Positions 1 through 39,576 of a DNA stretch of 39,576 nucleotides are shown one piece after another (positions within the stretch are counted from its first letter, which is position 1; each line of letters starts with the position of its first letter). The stretch comes from Deltaproteobacteria bacterium. GTDB lineage: Bacteria; Desulfobacterota; DSM-4660; Desulfatiglandales; HGW-15. The stretch covers positions 1-39,576 of the forward strand of contig JAFGGA010000202.1 in NCBI GenBank assembly GCA_016930835.1. The letters are read 5' to 3'. A program made the translations under genes and the position numbers. The notes under the pieces are model-generated. The model ran no database searches and was not told where the DNA came from. It saw nothing but the letters and a program-made list of their open reading frames with translations.

Positions 1-1
1 C

Positions 2-982
2 AGGCGGTTTTATATCACCGAAGGCGGTGGATATCATAAGGATTGTATCGAAATATTTGATGAGACCAATACCGGTGATCCGCAAGTCTTGGAAGAATTC
101 ATTCTATGGGGCATGGAGAGATATCCTGCTTTCCGTTATGCCCTGGTGATCTGGAATCATGGCGGTGGATGGTGGGACGAACCCGAGAGGGCAAAGCGAA
201 ACATCGCCTATGACGATTCCTTCGGTGGAGATTCTCTTGACAATCAGGAACTCAAGAATGTTCTTTCCAGGGTTTCTCAGAAAAGAGGAGACAAGATCGA
301 TATCCTGGGCATGGATGCCTGCCTCATGGCCATGGTGGAAGTAGCCTATCAACTCAGGGATTCGGTCAAGATCGCGGTTGGGTCGGAAGAAGAGGAGCCC
401 TTTGAAGGCTGGCCTTATGATCAAGTCTTGGAGATCCTCAAAAACAGACCCAGGCTCGGCACCGCTACTGTGGGCAGATACATCGCGAAAGAATACATCA
501 GTTCTTACCGAGAAAAAAGAGAGGACGTCACTCAATCGGTCCTCAACCTTTACAAGATCGACAATGTGGTTTTTCGGCTGGATGAGTTGTCTCAAGAACT
601 CATTATGAGTCTTGAAGATGAAGAGGTCTTGAAAGTTATCTTGTATGCACGTGAAAACAGTCCCGAGTTCTTCTACGGTAATTACATTGATCTTTACCGG
701 TTTGTCCAGCTGATTGGTAATGGATGCGATCGAGAAGTGATCAAGGAAAAGGCCGATAAACTCCTCATGTCATTGAAGCCGGGTACCAAGCAGGCCGTGA
801 TCTACCAACGTCACTTGGGGAGAAGACTAAAACACACCCATGGGTTATCCATCTGTTTCCCTCTATCAGAAGTAAATCCGAAATACTGTGACCTGGATTT
901 TTACCGGGATTGTAAATGGGGAGAGTTCCTGGAAAAGTATCTGATCTCTCGCAGAGAGTACGGAGTCGTAGAGTCTATCTGA
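2..982 (+). CDS. clostripain-like C11 family cysteine protease, 5' end cut by window edge
   Basis: The reading frame is open from base 2, so the start lies outside the window; an internal TTG at 89 is not the real start because the preceding residues already fit the family. The protein carries the C11/clostripain signature: the catalytic His in WNHGGG (about residue 53 of the visible part) and the catalytic Cys in MDACLM (about residue 107). Family members cleave after basic residues and are often self-processed and secreted; the localisation cannot be judged here because the N-terminus is missing. The stop is followed 18 bases later by a small membrane-protein gene, so the two probably form an operon. 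The family call is confident; the substrate is unknown. Confidence 0.85.
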   Translation, partial: RRFYITEGGGYHKDCIEIFDETNTGDPQVLEEFILWGMERYPAFRYALVIWNHGGGWWDEPERAKRNIAYDDSFGGDSLDNQELKNVLSRVSQKRGDKIDILGMDACLMAMVEVAYQLRDSVKIAVGSEEEEPFEGWPYDQVLEILKNRPRLGTATVGRYIAKEYISSYREKREDVTQSVLNLYKIDNVVFRLDELSQELIMSLEDEEVLKVILYARENSPEFFYGNYIDLYRFVQLIGNGCDREVIKEKADKLLMSLKPGTKQAVIYQRHLGRRLKHTHGLSICFPLSEVNPKYCDLDFYRDCKWGEFLEKYLISRREYGVVESI

Positions 983-1000
983 CAGGATTATAGGAGACCC

Positions 1001-1363
1001 ATGACGAACATCAATTTAGAAACATGCATCATTGAGATCAAGAAGGCCATTGCCCGTATTGAGGAGCAGACAAAGACCATATTCAAGGCCTTGGCCGAAA
1101 ACAAGGATTGGGCCGCGGAACTTCATAAGAAGCATTTCGACATTGAGGAAAAGCTCCGGTGTTCCATGGCGGAATTCAATGTGAGGCTCTCACAGCACGA
1201 CGTAGAGTTGAGATCTATGAAACGAACCATTCACAAGATTGGATTAAATCTTGAGAGACTATCGACATCGATCGCCAGGACCCGCGGAATAGCCATAGGA
1301 CTGGGCATGGCGGGAGGGGCCATCGTCTCTATCCTGACCATCGTGATTCAGTTTTTCAAATAA
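1001..1363 (+). CDS. small coiled-coil protein with C-terminal membrane anchor (XhlA-like)
   Basis: This 120-residue protein starts at an ATG behind AGGAGACCC. Residues 1-90 are charged and helical, with heptad-like spacing (IARIEEQTKTIF, VELRSMKRTIHKI). Residues about 95-117 form one hydrophobic segment (GIAIGLGMAGGAIVSILTIV) ending in QFFK. A soluble coiled coil with a tail anchor resembles phage/hemolysin XhlA-type proteins, but no diagnostic motif is present, so the name is only a likeness. It follows the C11 protease by 18 bases and is probably co-transcribed with it. It may tether or serve as a partner for the protease; this is inference from position only. Confidence 0.65.
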   Translation: MTNINLETCIIEIKKAIARIEEQTKTIFKALAENKDWAAELHKKHFDIEEKLRCSMAEFNVRLSQHDVELRSMKRTIHKIGLNLERLSTSIARTRGIAIGLGMAGGAIVSILTIVIQFFK

Positions 1364-1409
1364 TAAAATCGCTATGCGATTTTATAAAACGTCCCGTCTT
1401 GGACGGGAC
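1364..1409 (+). terminator. tandem hairpins after the C11 protease operon
   Basis: Immediately after the stop codon there is a 9-bp stem (1364-1372 with 1376-1384, loop TAT) whose 3' arm ends in TTTTA. A second perfect 8-bp stem follows (GTCCCGTC 1391-1398 with GACGGGAC 1402-1409, loop TTG). The first fits a weak Rho-independent terminator; the second lacks a T run. Confidence 0.5.
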
Positions 1410-1724
1410 TTGGAAAAGAGCAAATTTTAATGAATAGAGAGGGGCACTTCAGGTACGGAGTTTTTAGACAGGATGTACCGGATTCACAAGATGATAGAAG
1501 ATCGCTTTAAGCATGGGGAAAGCTGCCAAGGTAAAAATATACGAGCATATTTTTCCCATAACACTTTCTCCATGTGTCTCAATGTTTCCACATTGAGATG
1601 CCCCGCTCGCCGGGGACTTCAAGCGATCGATAGCATTCCTCTGATTTCCCTGAGTCTCAAGTGACCCTGAGCGAAGTCGAAGGGGAATGGGTGGTGAAAT
1701 TCAAGAGAAAGGAGGTGAGAAGAT
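1410..1724 (+). other. intergenic region before hup: hairpins and degenerate dispersed repeat
   Basis: No convincing gene is seen here. Bases 1450-1500 (GGAGTTTTTAGACAGGATGT onwards) are a diverged copy of the repeat found twice at 2142-2362. Two adjacent hairpins lie at 1577-1598 (TCTCAATG with CATTGAGA, loop TTTCCA) and 1601-1615 (CCCCG with CGGGG). Bases 1661-1683 contain the CTGAGCGAAGTCGAAGGGG sequence typical of dispersed intergenic repeats. The strong ribosome binding site AAAGGAGGTGA at about 1709-1719 belongs to hup. Confidence 0.45.
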
Positions 1725-2072
1725 ATGTCAAGCAGAGAAGAGTTGATTACCAAGTTTTCGAAAAAGGCCAATATCCCGAAGCGAAGTGCCGGTGATTACC
1801 TGGGTATTCTCTTGGAATTGATCAAGCAGGTTTTGATAAGGACCGGCACGGTTAAGATCCCGGGTTTCGGCTCATTCAAGGCAAAGGCTGTGGCGGAAAG
1901 GGACGGAATCAATCCTTTGACCGGGGAAAAGGTTACCTTTGCGCCGGGTGTCCGGATCGGATTCAAGGCTGGCAAGCCTTTGAAGGAAGGAATGATGAAG
2001 GGGACCTTCATCGCGAAGGCCAAGGCAAAAAAGGCTGAAGTGAAGAAAAAGCTCCCCAAGAAGAAAAAATAA
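1725..2072 (+). CDS. hup: HU-family DNA-binding protein with lysine-rich tail
   Basis: This is a 115-residue histone-like protein that bends and compacts DNA, normally as a dimer. Residues 1-92 match the HU/IHF fold: N-terminal helices (SSREELITKFSKKANI), then TVKIPGFGSFKAKAVAERDG and the arm motif INPLTGEKVTFAPG. Residues 93-115 are a lysine/alanine-rich tail (FIAKAKAKKAEVKKKLPKKK) absent from the roughly 90-residue E. coli HU and reminiscent of the basic tails of actinobacterial HupB and eukaryotic H1. The start is fixed by AAAGGAGGTGAGAAGAT before ATG. It is monocistronic, with a strong terminator 34 bases downstream. The HU assignment is firm; HU rather than IHF is chosen because no alpha/beta-specific feature is seen. 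Confidence 0.93.
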   Translation: MSSREELITKFSKKANIPKRSAGDYLGILLELIKQVLIRTGTVKIPGFGSFKAKAVAERDGINPLTGEKVTFAPGVRIGFKAGKPLKEGMMKGTFIAKAKAKKAEVKKKLPKKKK

Positions 2073-2106
2073 TCTTTCCCCTGGTGATGTTCCTCCTCAT
2101 CCCAGG

Positions 2107-2140
2107 AAGGGGGGAGATCGAATTTTCGGTTTCCCCCCTT
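2107..2140 (+). terminator. long hairpin terminator of hup
   Basis: A 14-bp stem (2107-2120 with 2127-2140, two G-T pairs) closes a 6-base loop AATTTT. The 3' arm ends in CCCCCCTTT followed by AATC. This is the most stable intergenic hairpin seen here and lies just after the HU stop codon. The trailing T run is short. Confidence 0.6.
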
Positions 2141-2141
2141 T

Positions 2142-2362
2142 AATCTCTCGCTCACTCCTTGCAGTTGTTAGAGTTCACTGAGGGCACGGAGGTTTTTAGA
2201 CTGGATGTACAGGATACACAGGATCTTTATTGTCAGGACGGATGCTATAATTATTTAAGAGAAATTGTAAAAAAATTAACTCTCGCTCACTCCCTACGGT
2301 CGTTAGAGTTCACTGAAGGCACAGAGGGTTTTCAGACCGGATATACAGAATTTTCAGGATAT
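2142..2362 (+). repeat. two direct copies of an ~80-bp intergenic repeat
   Basis: Copy 1 spans about 2142-2225 and copy 2 about 2280-2362. Both run CTCTCGCTCACTCC, then GTTAGAGTTCACTGA, GGCAC, GAGG, TTTTCAGAC/TTTTAGAC, GGAT and ACAG. A third, more diverged piece is at 1450-1500. An overlapping plus-strand reading frame (2159-2407) is made entirely of repeat and is not a gene. Confidence 0.6.
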
Positions 2363-2395
2363 CTCAAAATTCGCTTAAAAGCTTCCGCATTGCGG

Positions 2396-2480
2396 AGATC
2401 CCGATAAAAGATCGGGATCTAATATGAAGTGCCTGTGGTGATGACAACAAACTGGTTTATTTTCATACCCAGAGGCACTT
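2396..2480 (+). other. two inverted repeats between hup and the PLD-like gene
   Basis: A perfect 10-bp stem (AGATCCCGAT 2396-2405 with ATCGGGATCT 2411-2420) has a 5-base loop. A second inverted repeat pairs GAAGTGCCT (about 2425-2433) with AGGCACTTC (2472-2480) over a 38-base spacer. Function is unknown. The rest of the 2073-2614 gap holds the hup terminator and the repeats. Confidence 0.4.
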
Positions 2481-2614
2481 CTCATAAAGCTTTTAACGAA
2501 TTAAAGACAATCGATCTTTAGAGCTCTGTGGCCCTGCTTTCTCTGCGAGAAAAAAAATCACAAGGTGTTTTGATCATGTCAATCCTGTTAATCCCATCAA
2601 AAAAAGAGGTTACC

Positions 2615-3061
2615 ATGAAAGACCAACCACAAGTACTCTTCTCCCCTGAAGACAGGATCATCAGTTACATCATGGATGAATTTGATTCGGCGCTCAAATC
2701 CATTGACATCGTCGTCTTCCTTATCGGCTCAAAGACGGTGGCCAATGCCCTGGTCAAGGTCCGTAAAAAAGGCGTCGCCGTCAGGATGATCATCGACGCC
2801 AACGTAGCAAGGTCCAGGTATTCATATGACGAATTTCTTATAAAGAATGATATCGAGGTCAAGACTATCAAAGTAAGAGGCGGCTCCATGCACAGTAAAT
2901 TCATCCTGATAGATGGAGTAAAACTCATCGCCGGCAGCGCCAACCTCACGAACGATGCCAATTACAGGAATCATGAATTCATTTTCGTTACGGACGATCC
3001 AGCCCTCATCCAACCCTTCTCATCCAAGTTCGAAGAGCTCTGGTCCATAGGAAAATCATAA
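2615..3061 (+). CDS. phospholipase D-like domain protein, single HKD motif
   Basis: This 148-residue protein has one PLD catalytic motif, HSKFILID followed by GSANLT (about residues 92-109), as in Nuc-type nucleases and mitochondrial cardiolipin hydrolase, which build the active site from a dimer. The upstream part, with SALKSIDIVVFLIGSKTVAN and KKGVAVRMIIDAN, matches the PLDc_2 fold. The likely activity is phosphodiester cleavage of nucleic acid or phospholipid; the substrate cannot be told. I chose ATG 2615, behind AGAGGTTACC, over an in-frame GTG at 2528 because the 29 extra residues come from repeat-like DNA (TCAATCCTGTTAATCCCATC). No signal peptide is seen. It is isolated, with no same-strand partner within 5 kb. 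Confidence 0.85.
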   Translation: MKDQPQVLFSPEDRIISYIMDEFDSALKSIDIVVFLIGSKTVANALVKVRKKGVAVRMIIDANVARSRYSYDEFLIKNDIEVKTIKVRGGSMHSKFILIDGVKLIAGSANLTNDANYRNHEFIFVTDDPALIQPFSSKFEELWSIGKS

Positions 3062-3096
3062 TAAGCAAACCACACTTTTACCCTATCTTTAATAAA

Positions 3097-3185
3097 TCAA
3101 AAAAACAGACGTATCGTCAGGAAAGAGCGGAAGGTAAGGAGAAAGGGGGATTATAGGATTATAGGGGGGTAAGGATTTAAGGATA
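3097..3185 (+). repeat. intergenic direct repeat, copy 1
   Basis: This segment contains AACAGAC, GTGGAAGGTAAGGAGAAAGG-like sequence and GGGGGATTATAGG. It recurs at 3551-3632, with about 370 bp of AT-rich sequence between the copies. Confidence 0.5.
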
Positions 3186-3211
3186 TCTATAAATATTGGG
3201 GATCAAAAACA

Positions 3212-3242
3212 AAGAGCAGAGGCGTTTTCTGTCCCTGCTCTT
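3212..3242 (+). terminator. possible terminator downstream of the PLD-like gene
   Basis: AAGAGCAG (3212-3219) pairs with CTGCTCTT (3235-3242), extendable by two G-C pairs past a bulged A. It is followed by AAATTT. It lies 150 bases after the PLD-like stop codon, so the link is tentative. Confidence 0.35.
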
Positions 3243-3550
3243 AAATTTGGATTCCTCTGATGCCGTTTTTTACATCAACGCACATCCAAGAAGCCTTTAG
3301 TTAATTGCCGCCGCAGAATCCCTTTTTGAGTATAACCGTTGTAGGCCTTTGGCCATCTCTTGGTTTAATAGTATATATTGAATCTGGGGCAATTAATCTA
3401 TTACTAATATTAATATAAGCATGGGCTCTGAAAAGTCAATAGTTCACAATCATTTTAATAATATTTTCCTCAATTCTTCATGAAAGATTGGTATTCCAGT
3501 ATCAATACCCGTTTGGTTTTAGGGACTTACATCACCGAATATTTAAAATC
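3243..3550. other. AT-rich gap with a possible minus-strand gene remnant
   Basis: No complete gene is seen. On the minus strand 3301-3435 reads as 44 open codons ending IYTIKPRDGQRP, then VILKKGFCGGN and a stop. The segment has no start codon and a stop (TGA) directly upstream. It may be the tail of a decayed gene or chance. Confidence 0.2.
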
Positions 3551-3632
3551 AAGAAAACAGACACCATCGTAATGCCAAAGTGGAAGGTAAGGAGAAAGGG
3601 GGATTATAGGGGGTAAGAGGTATATAGGATGT
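3551..3632 (+). repeat. intergenic direct repeat, copy 2
   Basis: This is the second copy of the 3097-3185 repeat, including GGAAGGTAAGGAGAAAGGGG and ATTATAGGGGG. It sits just before the convergent end of the minus-strand operon at 3706. Confidence 0.5.
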
Positions 3633-3705
3633 TCATTAGGAATTTAGATGAAATTGAAATATCTGTTTGGTGAACTGAAAGGTTGGACGACTCTTTTTAC
3701 TGTTA

Positions 3706-4362
3706 TCAGTCATCACCTTTATATTCATACAAAGCATTTGCGATAGCATCTGCCCATAGGTATTTCATCTTACCTGCCTTCACACCAACTTTTGAAGCAT
3801 ATCTATTACCTATTGCTATAAGTTTGTCTAAATTTGGTTCCAATGACAAGTATATATCTCGCCATTTTGGATAGGCCATTTCTGATAAAATATCATTGTC
3901 TCTGTACAATTCTAGCTCTTTATCAGCCTTATCATAATTCCATTTGTGTTTGATGAGCAAACTCGCCCATATTGTCCTAACGTTGCCGACCCAAAAATAA
4001 TCAGGCCTTAGCATTGTAGCCATTTCAGATCCAACACTAATTTTAAGATACGTTATATTTGAATCGTATATAATTTTCGGTATCTGAGTAACTGAATGAC
4101 ATGAAAATAATTCCTGAGCTAACCTAAATACAGCAGATGGGGTGCTCTCAGATAATATTTGAGGCCCCAACTTGTATTCATCAGCACTATAGTTTCCTTT
4201 AGGATCTTCAATTCCTAAGGCTAAATTAACATATCCTTGAACGTCTCCATTTAATAAGCGATTTTTTAGTATCTTGTGAATTTCTATTCTACTATCATAG
4301 TGGGAACGCACATCTACCATTGAAATATGCTCAATTTCCTTTATATCTTCATTTGTTACCAT
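3706..4362 (-). CDS. hypothetical protein, last gene of a four-gene AT-rich operon
   Basis: This is a 218-residue soluble protein with no family I recognise, no signal peptide and no membrane segment. It is rich in aromatic and charged residues (RPDYFWVGNVRTIWASLLIK, HKWNYDKADKELELYRDN). The start is ATG 4362, behind GGAGAGCGAAA. The frame stays open upstream to a TTG at 4434, but that region overlaps the HTH gene and has no ribosome binding site. It is probably co-transcribed with the small HTH gene, whose stop lies 50 bases upstream. The low GC and lack of recognisable homology suggest acquired DNA. Function is unknown; control by, or partnership with, the HTH protein is only a positional guess. 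Confidence 0.6.
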   Translation of the reverse strand: MVTNEDIKEIEHISMVDVRSHYDSRIEIHKILKNRLLNGDVQGYVNLALGIEDPKGNYSADEYKLGPQILSESTPSAVFRLAQELFSCHSVTQIPKIIYDSNITYLKISVGSEMATMLRPDYFWVGNVRTIWASLLIKHKWNYDKADKELELYRDNDILSEMAYPKWRDIYLSLEPNLDKLIAIGNRYASKVGVKAGKMKYLWADAIANALYEYKGDD

Positions 4363-4412
4363 TTTCGCTCTCCAATATTGTCCAGGATGTAAATGTGAAG
4401 TTTTATGGCCAA

Positions 4413-4595
4413 CTACTTCACATTCCCCACCCAATCTCTCAACTCTGCCTTAAGGAATCGGAATTTGTTCAGGATTTTTTTATGCGGAATCTTTTTTGTC
4501 TTAATGAGTTTATAAATGCTCCGCTTCCCTAGAGACAAGTATTCAGCCGCTTCTTCAATAGTCAGTATCTCTTTGTTATCCATTCTATCTGCCAT
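4413..4595 (-). CDS. excisionase/MerR-type small HTH DNA-binding protein
   Basis: A 60-residue protein consisting almost wholly of a helix-turn-helix domain of the HTH_17/excisionase type: LTIEEAAEYLSLGKRSIYKL (helix-turn-helix), then a short wing KKIPHKKILNKFRFLKAELRDW. Such proteins act as recombination directionality factors or small repressors. Its ATG shares one base with the stop of the preceding gene (TAATG), so translation is probably coupled. No integrase is adjacent; the nearest is at 12.4 kb in the opposite orientation and has its own HTH partner. A regulator of this small operon is therefore as likely as an excisionase. Confidence 0.7.
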   Translation of the reverse strand: MADRMDNKEILTIEEAAEYLSLGKRSIYKLIKTKKIPHKKILNKFRFLKAELRDWVGNVK

Positions 4596-4903
4596 TAAAT
4601 ACCCCCTTTCTTTTTAAGCTCTTCAACCTTTTTCTTATTGATAATGGCATTCCTTGCATTTTCAAAAATATCTGTAGCCTGCTGTACTGTAATATCTCCC
4701 CTTTCAACTTTAGCGCATAAGCCAAGCCGGAGAGCGTGAAGGGTCTGGATATCCATATCATCCGGGTATTTACTGGAAAGATTTTCCCATTCTTGCCATG
4801 AATCAGGATCGAAACAATAATTCTCTTCAGCCATGACAGGGATAGAAATAAAAGAGGAGATAAGGAAAATAATTATGATATAGAGCAAGATTCTTAACTT
4901 CAT
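4595..4903 (-). CDS. small secreted protein with signal peptide, unknown function
   Basis: A 102-residue protein with a clear Sec signal peptide: MKLR, a hydrophobic core of about 18 residues (ILLYIIIIFLISSFISIPV) and a cleavage-site-like VMA-EE at residues 23-26. The mature part of about 77 residues has two cysteines (in NYCFD and LGLCAK) that could form a disulfide in the periplasm, and it ends in a lysine-rich helix. The lack of lipobox or membrane segment after the signal suggests a free periplasmic protein. It lies between a 71-residue protein upstream and the HTH gene downstream, with a one-base overlap to the latter. No family recognised. Confidence 0.6.
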   Translation of the reverse strand: MKLRILLYIIIIFLISSFISIPVMAEENYCFDPDSWQEWENLSSKYPDDMDIQTLHALRLGLCAKVERGDITVQQATDIFENARNAIINKKKVEELKKKGGI

Positions 4904-4914
4904 TTCGATATATC

Positions 4915-5130
4915 TTAATGTAGTGTTTTTTCTACTGTCATTCGTTCACCAATTTGGATTGTTTCTTTGAATACTTCCATAAGGTTTCGCCAACCTTCAG
5001 GATCGGGAACCGATTCTATAAACTGGTCCAGGAGCTTTACACATTCCTTTAACGTGTTGACGAGTTCATCATTGGTCTTTTTAAGTAGGGCAATATAATT
5101 GAATATCTTTTGGCCTATTTCGTTTCCCAT
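4915..5130 (-). CDS. small helical hypothetical protein, first gene of the operon
   Basis: A 71-residue, probably all-helical, acidic protein (KTNDELVNTLKECVKLLDQF, then VPDPEGWRNLMEVF). The start is supported by AAGAGGTAAGACC before ATG. It lies 11 bases upstream of the secreted protein and is the promoter-proximal gene of the 3706-5130 unit. No domain or homologue recognised; the call rests on the ribosome binding site and operon spacing. Confidence 0.5.
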   Translation of the reverse strand: MGNEIGQKIFNYIALLKKTNDELVNTLKECVKLLDQFIESVPDPEGWRNLMEVFKETIQIGERMTVEKTLH

Positions 5131-5194
5131 GGTCTTACCTCTTGAAATTGCTCCAAAGTATTAATTGAGAAAATGAAAATGATGAATTTAAGAT

Positions 5195-5435
5195 ACTTAT
5201 GATTTGGACTATTTTAAAAATACGAAAGCTATATAAAATCTTATAAGAACCACTGAAGTGGAGTAATTTGCTGCATTCAATATCTATAATAGATCATTAA
5301 ACTAGTAAAAATGATAAGACAGCGCCAATAAAGCATATTTAGCCTATGATAGTCCAGGTTATTTAAAAAAAACAGGATAATGTCGTTAGAGGAGGGCCGC
5401 CCCCTGGATGGAGACGGCTTAGCCTGTCGAACGCC
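5195..5435 (-). repeat. ~230-bp direct repeat flanking the surface-protein module, copy A
   Basis: This copy matches 7358-7605 in order and orientation. Shared landmarks include CTTATAAGAACCACTGAAGT, TGCATTCAATATCTAT, TAGATCATTAAAC, GTAAAAATGATAAGAC, AATAAAGCATATTT, TTAGAGGAGGGCC, CCCCCTGGA and CGGCTTAGCCT. It contains small hairpins (CCACTGAAGTGG; ATCTATAATAGAT). It lies downstream of the YadA-head gene, while the other copy lies upstream of the lipoprotein gene, so the two genes are bracketed like a cassette. I see no gene in 5131-5485. Confidence 0.8.
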
Positions 5436-5485
5436 GAACGAAAAAAGCGCCCCAATTTGCCAAGGTTGAGTTTATGAGTCGGCCG

Positions 5486-6721
5486 TTAGTTATCCTGCCA
5501 CAGGCCGCCGGCCGCCCAATCATAAACATCAGCAACATGACGATTATGGCCTCCGCTGACACTTCCGTCACTAGCAGTTGCCTCAACCGTGTTTCCATCA
5601 CCTCCACTAACGCTGGCGCTTACAGCAAGGGCGCTGTTAGTACTTCCTCCGCTGACGCTTGAGTAATAGCCACTTGCAATGTTAGCTATGCCTCCACTAA
5701 TGCTGGAAAGCCTGCCGCTGGCCGTATTCCCATATTCATTTGAAGTGTATCCGCCTCCGCTGACGCTTGACCAATTGCCGCTGGCTATATTGTTGCCGCC
5801 AGCACTGACACTTGAATAGGTTCCGCTAGCCGTGTTGTATTCTCCTCCGCTGACGCTGGACATATTTCCAAGGGCGCTGTTACGACTTCCGCCGCTTACA
5901 CTGGCATAGTGGCCGCTGGCAATGTTACCAGTGCCGCCGCTTACACTGGCATACTGGCCGCTTGCAATGTTACTTATGCCTCCGCCTACGCTGGAATTCG
6001 GACCGCTGGCATTGTTAGCGGCACCACCGTTTACACTGGCATACTGGCCGCTGGCAACGTTATCATAGCCTCCGCTTACGCTTGAACCGGGACTGCTAAC
6101 GGTATTTTGAGTTCCTGCCAGCAGCCCACCAGTACTTGAAAATTCATGAGATTGACCTATTACCAGGTTATGGGAACCACCACGACCGACAACTGGAGTA
6201 GTTCTCTCTTCGTTGTATCCTATTATCAAGTTGCCAAGGCCGAGTGGATTATTTCCATCATCGGTTTCGCCGGAGCCGCTTCGGATGTGAACATTAGCGC
6301 CTGTGAAAATCACATGGGGTCCGGCAAGACCATTAATCGTGTTGTTATCAATGCTCACATATGGCCCCAAGGGAACGAGGGGTTCTATCTGTGCCTGCAA
6401 ACTAGAAACATCTAACTCCAAAGTACTGATTTTGTTCTCTGCCATAGTTAGATTTGACTCCAAAGCACTGATTTTGTTCTCTGCCGTAGTTAGATTAGTT
6501 ATAAGACTTTGGACAGTCGCTTCTAGAGCAGCAATACGGCTGTCGTTGTCATTCACAGCTGTCCGGACAGCTGTGAAGTTGTCATTCACTTCAGCCGCCA
6601 CAGCCTTTGTATATGATGTAAATATGTGGGGTATGGTGACCGAGCCAGCCTGAGCAATTTCAATCGATATCATGAATGAAATGATTCCTATCAATGCAAT
6701 ACTTACTTTATATGATCTCAT
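5486..6721 (-). CDS. secreted YadA-head-repeat protein without membrane anchor
   Basis: This is a 411-residue exported protein. The signal peptide is residues 1-25, ending IAQAG. Residues about 35-115 form a coiled coil with repeated NKISALESNLTMAENKIS heptads. From about residue 195 there are around eleven 15-residue repeats of the YadA-head type (SVSGGxxNxASGxxS), each with a Gly-Gly turn, which in trimeric autotransporters stack as a left-handed beta-roll. The order of coiled coil and head is reversed relative to classic YadA, and the C-terminal beta-barrel anchor is absent: the protein ends GGLWQDN. It could be a secreted fibre or bind another surface protein. The ribosome binding site AAGGAGGG fixes the start. 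It lies 152 bases after a lipoprotein gene on the same strand. Confidence 0.75.
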   Translation of the reverse strand: MRSYKVSIALIGIISFMISIEIAQAGSVTIPHIFTSYTKAVAAEVNDNFTAVRTAVNDNDSRIAALEATVQSLITNLTTAENKISALESNLTMAENKISTLELDVSSLQAQIEPLVPLGPYVSIDNNTINGLAGPHVIFTGANVHIRSGSGETDDGNNPLGLGNLIIGYNEERTTPVVGRGGSHNLVIGQSHEFSSTGGLLAGTQNTVSSPGSSVSGGYDNVASGQYASVNGGAANNASGPNSSVGGGISNIASGQYASVSGGTGNIASGHYASVSGGSRNSALGNMSSVSGGEYNTASGTYSSVSAGGNNIASGNWSSVSGGGYTSNEYGNTASGRLSSISGGIANIASGYYSSVSGGSTNSALAVSASVSGGDGNTVEATASDGSVSGGHNRHVADVYDWAAGGLWQDN

Positions 6722-6873
6722 GACGCCCTCCTTTTATTTAAATAATCTTTACCTAAAACCTGTATAACCGGAAAAAAAAGTAATCCTTCATTTAAAAGTT
6801 GGGTTACTATATAAAAAGCTTGAAACTTTTGTTAATCATTACTTTGCGGCTGTGAAATAAAACCTGTAAGTGC

Positions 6874-7068
6874 CTATGCCCAGTTGCCTAGATCCCAGTA
6901 CATTTCATCCCAGATTGATCCCTTTTGTGGATTCGATGACGGGGGAGAAGACTCTTTGCTACCGCCGCCACAACCGGCACCCACGATCATCATCAACCCA
7001 AGTGCAATTACACCTACCAAGCAAATGTAATATAGATTCTTGATAAACCCATTTTTTACTTTCCTCAT
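6874..7068 (-). CDS. small lipoprotein
   Basis: A 64-residue protein with a lipoprotein signal: basic N-region (MRKVKNGFIKN), hydrophobic core (YYICLVGVIALGLMMIV) and the lipobox-like VGAGC with the acylated Cys at about residue 33. The short mature chain is GGGSKESSPPSSNPQKG, then an aromatic tail IWDEMYWDLGNWA. A strong ribosome binding site (AAAGGAGGAGAAACGAA) precedes ATG. It is upstream of the YadA-head protein in the same orientation, and both lie inside the direct-repeat pair, so they may act together at the cell surface. The aromatic tail could be a docking motif; this is speculative. Confidence 0.65.
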   Translation of the reverse strand: MRKVKNGFIKNLYYICLVGVIALGLMMIVGAGCGGGSKESSPPSSNPQKGSIWDEMYWDLGNWA

Positions 7069-7154
7069 TTCGTTTCTCCTCCTTTCAATTCTAACTGTTT
7101 ATAAAAGATTAATTACCCATTAAGTTTGAGAAAAAAATCAGGACGTGTACGTTT

Positions 7155-7195
7155 AGCTTTTTAAATGGCAACTTGAATTGCCAGGTTTTTAAGCT
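7155..7195. other. hairpin in the upstream region of the lipoprotein gene
   Basis: GGCAA (7167-7171) pairs with TTGCC (7178-7182), nested inside AGCTT/AAGCT outer arms and T-rich flanks. The plus strand would read as a terminator-like hairpin followed by AGGTTTTT. Otherwise 7069-7357 holds no gene that I can see, only AT-rich upstream sequence of the surface module. Confidence 0.3.
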
Positions 7196-7357
7196 CCCAG
7201 CAGAACGGATGACGCCCTGTTAGAAGCAAGGTATAGAAATATTCTTCGGTTAAAGTATATTTATATCTCACTCTCTTTTTATACTTTATCACGGTAATCC
7301 CCTTTAATTGCGGACTGATTCTCGACTTAGTTCACTTATGATAAATCGCGAATATAT

Positions 7358-7605
7358 TAAGAAAGGAAATGGATCTTTTTAAAGGCACAAAGCTATATAG
7401 AAACTTATAAGAACCACTGAAGTGGAGTAATTAGCTGCATTCAATATCTATTATAGATCATTAAACGAGTAAAAATGATAAGACGAGGCAAATAAAGCAT
7501 ATTTTGCCGATGATAGTCAACATTTTTTATAGAAAATAGGATAAGATCTTCTTAGAGGAGGGCCTCCCCCTGGACGGGGTCGGCTTAGCCTATGGAACGG
7601 TGGTG
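7358..7605 (-). repeat. ~230-bp direct repeat flanking the surface-protein module, copy B
   Basis: This is the second copy of the 5195-5435 repeat. It runs directly into the hairpin series at 7566-7821, so its right end supplies the first hairpin (CCCCCTGGACGGGG). In copy A that series is cut short after the second element (CCTGTCGAACG). Confidence 0.8.
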
Positions 7606-7821
7606 GGTCGGGCAAGCCCCTGAACGGGTCTTGCTTGCGAACTTATTGGGAGTCGGGACTGGACGGCCCTCCTTGAAGTAGTGCATGGCCTCGTTGCTGC
7701 AGCACCGGTCTGAACGACCGGCGCTGAGAAACTCAATTGGTTGTTCAAGTTCTCTTTACGCCTTCGCTCCGCCGCTGAACGTCGTCTCCGCCTCCGGCGT
7801 CGGCTTCCTGAACGGAAGCCG
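7566..7821 (+). ncRNA. candidate structured RNA: tandem hairpins with TGAAC/TGGAC loops
   Basis: Successive stem-loops carry nearly the same 5-base loop: TGGAC at 7571-7575 (CCCC/GGGG); TGAAC at 7621-7625 (GCAAGCCCC with GGGTCTTGC, one mismatch); TGGAC at 7660-7664 in an imperfect stem; TGAAC at 7711-7715 (CCGGTC/GACCGG plus outer AGC/GCT); TGAAC at 7809-7813 (CGGCTTCC/GGAAGCCG, perfect 8 bp). Weaker elements lie at 7593 (TGGAAC) and 7776 (TGAAC). The stems differ in sequence while the loop is kept, which points to a conserved structure or protein-binding loop. Strand is not certain, and no known RNA family is recognised. Confidence 0.4.
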
Positions 7822-7825
7822 CAAA

Positions 7826-8180
7826 TACGTCGTAGCGCCACGTCCCCTGCTTCTAATCAGCCCAGTCCCCTAACATGCTCCGCCTTATGCAAGGTCTATG
7901 TCGTCCAACGTTTTTCCCCATTATCCCTACGCTCCGGCCAAAAAACAAGTCGCTGTCCAGTAAAAAATCGGTTCCCCCCAAAAAAAGAACAGTCCCACAA
8001 AACAGTATAATCCAATAGGAATCATCCAAAAATGAAGGGAATCCCCAAGTTCTTTTTTCGGGTACCCCCCAATTTTTTGCTGTCCATCAACTCCTCCGCT
8101 TTGCTCCGGCCCTTCGGGTGCTTTTTGACCTCCACTCCGGGTTGTTCAAAATAAAACGTTTTTTCTTTTGAAAGGAGGTG
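7826..8180 (+). other. long leader region upstream of the adenine-poor SLOG gene
   Basis: About 350 bases without a convincing gene. It is marked by homopolymer runs (CCCCCCAAAAAAAGAAC near 7976, CCCCCCAATTTTTTGC near 8066) and CTCCGCTTTGCTCCGG-type sequence at 8094-8110. A possible sigma-70 promoter is TTGACC at about 8127-8132 with an A/T-rich stretch 17-18 bases later (AAAATAAAAC). The perfect ribosome binding site AAAGGAGGTG at 8171-8180 sets the start of the next gene. Confidence 0.35.
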
Positions 8181-8186
8181 TTGGTT

Positions 8187-8807
8187 ATGTCTCATGTCGC
8201 TGTTGTCGGTTCTCGCGTCCTTCCTGCCTCGTGGGCTGCCCGCGTGGATTCGGTGGTCGGTTCTCTCCTTGCCCGTGGTCTTTTCATTGGGTCGGGTGGT
8301 GCTGTGGGTGCTGATCTGTTCGCCCTTCGTTCCCTGGTCCGTCGTGGTCAGCCAGCCTGTTCGGGTTCCGTGGTCTTCCTTCCCAGGGTGCTCGGTTCCG
8401 CTCCTTGTTCCTGTGTGTCCTGGCTCTCCCGTTTCGTTCGTCTCGGCGGCCGTGTTGTTGCGGGCCCTGCCTCTGGCAGTGCCTCCCGCCGGGATTTTGT
8501 TTCAGCCCTCTTTGCCCGTTCCCGTTCCCTGGTTTCGGGGTCGGTGGGCGTGGTGGCCTTTGTGTCCGGTCGTTCAGCCGGGTCCTGGTTTTCGGTCTCC
8601 GTCGCTGCAGGGCTTGGTCTGCCCATTGTGGTCTTCCCGGTTGAGGGGCCCCGTGCCCTCCGGTCCCTGGGTGCCGGGCGCTGGGTTCGGCTCCGCTGCT
8701 GGGCCGGCGCCTTTCGCTGGGTTCCGGCTCGGGCCGATAAAACCCGGTGCATTCACGGTCTCATCGGGTCTTTCTGCTCCATTTGCGTGAAAGGGGGTCG
8801 CTCATGA
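8187..8807 (+). CDS. SLOG/DprA-like Rossmann-fold protein with extreme adenine depletion
   Basis: A 206-residue protein. VAVVGSR (4-10) and GSGGAVGAD (35-43) are the nucleotide-binding motifs of the SLOG superfamily (DprA/Smf, YspA, LOG-like), whose members bind nucleotides or single-stranded DNA. A later AFVSGRSAGSW segment and GLPIVVFPVEG fit the same fold. The C-terminus has Cys188, His190, Cys197 and Cys200, a possible zinc knuckle. The start is ATG 8187 behind AAAGGAGGTG; an in-frame GTG at 8178 lies inside that site. The coding strand is almost free of A (13 in 480 bases over 8221-8700 by hand count), so the protein has only two Lys and few Asn, Glu, Thr or Tyr, and other frames lack stops. 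It overlaps the next gene by ATGA. Confidence 0.75.
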   Translation: MSHVAVVGSRVLPASWAARVDSVVGSLLARGLFIGSGGAVGADLFALRSLVRRGQPACSGSVVFLPRVLGSAPCSCVSWLSRFVRLGGRVVAGPASGSASRRDFVSALFARSRSLVSGSVGVVAFVSGRSAGSWFSVSVAAGLGLPIVVFPVEGPRALRSLGAGRWVRLRCWAGAFRWVPARADKTRCIHGLIGSFCSICVKGGRS

Positions 8808-9817
8808 AAACACAATCTGATCTGAATCTGTCATTTTATGAAATTAAGTCTTTCGCTGATCCTCAAACAGGGGATCGCATCAGAAAGGAGGCTTTTATGA
8901 ATCACGAGTCAGCGTTATTTATTCACGACAACCGGTTATGGATGGAGGTTTGCAAAGAAAACGGATGGCCTGTCGATGACGAGGTCATTGACTACGGTGA
9001 GAGTTTTGAGGGCATGGCCAGGCACGTGTCCGCGATGTCGGGCCTCGAACGGATCATCTTTGAGGATTGCGACTTCGTGGCCGGAAAGGTCACGGCCCCT
9101 CATATGAATCTGAAGGCATATCCTCACTGGCTTTGTCCGGAGTATATCGCGAAGAAAACCGGGTGCGGTCTCAAGGACGCCTCGGATCTTGTGGAATGCT
9201 GGGTGGTGCTGGATCCCACATGGAAGATGGTCGAATGCTTCATATCATGGGTTGCATCAAAAGGAATAGATAAGGCTCTGCCTTATTTCGAGAGGTTGGC
9301 CATGGCCCTGGCCGAGGTGGAAAACATCGATGTGGATGACGTGACGGAGAGTGAAGAACCGCAATACACGGGCCAGGATCTCTACGCCTATCATCCGGTC
9401 GGAGAATATCCGGATGATGATTGCACTACCTGGGTTGAGAGGCAGCCTTCATGGTACCAGGAACTCATTCGCAAGGTGAAAGAATGCAATGACCTGGACC
9501 AGGTCAGCGCATTGGGGAAGGAGGTCTATGAACGGGACCTCAATCAATATCAGGCCGGCGTCTTCTGGACCGAGTACAATATCGTGAAAAGGAGGATTGA
9601 GGACGGGATCAAACTCGGTCCTGTCAGCCGGTCTTTTATTCAACGGATCGCAAAGGCCAACGGCAACCTGGCGTCTCTGGGCGCATGGCTCTACAAGGTG
9701 CAACAGGGTCTGGTCAAGATCTCCAACCCTCCTTCAAGACACGAATGGACCGTGATCTGGAAGTCGTACCAACAACACAAAATGGGTCACGATTCAAATC
9801 AACTTTCCCTTTATTGA
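8804..9817 (+). CDS. 337-residue hypothetical protein coupled to the SLOG gene
   Basis: The ATG overlaps the SLOG stop (ATGA) and has AAAGGGGG upstream, giving 337 residues. A second in-frame ATG at 8897 has a textbook site, AGAAAGGAGGCTTTT, and would give 306 residues; both starts may be used. No family is recognised. The protein is acidic and soluble, with many tryptophans (ECWVVLDPTWKMVECFISWV), an Asp/Glu-rich centre (VENIDVDDVTESEEP) and a basic, aromatic C-terminal third (VFWTEYNIVKRRI, SLGAWLYKVQQG, WTVIWKSYQQHKMG). Base composition returns to normal exactly at its start. Tight coupling with the SLOG gene suggests a joint function on the mobile element; nothing in the sequence shows which. 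Confidence 0.65.
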   Translation: MKTQSDLNLSFYEIKSFADPQTGDRIRKEAFMNHESALFIHDNRLWMEVCKENGWPVDDEVIDYGESFEGMARHVSAMSGLERIIFEDCDFVAGKVTAPHMNLKAYPHWLCPEYIAKKTGCGLKDASDLVECWVVLDPTWKMVECFISWVASKGIDKALPYFERLAMALAEVENIDVDDVTESEEPQYTGQDLYAYHPVGEYPDDDCTTWVERQPSWYQELIRKVKECNDLDQVSALGKEVYERDLNQYQAGVFWTEYNIVKRRIEDGIKLGPVSRSFIQRIAKANGNLASLGAWLYKVQQGLVKISNPPSRHEWTVIWKSYQQHKMGHDSNQLSLY

Positions 9818-9995
9818 TCGTCCTTTTAGTCCTCAGCTCGAAAATCCTCAACATTCCCAAACCGATAAAGTACCAGCGCAAAAGCCCGGGAGAAAGGGTT
9901 AATACGGCGCTATCTGTTTTTTTAAAAGCCGTAGGGAAATGGGTCATCTGGAATTTTTAATTATCAAATATCCGCTTAGTCAAAGGGAGGGAACC

Positions 9996-10145
9996 ATGAA
10001 ACGAGATGAATATTTCATTCCGGCTGAGATCTATCTTGTGCTTGAGTCGAAATATTTAAAGATAAAAGAAGAGATCGAGAATTTTCTCAAAAAGAAGTCA
10101 GGATACAAGGATCTGCGCGAGATCCTTAAAGATATTTCATCATAG
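9996..10145 (+). CDS. 49-residue hypothetical protein
   Basis: A very small charged helical protein (KRDEYFIPAEIYLVLESKYL, then KIKEEIENFLKKKSG). The start is ATG 9996 behind AAAGGGAGGGAACC; upstream in-frame codons to 9939 lack a ribosome binding site. It lies 54 bases before ssb and on the same strand, so it probably belongs to the same transcript. It is too short for family assignment; the strong site and absence of overlap support it as a real gene. Confidence 0.5.
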   Translation: MKRDEYFIPAEIYLVLESKYLKIKEEIENFLKKKSGYKDLREILKDISS

Positions 10146-10199
10146 CTGTCATTCAAAGTGAAAGTATTACAAACCTTAAACCAACAAGGAGGATTCATT

Positions 10200-10565
10200 A
10201 TGAACCAGGTGAATATCATTGGAAGACTCGGTGGGGACGTGGAACTCAGATATACGCCGAGCAGCAAGGCGGTTTCCAGGATGTCGGTGGCCGTGAATGA
10301 ACGGTATGGACAAAACGAGAGGGTCTACTGGTTTCCGGTGATCTGCTGGAGCGGCCTGGCCGAGACGGTGAGCAGCTATCTTCACAAGGGAAGCCGTGTG
10401 GCCGTTTCCGGAAGGTTGACCACCCGCTCCTATGAAACCGATGACGGCAGCAGGACGGTTACGGAGATCGTGGCCAATTCAGTGTACTTTCTGGATCCAA
10501 AGCCCGCGAACCAGGAGCCGAAGGTTGAAGAATCGTCCATCCCTGACGATGATATCCCGTTTTAA
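10200..10565 (+). CDS. ssb: single-stranded DNA-binding protein
   Basis: A 121-residue SSB that coats single-stranded DNA in replication and recombination. The OB fold is clear: MNQVNIIGRLGGDVELRYTP, then AVNERYGQNERVYWFPVICW, GSRVAVSGRLTTRSYETDDG and VTEIVANSVYFLD. The C-terminus ends in the acidic tip DDDIPF that recruits partner enzymes. The Gly/Gln-rich linker between them is only about 18 residues, making it shorter than chromosomal SSBs (about 150-180) and typical of mobile-element copies. AAGGAGG before ATG 10200 sets the start; an earlier GTG/ATG frame lacks support. With the SLOG and ComF-like genes nearby, a role in handling incoming or excised element DNA is plausible but inferred. 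Confidence 0.95.
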   Translation: MNQVNIIGRLGGDVELRYTPSSKAVSRMSVAVNERYGQNERVYWFPVICWSGLAETVSSYLHKGSRVAVSGRLTTRSYETDDGSRTVTEIVANSVYFLDPKPANQEPKVEESSIPDDDIPF

Positions 10566-10584
10566 CAACAGGGGTCAGAGGTCG

Positions 10585-10625
10585 GAGGTCAGGGATCCAA
10601 CCTGACTTCAGACTGTTGACGTCTG
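10585..10625 (+). other. two hairpins in the ssb downstream spacer
   Basis: GAGGTCAGG (10585-10593) pairs with CCTGACTTC (10601-10609, one G-T pair). An overlapping CAGAC (10609-10613) pairs with GTCTG (10621-10625). The two stems share a base and could be alternatives. There is no T run, so they may attenuate or stabilise rather than terminate. Confidence 0.35.
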
Positions 10626-10648
10626 ATCTCCGTATAAGGAAGGAGGTA

Positions 10649-11200
10649 ATGAACTTGGGCTATACACCGGAACTGACCGATTATCATTCGGCTACATTGA
10701 GGAGGATCGCCTGGGCCCTCGGCAGGCCAATGACGAAGACTCTCGAAGTCATTTTCGATAATCTGGATCTGATCATCGATCCGGAAAAGGTCTGCGACAA
10801 GTGCAAAGATAATACCTTGTGTCCCAGGTGTTATTTGAACACAAGGGGACGCATCTACGAAGACTTGTCCCTTGATTCCATTAAGATCGAACCTGTCGGC
10901 ATTCAAGACGGGCTCACTATTTCCAGGGAGGTTGAGATGAAAGTCAATCAGGTGAGCGTCCTGGTCTCCAAAAAGATCGGGAGAAATTTTTCTTCATGGA
11001 GTTTGAGTTACGGCGCCACGGCGGACGTGGAGGAGGAGCATTACACCGAGGCAATATCGCAACTGGATACACAATTGCGCGAGATGTTATCCACTGCCCT
11101 GCCCACGCCCAACGGTAACGGCAACGGGAACGGCCATAAGACGCCCAACGGTTCCGCGCCTGAAGGCATGGGAAATGACTCGCCCCGTTTACTGGAATGA
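10649..11200 (+). CDS. hypothetical protein with CxxC zinc-ribbon-like motif and Gly/Asn-rich linker
   Basis: A 183-residue protein starting at ATG 10649 behind AAGGAAGGAGGTA. Residues about 1-40 (YTPELTDYHSATLRRIAWAL) are helical; residues about 50-63 contain CDKCKDNTLCPRC, a four-cysteine motif fit for one zinc ion. Residues about 95-150 (VEMKVNQVSVLVSKKIGRNF, then SSWSLSYGATADVEEE) look like a compact alpha/beta domain. The C-terminus is a low-complexity tail of NGNGNGNGHKTPNGS. A zinc-binding nucleic-acid protein is a reasonable guess, because it directly follows ssb and lies on the same strand. No named family is recognised. Confidence 0.6.
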   Translation: MNLGYTPELTDYHSATLRRIAWALGRPMTKTLEVIFDNLDLIIDPEKVCDKCKDNTLCPRCYLNTRGRIYEDLSLDSIKIEPVGIQDGLTISREVEMKVNQVSVLVSKKIGRNFSSWSLSYGATADVEEEHYTEAISQLDTQLREMLSTALPTPNGNGNGNGHKTPNGSAPEGMGNDSPRLLE

Positions 11201-11246
11201 TTTTCACCAACACTTCATCTCCGGCGTATAGAGAAAGGGAAACATC

Positions 11247-11882
11247 ATGATCGCCCCGAATATGCTTTCTTTGGCCGGGGACATGGCCCATGTTCCGATA
11301 CGATCCATGATCCATGTGTTTCCGGCCCAAGCGCAAAGACAATGCCTGATACCCGAAGGCATGGAGAAGATAATCCTTCGCCATCACAAGGGGGCCTTTA
11401 TGGGGTGTTTTTCCCTTCGTCTTAAAAGGAACATCAACTGGGATCTCTTCAAACAATGGAAGACGAACCGTAATCCCTTGGTCACCGACAGGATGGCAAG
11501 GGATTTTCTCCCTTTCCTCCAAACTACCGGCGGACAAGTCATCCGGAATCACTACGATTGCATTACAGCGGCGCCGCCATCCGGCCGGAGGTGTCCATTG
11601 CGTTATTGCGTATATGACCTTGCAAGATCCATATCCGGAATGACGGGTATTCCATTTATCCCGGCCTTTGCCCAAAAAACAGACAAGATGAATCACGGCC
11701 GCTTCGCCAGCATGGAGCAGTCGAAACCGCAGCCCCTGAAATCCTGGGATGTCCGAAACCAGTCCATCCTCTTCGTGGATGATTGCATCACTTCGGGCAC
11801 GACGGCCAGGTTGTGTTACGAGTCGCTCGTGGCTTCAGGGAATCATGTGGACGGCCTGATATGGGTGAGCGCCGGAGGCTGA
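11247..11882 (+). CDS. ComF-like phosphoribosyltransferase-domain protein
   Basis: A 211-residue protein whose C-terminal half has the type I phosphoribosyltransferase PRPP-binding loop: SILFVDDCITSGTTARL (about 172-188), preceded by strand-like YDCITAAPPSGRRCPLRYCV and DLARSISGMTGIPF. This layout matches ComF/GntX-type proteins. ComF is required for natural transformation in many bacteria, where it works with DprA; the four-cysteine N-terminal zinc finger of classic ComF is not seen. The start is ATG behind GAAAGGGAAACATC. It is 46 bases after the CxxC gene in the same orientation, and a 7-bp hairpin follows its stop (TGGGAAC/GTTCCCA, 11901-11920). Catalytic activity is not assured. Confidence 0.7.
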   Translation: MIAPNMLSLAGDMAHVPIRSMIHVFPAQAQRQCLIPEGMEKIILRHHKGAFMGCFSLRLKRNINWDLFKQWKTNRNPLVTDRMARDFLPFLQTTGGQVIRNHYDCITAAPPSGRRCPLRYCVYDLARSISGMTGIPFIPAFAQKTDKMNHGRFASMEQSKPQPLKSWDVRNQSILFVDDCITSGTTARLCYESLVASGNHVDGLIWVSAGG

Positions 11883-12214
11883 ATCCTTATCGGAAGTTTA
11901 TGGGAACCCCGATGTTCCCAAAGTAATTAACCGGCTGAAATCAAAAGATATTTAACGGCATTTTATCATGGAATGTCCAAATATACGGAACCTCTCTTTT
12001 TGTCATGGATATTGAACAGTTACATGTTTAATGGAAACGGATTCCTTTTATTATTCTTTCCATCCCATCTTCATCAAGCCACGATTTCATGCAAAACATA
12101 GCTGAATTCAGTTAGTTACCATCGTGGCATATCCTTTGCTCAGTATAATCTTCCATTACATTCTTAAGCTCGTTTTAAATCCGCATAGCTCATATTCATG
12201 GCGCGAAGATTATT
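11883..12214. other. intergenic region before the excisionase/integrase pair
   Basis: A 332-base AT-rich gap. It holds the hairpin at 11901-11920 and the promoter-like elements at 12125-12149, listed separately. No gene is supported; minus-strand reading frames here are shadows with no ribosome binding site. Confidence 0.4.
12125..12149 (+). promoter_or_regulatory. sigma-54-like -24/-12 element overlapping a TATAAT box
   Basis: TGGCATATCCTTTGCT has GG at 12126-12127 and GC at 12138-12139 with the required 10-base spacing, and it agrees with TGGCAC-N5-TTGC in all but one conserved base. A perfect sigma-70 -10 hexamer TATAAT follows at 12144-12149 with no good -35. Either would transcribe the excisionase-like gene 66-90 bases downstream. 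Confidence 0.35.
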
Positions 12215-12577
12215 TTGAACGCATTGACGACGGAAAAAGAGAGTTCTATATTGACCCTTGAGGAGGCCGCCTCGTATCTTCATAAGAGTAAAAGTTGGGT
12301 TTACAAAAATTGGAAGATACTCGGCGGTGTGAAGCTCAGGGGTTCTTTGTTTTTTCCAAAAAAGGAGGAACTCTATGAGCACATATTTCACCAAGGGAAA
12401 GGGATGGAAATACGACTTCATCCTGAAAGGAACCCGGTACACGCGAACCGGGTTCAAGACAAAAACAGAGGCAAGACAGGCCGAAGCAAAAAGAAGGGAG
12501 GAGATAAAGAATCCGAAAAAGGAGACGGCGATCCCAACAGACATGGCCTTCTTGGAATTGTTGAACAAAAGGCTTGA
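12215..12577 (+). CDS. excisionase-like HTH protein overlapping the integrase gene
   Basis: The first 55 residues form an HTH_17-type domain (LTLEEAASYLHKSKSWVYKN, then GGVKLRGSLFFPKKEELYEH) typical of recombination directionality factors coded just before tyrosine integrases. The start is uncertain: TTG 12215 has only a weak upstream GCGAAG, and a TTG at 12224 is possible. The frame continues for 203 bases into the integrase gene, adding a basic tail (GKTGRSKKKGGDKES). The integrase ribosome binding site AAAAAAGGAGG is inside this frame. The HTH part is convincing; the tail may be real overlapping coding or may be shorter in nature. Confidence 0.6.
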   Translation: MNALTTEKESSILTLEEAASYLHKSKSWVYKNWKILGGVKLRGSLFFPKKEELYEHIFHQGKGMEIRLHPERNPVHANRVQDKNRGKTGRSKKKGGDKESEKGDGDPNRHGLLGIVEQKA

Positions 12578-13466
12578 TTATATCAAGGCATACCATTCCG
12601 AGAGACATTACAGGGATCATATCTATTATGGCCGAAGATGGCTGAAACAATGGCAGGGGCTCCGATGCACCGAGATTCTCGCGACCATGATTGAATCTTA
12701 TCTGATTAAAAGGGCGAATCAGACATCCGCTTACACGGCGAATAAGGAACTGCGATGCCTCAGGGCCATGTTCAACTTCGGCATGGAACCGCCGAGAAGT
12801 TGGATCTTTGAAAACCCGACCAGGGGCATTAAGTTTCTGCCGGTGGAAAAGCGGATAAAATATGTCCCGCCCAAGGAAGATATTTTAAGGGTTATCATGG
12901 CGGCGGATCCGGACACCCGGGATTATTTGTGGACCATCACCCTCACCATGGGAAGGGTAAGCGAGATCAATCGGATTACGTGGCAGGATGTGAATTTCGA
13001 TGAACGGTACGTGGTTCTTTCTACCCGAAAGAAATTGGGAGGACACCTGACGCCCAGAAAGATTCCGATGTCCGATAAACTGCACCAGGTCCTTTCCCGG
13101 AGATTCGCGGCGAGGGACAAGAGAAAACCGTGGGTTTTCTGGCATCGTTACTGGGACCGCAAAAAGGGCGAATGGTCCGAAGGCCCTTACAAGGATAGAA
13201 AACGATTCATGAAGACACTCTGCAAAAAAGCCGATGTCCGGTATTTTCGTTTTCATGCCTTCAGGCATTTCGGGGCTTCACTCATGGATCGAGCGCTTAC
13301 GCCTATCGGGGCGATCCAGCGCATACTCGGTCATGAGAACAGGACAACGACCGAGATCTATCTGCATTCCATAGGAGAGGCGGAACGCGAGGCAATGAGG
13401 ATCTTCGATGATGAGATGGGAGAAAATCCACATACCAATCCACATACCAAAACAAAAAGGACTTAA
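12375..13466 (+). CDS. int: tyrosine recombinase (site-specific integrase)
   Basis: A 363-residue tyrosine integrase. Residues 1-45 are a basic arm-binding region (TGFKTKTEARQAEAKRREEI); 55-150 form the SAM-like core-binding domain; 165-350 are catalytic. Catalytic residues are Arg194 (MGRVSEI), His294 and Arg297 in HAFRH, His320 in ILGH and the nucleophile Tyr329 (EIYLHSI). All are present, so it is probably active. The start is ATG behind AAAAAAGGAGGAACTCT. It lies against the 3' end of tRNA-Arg with only 29 bases between, the classical arrangement for an element inserted in a tRNA gene. It also overlaps the HTH gene upstream. Element DNA should extend leftwards from here. Confidence 0.93.
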   Translation: MSTYFTKGKGWKYDFILKGTRYTRTGFKTKTEARQAEAKRREEIKNPKKETAIPTDMAFLELLNKRLDYIKAYHSERHYRDHIYYGRRWLKQWQGLRCTEILATMIESYLIKRANQTSAYTANKELRCLRAMFNFGMEPPRSWIFENPTRGIKFLPVEKRIKYVPPKEDILRVIMAADPDTRDYLWTITLTMGRVSEINRITWQDVNFDERYVVLSTRKKLGGHLTPRKIPMSDKLHQVLSRRFAARDKRKPWVFWHRYWDRKKGEWSEGPYKDRKRFMKTLCKKADVRYFRFHAFRHFGASLMDRALTPIGAIQRILGHENRTTTEIYLHSIGEAEREAMRIFDDEMGENPHTNPHTKTKRT

Positions 13467-13487
13467 GCCCAAATTAGCTAAGTCCTT
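13457..13487 (-). terminator. bidirectional terminator between integrase and tRNA-Arg
   Basis: AAGGACTTA (13457-13465) pairs with TAAGTCCTT (13479-13487). Read on the minus strand the stem is followed by TTTGTTTTGG, a good Rho-independent terminator for the tRNA. Its outer arm lies inside the last integrase codons, so the tRNA uses a terminator supplied by the inserted DNA. Confidence 0.6.
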
Positions 13488-13495
13488 GAAATTAC

Positions 13496-13572
13496 TGGCG
13501 CGCCTGGGAAGATTCGAACCCCCGACCTGCGGATTAGAAGTCCGCTGCTCTATCCAACTGAGCTACAGGCGC
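13496..13572 (-). tRNA. tRNA-Arg (anticodon TCT)
   Basis: Read on the minus strand the gene gives a full cloverleaf. The acceptor arms are GCGCCTG and CAGGCGC with discriminator G and an encoded CCA. The D-arm is in TAGCTCAGTTGGATAGAGCA. The anticodon stem GCGGA/TCCGC closes the loop CTTCTAA, giving TCT. The T-loop is GGTTCGAATC. It reads AGA codons. Its 3' end faces the integrase, and it is the likely attachment site of the element on the left. Confidence 0.97.
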
Positions 13573-13616
13573 AATGGACAAAAATGACTTTTTACACCAT
13601 ATGAGAGAGATTTTCA

Positions 13617-15038
13617 TCAAAAAAATGATTTAATCCGTGATAGCATTTGGAAGGGTCTTTCATCGATGGGTGTGTGAGGAATGGGATGATGCAAGCCATC
13701 GCCCCCGTTCTTTCCATGATTACCGTTGAGCACCTGATGAAGGAGAAAATTGGTGTTTCTCTCCAATTGGTTCATTGTTTCGGCAAGGGCCTTCAATTGG
13801 ATGAGGGTCTTTCGCGAACGCTCACGGGATGGAATGTCCAGGTTGGGATTATTCAGGATATCGATTAATCGATCAAGAAAATGGGGATTAAAGCTTTCCA
13901 AATTAGAATAGATAATATCCACCCATTCCCGCGTCAAATCGTTCGGCATCCTATGATAGTTCGATATAATGTTCTGGTCCTGACCGAACTGAAGGGATTG
14001 CTTTAATCGAGCGATCTCCTGCCATATCCTAAAACGCCTTGATTCATATTGGGGATATTGAGAAATGACATCATCCCATCTCCCCTCTATCTGCATATGT
14101 ATCCATCTGTTGCCTTGCTCGGGAGTCAAAGAGAGATCTAAAAATTTGTTTTGAATATCTTTTAGATTTTTTTTAACACCTTCGTCCACATCCCAAAGGT
14201 CCATCACCAGGTTGTTTAACACGTCAATGCATGTTTTTTTTAGACTTTCCTCTTCACACTCTTGTAGCAAAACCTTTTCCCATTGATCCCGTAAATACCC
14301 GATCTCTTGTTTCATGAGAGAAAAAATAAGACCTGATTTTGTAATGGCATTTCTTAAAGAATCGGCAAGAATATCACAGGCGTTGAGCCTGTCCTGCGCC
14401 AATTGTTGCATGGCCTTCATGGAGTTATGCTGTAAATGGTATGATAAAAGTTGAGTCCCCAACGATCGGGAAAGCCTTTTAATAATACGGGTTTCTTGAC
14501 TTCCGATTTTTATGGTATAGGGTTGAAAATGGATCTTGATGACCGCCACTACCACATAGTCGGTATCTGTCCAGATGCGTTGCCCATCATAGGTGGACGG
14601 GTATTCAAAGGCGGAATACATGTTGAGGTTCAGGTCGGATTTTCGGGCGAGTACCGGCTCCATATGCTGAAAATCCTCAACTCCCGCGTCCAGTTGCAGA
14701 CGTACGCTTCGGATATCATTCGCAGGATCTTCAGCCGTCCAGCTTTTCTGTTTCTCAACACACCAGGCCATCGCCTCCAAAGGTCTACCGGGTTCATCTC
14801 TATAGTCCTGCCAGGGTCGGCCCGGCGGATTGTATTCAGACTGGGCCGGCAATTCCCATGTGATTTTTTTACGATCTTCCGAAACAATCCCTGATGTAAT
14901 CCTCTCGACAACCAGATCAGGCGGTTTTCCAACGCGATAGATCGTACCTTTGAATGCATTGGGAAGGCATAGAATGATCGTTTCAATCATCTCCAGACAT
15001 GCCTTTTTTAATGCATGTTCCTCAATCTCAATAAACAA
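13617..15038 (-). CDS. 473-residue hypothetical cytosolic protein
   Basis: I do not recognise a named family. The N-terminal third (about 1-200) is alpha/beta, with many tryptophans (ITWELPAQSEYNPPGRPWQD, then RIWTDTDYVVVAVIKIHF). The rest is mostly helical with long amphipathic helices (SMKAMQQLAQDRLNACDILA, then SLRNAITKSGLIFSLMKQEI), resembling a dimerisation bundle. The central DILADSLRNA segment has no histidine, so it is not a kinase H-box. No signal peptide or membrane segment is seen. It is the first gene right of the tRNA, transcribed in the same direction as it, and divergent from the PAC2 gene. The start at 15038 is the first ATG; the ribosome binding site is weak. Confidence 0.6.
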   Translation of the reverse strand: MFIEIEEHALKKACLEMIETIILCLPNAFKGTIYRVGKPPDLVVERITSGIVSEDRKKITWELPAQSEYNPPGRPWQDYRDEPGRPLEAMAWCVEKQKSWTAEDPANDIRSVRLQLDAGVEDFQHMEPVLARKSDLNLNMYSAFEYPSTYDGQRIWTDTDYVVVAVIKIHFQPYTIKIGSQETRIIKRLSRSLGTQLLSYHLQHNSMKAMQQLAQDRLNACDILADSLRNAITKSGLIFSLMKQEIGYLRDQWEKVLLQECEEESLKKTCIDVLNNLVMDLWDVDEGVKKNLKDIQNKFLDLSLTPEQGNRWIHMQIEGRWDDVISQYPQYESRRFRIWQEIARLKQSLQFGQDQNIISNYHRMPNDLTREWVDIIYSNLESFNPHFLDRLIDILNNPNLDIPSRERSRKTLIQLKALAETMNQLERNTNFLLHQVLNGNHGKNGGDGLHHPIPHTPIDERPFQMLSRIKSFF

Positions 15039-15163
15039 CCGGAAGCCCCCTAGTGAAAATAAAAAAAACTGGAAAAATATGGACTTTTAAGGGATGATAA
15101 TTTAGGCTTTTTTCATTTTTTGTCAATACAAAAATAGCTGAACCATTCCGCGGTAAGTTTCAA

Positions 15164-16027
15164 ATGACCAAAACGCAGGACATTACCATATTTCAAGAGA
15201 TCCCGTCATTGAATAATGCCCTGATGATCATGGGGCTGGATGGATGGGGGAATGCACTCAACATCTCCCGCGGGATGATAGAATTCCTTATCCAAAGACT
15301 GGATGCTGAACCATTCGGGGAAATAAGCGCTGATGCCTTTTATAAGTTGGACGATGTTCGCCCTATCGTGGATATTCAGGATGGCATTTTAAAACGGCTT
15401 GAGCCTCCAGGGGGACATTTCTACTTCGTTAGACAAGCATCTTCCGGACGTGATCTTGTTCTGCTCAACACGACCGAACCGAACTTTCACTGGTTTCAAT
15501 TCTCTGATTCCGTTTTATCGCTTTGCCGCCAAATCGACGTTCAAACCATTATCAGTCTTGGGAGCATGTATGACAACGTACTCCATACAGACACCCTTAT
15601 TTCGGCTGTCGCATCCGATACGGAAATACTGGAGGAATTGAACAAGCAGAACGTCATCTCCATCGATTATCAGGGTCCAACAGCTATTCATTCCACTTTA
15701 CACACCGAGGCCGTTAAAAAAGGTTTTCGGTCTATATGCCTATGGTGCCATTGCCCCCATTATCTTCAAGGGACAATGCACTTCGGCCTTTTGTCCTATT
15801 TGGGATCATTTTTGGCGTCTTTGGGGGGATTTCACCTGGACATAAAAGAATTGGAAATCGCATGGAAGGATCTTAATCAACAAATTCAAAATATCATTGA
15901 TAAAAATCCTGAGCTTCAAAACATGATCCATGAAATACGGAAGGCAAAGGTCAGAGGATCATGGGATATGAGCGGGAAAAAGCAGGATAAGATTATCCAG
16001 CTAGAGGATTATTTGAAACCTAGGTAG
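15164..16027 (+). CDS. PAC2 family protein
   Basis: A 287-residue member of the PAC2 family (proteasome assembly chaperone 2-like fold), which in bacteria and archaea is of unknown function and has a phosphorylase-like alpha/beta fold. Recognisable segments are NNALMIMGLDGWGNALNISR near the N-terminus, DLVLLNTTEPNFHW, the core IISLGSMYDNVLHTD, and FGLLSYLGSFLASLGG near residue 205, followed by a helical tail. The start ATG 15164 has only a weak GGTAAG upstream. Its last eight bases overlap the end of the convergent sirtuin gene, so the transcripts run into each other. Confidence 0.8.
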   Translation: MTKTQDITIFQEIPSLNNALMIMGLDGWGNALNISRGMIEFLIQRLDAEPFGEISADAFYKLDDVRPIVDIQDGILKRLEPPGGHFYFVRQASSGRDLVLLNTTEPNFHWFQFSDSVLSLCRQIDVQTIISLGSMYDNVLHTDTLISAVASDTEILEELNKQNVISIDYQGPTAIHSTLHTEAVKKGFRSICLWCHCPHYLQGTMHFGLLSYLGSFLASLGGFHLDIKELEIAWKDLNQQIQNIIDKNPELQNMIHEIRKAKVRGSWDMSGKKQDKIIQLEDYLKPR

Positions 16028-16775
16028 CTGTTTGGATCATCTCCTTTAACCCAACCACCAAATCCGGAATAATGGTCCCCGCCTCTCCTTGGATGAAGAC
16101 ATCCGTTATATGCCCCGTTAAGTGCGTCTCCTCTTTATTGATCTCAATGACCTTCGCGCCATTTTGTTTGGCTATGATGGGAATCTGGTTGGCGGGTGAA
16201 ACCACCGCCGATGTCCCTACGATCATCAAGGCCTGGGCTGATCGTGCAAGTTGAAAGGAGCGGTTAAGGGCCTCTTGAGGGATGGCCTCCCCGAAGAAGA
16301 TGACATCGGGTTTCAGGATCATTCCGCATCGACACTTCGCCGGATATTCCCCTTTTTTTTCCAAGGCCGTATATCGGCTGCCGCACCCAAAACATGACAA
16401 GGTACTGGAATTGCCATGATATTCAATCACATTTTTTGCTCCACCGGCTTGATGAAGATTATCCACATTTTGGGTGATAATATAATGAAGAAATCCCATC
16501 CTTTCCAACTCACCCATACCCAAATGAGCCCTGTTCGGCTTGGCGTTCGCCACCAAATCATCCATGTCCCTGAGCATCCGCCATACCTTTTCAGGATCTG
16601 ATCGAAAGGCATCAATGGTGGCGTATTCAGAAGGGTCATACTTTGACCAAAGTCCGCCGGCGCTCCTAAAATCAGGTATCCCTGACTCTACGGATATGCC
16701 CGCGCCCGTGAGGGCGATGGTGGATTTCGATTCAAAAAGGATCTGCGCGGCTTTTTTGATTATGTCAATTGTCAT
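16020..16775 (-). CDS. cobB: Sir2-family NAD-dependent protein deacylase
   Basis: A 251-residue sirtuin that removes acyl groups from lysines using NAD. The NAD-binding motif GAGIS (24-28) is followed by SGIPDFRS; TQNVD (101-105) and the catalytic His120 in EYHGN are intact. The zinc site is Cys128, Cys131, Cys148 and Cys150. IVGTSAVVSPANQ is the conserved C-terminal Rossmann segment. I chose ATG 16775, behind AAGGGATCTATGT, since upstream codons to 16814 lack a ribosome binding site. The downstream end overlaps the PAC2 gene tail to tail. Sirtuins of this type regulate acyl-CoA synthetases; the partner here is not visible. Confidence 0.93.
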   Translation of the reverse strand: MTIDIIKKAAQILFESKSTIALTGAGISVESGIPDFRSAGGLWSKYDPSEYATIDAFRSDPEKVWRMLRDMDDLVANAKPNRAHLGMGELERMGFLHYIITQNVDNLHQAGGAKNVIEYHGNSSTLSCFGCGSRYTALEKKGEYPAKCRCGMILKPDVIFFGEAIPQEALNRSFQLARSAQALMIVGTSAVVSPANQIPIIAKQNGAKVIEINKEETHLTGHITDVFIQGEAGTIIPDLVVGLKEMIQTAT

Positions 16776-16842
16776 ACATAGATCCCTTGTACCTTGCGCC
16801 TCTTGGCGCGCCATAGCTTTAGCGACGGCGGCTGCACCTTAT

Positions 16843-17046
16843 TTAAGCCGACTCCAACAAAAACCTATTCTCCCGGTTCCGGTAATGCTCAATCCTTGCT
16901 TTGATAATCTTTTCCTCTCCGAAAATGTTAACCATCTTGATCTCATCCCCGGCAACTTCCACCTCGTCAACATTTTCGAGAATCAACTCTTCTTCGTCAT
17001 CTTTTTATATATATGCATGGACTTCACACGCGATCCTTCTCCTCAT
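16843..17046 (-). pseudogene. CooT-like nickel-binding protein gene with an in-frame stop
   Basis: The minus-strand translation matches small CooT-family proteins: CEVHAYI, then a TAA at 17005-17007, then KDDEEELILENVDEVEV, GDEIKMVNIFGEEKIIKARI and an end in FLLESA. CooT family members are about 60-70 residues, begin Met-Cys and bind nickel through that Cys for carbon monoxide dehydrogenase maturation. Here TAA replaces a codon where relatives have an aromatic residue, and the expected ATG before TGT is GCG; the only in-frame ATG (17046) is 18 bases earlier and has no ribosome binding site. A decayed gene is most likely; a sequencing error in TATATATAAAAAG is possible. It follows the 66-residue protein on the same strand. 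Confidence 0.6.
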
Positions 17047-17057
17047 TTTGTCTATGG

Positions 17058-17258
17058 TTATTCCAATGACTTGAGGGCATTGCGAAGACAATCCGTGCTT
17101 TTTGATGTAAATTCCATCATCTCTCGGATATATTTGGCACTATTCTTCTTTCCGGCTTCATCCAGCTGATCCGCGAACATCTCATATTCTTCATTATGGT
17201 GTTCGTTATGATGGATCCAATGTTCAAGCCTCATCTTTGCTTTTTCTATAAAATCCAT
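17058..17258 (-). CDS. small His-rich helical protein, unknown function
   Basis: A 66-residue protein with HWIHHNEHHNEEY near residue 12-24, rich in His and Glu and plausible as a metal site, then helices DQLDEAGKKNSAKYI and CLRNALKSL. The start is ATG 17258, since GAGGAGG stands five bases before it; an ATG at 17279 overlaps the kinase stop and lacks a site. It lies between a soluble histidine kinase (13 bases upstream) and the broken CooT-like gene, so all three probably form one operon. A metal-related role, as suggested by the CooT neighbour, is speculative. Confidence 0.65.
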   Translation of the reverse strand: MDFIEKAKMRLEHWIHHNEHHNEEYEMFADQLDEAGKKNSAKYIREMMEFTSKSTDCLRNALKSLE

Positions 17259-17271
17259 TAAATCCTCCTCA

Positions 17272-18018
17272 CTAATCATTTAAAGGCAGTTTGACAAAAA
17301 AATCGGCTCCTTTTCCAGCGTCACTCTCAAGGCCCATTGAACCACCCATATCCTCCACCAATATAAGGGCGCCCGCCAGACCTAATCCATGTCCTCGTAC
17401 GCATTGATGTTTTTCCTGATCAAGCTGAAAATAACAATCAAAGACCTTTTCTTGAAAAGCCTTTTCAATGCCTTCACCATCATCGCTAACCGATACGTAA
17501 AAAAATCCATCCTTGATGTCCACCTTAACGACGATGCGCTGTTTGCGATATTTCATGGCATTGGTCAAGAGATTTCTGAAGATCTGTTTAACCTTACGTT
17601 CATCCAGACTGACCTCCCGCGACCACAAATCTGCATCCACTTCAAGAGAGATACCTTGTTGCTTTAGTAAATCCTTGAATGGCAAAAGATCGGAAGAGCC
17701 TTTGATCATTTCAGCGGTTTTGTAATCCGTTACATCGAAAATCTCCAATAATGTGGACCGGACAAAGTCCGACACAAAAAAATATTTTTTTTGGATAACC
17801 CCTTCGGTTGATCGGCCCACCTCAAGCATGTCATTTACAAGCGTCTTAGCGATCTTCGTATTTCTGAGTGCCCTTTGCAGGATACGATGTTGTTTCTCTG
17901 AAAGCCGTCCGTATTTATCTTCACCTTGAATGAGCGATAAGATGCCTGTTTCAATAACGGCAAGAGGATTCTTGATATCATGAATTAAAAGTTCTGTTTT
18001 GATTCTTTTTCTGTCCAT
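17272..18018 (-). CDS. soluble sensor-less histidine kinase
   Basis: A 248-residue kinase with only the catalytic core. The H-box is IHDIKNPLAV with phosphoacceptor His13. The dimerisation helices run to about residue 70. The HATPase domain (about 135-245) shows the N-box (FRNLLTNAMKY), G1 (DDGEGI) and G2 (GHGLGLAGA). No sensor, membrane segment or receiver precedes it, so its input must come from a partner. The start lies directly at the H-box helix; no upstream in-frame extension was identified. The downstream small His-rich gene begins 13 bases after its stop. No cognate response regulator occurs in the window. Confidence 0.88.
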   Translation of the reverse strand: MDRKRIKTELLIHDIKNPLAVIETGILSLIQGEDKYGRLSEKQHRILQRALRNTKIAKTLVNDMLEVGRSTEGVIQKKYFFVSDFVRSTLLEIFDVTDYKTAEMIKGSSDLLPFKDLLKQQGISLEVDADLWSREVSLDERKVKQIFRNLLTNAMKYRKQRIVVKVDIKDGFFYVSVSDDGEGIEKAFQEKVFDCYFQLDQEKHQCVRGHGLGLAGALILVEDMGGSMGLESDAGKGADFFVKLPLND

Positions 18019-18085
18019 CTTTTAAACGATCTTCTTTCTTGATAAATTGAAAATTTTGATTATTTCCTCAAGCGATTGACGCTCT

Positions 18086-18940
18086 TTAAAAAACAATACC
18101 TGCATAACCCACGAAACTGTTATCCGGTCTCACATCATAACTGGTTAAGTATTCTATTAATCTTCCCTTTTTGGCACCCAGTTGTTTCATCCCCGCTATG
18201 GCGGCAGCGGCAGCGCCGGAACAGCAGGAGTTGTAATTCTTTAATGATTCTCGAATAATCTCTTCCGCCGCCATATCAAGCATCAGATTGACGATCTTTC
18301 GATCATTTTCTTCCTTGACCCATCGAACGGCCCTTTCGCCGATACCTCTCGGTGTAAAACCATAGTTATCGCCATAATGCGTCAGATCCGTTGAGCCGAG
18401 GAACATGACGTTCCTGCCCAATTCTTGTGATATTATCGCTGAGCGCCTCCCGATTTCCAAGGAAACCATAGTGGGAGGAACGCCGATGGGTAGGATCTTT
18501 ACTTCGGGGAAAAAAAATTGAATGAATGGCAATTGTAACTCGATCGTGTTATCGGGTTCATACCTTGATCCGGTTTCAATCTGGAACGGGAATTCTGAGA
18601 TAAGCCTTTGTGAAATGTCTTTGTCAATTTGTATTTCTCCAAGTGGCGTAATCCATGTTCCTTTTTCCATGATATAATTACTACTGCCCGGGCGGAGGTG
18701 CCTGCCGAAGATGATAAATGTATCCGGTGCGATACCTTCTTGAACAAGGCACTGGACCACATTACAGGCCAATTTACCTGAGAAATACCAACCCGCATGA
18801 GGCACGATGCCTCCGGCCTTCTTTTTTCCATCTCCGGGACACGGGAGGCTTTCTTGAATAAATCCTTCTATGGCCTTCCGGCACTCCTTTTCGGTTCCGG
18901 GGTACCAACTGCCTGCAAAAACGGATCTTCTGGTCTCCAT
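18086..18940 (-). CDS. amrB: AmmeMemoRadiSam system protein B (MEMO1 family)
   Basis: A 284-residue MEMO-like protein. N-terminal RRSVFAGSWYPG, the HAG motif in GGIVPHAGWYFSGK, LGSTDLTHYGDNYGF with the conserved His, and the Cys in NSCCSGAAA-like sequence near the C-terminus match the family, which folds like class III dioxygenases. In bacteria it is coded with AmmeMemoRadiSam proteins A and S; the radical-SAM partner is not in the window. I chose ATG 18940 behind GGGGGTAGACGCC over ATG 18964, which has no site. Function of the system is unresolved; folate/aromatic metabolism has been suggested for relatives. Confidence 0.88.
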   Translation of the reverse strand: METRRSVFAGSWYPGTEKECRKAIEGFIQESLPCPGDGKKKAGGIVPHAGWYFSGKLACNVVQCLVQEGIAPDTFIIFGRHLRPGSSNYIMEKGTWITPLGEIQIDKDISQRLISEFPFQIETGSRYEPDNTIELQLPFIQFFFPEVKILPIGVPPTMVSLEIGRRSAIISQELGRNVMFLGSTDLTHYGDNYGFTPRGIGERAVRWVKEENDRKIVNLMLDMAAEEIIRESLKNYNSCCSGAAAAAIAGMKQLGAKKGRLIEYLTSYDVRPDNSFVGYAGIVF

Positions 18941-19077
18941 GGCGTCTACCCCCATTTTTTTCAAATATGATCGAATTTGAACAGGAATGCAAGATGATTA
19001 TCTTTTCGCTGAATGGGATCTTTTTGTAAAGTATAATTTTATGATATGATCACAATTCCCCATGAAAGGATTTCTTT

Positions 19078-19728
19078 ATGTCGGCTAATATTGTAGAATG
19101 GATTATCAGGATACCGGTCCTCCTCTTTGCCATCACCATTCATGAATATGCGCATGGAAAGGCGGCCCTGTCCCTGGGCGACCCCACGGCGAAAAACGCG
19201 GGCAGGCTTACCTTGAATCCCATCAGCCATATTGATCCGATCGGTGCGATCTGCTTTTTTTTATTTTATATCGGGTGGGCAAAACCCGTACCGGTGGATA
19301 CACGATATTTCAAAAACCCGAGAAGAGATATTATCCTGATGGCCTTAAGCGGCCCTATTGCGAATTTCGCGGCCGCCTTCGTGACAGGTCTTTTTATAAG
19401 GCATTTTTTGATTATATGGGAGGCCTATCTGGTATTTTTATTATATATGATCCTCATGAACATCGGCCTGGGACTATTCAATCTCATTCCCATACCTCCT
19501 CTGGATGGCTCCCATGTCCTGGAAAATATGCTCCCCAGCTCGGTATTCAGGCACTATGAAAAGATCAGAAGATATGTCCCCTTGGTTTTTATTGGAATCC
19601 TGCTTTTTGACCGCTTTCTCAACCTAAAGATTGTTGAGCGTATCTTGTGGAAACCGATTATCATCATTACCCAGTTTTTTGGTGGTGACAACGCGACCAA
19701 TCTTTTAAAAGCATCCGGAATATTATGA
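19078..19728 (+). CDS. site-2 protease family (M50) membrane metalloprotease
   Basis: A 216-residue integral membrane protein. The zinc motif is HEYAH in FAITIHEYAHGKAALSLGD (about residue 22-26), followed by RLTLNPISHIDPIG. The third zinc ligand is the Asp in NLIPIPPLDGSH (about 140-150). Four or five hydrophobic segments surround these motifs. This is the short bacterial M50 subgroup without PDZ domain, so a regulated intramembrane protease whose substrate is unknown. ATG 19078 follows AAAGGATTTCTTT. It stands alone between the divergent MEMO gene and a repeat cluster. Confidence 0.88.
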   Translation: MSANIVEWIIRIPVLLFAITIHEYAHGKAALSLGDPTAKNAGRLTLNPISHIDPIGAICFFLFYIGWAKPVPVDTRYFKNPRRDIILMALSGPIANFAAAFVTGLFIRHFLIIWEAYLVFLLYMILMNIGLGLFNLIPIPPLDGSHVLENMLPSSVFRHYEKIRRYVPLVFIGILLFDRFLNLKIVERILWKPIIIITQFFGGDNATNLLKASGIL

Positions 19729-19750
19729 TATATATCATTGGTGTCTGACT

Positions 19751-19920
19751 ATTGACGATCTCGTAAAAAGTCGTCATCCCAGCGAAAACCGGGGTCCAGA
19801 GCCAATATAACTATTTGAAAAGACTGGATTCCGGTCTTCACCTGTCTGCTTGCGGACACGCACAGGCAGGCCGGAATGACGAAAATGGGCGTTTTTTGAC
19901 TTTTTACGAGGACCATCAAC
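19751..19920 (+). repeat. MITE-like element with terminal inverted repeats
   Basis: About 170 bp bounded by CTCGTAAAAAGTC (19760-19772) and its inverse GACTTTTTACGAG (19898-19910); the outer ATTGACGAT and ACCATCAAC extend the inverted repeat imperfectly. Inside is a hairpin around CCTGTCTGCTTGCGGACACG and GCACAGGCAGGCCGG. A partial second copy is at 31674-31850. No coding sequence is present, as expected of a non-autonomous element. Confidence 0.65.
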
Positions 19921-19925
19921 ATTAG

Positions 19926-19985
19926 TGCCCCCTCCTCTCGCGGGAGGGGCTTGGGGGAGGGAATGCGGGGCATTTCTGGGTGGGT
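19926..19985 (+). repeat. dispersed CCCTCC-type repeat, copy 1
   Basis: CCCTCCTCTCGCGGGAGGGG forms a hairpin and is followed by TTGGGGGAGGG, then GGGGCATTTCTGGGTG. A related copy lies at 32478-32545 with GGGCATTTCTGGATG. It is adjacent to the MITE-like element. Confidence 0.45.
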
Positions 19986-19988
19986 ATA

Positions 19989-21338
19989 CTACCTAAATTC
20001 AAACAATTGTCTCGGAATCCTCTCGACCATTATCGGAAATTGATCTAGGCTCATGCCGATTTTTTCCATCCGAGTCTTCAGGAAGGTCGTATCCAGCCGT
20101 TCCAATTCCTGCCCCACAACAAATCGCGACATCAGTAAATCGGCAAAGTACACAAGATGGGTCAGTTCGGGGAATTCAATTGCCTGCTCCGGCATATGAT
20201 GATATTGGATCACCTCGGAAAGGCTTTTTGGAAATGACCAGCGATCGGCCAATATGCCCCCGGCTTCGGGATGGGTAACCCCAAACATATCATTCTCCGC
20301 GTTGATCAATGAAACATTTTCCACCTGTGTTTTTCGATAAAAAAATGGAAGCGCAGAAGCGATATATTGGTCCAAAATGACCTTGCCGATATCATGCATC
20401 AGCCCCGCGGTATAGGCGATATCTATGGGGATATGGCCAGTCATGGAGGCCAACTGCTCGCTGATCAAGGCTGTCCCTATGGCATGGTTATAAAGACCCC
20501 CTTTACAAAGCGAATATCCACCAGCATCCTGTGAGAAGAAATCTTGCAAGGTGGCTGAAACCACCATCCGCAACAGCCGGATCTCCCCTAAGATCACCAA
20601 GGCCCGGTCAATGGAGTCAATTCCCATCTTGAGATTAAAAAAGGCGGAATTACACAATCGGATCACCTTACCCGTGAGCACCTGATCCTGGCGGAGTTCT
20701 CTGGCCAATTCATCCATCCCGTGAATCCCATCATGGATCATACGAATAATCTTGAGTGCTATTTGGGGTATGGGCCTAACAGAATCAATGGTTACGTTGA
20801 GTGCCTCGATGGTGGGCCGATCGAAATCCAGGCTTTCAGCCCTTGTTGGAATACCGATCGGTTCGATCAGAGTCTCCCAGCCATCGACCTTGAGGCTTAA
20901 TCTACAACTAAAAAAGCCTCCAATCTCTTTTTTCCCTATGGCAATCCCTTCTTCCTTTAAAATCCTTTCAACGATCTCAGCACTACGCCCTCCAATGTCA
21001 AGCCCCATATCGGTCTCGGATAGGGGCCCAACCAAAGCGCCACCGGCGATGGTTGCTTCCATCCTCTCCGGAAGAGCACCTTTGTCTTTCAGTGCTGCAA
21101 TAAAGATAGGAAGTCCCGTTTCCGCATAATTTTCAGGTCTACCCTGCATAGCCATCCCGATTGGTTTAGGGAGGAGAATATGCAGCAACCCGCCCACATC
21201 GGCCTTTCGATCAAACAGTGCCACACCGACACATGTCCCCAAATACGCATCCAAAATCTCATGTTTTTTTCGGCTAATCACATAGCTGCCGGATGGAACG
21301 GCAGTCATCTTGATATTTTTCTTTTCAGGTATCATCAT
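19989..21338 (-). CDS. CheD-HDOD fusion protein
   Basis: A 449-residue fusion. Residues 10-165 are CheD, the chemoreceptor glutamine deamidase, with catalytic Thr35-Cys36 (LGTCVGVALFD) and His53 (GGLLHILLP) present. Residues about 182-400 are an HDOD domain (VRPIPQIALKIIRMI, VIRLCNSAFF) that also keeps the HD pair His315-Asp316 in GLMHDIGKV and a later YHHMP. CheD is normally a single-domain protein of about 160 residues, so the fusion links receptor modification to an HDOD signalling output. No chemoreceptor or other che gene is in the window. The start ATG 21338 overlaps the small upstream frame by ATGA and has no clear site of its own. Confidence 0.85.
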   Translation of the reverse strand: MMIPEKKNIKMTAVPSGSYVISRKKHEILDAYLGTCVGVALFDRKADVGGLLHILLPKPIGMAMQGRPENYAETGLPIFIAALKDKGALPERMEATIAGGALVGPLSETDMGLDIGGRSAEIVERILKEEGIAIGKKEIGGFFSCRLSLKVDGWETLIEPIGIPTRAESLDFDRPTIEALNVTIDSVRPIPQIALKIIRMIHDGIHGMDELARELRQDQVLTGKVIRLCNSAFFNLKMGIDSIDRALVILGEIRLLRMVVSATLQDFFSQDAGGYSLCKGGLYNHAIGTALISEQLASMTGHIPIDIAYTAGLMHDIGKVILDQYIASALPFFYRKTQVENVSLINAENDMFGVTHPEAGGILADRWSFPKSLSEVIQYHHMPEQAIEFPELTHLVYFADLLMSRFVVGQELERLDTTFLKTRMEKIGMSLDQFPIMVERIPRQLFEFR

Positions 21339-21541
21339 CGGTGTCTAAAATAAATGAAATCGAGCTCTTGGGCAGTGAACTTGAAAACCGCTTCCCTTAC
21401 CCTCGAAAACCTTTTTTGGACGAGCATGAGGTATCGTATTTTTTCCAGATCGGAAGCCTTCTCGTAAGTTCGCCCGGCGACACAGGGGTGAGGTCTCCAA
21501 GGGATTAACGTCTTTTTCTCATACCCGAAGAAATCGATCAA
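21335..21541 (-). CDS. dubious 68-residue open frame made partly of a dispersed repeat
   Basis: The frame joins its neighbours by ATGA overlaps at both ends (21538-21541 and 21335-21338), which favours translation. Against it, its second half (LVQKRFSRVREAVFKF to the stop) is a copy of a sequence also found upstream of MeaB at 23905-23985, where it is not an intact gene (LVQKWFSGIQGFLFK). It may be a genuine short linker gene or a repeat that happens to be open. No family recognised. Confidence 0.35.
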   Translation of the reverse strand: MIDFFGYEKKTLIPWRPHPCVAGRTYEKASDLEKIRYLMLVQKRFSRVREAVFKFTAQELDFIYFRHR

Positions 21542-22068
21542 CCTTGGTTGAACATCGAAGCACGGATCTCCTTCATGGGCAATTGCGATCGGATCTCCCC
21601 ATTGATCAGAAGGCCCAGACCCAAAACTCTATTCTCAACCAATAATATCACATAGCCGTTTGAAAGATCCATATCTGCAGTGATTGTTTCACCATTAACA
21701 AGCTTTTTGAGCTCTGTTTTTGAAATATCAAATCTTGATTTTGTTGCTTTATTCCCAAAAAATTGGATAAATCGGGTGGTCGGTTTGATAAACGCACCCA
21801 CTTCTTCAAACGCCTTTATGCCGACCTTTAGGATCTTGAGTTTGGCCGCGGAATCGATCCATCTGGAATCGTTGACGAGAAACCAGGTTTTCTTTTTTTT
21901 CAGCAATAGATAATCATAAAACAACTGCTCTTTGATCCCGAATCGTTCCTCAAGATAAGAGAAGAGCACATGCCGTTCATGCTCGCCGGCGGATTCCGGC
22001 CATGAAAAATCCCACTGAGTTGATCCGGTGCGGATAAAATCGCGCTGTCCGCTCGATACGTTTGTCAT
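21538..22068 (-). CDS. PUA-like RNA-binding protein, RsmF C-terminal-domain type
   Basis: A 176-residue protein. The N-terminal part (SAGEHERHVLFSYLEERFGI, then YDYLLLKKKKTWFLVN) resembles the pre-PUA region of RNA-modifying enzymes. The C-terminal 75 residues (ATKSRFDISKTELKKLVNGE, DLSNGYVILLVENRVLGLGL, LPMKEIRASMF) look like the PUA-like domain that ends RsmF/NOL1-NOP2-sun methylases. The start ATG 22068 is inside the methylase gene and is preceded by GGAAAGGTGACTCGT; the longer upstream frame to 22239 is a shadow of the methylase. The two genes overlap by 92 bases, so catalytic and RNA-binding parts of one enzyme appear to be split into two proteins. Confidence 0.7.
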   Translation of the reverse strand: MTNVSSGQRDFIRTGSTQWDFSWPESAGEHERHVLFSYLEERFGIKEQLFYDYLLLKKKKTWFLVNDSRWIDSAAKLKILKVGIKAFEEVGAFIKPTTRFIQFFGNKATKSRFDISKTELKKLVNGETITADMDLSNGYVILLVENRVLGLGLLINGEIRSQLPMKEIRASMFNQG

Positions 22069-22891
22069 ACGAGTCACCTTTCCATTGAGTAATGCCCGAT
22101 TCATAATGAAATCCCACATCAATGGGAAAAAGGTCGGCATCTCTATTTTCCAATAAGAAATGAACAACCGCCTCGTTTTCATCGGGATTAAAAGTACAGG
22201 TTGAATAGAGCATGACACCGTTTTCCTTGAGCAGGTCAAATCCCCTTAAGATGATCTTTTTTTGCATTTCGAGCAATCGGGGCCTGACGACGGATTTTTG
22301 AGAATAATATGAGTGAACACCGTCAACCAAGCGCACCCTGCCCTCTCCGGAACATGGAACATCAGAGAGGATATAATCAAAACGCTGTGATAGGGGAAAC
22401 TCCTGGGCCTGGTATCCGGTCAGGACGCAGTTTAACACACCCAACCTGGAAATGGTGTGCGCCAAGGGAATATGCCGGGTGGGATAAAGTTCATTGGCTA
22501 TGATAAGACCCGTGTTGCTCATGAGTTGGGCCATGTGTGATGCTTTTCCCCCGGGAGAGGCGCACATATCCAGGACATAGCTACCCGCTCGGGGCGATAG
22601 GGCCACGCTGGCCAGACAAGAGGTTAACGCCTGCGGGTGGATATGCCCGAGGAAATATTCCAGAAGATTGCCGGGAGAATGGAGATCCCGTGCATGATAA
22701 AACAGATCATGATTTTCATGAACCCGTTCAATATCTATGCCTTGTTCCCGCAGCATCGGCACAACCCCATCGGGTTCGGTCTTTAATCGATTGATCCTTA
22801 AGTGAACGGGAAAGGGTTGTAAAAGGCAATCCGTAAAGAGAGAGAAATCCGGAATAATCTCACGATATTGTTCAAATGGGAAAAATGGCAT
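21977..22891 (-). CDS. RsmB/NOP-type RNA cytosine-C5 methyltransferase
   Basis: A methylase of about 304 residues that transfers a methyl group from S-adenosylmethionine to C5 of cytosine in rRNA or tRNA. Motif I is VLDMCASPGGKASHMA; motif IV is SDVPCSGEGR with the release Cys; motif VI is YSTCTFNPDENE with the nucleophile Cys. The N-terminal FEQYREIIPDFSLF and LRINRLK fit the RsmF/NSUN type. I chose ATG 22891 with ACAGGA before it; ATG 22942 or TTG 22945 would overlap the MeaB gene and lack a site. The PUA-like domain expected at the C-terminus is coded by the overlapping downstream gene. Target nucleotide unknown. Confidence 0.88.
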   Translation of the reverse strand: MPFFPFEQYREIIPDFSLFTDCLLQPFPVHLRINRLKTEPDGVVPMLREQGIDIERVHENHDLFYHARDLHSPGNLLEYFLGHIHPQALTSCLASVALSPRAGSYVLDMCASPGGKASHMAQLMSNTGLIIANELYPTRHIPLAHTISRLGVLNCVLTGYQAQEFPLSQRFDYILSDVPCSGEGRVRLVDGVHSYYSQKSVVRPRLLEMQKKIILRGFDLLKENGVMLYSTCTFNPDENEAVVHFLLENRDADLFPIDVGFHYESGITQWKGDSYDKRIERTARFYPHRINSVGFFMAGIRRRA

Positions 22892-22907
22892 TTCCTGTAA
22901 TGTAGGC

Positions 22908-23897
22908 TTACGATAAATCCAGTTTTGGGAGGACCAGATCATCAACGGCCGTGTATGGGTCTTTCTCGCCTTTTACGATGGCCTGAACGGCCTTTTCAAA
23001 ATCCCCGCTTTCAACAAGCCTCTGAAATACCTTTTCTATCAATCTGTATTTCACCATCTCGGCCAACTCTTCTCGTGCCCTATTCTCTTTCCTGCGCAGG
23101 TTGATATCTCCGCTTGAATCCCTGAGATGCCTGCCATGCTTGTCAATCGCTTCCAAAAGGTCTGTGACGCCCCGATCCGCGATGGCCTCTGTTTTAATAA
23201 TCGGCGGTGTCCAACCATCTTCTTTATATTTTTGGGGTCCCATCTCGATCATGTTCCGCAGGTCGCGCAAGGTTCTATCAGCACCTTCTTTATCGGATTT
23301 ATTAATGACAAAGATATCACCGGCTTCAAGAATTCCGGCCTTAATGGCCTGAATATCATCACCCATACCCGGAATCACAACAATCACCGTGGAATGGGCG
23401 TGTTTGACGATATCCACTTCATCCTGCCCTACGCCAACCGTCTCCACAATAATATATTCCTTCCCCATCGCATCCAAAACATCAATCGTACTGCGCGTGG
23501 AATGGGTGACGCCGCCAAAATGGCCACGTGTAGCCAAAGAACGGATATAGACGCCTTCATCCTTGCTGTGCCGCTGCATTCTTATCCGATCCCCTAAGAT
23601 AGCACCACCGCTGAACGGACTTGTTGGATCAACGGCGATGATGCCGACGGTCTTGCCCTGTTTTCGGAGATGATAAAGCATCTGATCAACCAGCGTGCTT
23701 TTTCCCACGCCAGGCGCGCCGGTGATACCAATGATATAGGCCCGGCCGGTATATGGATACAGGGCTTGAAGGACCCGCTGTACCTCCGGGACACCGTCAT
23801 CAATGTTGCTGATCAATTTTGCGACGGCCCGAATATCACCGGAAAGAATCTTTTTGACGATATCGGATTCGGATTTGATCTTAACCCCTCCCCTCAT
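22908..23897 (-). CDS. meaB: methylmalonyl-CoA mutase-associated GTPase MeaB (ArgK family)
   Basis: A 329-residue G3E-type GTPase that guards B12-dependent acyl-CoA mutases against inactivation and gates cobalamin loading. The P-loop GAPGVGKST is at 60-68. It is followed by IIAVDPTSPFSGGAILGDRI, the RSLATRGHFGG switch, ETVGVGQDEVDIV and NKSD, the guanine-specificity motif. The C-terminal helices (EELAEMVKYRLIEKV) form the dimerisation arm. The mutase itself is not in the window; a crotonase gene lies 98 bases upstream on the same strand. The start ATG 23897 is the first in frame; it is preceded by repeat DNA and has no good site. Confidence 0.93.
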   Translation of the reverse strand: MRGGVKIKSESDIVKKILSGDIRAVAKLISNIDDGVPEVQRVLQALYPYTGRAYIIGITGAPGVGKSTLVDQMLYHLRKQGKTVGIIAVDPTSPFSGGAILGDRIRMQRHSKDEGVYIRSLATRGHFGGVTHSTRSTIDVLDAMGKEYIIVETVGVGQDEVDIVKHAHSTVIVVIPGMGDDIQAIKAGILEAGDIFVINKSDKEGADRTLRDLRNMIEMGPQKYKEDGWTPPIIKTEAIADRGVTDLLEAIDKHGRHLRDSSGDINLRRKENRAREELAEMVKYRLIEKVFQRLVESGDFEKAVQAIVKGEKDPYTAVDDLVLPKLDLS

Positions 23898-23904
23898 TGA
23901 TGTC

Positions 23905-23985
23905 CAAAATCAATAAAAAACGGCTTTCGGGAAATGCACTTGAAAAGAAATCCCTGTATTCCCGAAAACCATTTTTGGACAAGCA
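23905..23985. repeat. dispersed sequence shared with 21340-21430
   Basis: On the plus strand GAACTTGAAAA/GCACTTGAAAAG, then CCTTACCCTCGAAAACC or TATTCCCGAAAACC, then TTTTTTGGACGAGCATGA or ATTTTTGGACAAGCACGA, are shared between the two sites. A shorter piece lies at about 26720-26760 (TTTTTTGGATGAACATGA). Both long copies sit directly upstream of minus-strand genes. Confidence 0.45.
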
Positions 23986-23995
23986 CGAAACCACC

Positions 23996-24781
23996 TTAGA
24001 GTTCCCCGGTGAATTCAGGTTTTCTCTTTTCCAAAAAAGCAGTCATCCCTTCTTTACCATCCGGGCTGCTCATACACAGGCCGAAATTATCTGACTCCAT
24101 ATAGCAACCATCCAGCAAGTCCATATTTAGGCCGCGGTTGATACAATCTTTAGCGGCCTTTAGAGACACTTTACCCTTGGAAGCCATGATCCTAGCGGTT
24201 TTCATGGTCTCATCCCAAAGCGCGTCCGGCGTGAAGACCTTGTTCACCAGACCAATCGCCTTGGCTTCAACTGCGTCGATCATGGACCCGGTCATGCAAA
24301 GTTCTTTGGCCATTGCCCTGCCCACCAACCGGGAAAGACGCTGCGTGCCCCCGAAACCGGGGATAACACCCAGATTGATTTCCGGTTGCCCGAATTTGGC
24401 TTTTTCCGAGGCATAGATAAAATCACAGGACATGGCGCATTCAACGCCCCCTCCGAGCGCAAACCCATTCACACACGCAATAACGGGAATTTTGAGATTC
24501 TCTATGCGGAAAAAGAGATCTTGCCCGCTCCTTGAAAATTCCCTAGCCTGGATTGGCGAGAGGTTGACCATATGTGCAATGTCCGCACCGGCAATGAATG
24601 CCTTTTCCCCTTCGCCGGTCAGTATCAGTACACGGGCGGTAGGATCCGCTTCAACATCATCCAAGGCATCATTGGTTTCAGCAACCATAGCCGGATTAAT
24701 GGCATTCAACGCCTTGGGTCGATTAAACTTGATAACAGCGATATCTCCCTGTTTTTCAAAAATAATGTTTTCATACGTCAT
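23996..24781 (-). CDS. enoyl-CoA hydratase/isomerase (crotonase family)
   Basis: A 261-residue crotonase that hydrates 2-enoyl-CoA to 3-hydroxyacyl-CoA. The oxyanion-hole motifs AFIAGADIAHM and GFALGGGVECAMSCD are present. Both catalytic glutamates of true hydratases are found: in GGGVECA and in FGQPEINLGVIPGFGGTQRL. The length equals the usual 260. AAGGAGTGAGCC precedes ATG. With MeaB downstream on the same strand it suggests acyl-CoA metabolism such as fatty-acid oxidation or a crotonyl-/methylmalonyl-CoA route, but the exact substrate is not defined by sequence. Confidence 0.92.
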   Translation of the reverse strand: MTYENIIFEKQGDIAVIKFNRPKALNAINPAMVAETNDALDDVEADPTARVLILTGEGEKAFIAGADIAHMVNLSPIQAREFSRSGQDLFFRIENLKIPVIACVNGFALGGGVECAMSCDFIYASEKAKFGQPEINLGVIPGFGGTQRLSRLVGRAMAKELCMTGSMIDAVEAKAIGLVNKVFTPDALWDETMKTARIMASKGKVSLKAAKDCINRGLNMDLLDGCYMESDNFGLCMSSPDGKEGMTAFLEKRKPEFTGEL

Positions 24782-25268
24782 GGCTCACTCCTTATAGTAT
24801 TTTATTAATGTCCAGGCAGAAATACGCAATTTCTGGCTGGAGCATTCAGCCATCAGCTAACTGCTTGTTATTTAAAGCTTTGGCTGAGTGCTGAATGCTG
24901 ACTGCCGAACGCTTGAATCCAGTAAATCTGGTTTATGTGTGAACACTCGTTGACCTTATCTGAAGATAAAAATCGCCTTGGAATATATAAGGATGTCGCT
25001 TTTCAAGTCAAGACAAATTGAGGCCCATTCACTTGACCATCAAAATCTACTTGACAGATCATGGTTCTCCTCGTTAATTTTAAGACGGCTCGGCTTTCCT
25101 TCTCTTGTCTACCGAATCCCCGACACATGAGATATTAGACGGTTATTAAGAGCCTTGTGCCCTGTACCCTGAGCTCTGGACCTTTTTCCAAAGCCTCGAA
25201 AAAACAAGCTGGACCAAAGCATTGCGACTATTTGCATCGTTCCGAATATAAACAAAGGAGACCCCCCC
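24782..25268. other. intergenic region between the crotonase and aminotransferase genes
   Basis: A divergent-promoter region of about 490 bases with no gene. It contains an inverted repeat (GAGCATTCAGC near 24840 with GCTGAATGCTGAC near 24890) and a GCCCTGTACCCTGAGC stretch of dispersed type near 25158. The aminotransferase ribosome binding site AAAGGAGACC is at about 25255. Confidence 0.4.
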
Positions 25269-26576
25269 ATGAACCCTCTTGCACAAGAACTCAATGAAGT
25301 CATCATATCTGCAAATCCCCATGTCCATGAGATGCTTTCTGAAGCCGGGAAAAAGCTTTTTTTCCCAAAGGGCATCTTATCTCAAAGCGCGGAAGCCAAG
25401 GAAAAGGCCTACAAATTCAATGCCACCATTGGAATGGCCACAGAAAAAGGTCACCCCATGCATCTTACTTCCGTTACGGCATTGACATCGCTGGAACCTG
25501 AAGAGTCATTGACATACGCCCCATCATTCGGTGTGATGGCCCTCAGGAAAGCATGGAAGGACGCCATTTTGGAGAAAAACCCCTCATTGGAAGATTCCAC
25601 GATCAGTTTACCGATTGTAACACAGGCCATCACTCATGGTTTAAGCATATTGGGTGACATGTGGGTTGATCCGAACGATGTGATTATTCTCCCTGACAAG
25701 ATGTGGGGGAACTATAATATGATATTTTCCGTGAGGCGGAATGCCAATATCATCAATTATCCTCTCTTTAACCAGAATGGGGGCTTTAATATCAAAGGCT
25801 TCCGGTCGTGCATTCAGACAGAGGCCGCAAAGCAGGGGAAAATCATTGTCCTCCTGAACTTCCCGAACAATCCGACCGGTTATACGATCAACAAAGATGA
25901 GGGAAAAGCCATAAGTGATATTTTGGTGGACCAAGCGAGCAAAGGCACAAATGTGCTGACGATTACGGACGATGCCTATTTCGGCCTGTTTTATGAAGAT
26001 GATGTCCTAAAGGAATCCATCTTCACAAATATAATCAACAGAGACCCGAGGCTTCTTGGAATCAAATTGGACGGTGCAACCAAAGAAAACTATGCATGGG
26101 GTCTGAGAATCGGCTTTATCACCTATGGCGCTTATACGAATGGTGACCATCAAGCGCTATATACTGCATTGGAAAAAAAGACGGCGGGTGCGGTGAGAGG
26201 TTCCATTTCCAATGCCTCTCATCTCAGTCAGTCCATAATGTACAAATCCTTCCAGTCACCTCAATACAAAATCGAAAAGGAAGACAAGTTTAGGATCATG
26301 AAGAGCCGTGCCCTGGAAGCAAAACGGGTCCTTTCCGACCCGAAATTCAGCAGCGCGTGGGAAGTCTACCCGTTTAACTCAGGGTATTTTATGTGCCTGA
26401 GATTAAAGACCGTCGATGCAGAGACATTACGGATCCATCTTTTAGATAAATACGGCGTCGGTTGTATCTCTATCGGAAAGAGCGATTTTCGAATCGCCTT
26501 TTCCTGTATTGAAAAAAACGATATAGACGAATTATTTCATACTATTTACCGGGGAATAAAGGACCTGGAATCTTAG
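25269..26576 (+). CDS. class I/II PLP-dependent aminotransferase
   Basis: A 435-residue fold-type I aminotransferase. The family's NFPNNPTGY motif (cofactor-ring and substrate contacts) is near residue 199. The Asp/Tyr pair DDAYFGLF follows near 237. The Schiff-base lysine region is GIKLDGATKENYAWGLRIGF (about 265-284), and FNSGYFMCLRL is near the C-terminus. It starts at ATG behind AAAGGAGACCCCCCC. The N-terminal 60 residues (KEKAYKFNATIGMATEKGHP) are longer than in aspartate aminotransferase and resemble a distinct clade seen in anaerobes. Substrate specificity cannot be deduced. It stands alone. Confidence 0.88.
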   Translation: MNPLAQELNEVIISANPHVHEMLSEAGKKLFFPKGILSQSAEAKEKAYKFNATIGMATEKGHPMHLTSVTALTSLEPEESLTYAPSFGVMALRKAWKDAILEKNPSLEDSTISLPIVTQAITHGLSILGDMWVDPNDVIILPDKMWGNYNMIFSVRRNANIINYPLFNQNGGFNIKGFRSCIQTEAAKQGKIIVLLNFPNNPTGYTINKDEGKAISDILVDQASKGTNVLTITDDAYFGLFYEDDVLKESIFTNIINRDPRLLGIKLDGATKENYAWGLRIGFITYGAYTNGDHQALYTALEKKTAGAVRGSISNASHLSQSIMYKSFQSPQYKIEKEDKFRIMKSRALEAKRVLSDPKFSSAWEVYPFNSGYFMCLRLKTVDAETLRIHLLDKYGVGCISIGKSDFRIAFSCIEKNDIDELFHTIYRGIKDLES

Positions 26577-26904
26577 AAAACATCCCATTTCTCGAATATC
26601 CAAAGTATTCGAAAGGAATTATTGGTTATTTTTTCTATCGAATAATCAGATTCTCAACGAATTAACATATTGATAATGCACAAAAATATTCCGTGCGCTT
26701 CATGATTCACATCTTCAATAGGCATCCGATCGAAAAAACTTTTTTGGATGAACATGACTCATACAATCGGAATAGGGCATCCCAGACAACTTATTCAAAT
26801 ATTATAGACACTTTTTGACGTTTTTATGATATCATTTGTCATCAACTCTTTTAAGTACTTCATGTATTATTCCCATTAACCCCTAACTCAATATGTCATA
26901 AGAG
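26577..26904. other. AT-rich upstream region of the GAF kinase gene
   Basis: No gene in about 330 bases. It holds TTCGAA-rich sequence (TCGAATATCCAAAGTATTCG), the short dispersed sequence at 26720-26760, and a TTTTTGACG near 26813 that could be a -35 element. The start codon at 26905 has no strong ribosome binding site. Confidence 0.35.
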
Positions 26905-28725
26905 ATGTGGAAAGACGCTAAACAACTGATTCAATCCATCTTAAAGGAAGATTGGGCAAAGGAGCTGCCTGTTCATGATGAGCTATGGAATCATTTATTA
27001 GATTGGATCAGTGAACGCATTCTTCCGGAATTTACCAGCTTCCTTTCCGGCCAAGTGGATGAAATCATTGAAATCAATCCAGATCTCTCTGAAAGAGAAA
27101 TCCTTGAAACGGTTGCCAAACACATGGTCCACTGCTTAGAGGCCCGTTCCGCGTCCGTCCGCATCTTTGACCCTGATACGGAACAATTACTCTCATACGG
27201 ATCATACCCTTTTGAAGAAGAAATAAGAGAAACCTATATACCATTGGAAAAAAGCATCGCCGGTGAAGTCGTTAAAACAGGTCGTACACGTCTGGTGCCC
27301 AATATCCTAAAAGATGACCTGTACTCGGACAAGGCCGTCATTGAACGGAAAGGCGCCTACTCCCTTATGGCCATCCCTTTAGAGATCTCCCGATTTTCGA
27401 TTCGCGAACGAAATACCATCGGTGTGATTCAAGTATATTACACGGAAAAGGATCGGGTCTTCACACCCCTGGAAATCCAATTAGCCGAACTCATGGCCAA
27501 AAGACTGAGCTTTGTCATAGCACGGAAAAAAATAAAAACCATGTATCGCACGAATGAAAAAAAGGATGCCATCGCACAGGAGGTATTTCAGAAACTGGGG
27601 ACTTGGGAAGGTGTAAAGATGAAAGATGTCTTTAACCGTGTCATCCCCGAATTGGTTGATATTATCAATATTGAAAGCTGTGCCTTATTTTCGGTAGCGG
27701 ATGATCTCGAACACGTGGTTCTTGAGGCGGGATACCCGGATAACGCTACACGGCACGGGATCGGCCAAAAATTTCCCATCCACGCGGAACCCGCCTTTGA
27801 GTTGATATTAAACCTGAGAGACTACGAAGAGAAATCACCCAATGAGATCTTTACTCAATCTTATCTTTTGGTGATCGATCCCCAAAAGACCACTTTGGTT
27901 TCAAGCAAAGTAAAGCAATTTGCCACGAACCATAATATCAATTCCATCCTTTATATCCCGCTTCGAGCCGGCGATGATGTCACCCATTTCATGACTTTCG
28001 ATGCGGTTGATCAGAGGCGACGATTTACGGATGATGAAATCGAGATCTTTGTCTTTCTTGGACGCGAGCTTATGACGGCAAGACGCATGGAACGTCTGGA
28101 CGACATACTGCATGACTTTAAAAATCCGGCCATTGCAACGGCCGGCTTTGCCAGGAGACTCAAACAGCTTCTTGAGCAAGAGTGCAAATTGCCTGAGAAT
28201 GCAACTATTAAAAAATATGTTGATATTGTTTTTGAAGAAACCAGTCGAATACAAGAAATGGCGATGAGCATATCACAAGTCGGCAGGGAGAAAGTTGTGA
28301 ACTTGACGGAATTGAGCAGAAATCGCTTTGAGATCAATAAGGAGGTTATCAAGGAACTGTTAAAACAAAATGTTAACCTGAAAGAAGGACCTTTTGAGGA
28401 CCCCCTTTATATCAAATGCTATCCCCTTCAACTTGAACGGGTTCTGGATAATATCTTGAACAATGCCACCAATGCTATCCCCATGCATGGCGGGGACCTC
28501 TCCATCCGGACATTTTCAGAAGGAAATCAGGCTGTTGTGGAGGTTATGAATTCCGGCACCATGACTGAAGAAGAACGGTTAAGATTGATTACGGGCAAAA
28601 CCAAAGGCCGAGGGGGTTATATCACGCATCGCATCATCCGGATGCTGAAGGGGACAATAGAGGTTCAGAGCCATGAGAAAAAAACCACCGTAACCATCCG
28701 ATTGCCCATATACAAAACCAATTAA
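26905..28725 (+). CDS. GAF-GAF histidine kinase with degenerate ATP-binding region
   Basis: A 606-residue soluble sensor kinase. Two GAF domains lie at about 65-210 (SVRIFDPDTEQLLSYG, IPLEKSIAGEVVKTGRTRLV) and 240-395 (ESCALFSVADDLEHVVLEAG, NSILYIPLRAGDDVTHF). The H-box is ILHDFKNPAIATAGFA with His403. The N-box LERVLDNILNNATNAI (510-525) is good, but the following G1 box is VMNSGTMTEEER instead of DxGxG, and G2 is KGRGGYITHR instead of GxGLGL. It may bind ATP weakly or act as a noncanonical kinase. The start ATG has no clear site. It ends two bases from the convergent PBP1A gene. Confidence 0.82.
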   Translation: MWKDAKQLIQSILKEDWAKELPVHDELWNHLLDWISERILPEFTSFLSGQVDEIIEINPDLSEREILETVAKHMVHCLEARSASVRIFDPDTEQLLSYGSYPFEEEIRETYIPLEKSIAGEVVKTGRTRLVPNILKDDLYSDKAVIERKGAYSLMAIPLEISRFSIRERNTIGVIQVYYTEKDRVFTPLEIQLAELMAKRLSFVIARKKIKTMYRTNEKKDAIAQEVFQKLGTWEGVKMKDVFNRVIPELVDIINIESCALFSVADDLEHVVLEAGYPDNATRHGIGQKFPIHAEPAFELILNLRDYEEKSPNEIFTQSYLLVIDPQKTTLVSSKVKQFATNHNINSILYIPLRAGDDVTHFMTFDAVDQRRRFTDDEIEIFVFLGRELMTARRMERLDDILHDFKNPAIATAGFARRLKQLLEQECKLPENATIKKYVDIVFEETSRIQEMAMSISQVGREKVVNLTELSRNRFEINKEVIKELLKQNVNLKEGPFEDPLYIKCYPLQLERVLDNILNNATNAIPMHGGDLSIRTFSEGNQAVVEVMNSGTMTEEERLRLITGKTKGRGGYITHRIIRMLKGTIEVQSHEKKTTVTIRLPIYKTN

Positions 28726-28727
28726 CA

Positions 28728-31100
28728 CTACTGACTAAAATCCATATCAAACTGGGAAAATTGTCCGGACTTTGCCGCCTTGGGCATGGGGGCATACTCC
28801 GTGGGTTCGGTTCCTTTCTTAAAGGCCTGGAATACGGTCTCTTTGGAATAAGGACTTGCAAGAAGGCCGTTTTCCGCATCTATCTTTGCAAAGACCACTT
28901 CTTCGGGAACGGTGAAATCCTCGACGGGTTCGCTCTGGAGGATATCGGCCATAAAATAAACCCAAATAGGACTTGCGGCCCTGGAACCGGTTTCACCGGA
29001 ACCCATAGGCTTTTGATCATCATATCCGACCCATACACCGGCTAACAGCTTCGGGGTGTAACCGATAAACCAGGCATCTCTCAGATCATTCGTCGTGCCT
29101 GTCTTCCCCGCAGCCGGTCTCTCAATCTCCTTAGCCCTCCAACCGGTCCCTCCGGTCTCTGAAACCACCGCTTTAAGTAGGTCGGTCATGATATAAGCTG
29201 TCTCCTCAGGAATGGCCTCCTGAACAATGGGTTGATTCTCTTCAATGATCTGCCCGGTTCGATCCTCGATGCGATTGATAAAAATGGGCTGAACAAGCAT
29301 ACCATTGTTTCCGAAAACTGAATAGGTCGTCGTAATCTCCAACAAGGAAAGCCCTGAAGATCCCAGTGCCAAAGAAAGGTCAGGACTCAGATCGGATTCT
29401 ATGCCCATCTGACGGGCATAGGAAATGACGGTAGAGATGCCAATCTCCTTAAGAATTTTAACGGTAATCACATTCCTGGATTTGATCAGAGCCGTACGAA
29501 ATAGGGTGGGTCCGAAAAATTGCTCTTTATAGTTTCTTGGGCGCCATAATTCTTCATCCTTTGGGTCCAATGAGGAAATGTAAGGGGCATCCAGGATTAC
29601 ACTGGCGGCGGTCATTCCTTGATCAAGGGCGGCCGCGTAAATAAGGGGCTTAAAGGCCGACCCCGGTTGACGTCTGGATTGCACGGCCCGGTTAAATTGG
29701 CTGACGGAATAACTCCGCCCCCCCACCATGGCCTTCACCCAACCGGTTTTCATTTCCATGGCAAGGAGCGCCCCTTGTACTTCAGGTTCCTGCTCTAAAG
29801 AGACCTGCCATTGATAAGGGCTCTCCGTATCTTCAATCTTACCTATTATACGACAAAGAATCACATCACCCTTGCGAAGAACCTGACTGGGCCGCTTGAT
29901 GTCAACTGAATAATACGGTTCTTCAGGATTGGGTTTTCTGGCCCAATTCATTTCCATGAGGGGCAAAATACCTGAATCTTCACCCAAAGCCACATGGACT
30001 TCGTTTTTTTCATCATCCACATGGGTCACAATACCTTTAACCACTGAATGGATGGCAATGGGATTCTCAAAAAATGTCTTCCGACTCTCATTGATAAATT
30101 CATCTATCTGATCACCTGAAAGGATCTGAAGAGGGCCTCGATAGCCCTCCCGCTTATCGAGTTCCAACAAACCTTTTGTCACGGCAGCTTGGGCGGCGTG
30201 TTGCATATTTAGATTCACAGTAGTGTAAACCTTGAGCCCTCCGCCGTACAGTAGATCTGCACCATATTTTTGGTCCAGGTACCTTCGAATATGTTCCGTA
30301 AAATAGGGCGCTTTTTCAAAAGGATTATCTTCCTTCTTCGCAATAATGATCTCGTTCTCCAATGCATCTTTTTCTTGTTGGACCGAAATATACCCCTCTT
30401 CCCGCATCCTTTGGAGGACATACCTTTGCCTGGCCTTGGCCTTATCAAAATGAGAGATCGGCGAATATTTGCTGGGAGCCTGTGGAAGCCCGGCCAATAG
30501 GGCCGACTCAGCGATATTAAGTTCCAGGGCGCTCTTGTTGAAGTAGGTTCGGGCAGCGGCTTCCACCCCATAGGCGCCGTGACCCATATAAGGTTGATTA
30601 ATATAAAGAAATAGAATCTTGTCTTTTGAAAAATTTTTTTCAATCTGCATGGAAAGGATGGCTTCTCGAACCTTTCGCTTATATGTCTTCTGTGCATTTT
30701 TTAAAAGAAGATCCCTTGCAACCTGCTGTGTAATGGTACTCCCGCCTTGGGCCGCCCGACCGGCTTTCAGATTCTTGATAAAGGCCCTAAATATACTTTG
30801 AATATCCACCCCTTCATGCTCAAAAAATCTTGCATCTTCAGCGGCCACGAACGCATGAATCAGATGTTTGGGCACCTGATCCAAAGAAATGACAATCCTT
30901 TTTTCATTGCTGAATCGCCCGATCACTTGATCATCATCACTGTAGATCTCCGTGATAATGGATGGATTATATTCTCTCAGTGAGCCAATATAAGGCAAGT
31001 TGCTGGACCAGAGATACCAAAGAACCGTCACGGATAAGGCAATGACGATGGCAAGACCGATAGTCGACCAGAGGGTTATCTTGAAAAATTTTTTCACTGT
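28728..31100 (-). CDS. mrcA: penicillin-binding protein 1A, bifunctional transglycosylase/transpeptidase
   Basis: A 790-residue class A PBP that polymerises and cross-links peptidoglycan in the periplasm. Residues 1-35 hold the membrane anchor (KKFFKITLWSTIGLAIVIAL). The GT51 domain has AAEDARFFEHEGVD (catalytic Glu about 88) and QGGSTITQQVARDLLL. The transpeptidase has SAFK (481-484), SRN (541-543) and KTGT (666-669). An OB-like insert between the two domains marks the PBP1A type. I chose GTG 31100, behind GAGGTACATACA, giving the usual MKKF start; ATG 31127 has no site. It is tail to tail with the GAF kinase gene. Confidence 0.95.
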   Translation of the reverse strand, partial: TVKKFFKITLWSTIGLAIVIALSVTVLWYLWSSNLPYIGSLREYNPSIITEIYSDDDQVIGRFSNEKRIVISLDQVPKHLIHAFVAAEDARFFEHEGVDIQSIFRAFIKNLKAGRAAQGGSTITQQVARDLLLKNAQKTYKRKVREAILSMQIEKNFSKDKILFLYINQPYMGHGAYGVEAAARTYFNKSALELNIAESALLAGLPQAPSKYSPISHFDKAKARQRYVLQRMREEGYISVQQEKDALENEIIIAKKEDNPFEKAPYFTEHIRRYLDQKYGADLLYGGGLKVYTTVNLNMQHAAQAAVTKGLLELDKREGYRGPLQILSGDQIDEFINESRKTFFENPIAIHSVVKGIVTHVDDEKNEVHVALGEDSGILPLMEMNWARKPNPEEPYYSVDIKRPSQVLRKGDVILCRIIGKIEDTESPYQWQVSLEQEPEVQGALLAMEMKTGWVKAMVGGRSYSVSQFNRAVQSRRQPGSAFKPLIYAAALDQGMTAASVILDAPYISSLDPKDEELWRPRNYKEQFFGPTLFRTALIKSRNVITVKILKEIGISTVISYARQMGIESDLSPDLSLALGSSGLSLLEITTTYSVFGNNGMLVQPIFINRIEDRTGQIIEENQPIVQEAIPEETAYIMTDLLKAVVSETGGTGWRAKEIERPAAGKTGTTNDLRDAWFIGYTPKLLAGVWVGYDDQKPMGSGETGSRAASPIWVYFMADILQSEPVEDFTVPEEVVFAKIDAENGLLASPYSKETVFQAFKKGTEPTEYAPMPKAAKSGQFSQFDMDFSQ

Positions 31101-31235
31101 ATGTACCTCGACACGAAATACCTTCATTACATCTAAAACTATAATGTATTACAAACTTATGCCATAATAAAGCATAGAAGTAAAGTTTTGGAATGAAGGC
31201 TACCCGTCATTTTTCAATGAATTTGAGGTTCGCTA

Positions 31236-31610
31236 TTGCTGAACGTTCATCTACAGGAAGATCAAGGCATCCATGCTTACGTAGAGGCGATTGAACCTTT
31301 GATAAAAGATCTTGCGGAAAATCACATTTACCTTGCCATAGAAAATACGCCCCTTGCCGGACCGGATGCTATGAATGCACTGTTCGGGGAGATCCTCCGT
31401 TTGGATGATAAGGACACCGCTTATGTGGGCATGTGTTTTGATATGGGGCACGCCAATTTATATCCCGCGACCCGGAATGACTATTTAGGGTATATGACGC
31501 GATTGGAACCGGATGTGCCGAATTTCGGTGCCCTTTGCCTTGACTCAGGGCCATGATCTGGTCGAATGGCCGTTCCATGACCTCCCGACAAATGATGTGA
31601 ACTTAAAAAG
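31236..31610 (+). pseudogene. remnant of a sugar-phosphate isomerase/epimerase TIM-barrel gene
   Basis: About 90 codons match the middle of the xylose-isomerase-like/AP-endonuclease-2 TIM-barrel family: IHAYVEAIEPLIKDLAEN, IYLAIENTPLAGPDAMNALF with the metal-binding Glu, then VGMCFDMGHANLY with the Asp and His. The expected next strand with further His ligands is missing; after EPDVP the frame goes to NFGALCLDSGP and stops, and a neighbouring frame resumes as HDLVEWPFHDLP. The 5' third is also absent and there is no proper start. It is a fragment truncated at both ends. Confidence 0.65.
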
Positions 31611-31673
31611 AGATCCCTGTACCCCCATTATTAACACACAATAAGAACGAATCTTGAATGTTTCGCACAAACT

Positions 31674-31850
31674 CGTCACCCCCCCCCCGGCCCCGCATCA
31701 AGTGCGGGATAGACTGCGGCCGGGGTCCAGCGCCCGTGTAACTATCTGAAAAGACTGGATTCCGGCCTTCACCTGTCCGCGTGAGAACACGCACAGGCAG
31801 GCCGGATTAACAAAAACAGGTGTTTTCCGACTTTTTACGAGATCATCAAC
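31674..31850 (+). repeat. MITE-like element, partial second copy
   Basis: From GGGGTCCAG (31722) to GACTTTTTACGAGATCATCA (ending about 31849) the sequence matches the 19751-19920 element, including AAAAGACTGGATTCCGG and GCACAGGCAGGCCGGA. The left terminal inverted repeat is replaced by CCCCCCCCGGCCCCGCATCA and its hairpin partner AGTGCGGG, so this copy is truncated or rearranged. Confidence 0.6.
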
Positions 31851-31992
31851 TTTATCCTGTCTTCGACGTTATTGGAAAATAATCAATTAAATACGCAAAA
31901 AGCTCAAATTGAATATATTTTAGACACCAATGATTACATTGGATGAAAGGGTGCTACAAAGGCGTTATCAAATGGAATCACGCCAATCCAGC
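31851..31992. other. short gap after the MITE-like copy, no gene seen
   Basis: An AT-rich gap downstream of the DsrE-like gene end. The plus-strand frames starting near 31930 are shadows of that gene. Nothing else is recognised. Confidence 0.3.
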
Positions 31993-32436
31993 CTATGTAT
32001 ACAAACAGATCTTACAATCTCTGGCGTATTTCATAAAATCTTCCGCCGTCCAAACAACAGCACCTTCAATGAGTTTTTCCTCATTAATCTCCATCATATC
32101 CACCGTCATCTTGCAGGCGATCAATTCGACGCCTTCCAACTGGGCCATTTCCTGAAGTTCCGCCAAACTGGGGATATTGGCCTTGTCGATCTTTTTCTTC
32201 ATCATTCCTGTCGCAATGCTACTCATACCGGGGATCGCACCCATAACGCCAGGTGGTATAAACTTGGCCCTTTCCGCACCACCCTTAAGAACCATATTCA
32301 ATCCCATAAATGAATAAAAGATCTTGCTTTCCATCCCTTGACGAGCGGCGTTAATCCCAAGGACCAGAGAAGGATATGCGCCATCAAGAGTATCCTTTAC
32401 ACAGATGAAAGCGGCTTTGTCTTTTTTTTCGTTCAT
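31993..32436 (-). CDS. DsrE/DsrF/DrsH-like family protein
   Basis: A 147-residue cytosolic protein of the DsrE-like superfamily, which includes sulfur-relay proteins with a conserved cysteine. FICVKDTLDGAYPSLVLGIN near the N-terminus, IFYSFMGLNMVLKGGAERAK with the typical helix-Gly pattern, and GVELIACKMTVDMM with the conserved Cys (about residue 108) support this. The methionine/glycine-rich GVMGAIPGMSSIATGMMKKK loop is characteristic of the DrsH-like peroxiredoxin-related group. AAGGAGAAAAAATA precedes ATG. It stands alone; a role in persulfide or redox handling is known only for relatives. Confidence 0.82.
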   Translation of the reverse strand: MNEKKDKAAFICVKDTLDGAYPSLVLGINAARQGMESKIFYSFMGLNMVLKGGAERAKFIPPGVMGAIPGMSSIATGMMKKKIDKANIPSLAELQEMAQLEGVELIACKMTVDMMEINEEKLIEGAVVWTAEDFMKYARDCKICLYT

Positions 32437-32477
32437 TATTTTTTCTCCTTGTTCTGTTGATGTTCATCCCATAACCA

Positions 32478-32545
32478 CCCTCCCCTTTGGGAGAAGTAGT
32501 CAGGGAGAGTGGAGATTTCGGGCATTTCTGGATGCACACTGGTTA
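32478..32545 (+). repeat. dispersed CCCTCC-type repeat, copy 2
   Basis: CCCTCCCCTTTGGGAGAAGT, then AGGGAGAGTGGAG and GGGCATTTCTGGATG, are related to 19926-19985. It lies between gpmI and the DsrE-like gene; no gene is seen here. Confidence 0.4.
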
Positions 32546-32633
32546 GAAGTTGCTTCAACTTACGTTGTAATGCCTTTTTTGGTGCATTCTTTCCCAATCA
32601 TTTCAATATGAAATAAGCAGGACATCTTACATT

Positions 32634-34268
32634 TCAAACTATCTTGATTAAGGAAGGGTCATAATCCTCAACACCTTCATATCCCAATAGGTTCAACAAA
32701 GTAGAGGCCACATTGGAGAGCCCTTGTTTTTCCAGGTGGGCCATCTGATATTCCCCTTGATACAGGGGATCAACAATCGCAAAAGGTACCGGATTGAGGC
32801 TATGGGCTGTCTTGGGTTTTTTTCTGCCATCCTTATCAATCGTAAACATCTCATCCGCATTTCCATGGTCCGCAGTAACCACGGCGATCCCTTCCATCTC
32901 TTGAATGACCTCCAGCAGCTCGCCCACACACTTATCAACCGTTTCCACGGCTATGACGGCAGCCTCCATGGAGGCGGTGTGCCCCACCATATCGCCGTTG
33001 GCGAAATTCAGTCTGCCGAATCGGTATTCATTGGTCCGCAACAGTTCGATGGTTTTATCTTTTATCTCCAGTGCCTTCATTTTGGGCGCTTTGTCAAATT
33101 CGATCCGATCCGACGGAATCTCCACATAGGTCTCTAAGGCTTCATTAATATAGCCTGAGCGGTTGCCATTCCAAAAATAAGTGACATGGCCGTATTTCTG
33201 GGTCTCGGAGATGGCAAACATCTTTATCCCTTCGCTGCACAAGTATTCACTGATCGTGCGATCAATGTCCGGTGGTTGTACGAGGAAATTGGGGGGGATA
33301 TGGGTATCTCCGTCATATTCCATCATCCCGGCGAATAAGATATCCTGTAACGGCCCGCCCCTATCAAATTCCGAGAAATCCTTTTCCGTAAAAGCACGGG
33401 AGATCTCTATGGCCCGATCACCCCTGAAGTTGAAAAAGATCACCGCATCTCCGTCGCGGATAAGCCCGGTGGGCCTACCTTGATCGTCAACGATAACAAA
33501 AGGATCCATGTATTGATCCGTTATTTTCGGATCTTCCGAATAAAAAGTCTCAACCGCATGAACCGCGGTTCGAAAGGATCTTCCTTTACCAAGGACATGG
33601 GCCTCCCAGCCGCGTTGAACAACATCCCAATCAGCATTATAACGGTCCATCGTTACTTTCATCCGACCGCCGCCCGACGCAATACCATAGTCCATTGCAT
33701 TGTCTCGGGATATTCGCGTTAATTTCTCCTGGGTGGGTATGACATAGTCCAGAGCTGAACGTTCCCCCACGTCTCGTCCATCAAGCAATGCATGGACCTT
33801 GACATGTTTAAATCCTGATTGAACACAACGATCAATGAGAAGATGAAGATGATGAATATGGGAATGAACATTACCGTCCGAGAGCAGGCCAATAAAATGA
33901 ACGGTTCCCCCAGATAATGCCCGTTTTTCGATCTCACCCCAAATGGCTGTCTGGAAAATCTTCCCGGACTCCAGGGCCTTATTGACCAGTCGAGCCCCTT
34001 GATCAAACACCCTTCCCGCACCCAAAGCGTTGTGCCCCACCTCGCTATTACCCATGTCTTTATCCGTTGGGAGGCCTACGGCCGTACCGTGGGCCTTTAG
34101 CTGGGTGTAAAGCTGAGATTGAAACAACCTGTCGAGATTGGGGGTGTTGGCTACATAAACCGCATTACTCTCATCCTGACGACCAATCCCGATACCATCC
34201 ATAATGATCAAAAGCAGAGGACCTTTTCGACCATGAAATGAGTGTAATTTTTTGAGGGTCAGAGGCAT
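32634..34268 (-). CDS. gpmI: 2,3-bisphosphoglycerate-independent phosphoglycerate mutase
   Basis: A 544-residue glycolytic/gluconeogenic enzyme interconverting 3- and 2-phosphoglycerate with two metal ions. The alkaline-phosphatase-like core has IIMDGIGIG (first Asp ligand, about 24) and the phosphorylated Ser75 in DMGNSEVGHNALGAG. HFIGLLSDGNVHSHIHHL and LLDGRDVGERSALDY follow in the transferase domain, and VVTADHGNADEM and KTAHSLNPVPF carry the C-terminal metal ligands. I chose ATG 34268 since AAGGAG is six bases upstream; the ATG at 34274 touches that site. Length is slightly above the usual 510-520 because of a longer N-terminus. Confidence 0.96.
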   Translation of the reverse strand: MPLTLKKLHSFHGRKGPLLLIIMDGIGIGRQDESNAVYVANTPNLDRLFQSQLYTQLKAHGTAVGLPTDKDMGNSEVGHNALGAGRVFDQGARLVNKALESGKIFQTAIWGEIEKRALSGGTVHFIGLLSDGNVHSHIHHLHLLIDRCVQSGFKHVKVHALLDGRDVGERSALDYVIPTQEKLTRISRDNAMDYGIASGGGRMKVTMDRYNADWDVVQRGWEAHVLGKGRSFRTAVHAVETFYSEDPKITDQYMDPFVIVDDQGRPTGLIRDGDAVIFFNFRGDRAIEISRAFTEKDFSEFDRGGPLQDILFAGMMEYDGDTHIPPNFLVQPPDIDRTISEYLCSEGIKMFAISETQKYGHVTYFWNGNRSGYINEALETYVEIPSDRIEFDKAPKMKALEIKDKTIELLRTNEYRFGRLNFANGDMVGHTASMEAAVIAVETVDKCVGELLEVIQEMEGIAVVTADHGNADEMFTIDKDGRKKPKTAHSLNPVPFAIVDPLYQGEYQMAHLEKQGLSNVASTLLNLLGYEGVEDYDPSLIKIV

Positions 34269-34274
34269 ATCCAT

Positions 34275-34644
34275 CTCCTTATGAATATTTTATTTTCAAT
34301 AATCTTATCAATGGAATGAGAAAGTATATTCAATAACCCGTTTTCGGGCAAGGGAAATGGTGTTATTCATTCCATGGAAAGCAATGGATGAACGGATATG
34401 TTGTCATGAATGTATTCTTGACCTTTACTCTGATATTCTGTTATCATTTTACATCTAGACATGCTAGAGCAGATAACATTTTTTATTTTATTCCTTTATT
34501 AGAACTCTTGATATCTCGATCTCGTTCAGACCACCCTTATTCACCCTCATATCCAGAACATTAGGGTATGTTTAAAAAGCGTCCATTGCTGATGTCCCAA
34601 TAAATCTTTTACCAAAGCCAACATCGAAGATATCTGGAGCGCAA
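34275..34644. other. intergenic region between gpmI and the HDOD gene
   Basis: A divergent promoter region of about 370 bases. It contains the promoter candidate at 34418-34447 and a weak inverted repeat (GGAATGAG near 34313 with TTATTCATTCC near 34364). No gene is seen. Confidence 0.4.
34418..34447 (+). promoter_or_regulatory. sigma-70-type promoter for the HDOD gene
   Basis: TTGACC (34418-34423) and TATCAT (34442-34447) each match five of six consensus bases with an 18-base spacer. Transcription would start about 190 bases before the HDOD start codon. Confidence 0.4.
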
Positions 34645-35829
34645 ATGAAAGATCCAAGGACCCAAAAATTATTAGAGCAACTTGAATCCGGATATTCGCT
34701 GCCGACCCTTTCACCTATTTCATTGAAACTGGTTGATATGGCATCCGATGAAAAAAGTTCGGCCAATGATCTGGTAAGGCTCATTGAGAAAGATCCACCT
34801 CTCGCCGTCCGGCTTCTGAAGTTGGCCAACAGCGCCTTTTTCAGCTCCGTGCATCCTTCCACCACCTTAAACCAGGCCGTTGTGAAAGTCGGTTTCAACC
34901 GCCTGCGGATTATGGCCCTCTCGATCTCCCTACGTGACACCTTTCCCATGGGTACGGTCGGCCCCCTCGATTATGAGACGTTCTGGAGGGTATCTCTCTA
35001 TCGTGCCCTCATATCCAAATCCTTGGCTGAATCTCTAAAAACCGTCAACCCGGATGAGGCGTTTGTTGCCGGGCTTATCATGGAAATCGGTTTTCTCATC
35101 TTTTTCGACCTGTTTGTTAAAGGTAAAAATGAAGACGCTCTGCCAGATCTTGAACCCTTGGAAAATCTCCTTGTCTGGGAAATGAAACGATACGACATAA
35201 ACCATCGACAAGTAGGTGAAGCCGCTCTACGGTATTGGAATTTTCCCGAAAACATTATCATTTGCCAACGTCCATTGAATGGGGAATCATCGGACTCCGG
35301 GATCTCGGATCTTATCAAAATCTGCGAGCTTGCCAGATCCTTTTCCGGCATCCTGTCTCTTGAGTCACAAAGATTCCACTCGATTTATGAAGAAGCAGAG
35401 AGATATTTGGGCCTTAAACAGGATAAGATCAGTGACATCCTGATTACGATCTTTGGTCAAGTTGAAGAGATAGCGAATAATCTTAAAGTGGAAGTGGACA
35501 GAGAAAGGGACCTGATGGCTATTATGGAAAAGGCAAATATGGCGTTGAGTCAGATATCTGAAAAGGTTACAAAAGGCGATATGTCGATTCGAGAAGATCT
35601 CTATCCGTCCTTCGATGACATGGATGAATGTGGTGAGATTGTGACCCATACCCTTCAGGCCGTAGCCCACGAGATACGAAATCCGTTGCTAGCAGTCGGT
35701 GGTTTTGCCCGTAAACTTTCCACATCGGTCGATCCCGCTTCGGAAGGAGGCCGATATCTACACATTATCTTGGAAGAGGCATCAAGGCTTGAAAAGGTCC
35801 TCGCGGAGATGACGCGAGCTAGGGAATGA
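34645..35829 (+). CDS. HDOD protein fused to a histidine-kinase DHp segment without ATPase
   Basis: A 394-residue protein. Residues about 15-210 are an HDOD domain (SLPTLSPISLKLVDMA, LLKLANSAFFSSV, LNQAVVKVGFNRLRIMALS); the HD pair is lost (IMEIGFLIFFD), as is usual for HDOD. Helices at 250-330 act as linker. Residues 335-394 are a classical HisKA segment: QAVAHEIRNPLLAVGGFARK with His342, then the second helix ILEEASRLEKVLAEMTRARE and the stop. The catalytic HATPase domain that should follow is absent, and no matching sequence appears in the 220 bases after the stop. It could be phosphorylated in trans or use the helices only to dimerise. The start ATG has GGAGCGCAA before it. Confidence 0.82.
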   Translation: MKDPRTQKLLEQLESGYSLPTLSPISLKLVDMASDEKSSANDLVRLIEKDPPLAVRLLKLANSAFFSSVHPSTTLNQAVVKVGFNRLRIMALSISLRDTFPMGTVGPLDYETFWRVSLYRALISKSLAESLKTVNPDEAFVAGLIMEIGFLIFFDLFVKGKNEDALPDLEPLENLLVWEMKRYDINHRQVGEAALRYWNFPENIIICQRPLNGESSDSGISDLIKICELARSFSGILSLESQRFHSIYEEAERYLGLKQDKISDILITIFGQVEEIANNLKVEVDRERDLMAIMEKANMALSQISEKVTKGDMSIREDLYPSFDDMDECGEIVTHTLQAVAHEIRNPLLAVGGFARKLSTSVDPASEGGRYLHIILEEASRLEKVLAEMTRARE

Positions 35830-35895
35830 AATCAAATGTCAATTTTTTGGCGATTTGAACGTGATCATGACATCCATGAAAAGGGCAAAAAAGCA

Positions 35896-35925
35896 GCCCT
35901 GCTAAGGCGAATGCCCCAGCAGGGT
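35896..35925 (+). terminator. hairpin downstream of the HDOD-DHp gene
   Basis: CCCTGCT (35897-35903) pairs with AGCAGGG (35918-35924), with an inner GGC/GCC stem. The T run is absent, so termination is uncertain. Another small stem, TGAAGT/ACTTCA, follows near 35940-35965. Confidence 0.35.
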
Positions 35926-36048
35926 GGGATGGGGTTTGAAATGAAGTAAGGAGGGTGACTTCACTTCATCGCATCTGATATTTAATTTGCAATTCTTATG
36001 CCATAAAAAATCAAAAAAATACAAATCTCCTTTCATTCCATCCTGAAT

Positions 36049-38019
36049 CTACGGCTTTTTTACGGGCAGCATCACCGTAAAGAATGAGCCCATTTTCTCA
36101 ACACTTTGGACTTCCAAGGTACCACCATGATCTTGAATGTTTTGGAGGGCAATGAACAACCCAAGACCGGTCCCCTCCTGAATATTTCCGTTCATTTTGG
36201 TTGTAAAGAAAGGATCAAATATCCTTGGTATATGGGATTCGGGTATCCCGATGCCGTTGTCTTTTATTTCGATGTGTATATAATTCTGATCATTCGCATG
36301 ATCTGGACCACTCATGAAAATCTCTATTCTTCCGCCTTCCGGGGTGAAATCAATAGCGTTGGATAATATACATAGGACTACCTGTTTCATTTTATCTGGA
36401 TCCATCCAGACATAGGGGATGTCGGGATCGAATCGACGAATGATCTCGATTTTTTTGGCATTGCTTTGAGGTGAAACAATAAGCAGAACCTTTTCAACAA
36501 GGCCATGAATATCACTCCATTCAAACTGGGATTCTTTTGTTTTGATAAGGTCCAAAAGTTCCAATATGAGATTGTTCACCCTATTGGTCTTTTCCAAGGC
36601 CTTTTGATAAAAGTCATTTCTGAAATCCTCATCGTAAAATCTTTCAGGTAGCTGTTGAATAAATGATTCTATCTCAGTCATTGGGGTCTGGATTTCATAG
36701 GCCAATTTATCGGCCAGGTTTGCCAGGAAGGAAAATTTCTCCGCCCGCCTTAATTCAAGGTGAGATTGTTTCAATTCCGCTACTTGTTCTTGAAGTCTAC
36801 GATATAACCTTGCGTTTTCTATGGCGATGGCGATTTGCTGCGCAAGGATCTCAAATGTTTCACGCCTGTCTCTCTGCGCGCCTTCCGTTTCAACCGAATC
36901 GGTCGCAATAACCCCGATCACCCTTGCTTTTGTGATGAGAGGAACCACATGCACGGATGTCTTCATTCCAATCCTTAAAAGGATATCCTCCTTCTGAAGA
37001 TTTGATTTGACCGCATCCTCAAAATATTCGGATTGACCGGAATTGGCCACACGAACCAGCGCATTGCCGATTCGATGGAGAGAAACCCGATATTCTCTAA
37101 AACCTTCCGAAACCTCCCCATCAAAGCCTCTTCCATAAATATATTCCAAACAACCCTTTTTTTCATTCACCAACATGATAATAGCCCGACGAATCCGACA
37201 TAAACTTCCCAAAAGATCCATAATGACGCTCAGAAGTTGTTCCAGGTTTAAAATGGAAAGAATGGCTTTCCCGGTTTCCTGAACCGCCAAAAGCTGCTCT
37301 ACCTTTTGATTAAGTCCAGCGTGTAAACGATTCACCTCATCATACTGTCTTTGGATCAGGGCCTTGTCCCTTTCCATTTCTTTTATTGTCGCGGCAAGTA
37401 TCGTCTTGGATGTAAATATCCTTGAATATATCTCATGAAAGCGGTTCCATAACGGATACCTCAAATGGAACTCGCAATATGGTGCACCCTCGAAATAGCA
37501 ATGCTTTTCGTTTACCTCAAGGGGCCTGCCGCCCCATATGGTCGGGAAATAAATTAAGATGCTTTGGTTGTATAAACATAGATCTTTTGACAATATCTGT
37601 TGAGGATACCAGTGCAGCCGAACGACGGCCTTGTTCCCTTTTAGTTCAACAAGCTCCAAGTCCTTGCTTCTGCTATATTGGTCATTAATGCTTTGGGCGT
37701 TTTTCAATGCCTTCTTATAGGACCAAAAACCTTTTATGAGCATCATCCTCGTATGTCCAATAAGACCATTTTCGATTGCGAATCTTCCAAGTTCGAATGC
37801 TACATTCTCGTTGCCGAGAACGGTTTTAAGCCTTTTTAAAAGCATGACAATGATGCCCGTTGAAACCCAATTCTTTGGATCCGACAGGAACCCAACCGGA
37901 TCAGCCGATTGATCGATCTCCGGATCCAGATCATCCAACAAAATATCCGGACTGATATGGCATGCCTTTGCGTAGCAGAAAATGGCTAATGTATTGATGC
38001 AGCTTACTTCCCTCTTCAT
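36049..38019 (-). CDS. V4R/HNOB-like sensor, GAF, histidine-kinase-like protein with Tyr at the phosphoacceptor site
   Basis: A 656-residue cytosolic protein. Residues about 1-190 are a small-molecule-binding-like domain ending in CYFEGAPYCEFHLRYPLW, reminiscent of V4R domains. A coiled coil lies at 215-255, a GAF domain at about 260-410 (RRAIIMLVNEKKGCLEYIYG, TSVHVVPLITKARVIGVIAT), then a signalling helix. The H-box reads LADKLAYEIQTPMTEIESF: Tyr441 (codon at 36697-36699) replaces the phosphoacceptor His. The ATPase domain is intact: CILSNAIDFTPEGG, KDNGIGIPESHIPRIFDPFF and EGTGLGLFIA. I chose ATG 38019 behind GAGGATCCGGAAT; TTG 38052 lacks a site. It lies downstream of a paralogue that has the His. 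Confidence 0.88.
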   Translation of the reverse strand: MKREVSCINTLAIFCYAKACHISPDILLDDLDPEIDQSADPVGFLSDPKNWVSTGIIVMLLKRLKTVLGNENVAFELGRFAIENGLIGHTRMMLIKGFWSYKKALKNAQSINDQYSRSKDLELVELKGNKAVVRLHWYPQQILSKDLCLYNQSILIYFPTIWGGRPLEVNEKHCYFEGAPYCEFHLRYPLWNRFHEIYSRIFTSKTILAATIKEMERDKALIQRQYDEVNRLHAGLNQKVEQLLAVQETGKAILSILNLEQLLSVIMDLLGSLCRIRRAIIMLVNEKKGCLEYIYGRGFDGEVSEGFREYRVSLHRIGNALVRVANSGQSEYFEDAVKSNLQKEDILLRIGMKTSVHVVPLITKARVIGVIATDSVETEGAQRDRRETFEILAQQIAIAIENARLYRRLQEQVAELKQSHLELRRAEKFSFLANLADKLAYEIQTPMTEIESFIQQLPERFYDEDFRNDFYQKALEKTNRVNNLILELLDLIKTKESQFEWSDIHGLVEKVLLIVSPQSNAKKIEIIRRFDPDIPYVWMDPDKMKQVVLCILSNAIDFTPEGGRIEIFMSGPDHANDQNYIHIEIKDNGIGIPESHIPRIFDPFFTTKMNGNIQEGTGLGLFIALQNIQDHGGTLEVQSVEKMGSFFTVMLPVKKP

Positions 38020-38129
38020 ATTCCGGATCCTCAAATAATAAACGTCGCCCAAAACGTCGGCGTCTCTATGTAAAGAAGATCAATGATGTACCATTACGAC
38101 GGAGCGGGAGTGAATGGATGTGGTAATAT

Positions 38130-39576
38130 TCAACTCATAGCCAATGTAATGATAAATTTAGCGCCCTCGTCAAGCCTGCTCTCCACATTCATAAACCCAC
38201 CATGATCTTGTATGTTTTGATGGGCGATGAATAAACCCAGACCCGTTCCACTGGCCAGATGACCTTTATGTTTGGTGGTGAAATAGGGTTCAAAAATCTT
38301 TTCAATATCAAAAGGGGATATGCCCGGCCCGTTGTCCTTGATTTCGATACGGACGTATTCGCCCCTATCTCTATCCTTGAAATACTGAGTACGAATCGTT
38401 ATCTTACCGTCTTCCGGGGTGTAATCCACTGCGTTGGAAAGGATATTTAGGATAACCTGTTTCATTTTTTCAGTGTCCATCCGAAAAGGCTCAACCTTCA
38501 TATCGAACTGTCGGGAAACTTCAATATTTTTAAAATTCGTTCGAGGTGATACAAAAAGAACCATCTTATCAATTAGGTCATGAAGATCAGCTCTTTCAAA
38601 CCGAGATTCTTTTGGTTTGACCAAGTGTAAAAGATCAGAGATCAACCCCTTTGCCCGCCTTGTCTCTTCTAAGACCAGATGATAAAAGCTTCCTTTAAAG
38701 TCTTTATCATCAAATTGATAAGGTAGCATCTGGATAAAGGTCTCTATTGCCGTCATCGGATTCTTTATCTCATGGGCCAACTTTGCCGCGAGCGTGCCCA
38801 TTAATGAAATCTTCTCGTTCTGGTTTAAAAAAGCATGCGTTTTTTTTAGCTCTGACATCTGCGTCTGCAATTTCTGATGCAATCTCGCATTCTCTATCGC
38901 GATGGAAATCTGCGGGACGAAGATTCCAATAAGTTGCCGCGTTTCTTCCGGTATCCCATCTTCATCGGTGGCATCGGTGGCGAGGACGCCAATCACCCTC
39001 GACCGCGCGATCAAGGGTACGACATAGACGGATTTGGGTCCACCATACGAGAAAATGATATTGTCTTGCTTCAGGCTCGAACTTTCAACGTCCGGGATAT
39101 ACTCAGGTTGTCCCGTATTCAGAACTCGGATGAGAATATCACTTCCCCGGTCCAGCGGAATCCTGTATCCTTGAATATTTTCGAGGGTCTCTTCTTTTAT
39201 ACCCATCGTGTGAACATTCTCAAGACAAGCTTCATTTTCATTCACCAACATAATGACCGCCCGTTGTAAATGACATATATTCGATAACGTATTCATGATG
39301 GTGAATAAGATCTGTTCCAGATCAAGAATGGAAAGGATCGCCCTTCCTGTATCCTGTATGGCCTGAAGTTGTTCTATTTTTCGATTTAATTCCTTATTCA
39401 GGAAATTGACCTCTTCGTATTTCTTTTCAATGACTTTTTTATCCTTTTCCATTTCCAAAATGGTTTCCGACAAAACCGATTTTGTCTTCCTAAAGCGTGA
39501 TATGATCTCAAATATCCTGTTTCTCAAGGGCCATCTTAGATGGTATTCGCAATAGGGTGCTCCTTTAAAATAGCAG
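38130..39576 (-). CDS. GAF histidine kinase, paralogue of its neighbour; N-terminus beyond window
   Basis: The frame is open to the window edge; the visible N-terminus CYFKGAPYCEYHLRWPL is colinear with the neighbour's sensor-domain end, so a similar N-terminal domain of about 180 residues must lie outside. A coiled coil (LEMEKDKKVIEKKYEEVNFL), a GAF domain (QRAVIMLVNENEACLENVHT, VYVVPLIARSRVIGVLAT), an intact H-box KLAHEIKNPMTAIETF (His codon at 38772-38774), an N-box (ILNILSNAVDYTPEDG) and G boxes (KDNGPGISPFDIEKIFEPYF, SGTGLGLFIA) follow. It should autophosphorylate normally. The stop is 110 bases before the paralogue on the same strand: a tandem duplication. Confidence 0.9.
   Translation of the reverse strand, partial: CYFKGAPYCEYHLRWPLRNRIFEIISRFRKTKSVLSETILEMEKDKKVIEKKYEEVNFLNKELNRKIEQLQAIQDTGRAILSILDLEQILFTIMNTLSNICHLQRAVIMLVNENEACLENVHTMGIKEETLENIQGYRIPLDRGSDILIRVLNTGQPEYIPDVESSSLKQDNIIFSYGGPKSVYVVPLIARSRVIGVLATDATDEDGIPEETRQLIGIFVPQISIAIENARLHQKLQTQMSELKKTHAFLNQNEKISLMGTLAAKLAHEIKNPMTAIETFIQMLPYQFDDKDFKGSFYHLVLEETRRAKGLISDLLHLVKPKESRFERADLHDLIDKMVLFVSPRTNFKNIEVSRQFDMKVEPFRMDTEKMKQVILNILSNAVDYTPEDGKITIRTQYFKDRDRGEYVRIEIKDNGPGISPFDIEKIFEPYFTTKHKGHLASGTGLGLFIAHQNIQDHGGFMNVESRLDEGAKFIITLAMS

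Follow-up and report, generated by a model that had tools for sequence, protein, structure and literature searches.

The SLOG gene at positions 8187 to 8807 (plus strand) of the window, by which we mean the whole 39,576-nucleotide stretch of DNA analysed, is almost devoid of adenine in its coding strand. In this copy and in its sister from a genome of the same order (G057) the exclusion of A acts on the nucleic acid, is strand-specific, is bounded by the SLOG domain and is maintained, and it is weaker in the other copies of the family. A recount of positions 8221-8700 gives 13 A, 153 C, 161 G and 153 T in 480 bases, exactly the 13 A reported by the first-pass annotation, and a scan of the whole window bears out that this is not near the flanking value, the next-lowest non-overlapping stretch of 480 bases containing 88 A. 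Chance is excluded as the source of the depletion (binomial P of about 5e-47 with p = 0.27, assuming independent bases). The maximal A-poor segment (8195..8736, plus strand; 13 A in 542 bases) ends with the SLOG domain, at FRWVP. The gene had been taken to end at 8740; the ORF actually reaches 8807, and its CxHx7CxxC-like C-terminal tail (8737..8804, plus strand) is normal in A (13 A in 68 bases). Thus, while the next gene, whose ATG at 8804 overlaps the SLOG stop codon, is indeed of normal composition as had been noted, the return does not coincide with its first codon but occurs at the end of the SLOG domain, within the last 22 codons of the SLOG ORF.

The depletion affects every codon position, as first described, with 4.5, 4.5 and 2.5% A at positions 1, 2 and 3 as compared to 30.5, 32.7 and 22.0% in the neighbouring genes. 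Accordingly, the protein described as nearly free of Lys has none at all in residues 1-183, where 8 residues (4.4%) have codons that all need A, as against 42-49% in the neighbours and the host DprA. The absence of out-of-frame stops is a by-product of the depletion, since no stop codon is without A and the complement of each has T. The host genome contains six A-free 90-mers, as many as the two 92-nucleotide runs in the window SLOG gene would account for by themselves with three windows each; a scan of 395 genomes found such runs in 202, those listed being largely GC-rich or repetitive, and is uninformative beyond the host.

The frame is functional, as had been proposed from its motifs. The intact ORF encodes 206 amino acids from an ATG start, is preceded by a strong ribosome site (GAAAGGAGG at 8170) and shows codon-position differences (.24/.14/.49) typical for a protein gene. 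Its match to PF02481 (DNA_processg_A; E 8.6e-7, 28.8 bits) lies just below the curated Pfam cut-off of 29.6, which four homologues pass (43.6, 35.6, 33.8 and 31.6 bits). An AlphaFold model (mean pLDDT 80) has the Rossmann-type SLOG fold with the conserved motifs GSR and GSGGA.GAD, and its best Foldseek matches are the DprA structures 5mll, 4ljk and 3maj (E of about 1e-6), with the ShosA structure 8zva as third fold match (E of about 1e-6). Judged by predicted model and motifs, then, the window gene encodes a SLOG protein of the DprA/ShosA fold, which probably handles single-stranded DNA. It is not DprA proper: TIGR00732, the NCBIfam dprA equivalog, scores 21.7 bits against a cut-off of 191.15, and the host has a separate, normal dprA.

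The locus is an integrative element with its integrase at a tRNA gene. Downstream of SLOG, all on the plus strand, lie gene X (8804..9817; 337 amino acids, no known family, normal composition), which lies close to SLOG at almost every locus and whose predicted model (pLDDT 56) is too poor for a fold search; an SSB gene (10158..10565; PF00436, E 1.3e-28) that is kept in the module; gene Y (10616..11200; no family), kept in the element; a ComF-like phosphoribosyltransferase (PRTase) gene (11247..11882) with weak matches to ShosT, PsyrT and PRTase_III-A; an excisionase-like HTH_17 ORF recognized by Pfam (12215..12577); and a tyrosine integrase gene (12375..13466; PF00589, E 6.7e-22). The integrase gene adjoins tRNA-Arg(tct) (13496..13572, minus strand), the likely integration site; a search for an attL repeat of at least 12 bases found none. 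A Pfam scan of the element genes found no reverse transcriptase. The conserved module is SLOG-X-SSB, to which a Rad52-type annealase and a PD-(D/E)XK nuclease are added in Methylomirabilota, and an AAA protein and Y-like genes instead in other relatives. Beside the element, genes for a clostripain-family (C11) protease, a small membrane-anchored-looking protein, an HU-like protein and a PLD-family (DrmC-like) nuclease occur in both extreme genomes (window 89-3061; L007, the G057 locus, 13659-16482), and their identical order suggests that they are probably element cargo. Just past this shared cargo, G057 encodes an N6-adenine DNA methyltransferase/restriction-like protein (L007 17162-19933; MmeI, N6_Mtase and mad2-like matches). 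The window also encodes, on the minus strand (5486-6721), a repetitive SGG..N.ASG.YSSVSGG protein of the YadA-head/beta-roll kind.

The non-coding sequence upstream of SLOG has features of its own. A sigma-70-like promoter match (8125..8152, plus strand; TTGACC-16-CAAAAT) agrees with the consensus only. Some 0.4-0.6 kb upstream of SLOG lies a conserved non-coding, hairpin-like array of six CTGRACG-loop units (7558..7830, plus strand), several of them within perfect stems; all six units recur in G057 (L007 11028-11286, minus strand) and three in a remnant element (L090 4120-4237). The array has no Rfam match and is a candidate for a structured RNA or an element-end DNA signal. A 29-base motif, CTCCGCTTTGCTCCGGCCCTTCGGGTGCT, at window positions 8092-8120 recurs with 86-93% identity in elements of another phylum (L030 6691-6719, L028 7256-7284, L027 3693-3721). 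Between Methylomirabilota elements, about 390-430 nucleotides immediately upstream of SLOG, non-coding as far as seen, are 69-76% conserved (L024 3900-4290, L025, L031, L027). Finally, a direct duplication of 222 bases with 85% identity (window 5212-5433 and 7377-7600) includes the first hairpin unit and is possibly the scar of an earlier insertion.

The depletion is a property of the family and is graded in strength. The SLOG protein of G057 is 73% identical to that of the window, and over 528 bases each the SLOG parts contain 9 A (1.7%) and 14 A (2.7%), respectively. Together with eleven further copies from Desulfobacterota and Methylomirabilota these make 13 copies in two phyla, and in every one the SLOG part contains less A than the sequence around it, at 4-7% in most of the other copies and 11% in both copies of G369. 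This graded conservation answers the question of homologues raised at the outset, and it excludes both drift confined to the window copy and a long stay in a single unusual host, each of which had been considered in the first-pass annotation. The family is rare: there is one further copy among 98 relatives, one further genome (with two copies) among 395 sampled in the phylum, and 8 of 95 genomes carry it in the phylum of the Methylomirabilis locus, and carriers found in addition are Desulfoferrobacter suflitae and one Methylomirabilis MAG. A phage or plasmid origin is rejected, as searches of phages, plasmids and viral contigs gave no SLOG match. A decayed SLOG copy was sought too, and the sole remnant (G057, C32) contains gene Y and PRTase fragments and no SLOG. 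The tract has sharp borders, the start codon on one side and the domain end on the other; in Methylomirabilota, which have SLOG and gene X fused into a single ORF, the A content goes up inside that ORF, at the domain junction.

Is the composition simply that of an unusual protein? If the SLOG domain were selected to be without charged and amide residues and thus rich in Ala, Gly, Val, Ser and Arg, A-poor codons would follow. Indeed, residues that require A make up 4-5% in the extreme pair and 10-19% in the other copies, i.e. 4-19% in 13 of 13 copies, compared to 31-49% in host DprA and neighbouring proteins, and in the most GC-rich copies A at third positions is not clearly lower than in the module neighbours. 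However, with the protein held fixed and the codon usage of the module genes as expectation, synonymous A is strongly depleted in the window (z -7.8) and in G057 (z -8.8). The same measure is lowered in five more copies (z -4.1 in G463, -4.1 in G495, -3.0 in G498, -2.8 in G554 and -2.5 in G546a), and reveals no significant depletion in G369, G522 and G490. Codon choice is shifted as well: the ratio of AGY to TCN codons for Ser is 1:28 in the window, 0:29 in G057, 1:28 in G463 and 0:21 in G498, far from the module neighbours, and for Arg the ratio of AGR to CGN codons is 1:22 and 0:23 in SLOG, the latter in G057, versus 64:38 in its module neighbours. We therefore consider a cause at the level of the protein unlikely overall; it is largely refuted for the extreme copies and may account for part of the weak ones. 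The exclusion of A involves both nucleotides and protein.

Several further explanations fail on composition alone. Codon bias for high expression is rejected with 28% A at four-fold sites in the ribosomal genes of G000, a foreign origin of high GC content with T still at 31% where A is at 4%, and a general trait of SLOG genes with the normal composition of dprA in the same hosts.

The exclusion is also not an inherited relic in the extreme pair. About half of the four-fold sites shared by the window and G057 differ, and the composition-corrected silent identity is 0.20 for SLOG, similar to the.14-.20 of X, SSB and PRTase and the.28 of Y. Despite this near saturation, A occupies just 2-3% of four-fold sites in each copy, which means that the exclusion is renewed continuously. 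C, G and T interchange freely at silent sites and A alone is kept out. Dual coding in another frame is rejected since four-fold divergence is the same as in the neighbours, and so is conserved RNA structure (MFE z -1.3 and -0.4 versus synonymous shuffles); as the silent sites are otherwise free, there is neither a hidden second reading frame nor a conserved RNA fold. The constraint is compositional and not a motif.

But what renews it? The first-pass annotation suggested both mRNA selection and a strand-biased mutation targeting A, and the data at hand do not fully separate the two. A strand-specific mutational process at the tract, acting on an exposed coding strand or through damage by a PRTase of the genotoxic type, might turn A into other bases, with selection keeping only the A that the protein needs. 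That all codon positions are affected about equally and that the silent composition of the extreme pair resembles the background minus A both accord with such a process, and there is a precedent in RqlH, a PRTase toxin that a DprA-like protein keeps in check and that raises the mutation rate (PMC4670107). The sharp borders described above, even within fused ORFs, argue against it. Simple deamination (A to G, C to T) moreover misfits the extreme pair, in which A is replaced by a roughly background mix with extra T, slightly less G (third-position z -1.8 and -2.6) and unchanged C. Silent divergence is not above that of the neighbours in five pairs, a weak test for hypermutation given that a rare base adds little flux. 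We regard this mutational origin as a possibility to be taken seriously, though not a probable one.

From these data we infer purifying selection rather than mutation against A in the coding strand or its transcript. Our preferred proposal, quite plausible to us though short of probable, is that purifying selection holds the coding strand or mRNA nearly A-free because each A is a liability under A-directed attack. A working SLOG/DprA-like gene of an integrative element would then be needed at just the time when an A-directed activity hits messages or their decoding. The attacker might be an RNase that cuts at adenosine and belongs to a defence or toxin system (Csx1/Csm6 type, or a ribosome-dependent toxin), an activity directed at tRNAs with U in the anticodon, or a product made by the element's own PRTase. 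Csx1 cleaves after adenosine (PMC7192623), and there are toxin RNases with A-rich cut sites (PMC11042736). The PRTase comes under suspicion because DprA-like proteins act as antitoxins of PRTase toxins in ShosTA and RqlHI, and such pairs constitute antiphage or toxin-antitoxin systems (PMC9122126, PMC4670107). More specifically, the gene may have evolved to be near A-free so as to stay expressed while adenosine-directed attack shuts down others, with its own PRTase possibly involved; this version we hold to be doubtful. What speaks against a simple escape from shut-off is that the window ORF closes with 22 codons of normal A content and that SLOG in Methylomirabilota is fused to a half of normal composition, so that a full-length product would still need codons with A. 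The link to the PRTase is weakened by its absence from the weaker relatives: among the 12 genomes searched it is present in two, the carriers of the extreme SLOG gene only, and since these two copies are sisters in the tree the association amounts to one event. Nor was any nuclease that acts on A identified in the element. The host ribosomal genes and dprA show no avoidance of A, which speaks for the proposal.

Selection could instead act through decoding, if codons read by anticodons containing U are avoided so that translation continues while such tRNAs are cleaved by Cas13a-like or other anticodon nucleases. In favour of this, U is the anticodon base that pairs with A of a codon, the depletion extends to each of the three codon positions, the slightly low third-position G of the extreme pair would fit, and Cas13a does cut tRNAs with U-rich anticodons (PMC11042736). 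Yet the tail or the fused half requires A codons here as well. In many genomes U34 tRNAs also read G-ending codons, and these are still common in the gene, which makes this route highly improbable in our view.

The other copies add a further complication. Their silent C falls while G and T rise, and the weaker copies lose silent C more than A, which counts against selection on A as such. Lineages vary in the detail of their silent sites, and what they share is a shortage of A relative to T and of A+C; at four-fold sites A+C is lower than in the module genes at 13 of 13 testable loci (p 3e-2 to 9e-7). This would suit a function of the DNA itself, in which a G+T-rich, A-poor single strand is kept as a tract where the module's recombination proteins (SLOG, SSB, Rad52-type) load or pair. 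RecA is known to prefer GT, and the module is a recombination module. The extreme copies, however, retain background C and exclude A alone, and the placement of such a tract in a coding region would be left unexplained. We rate this possibility as improbable.

How does the gene compare with known systems? With DprA/Smf (PF02481) it shares the Rossmann-type SLOG fold, but it covers only the Rossmann part (profile positions 45-189 of 212), and its composition is extreme whereas that of the host's own dprA is normal. The SLOG protein thus belongs to a known kind. In the literature searched, which is far from complete, we found no precedent for a gene family that keeps one base out of its coding strand. 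The order SLOG-X-SSB-Rad52-PDDEXK in SLOG relatives recalls the single-strand annealing modules of integrative elements, composed of SSB, a Rad52-type annealase and a PD-(D/E)XK exonuclease; the window element has SSB and Y and no recognised Rad52 or exonuclease. With regard to the A-directed mutagenesis of diversity-generating retroelements, the silent changes in SLOG are ordinary interchanges of C, G and T. ShosTA and PsyrTA (RqlHI) combine a DprA-like gene and a PRTase gene in one element, as do the window and G057. The matches of the window element in PADLOC are weak, with no PADLOC cut-off to judge them by, its SLOG and PRTase genes lie about 2.4 kb apart with X, SSB and Y between them, and the PRTase is missing from the other SLOG copies. 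Known pairs of this type make the PRTase the first suspect, but a ShosTA-like pairing with SLOG would rest here on weak profile matches, on genes that are not neighbours and on an association that counts as a single evolutionary event. That one gene keeps a single base off one of its strands across saturated silent divergence points to a base-specific attacker or a base-specific mutator, for which the module and the PRTase provide concrete suspects. Identifying the cause would bring to light either a new route by which messages evade shut-off or a new process of targeted mutation. A parallel in principle may be mRNAs that are poor in toxin cleavage sites, such as those without ACA for MazF. 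The window gene differs in that it excludes a whole base rather than a motif, with no enzyme identified; common to both is the idea of a message escaping an RNase by its composition, and if this were true of the SLOG gene it would represent immunity through the base composition of the message.
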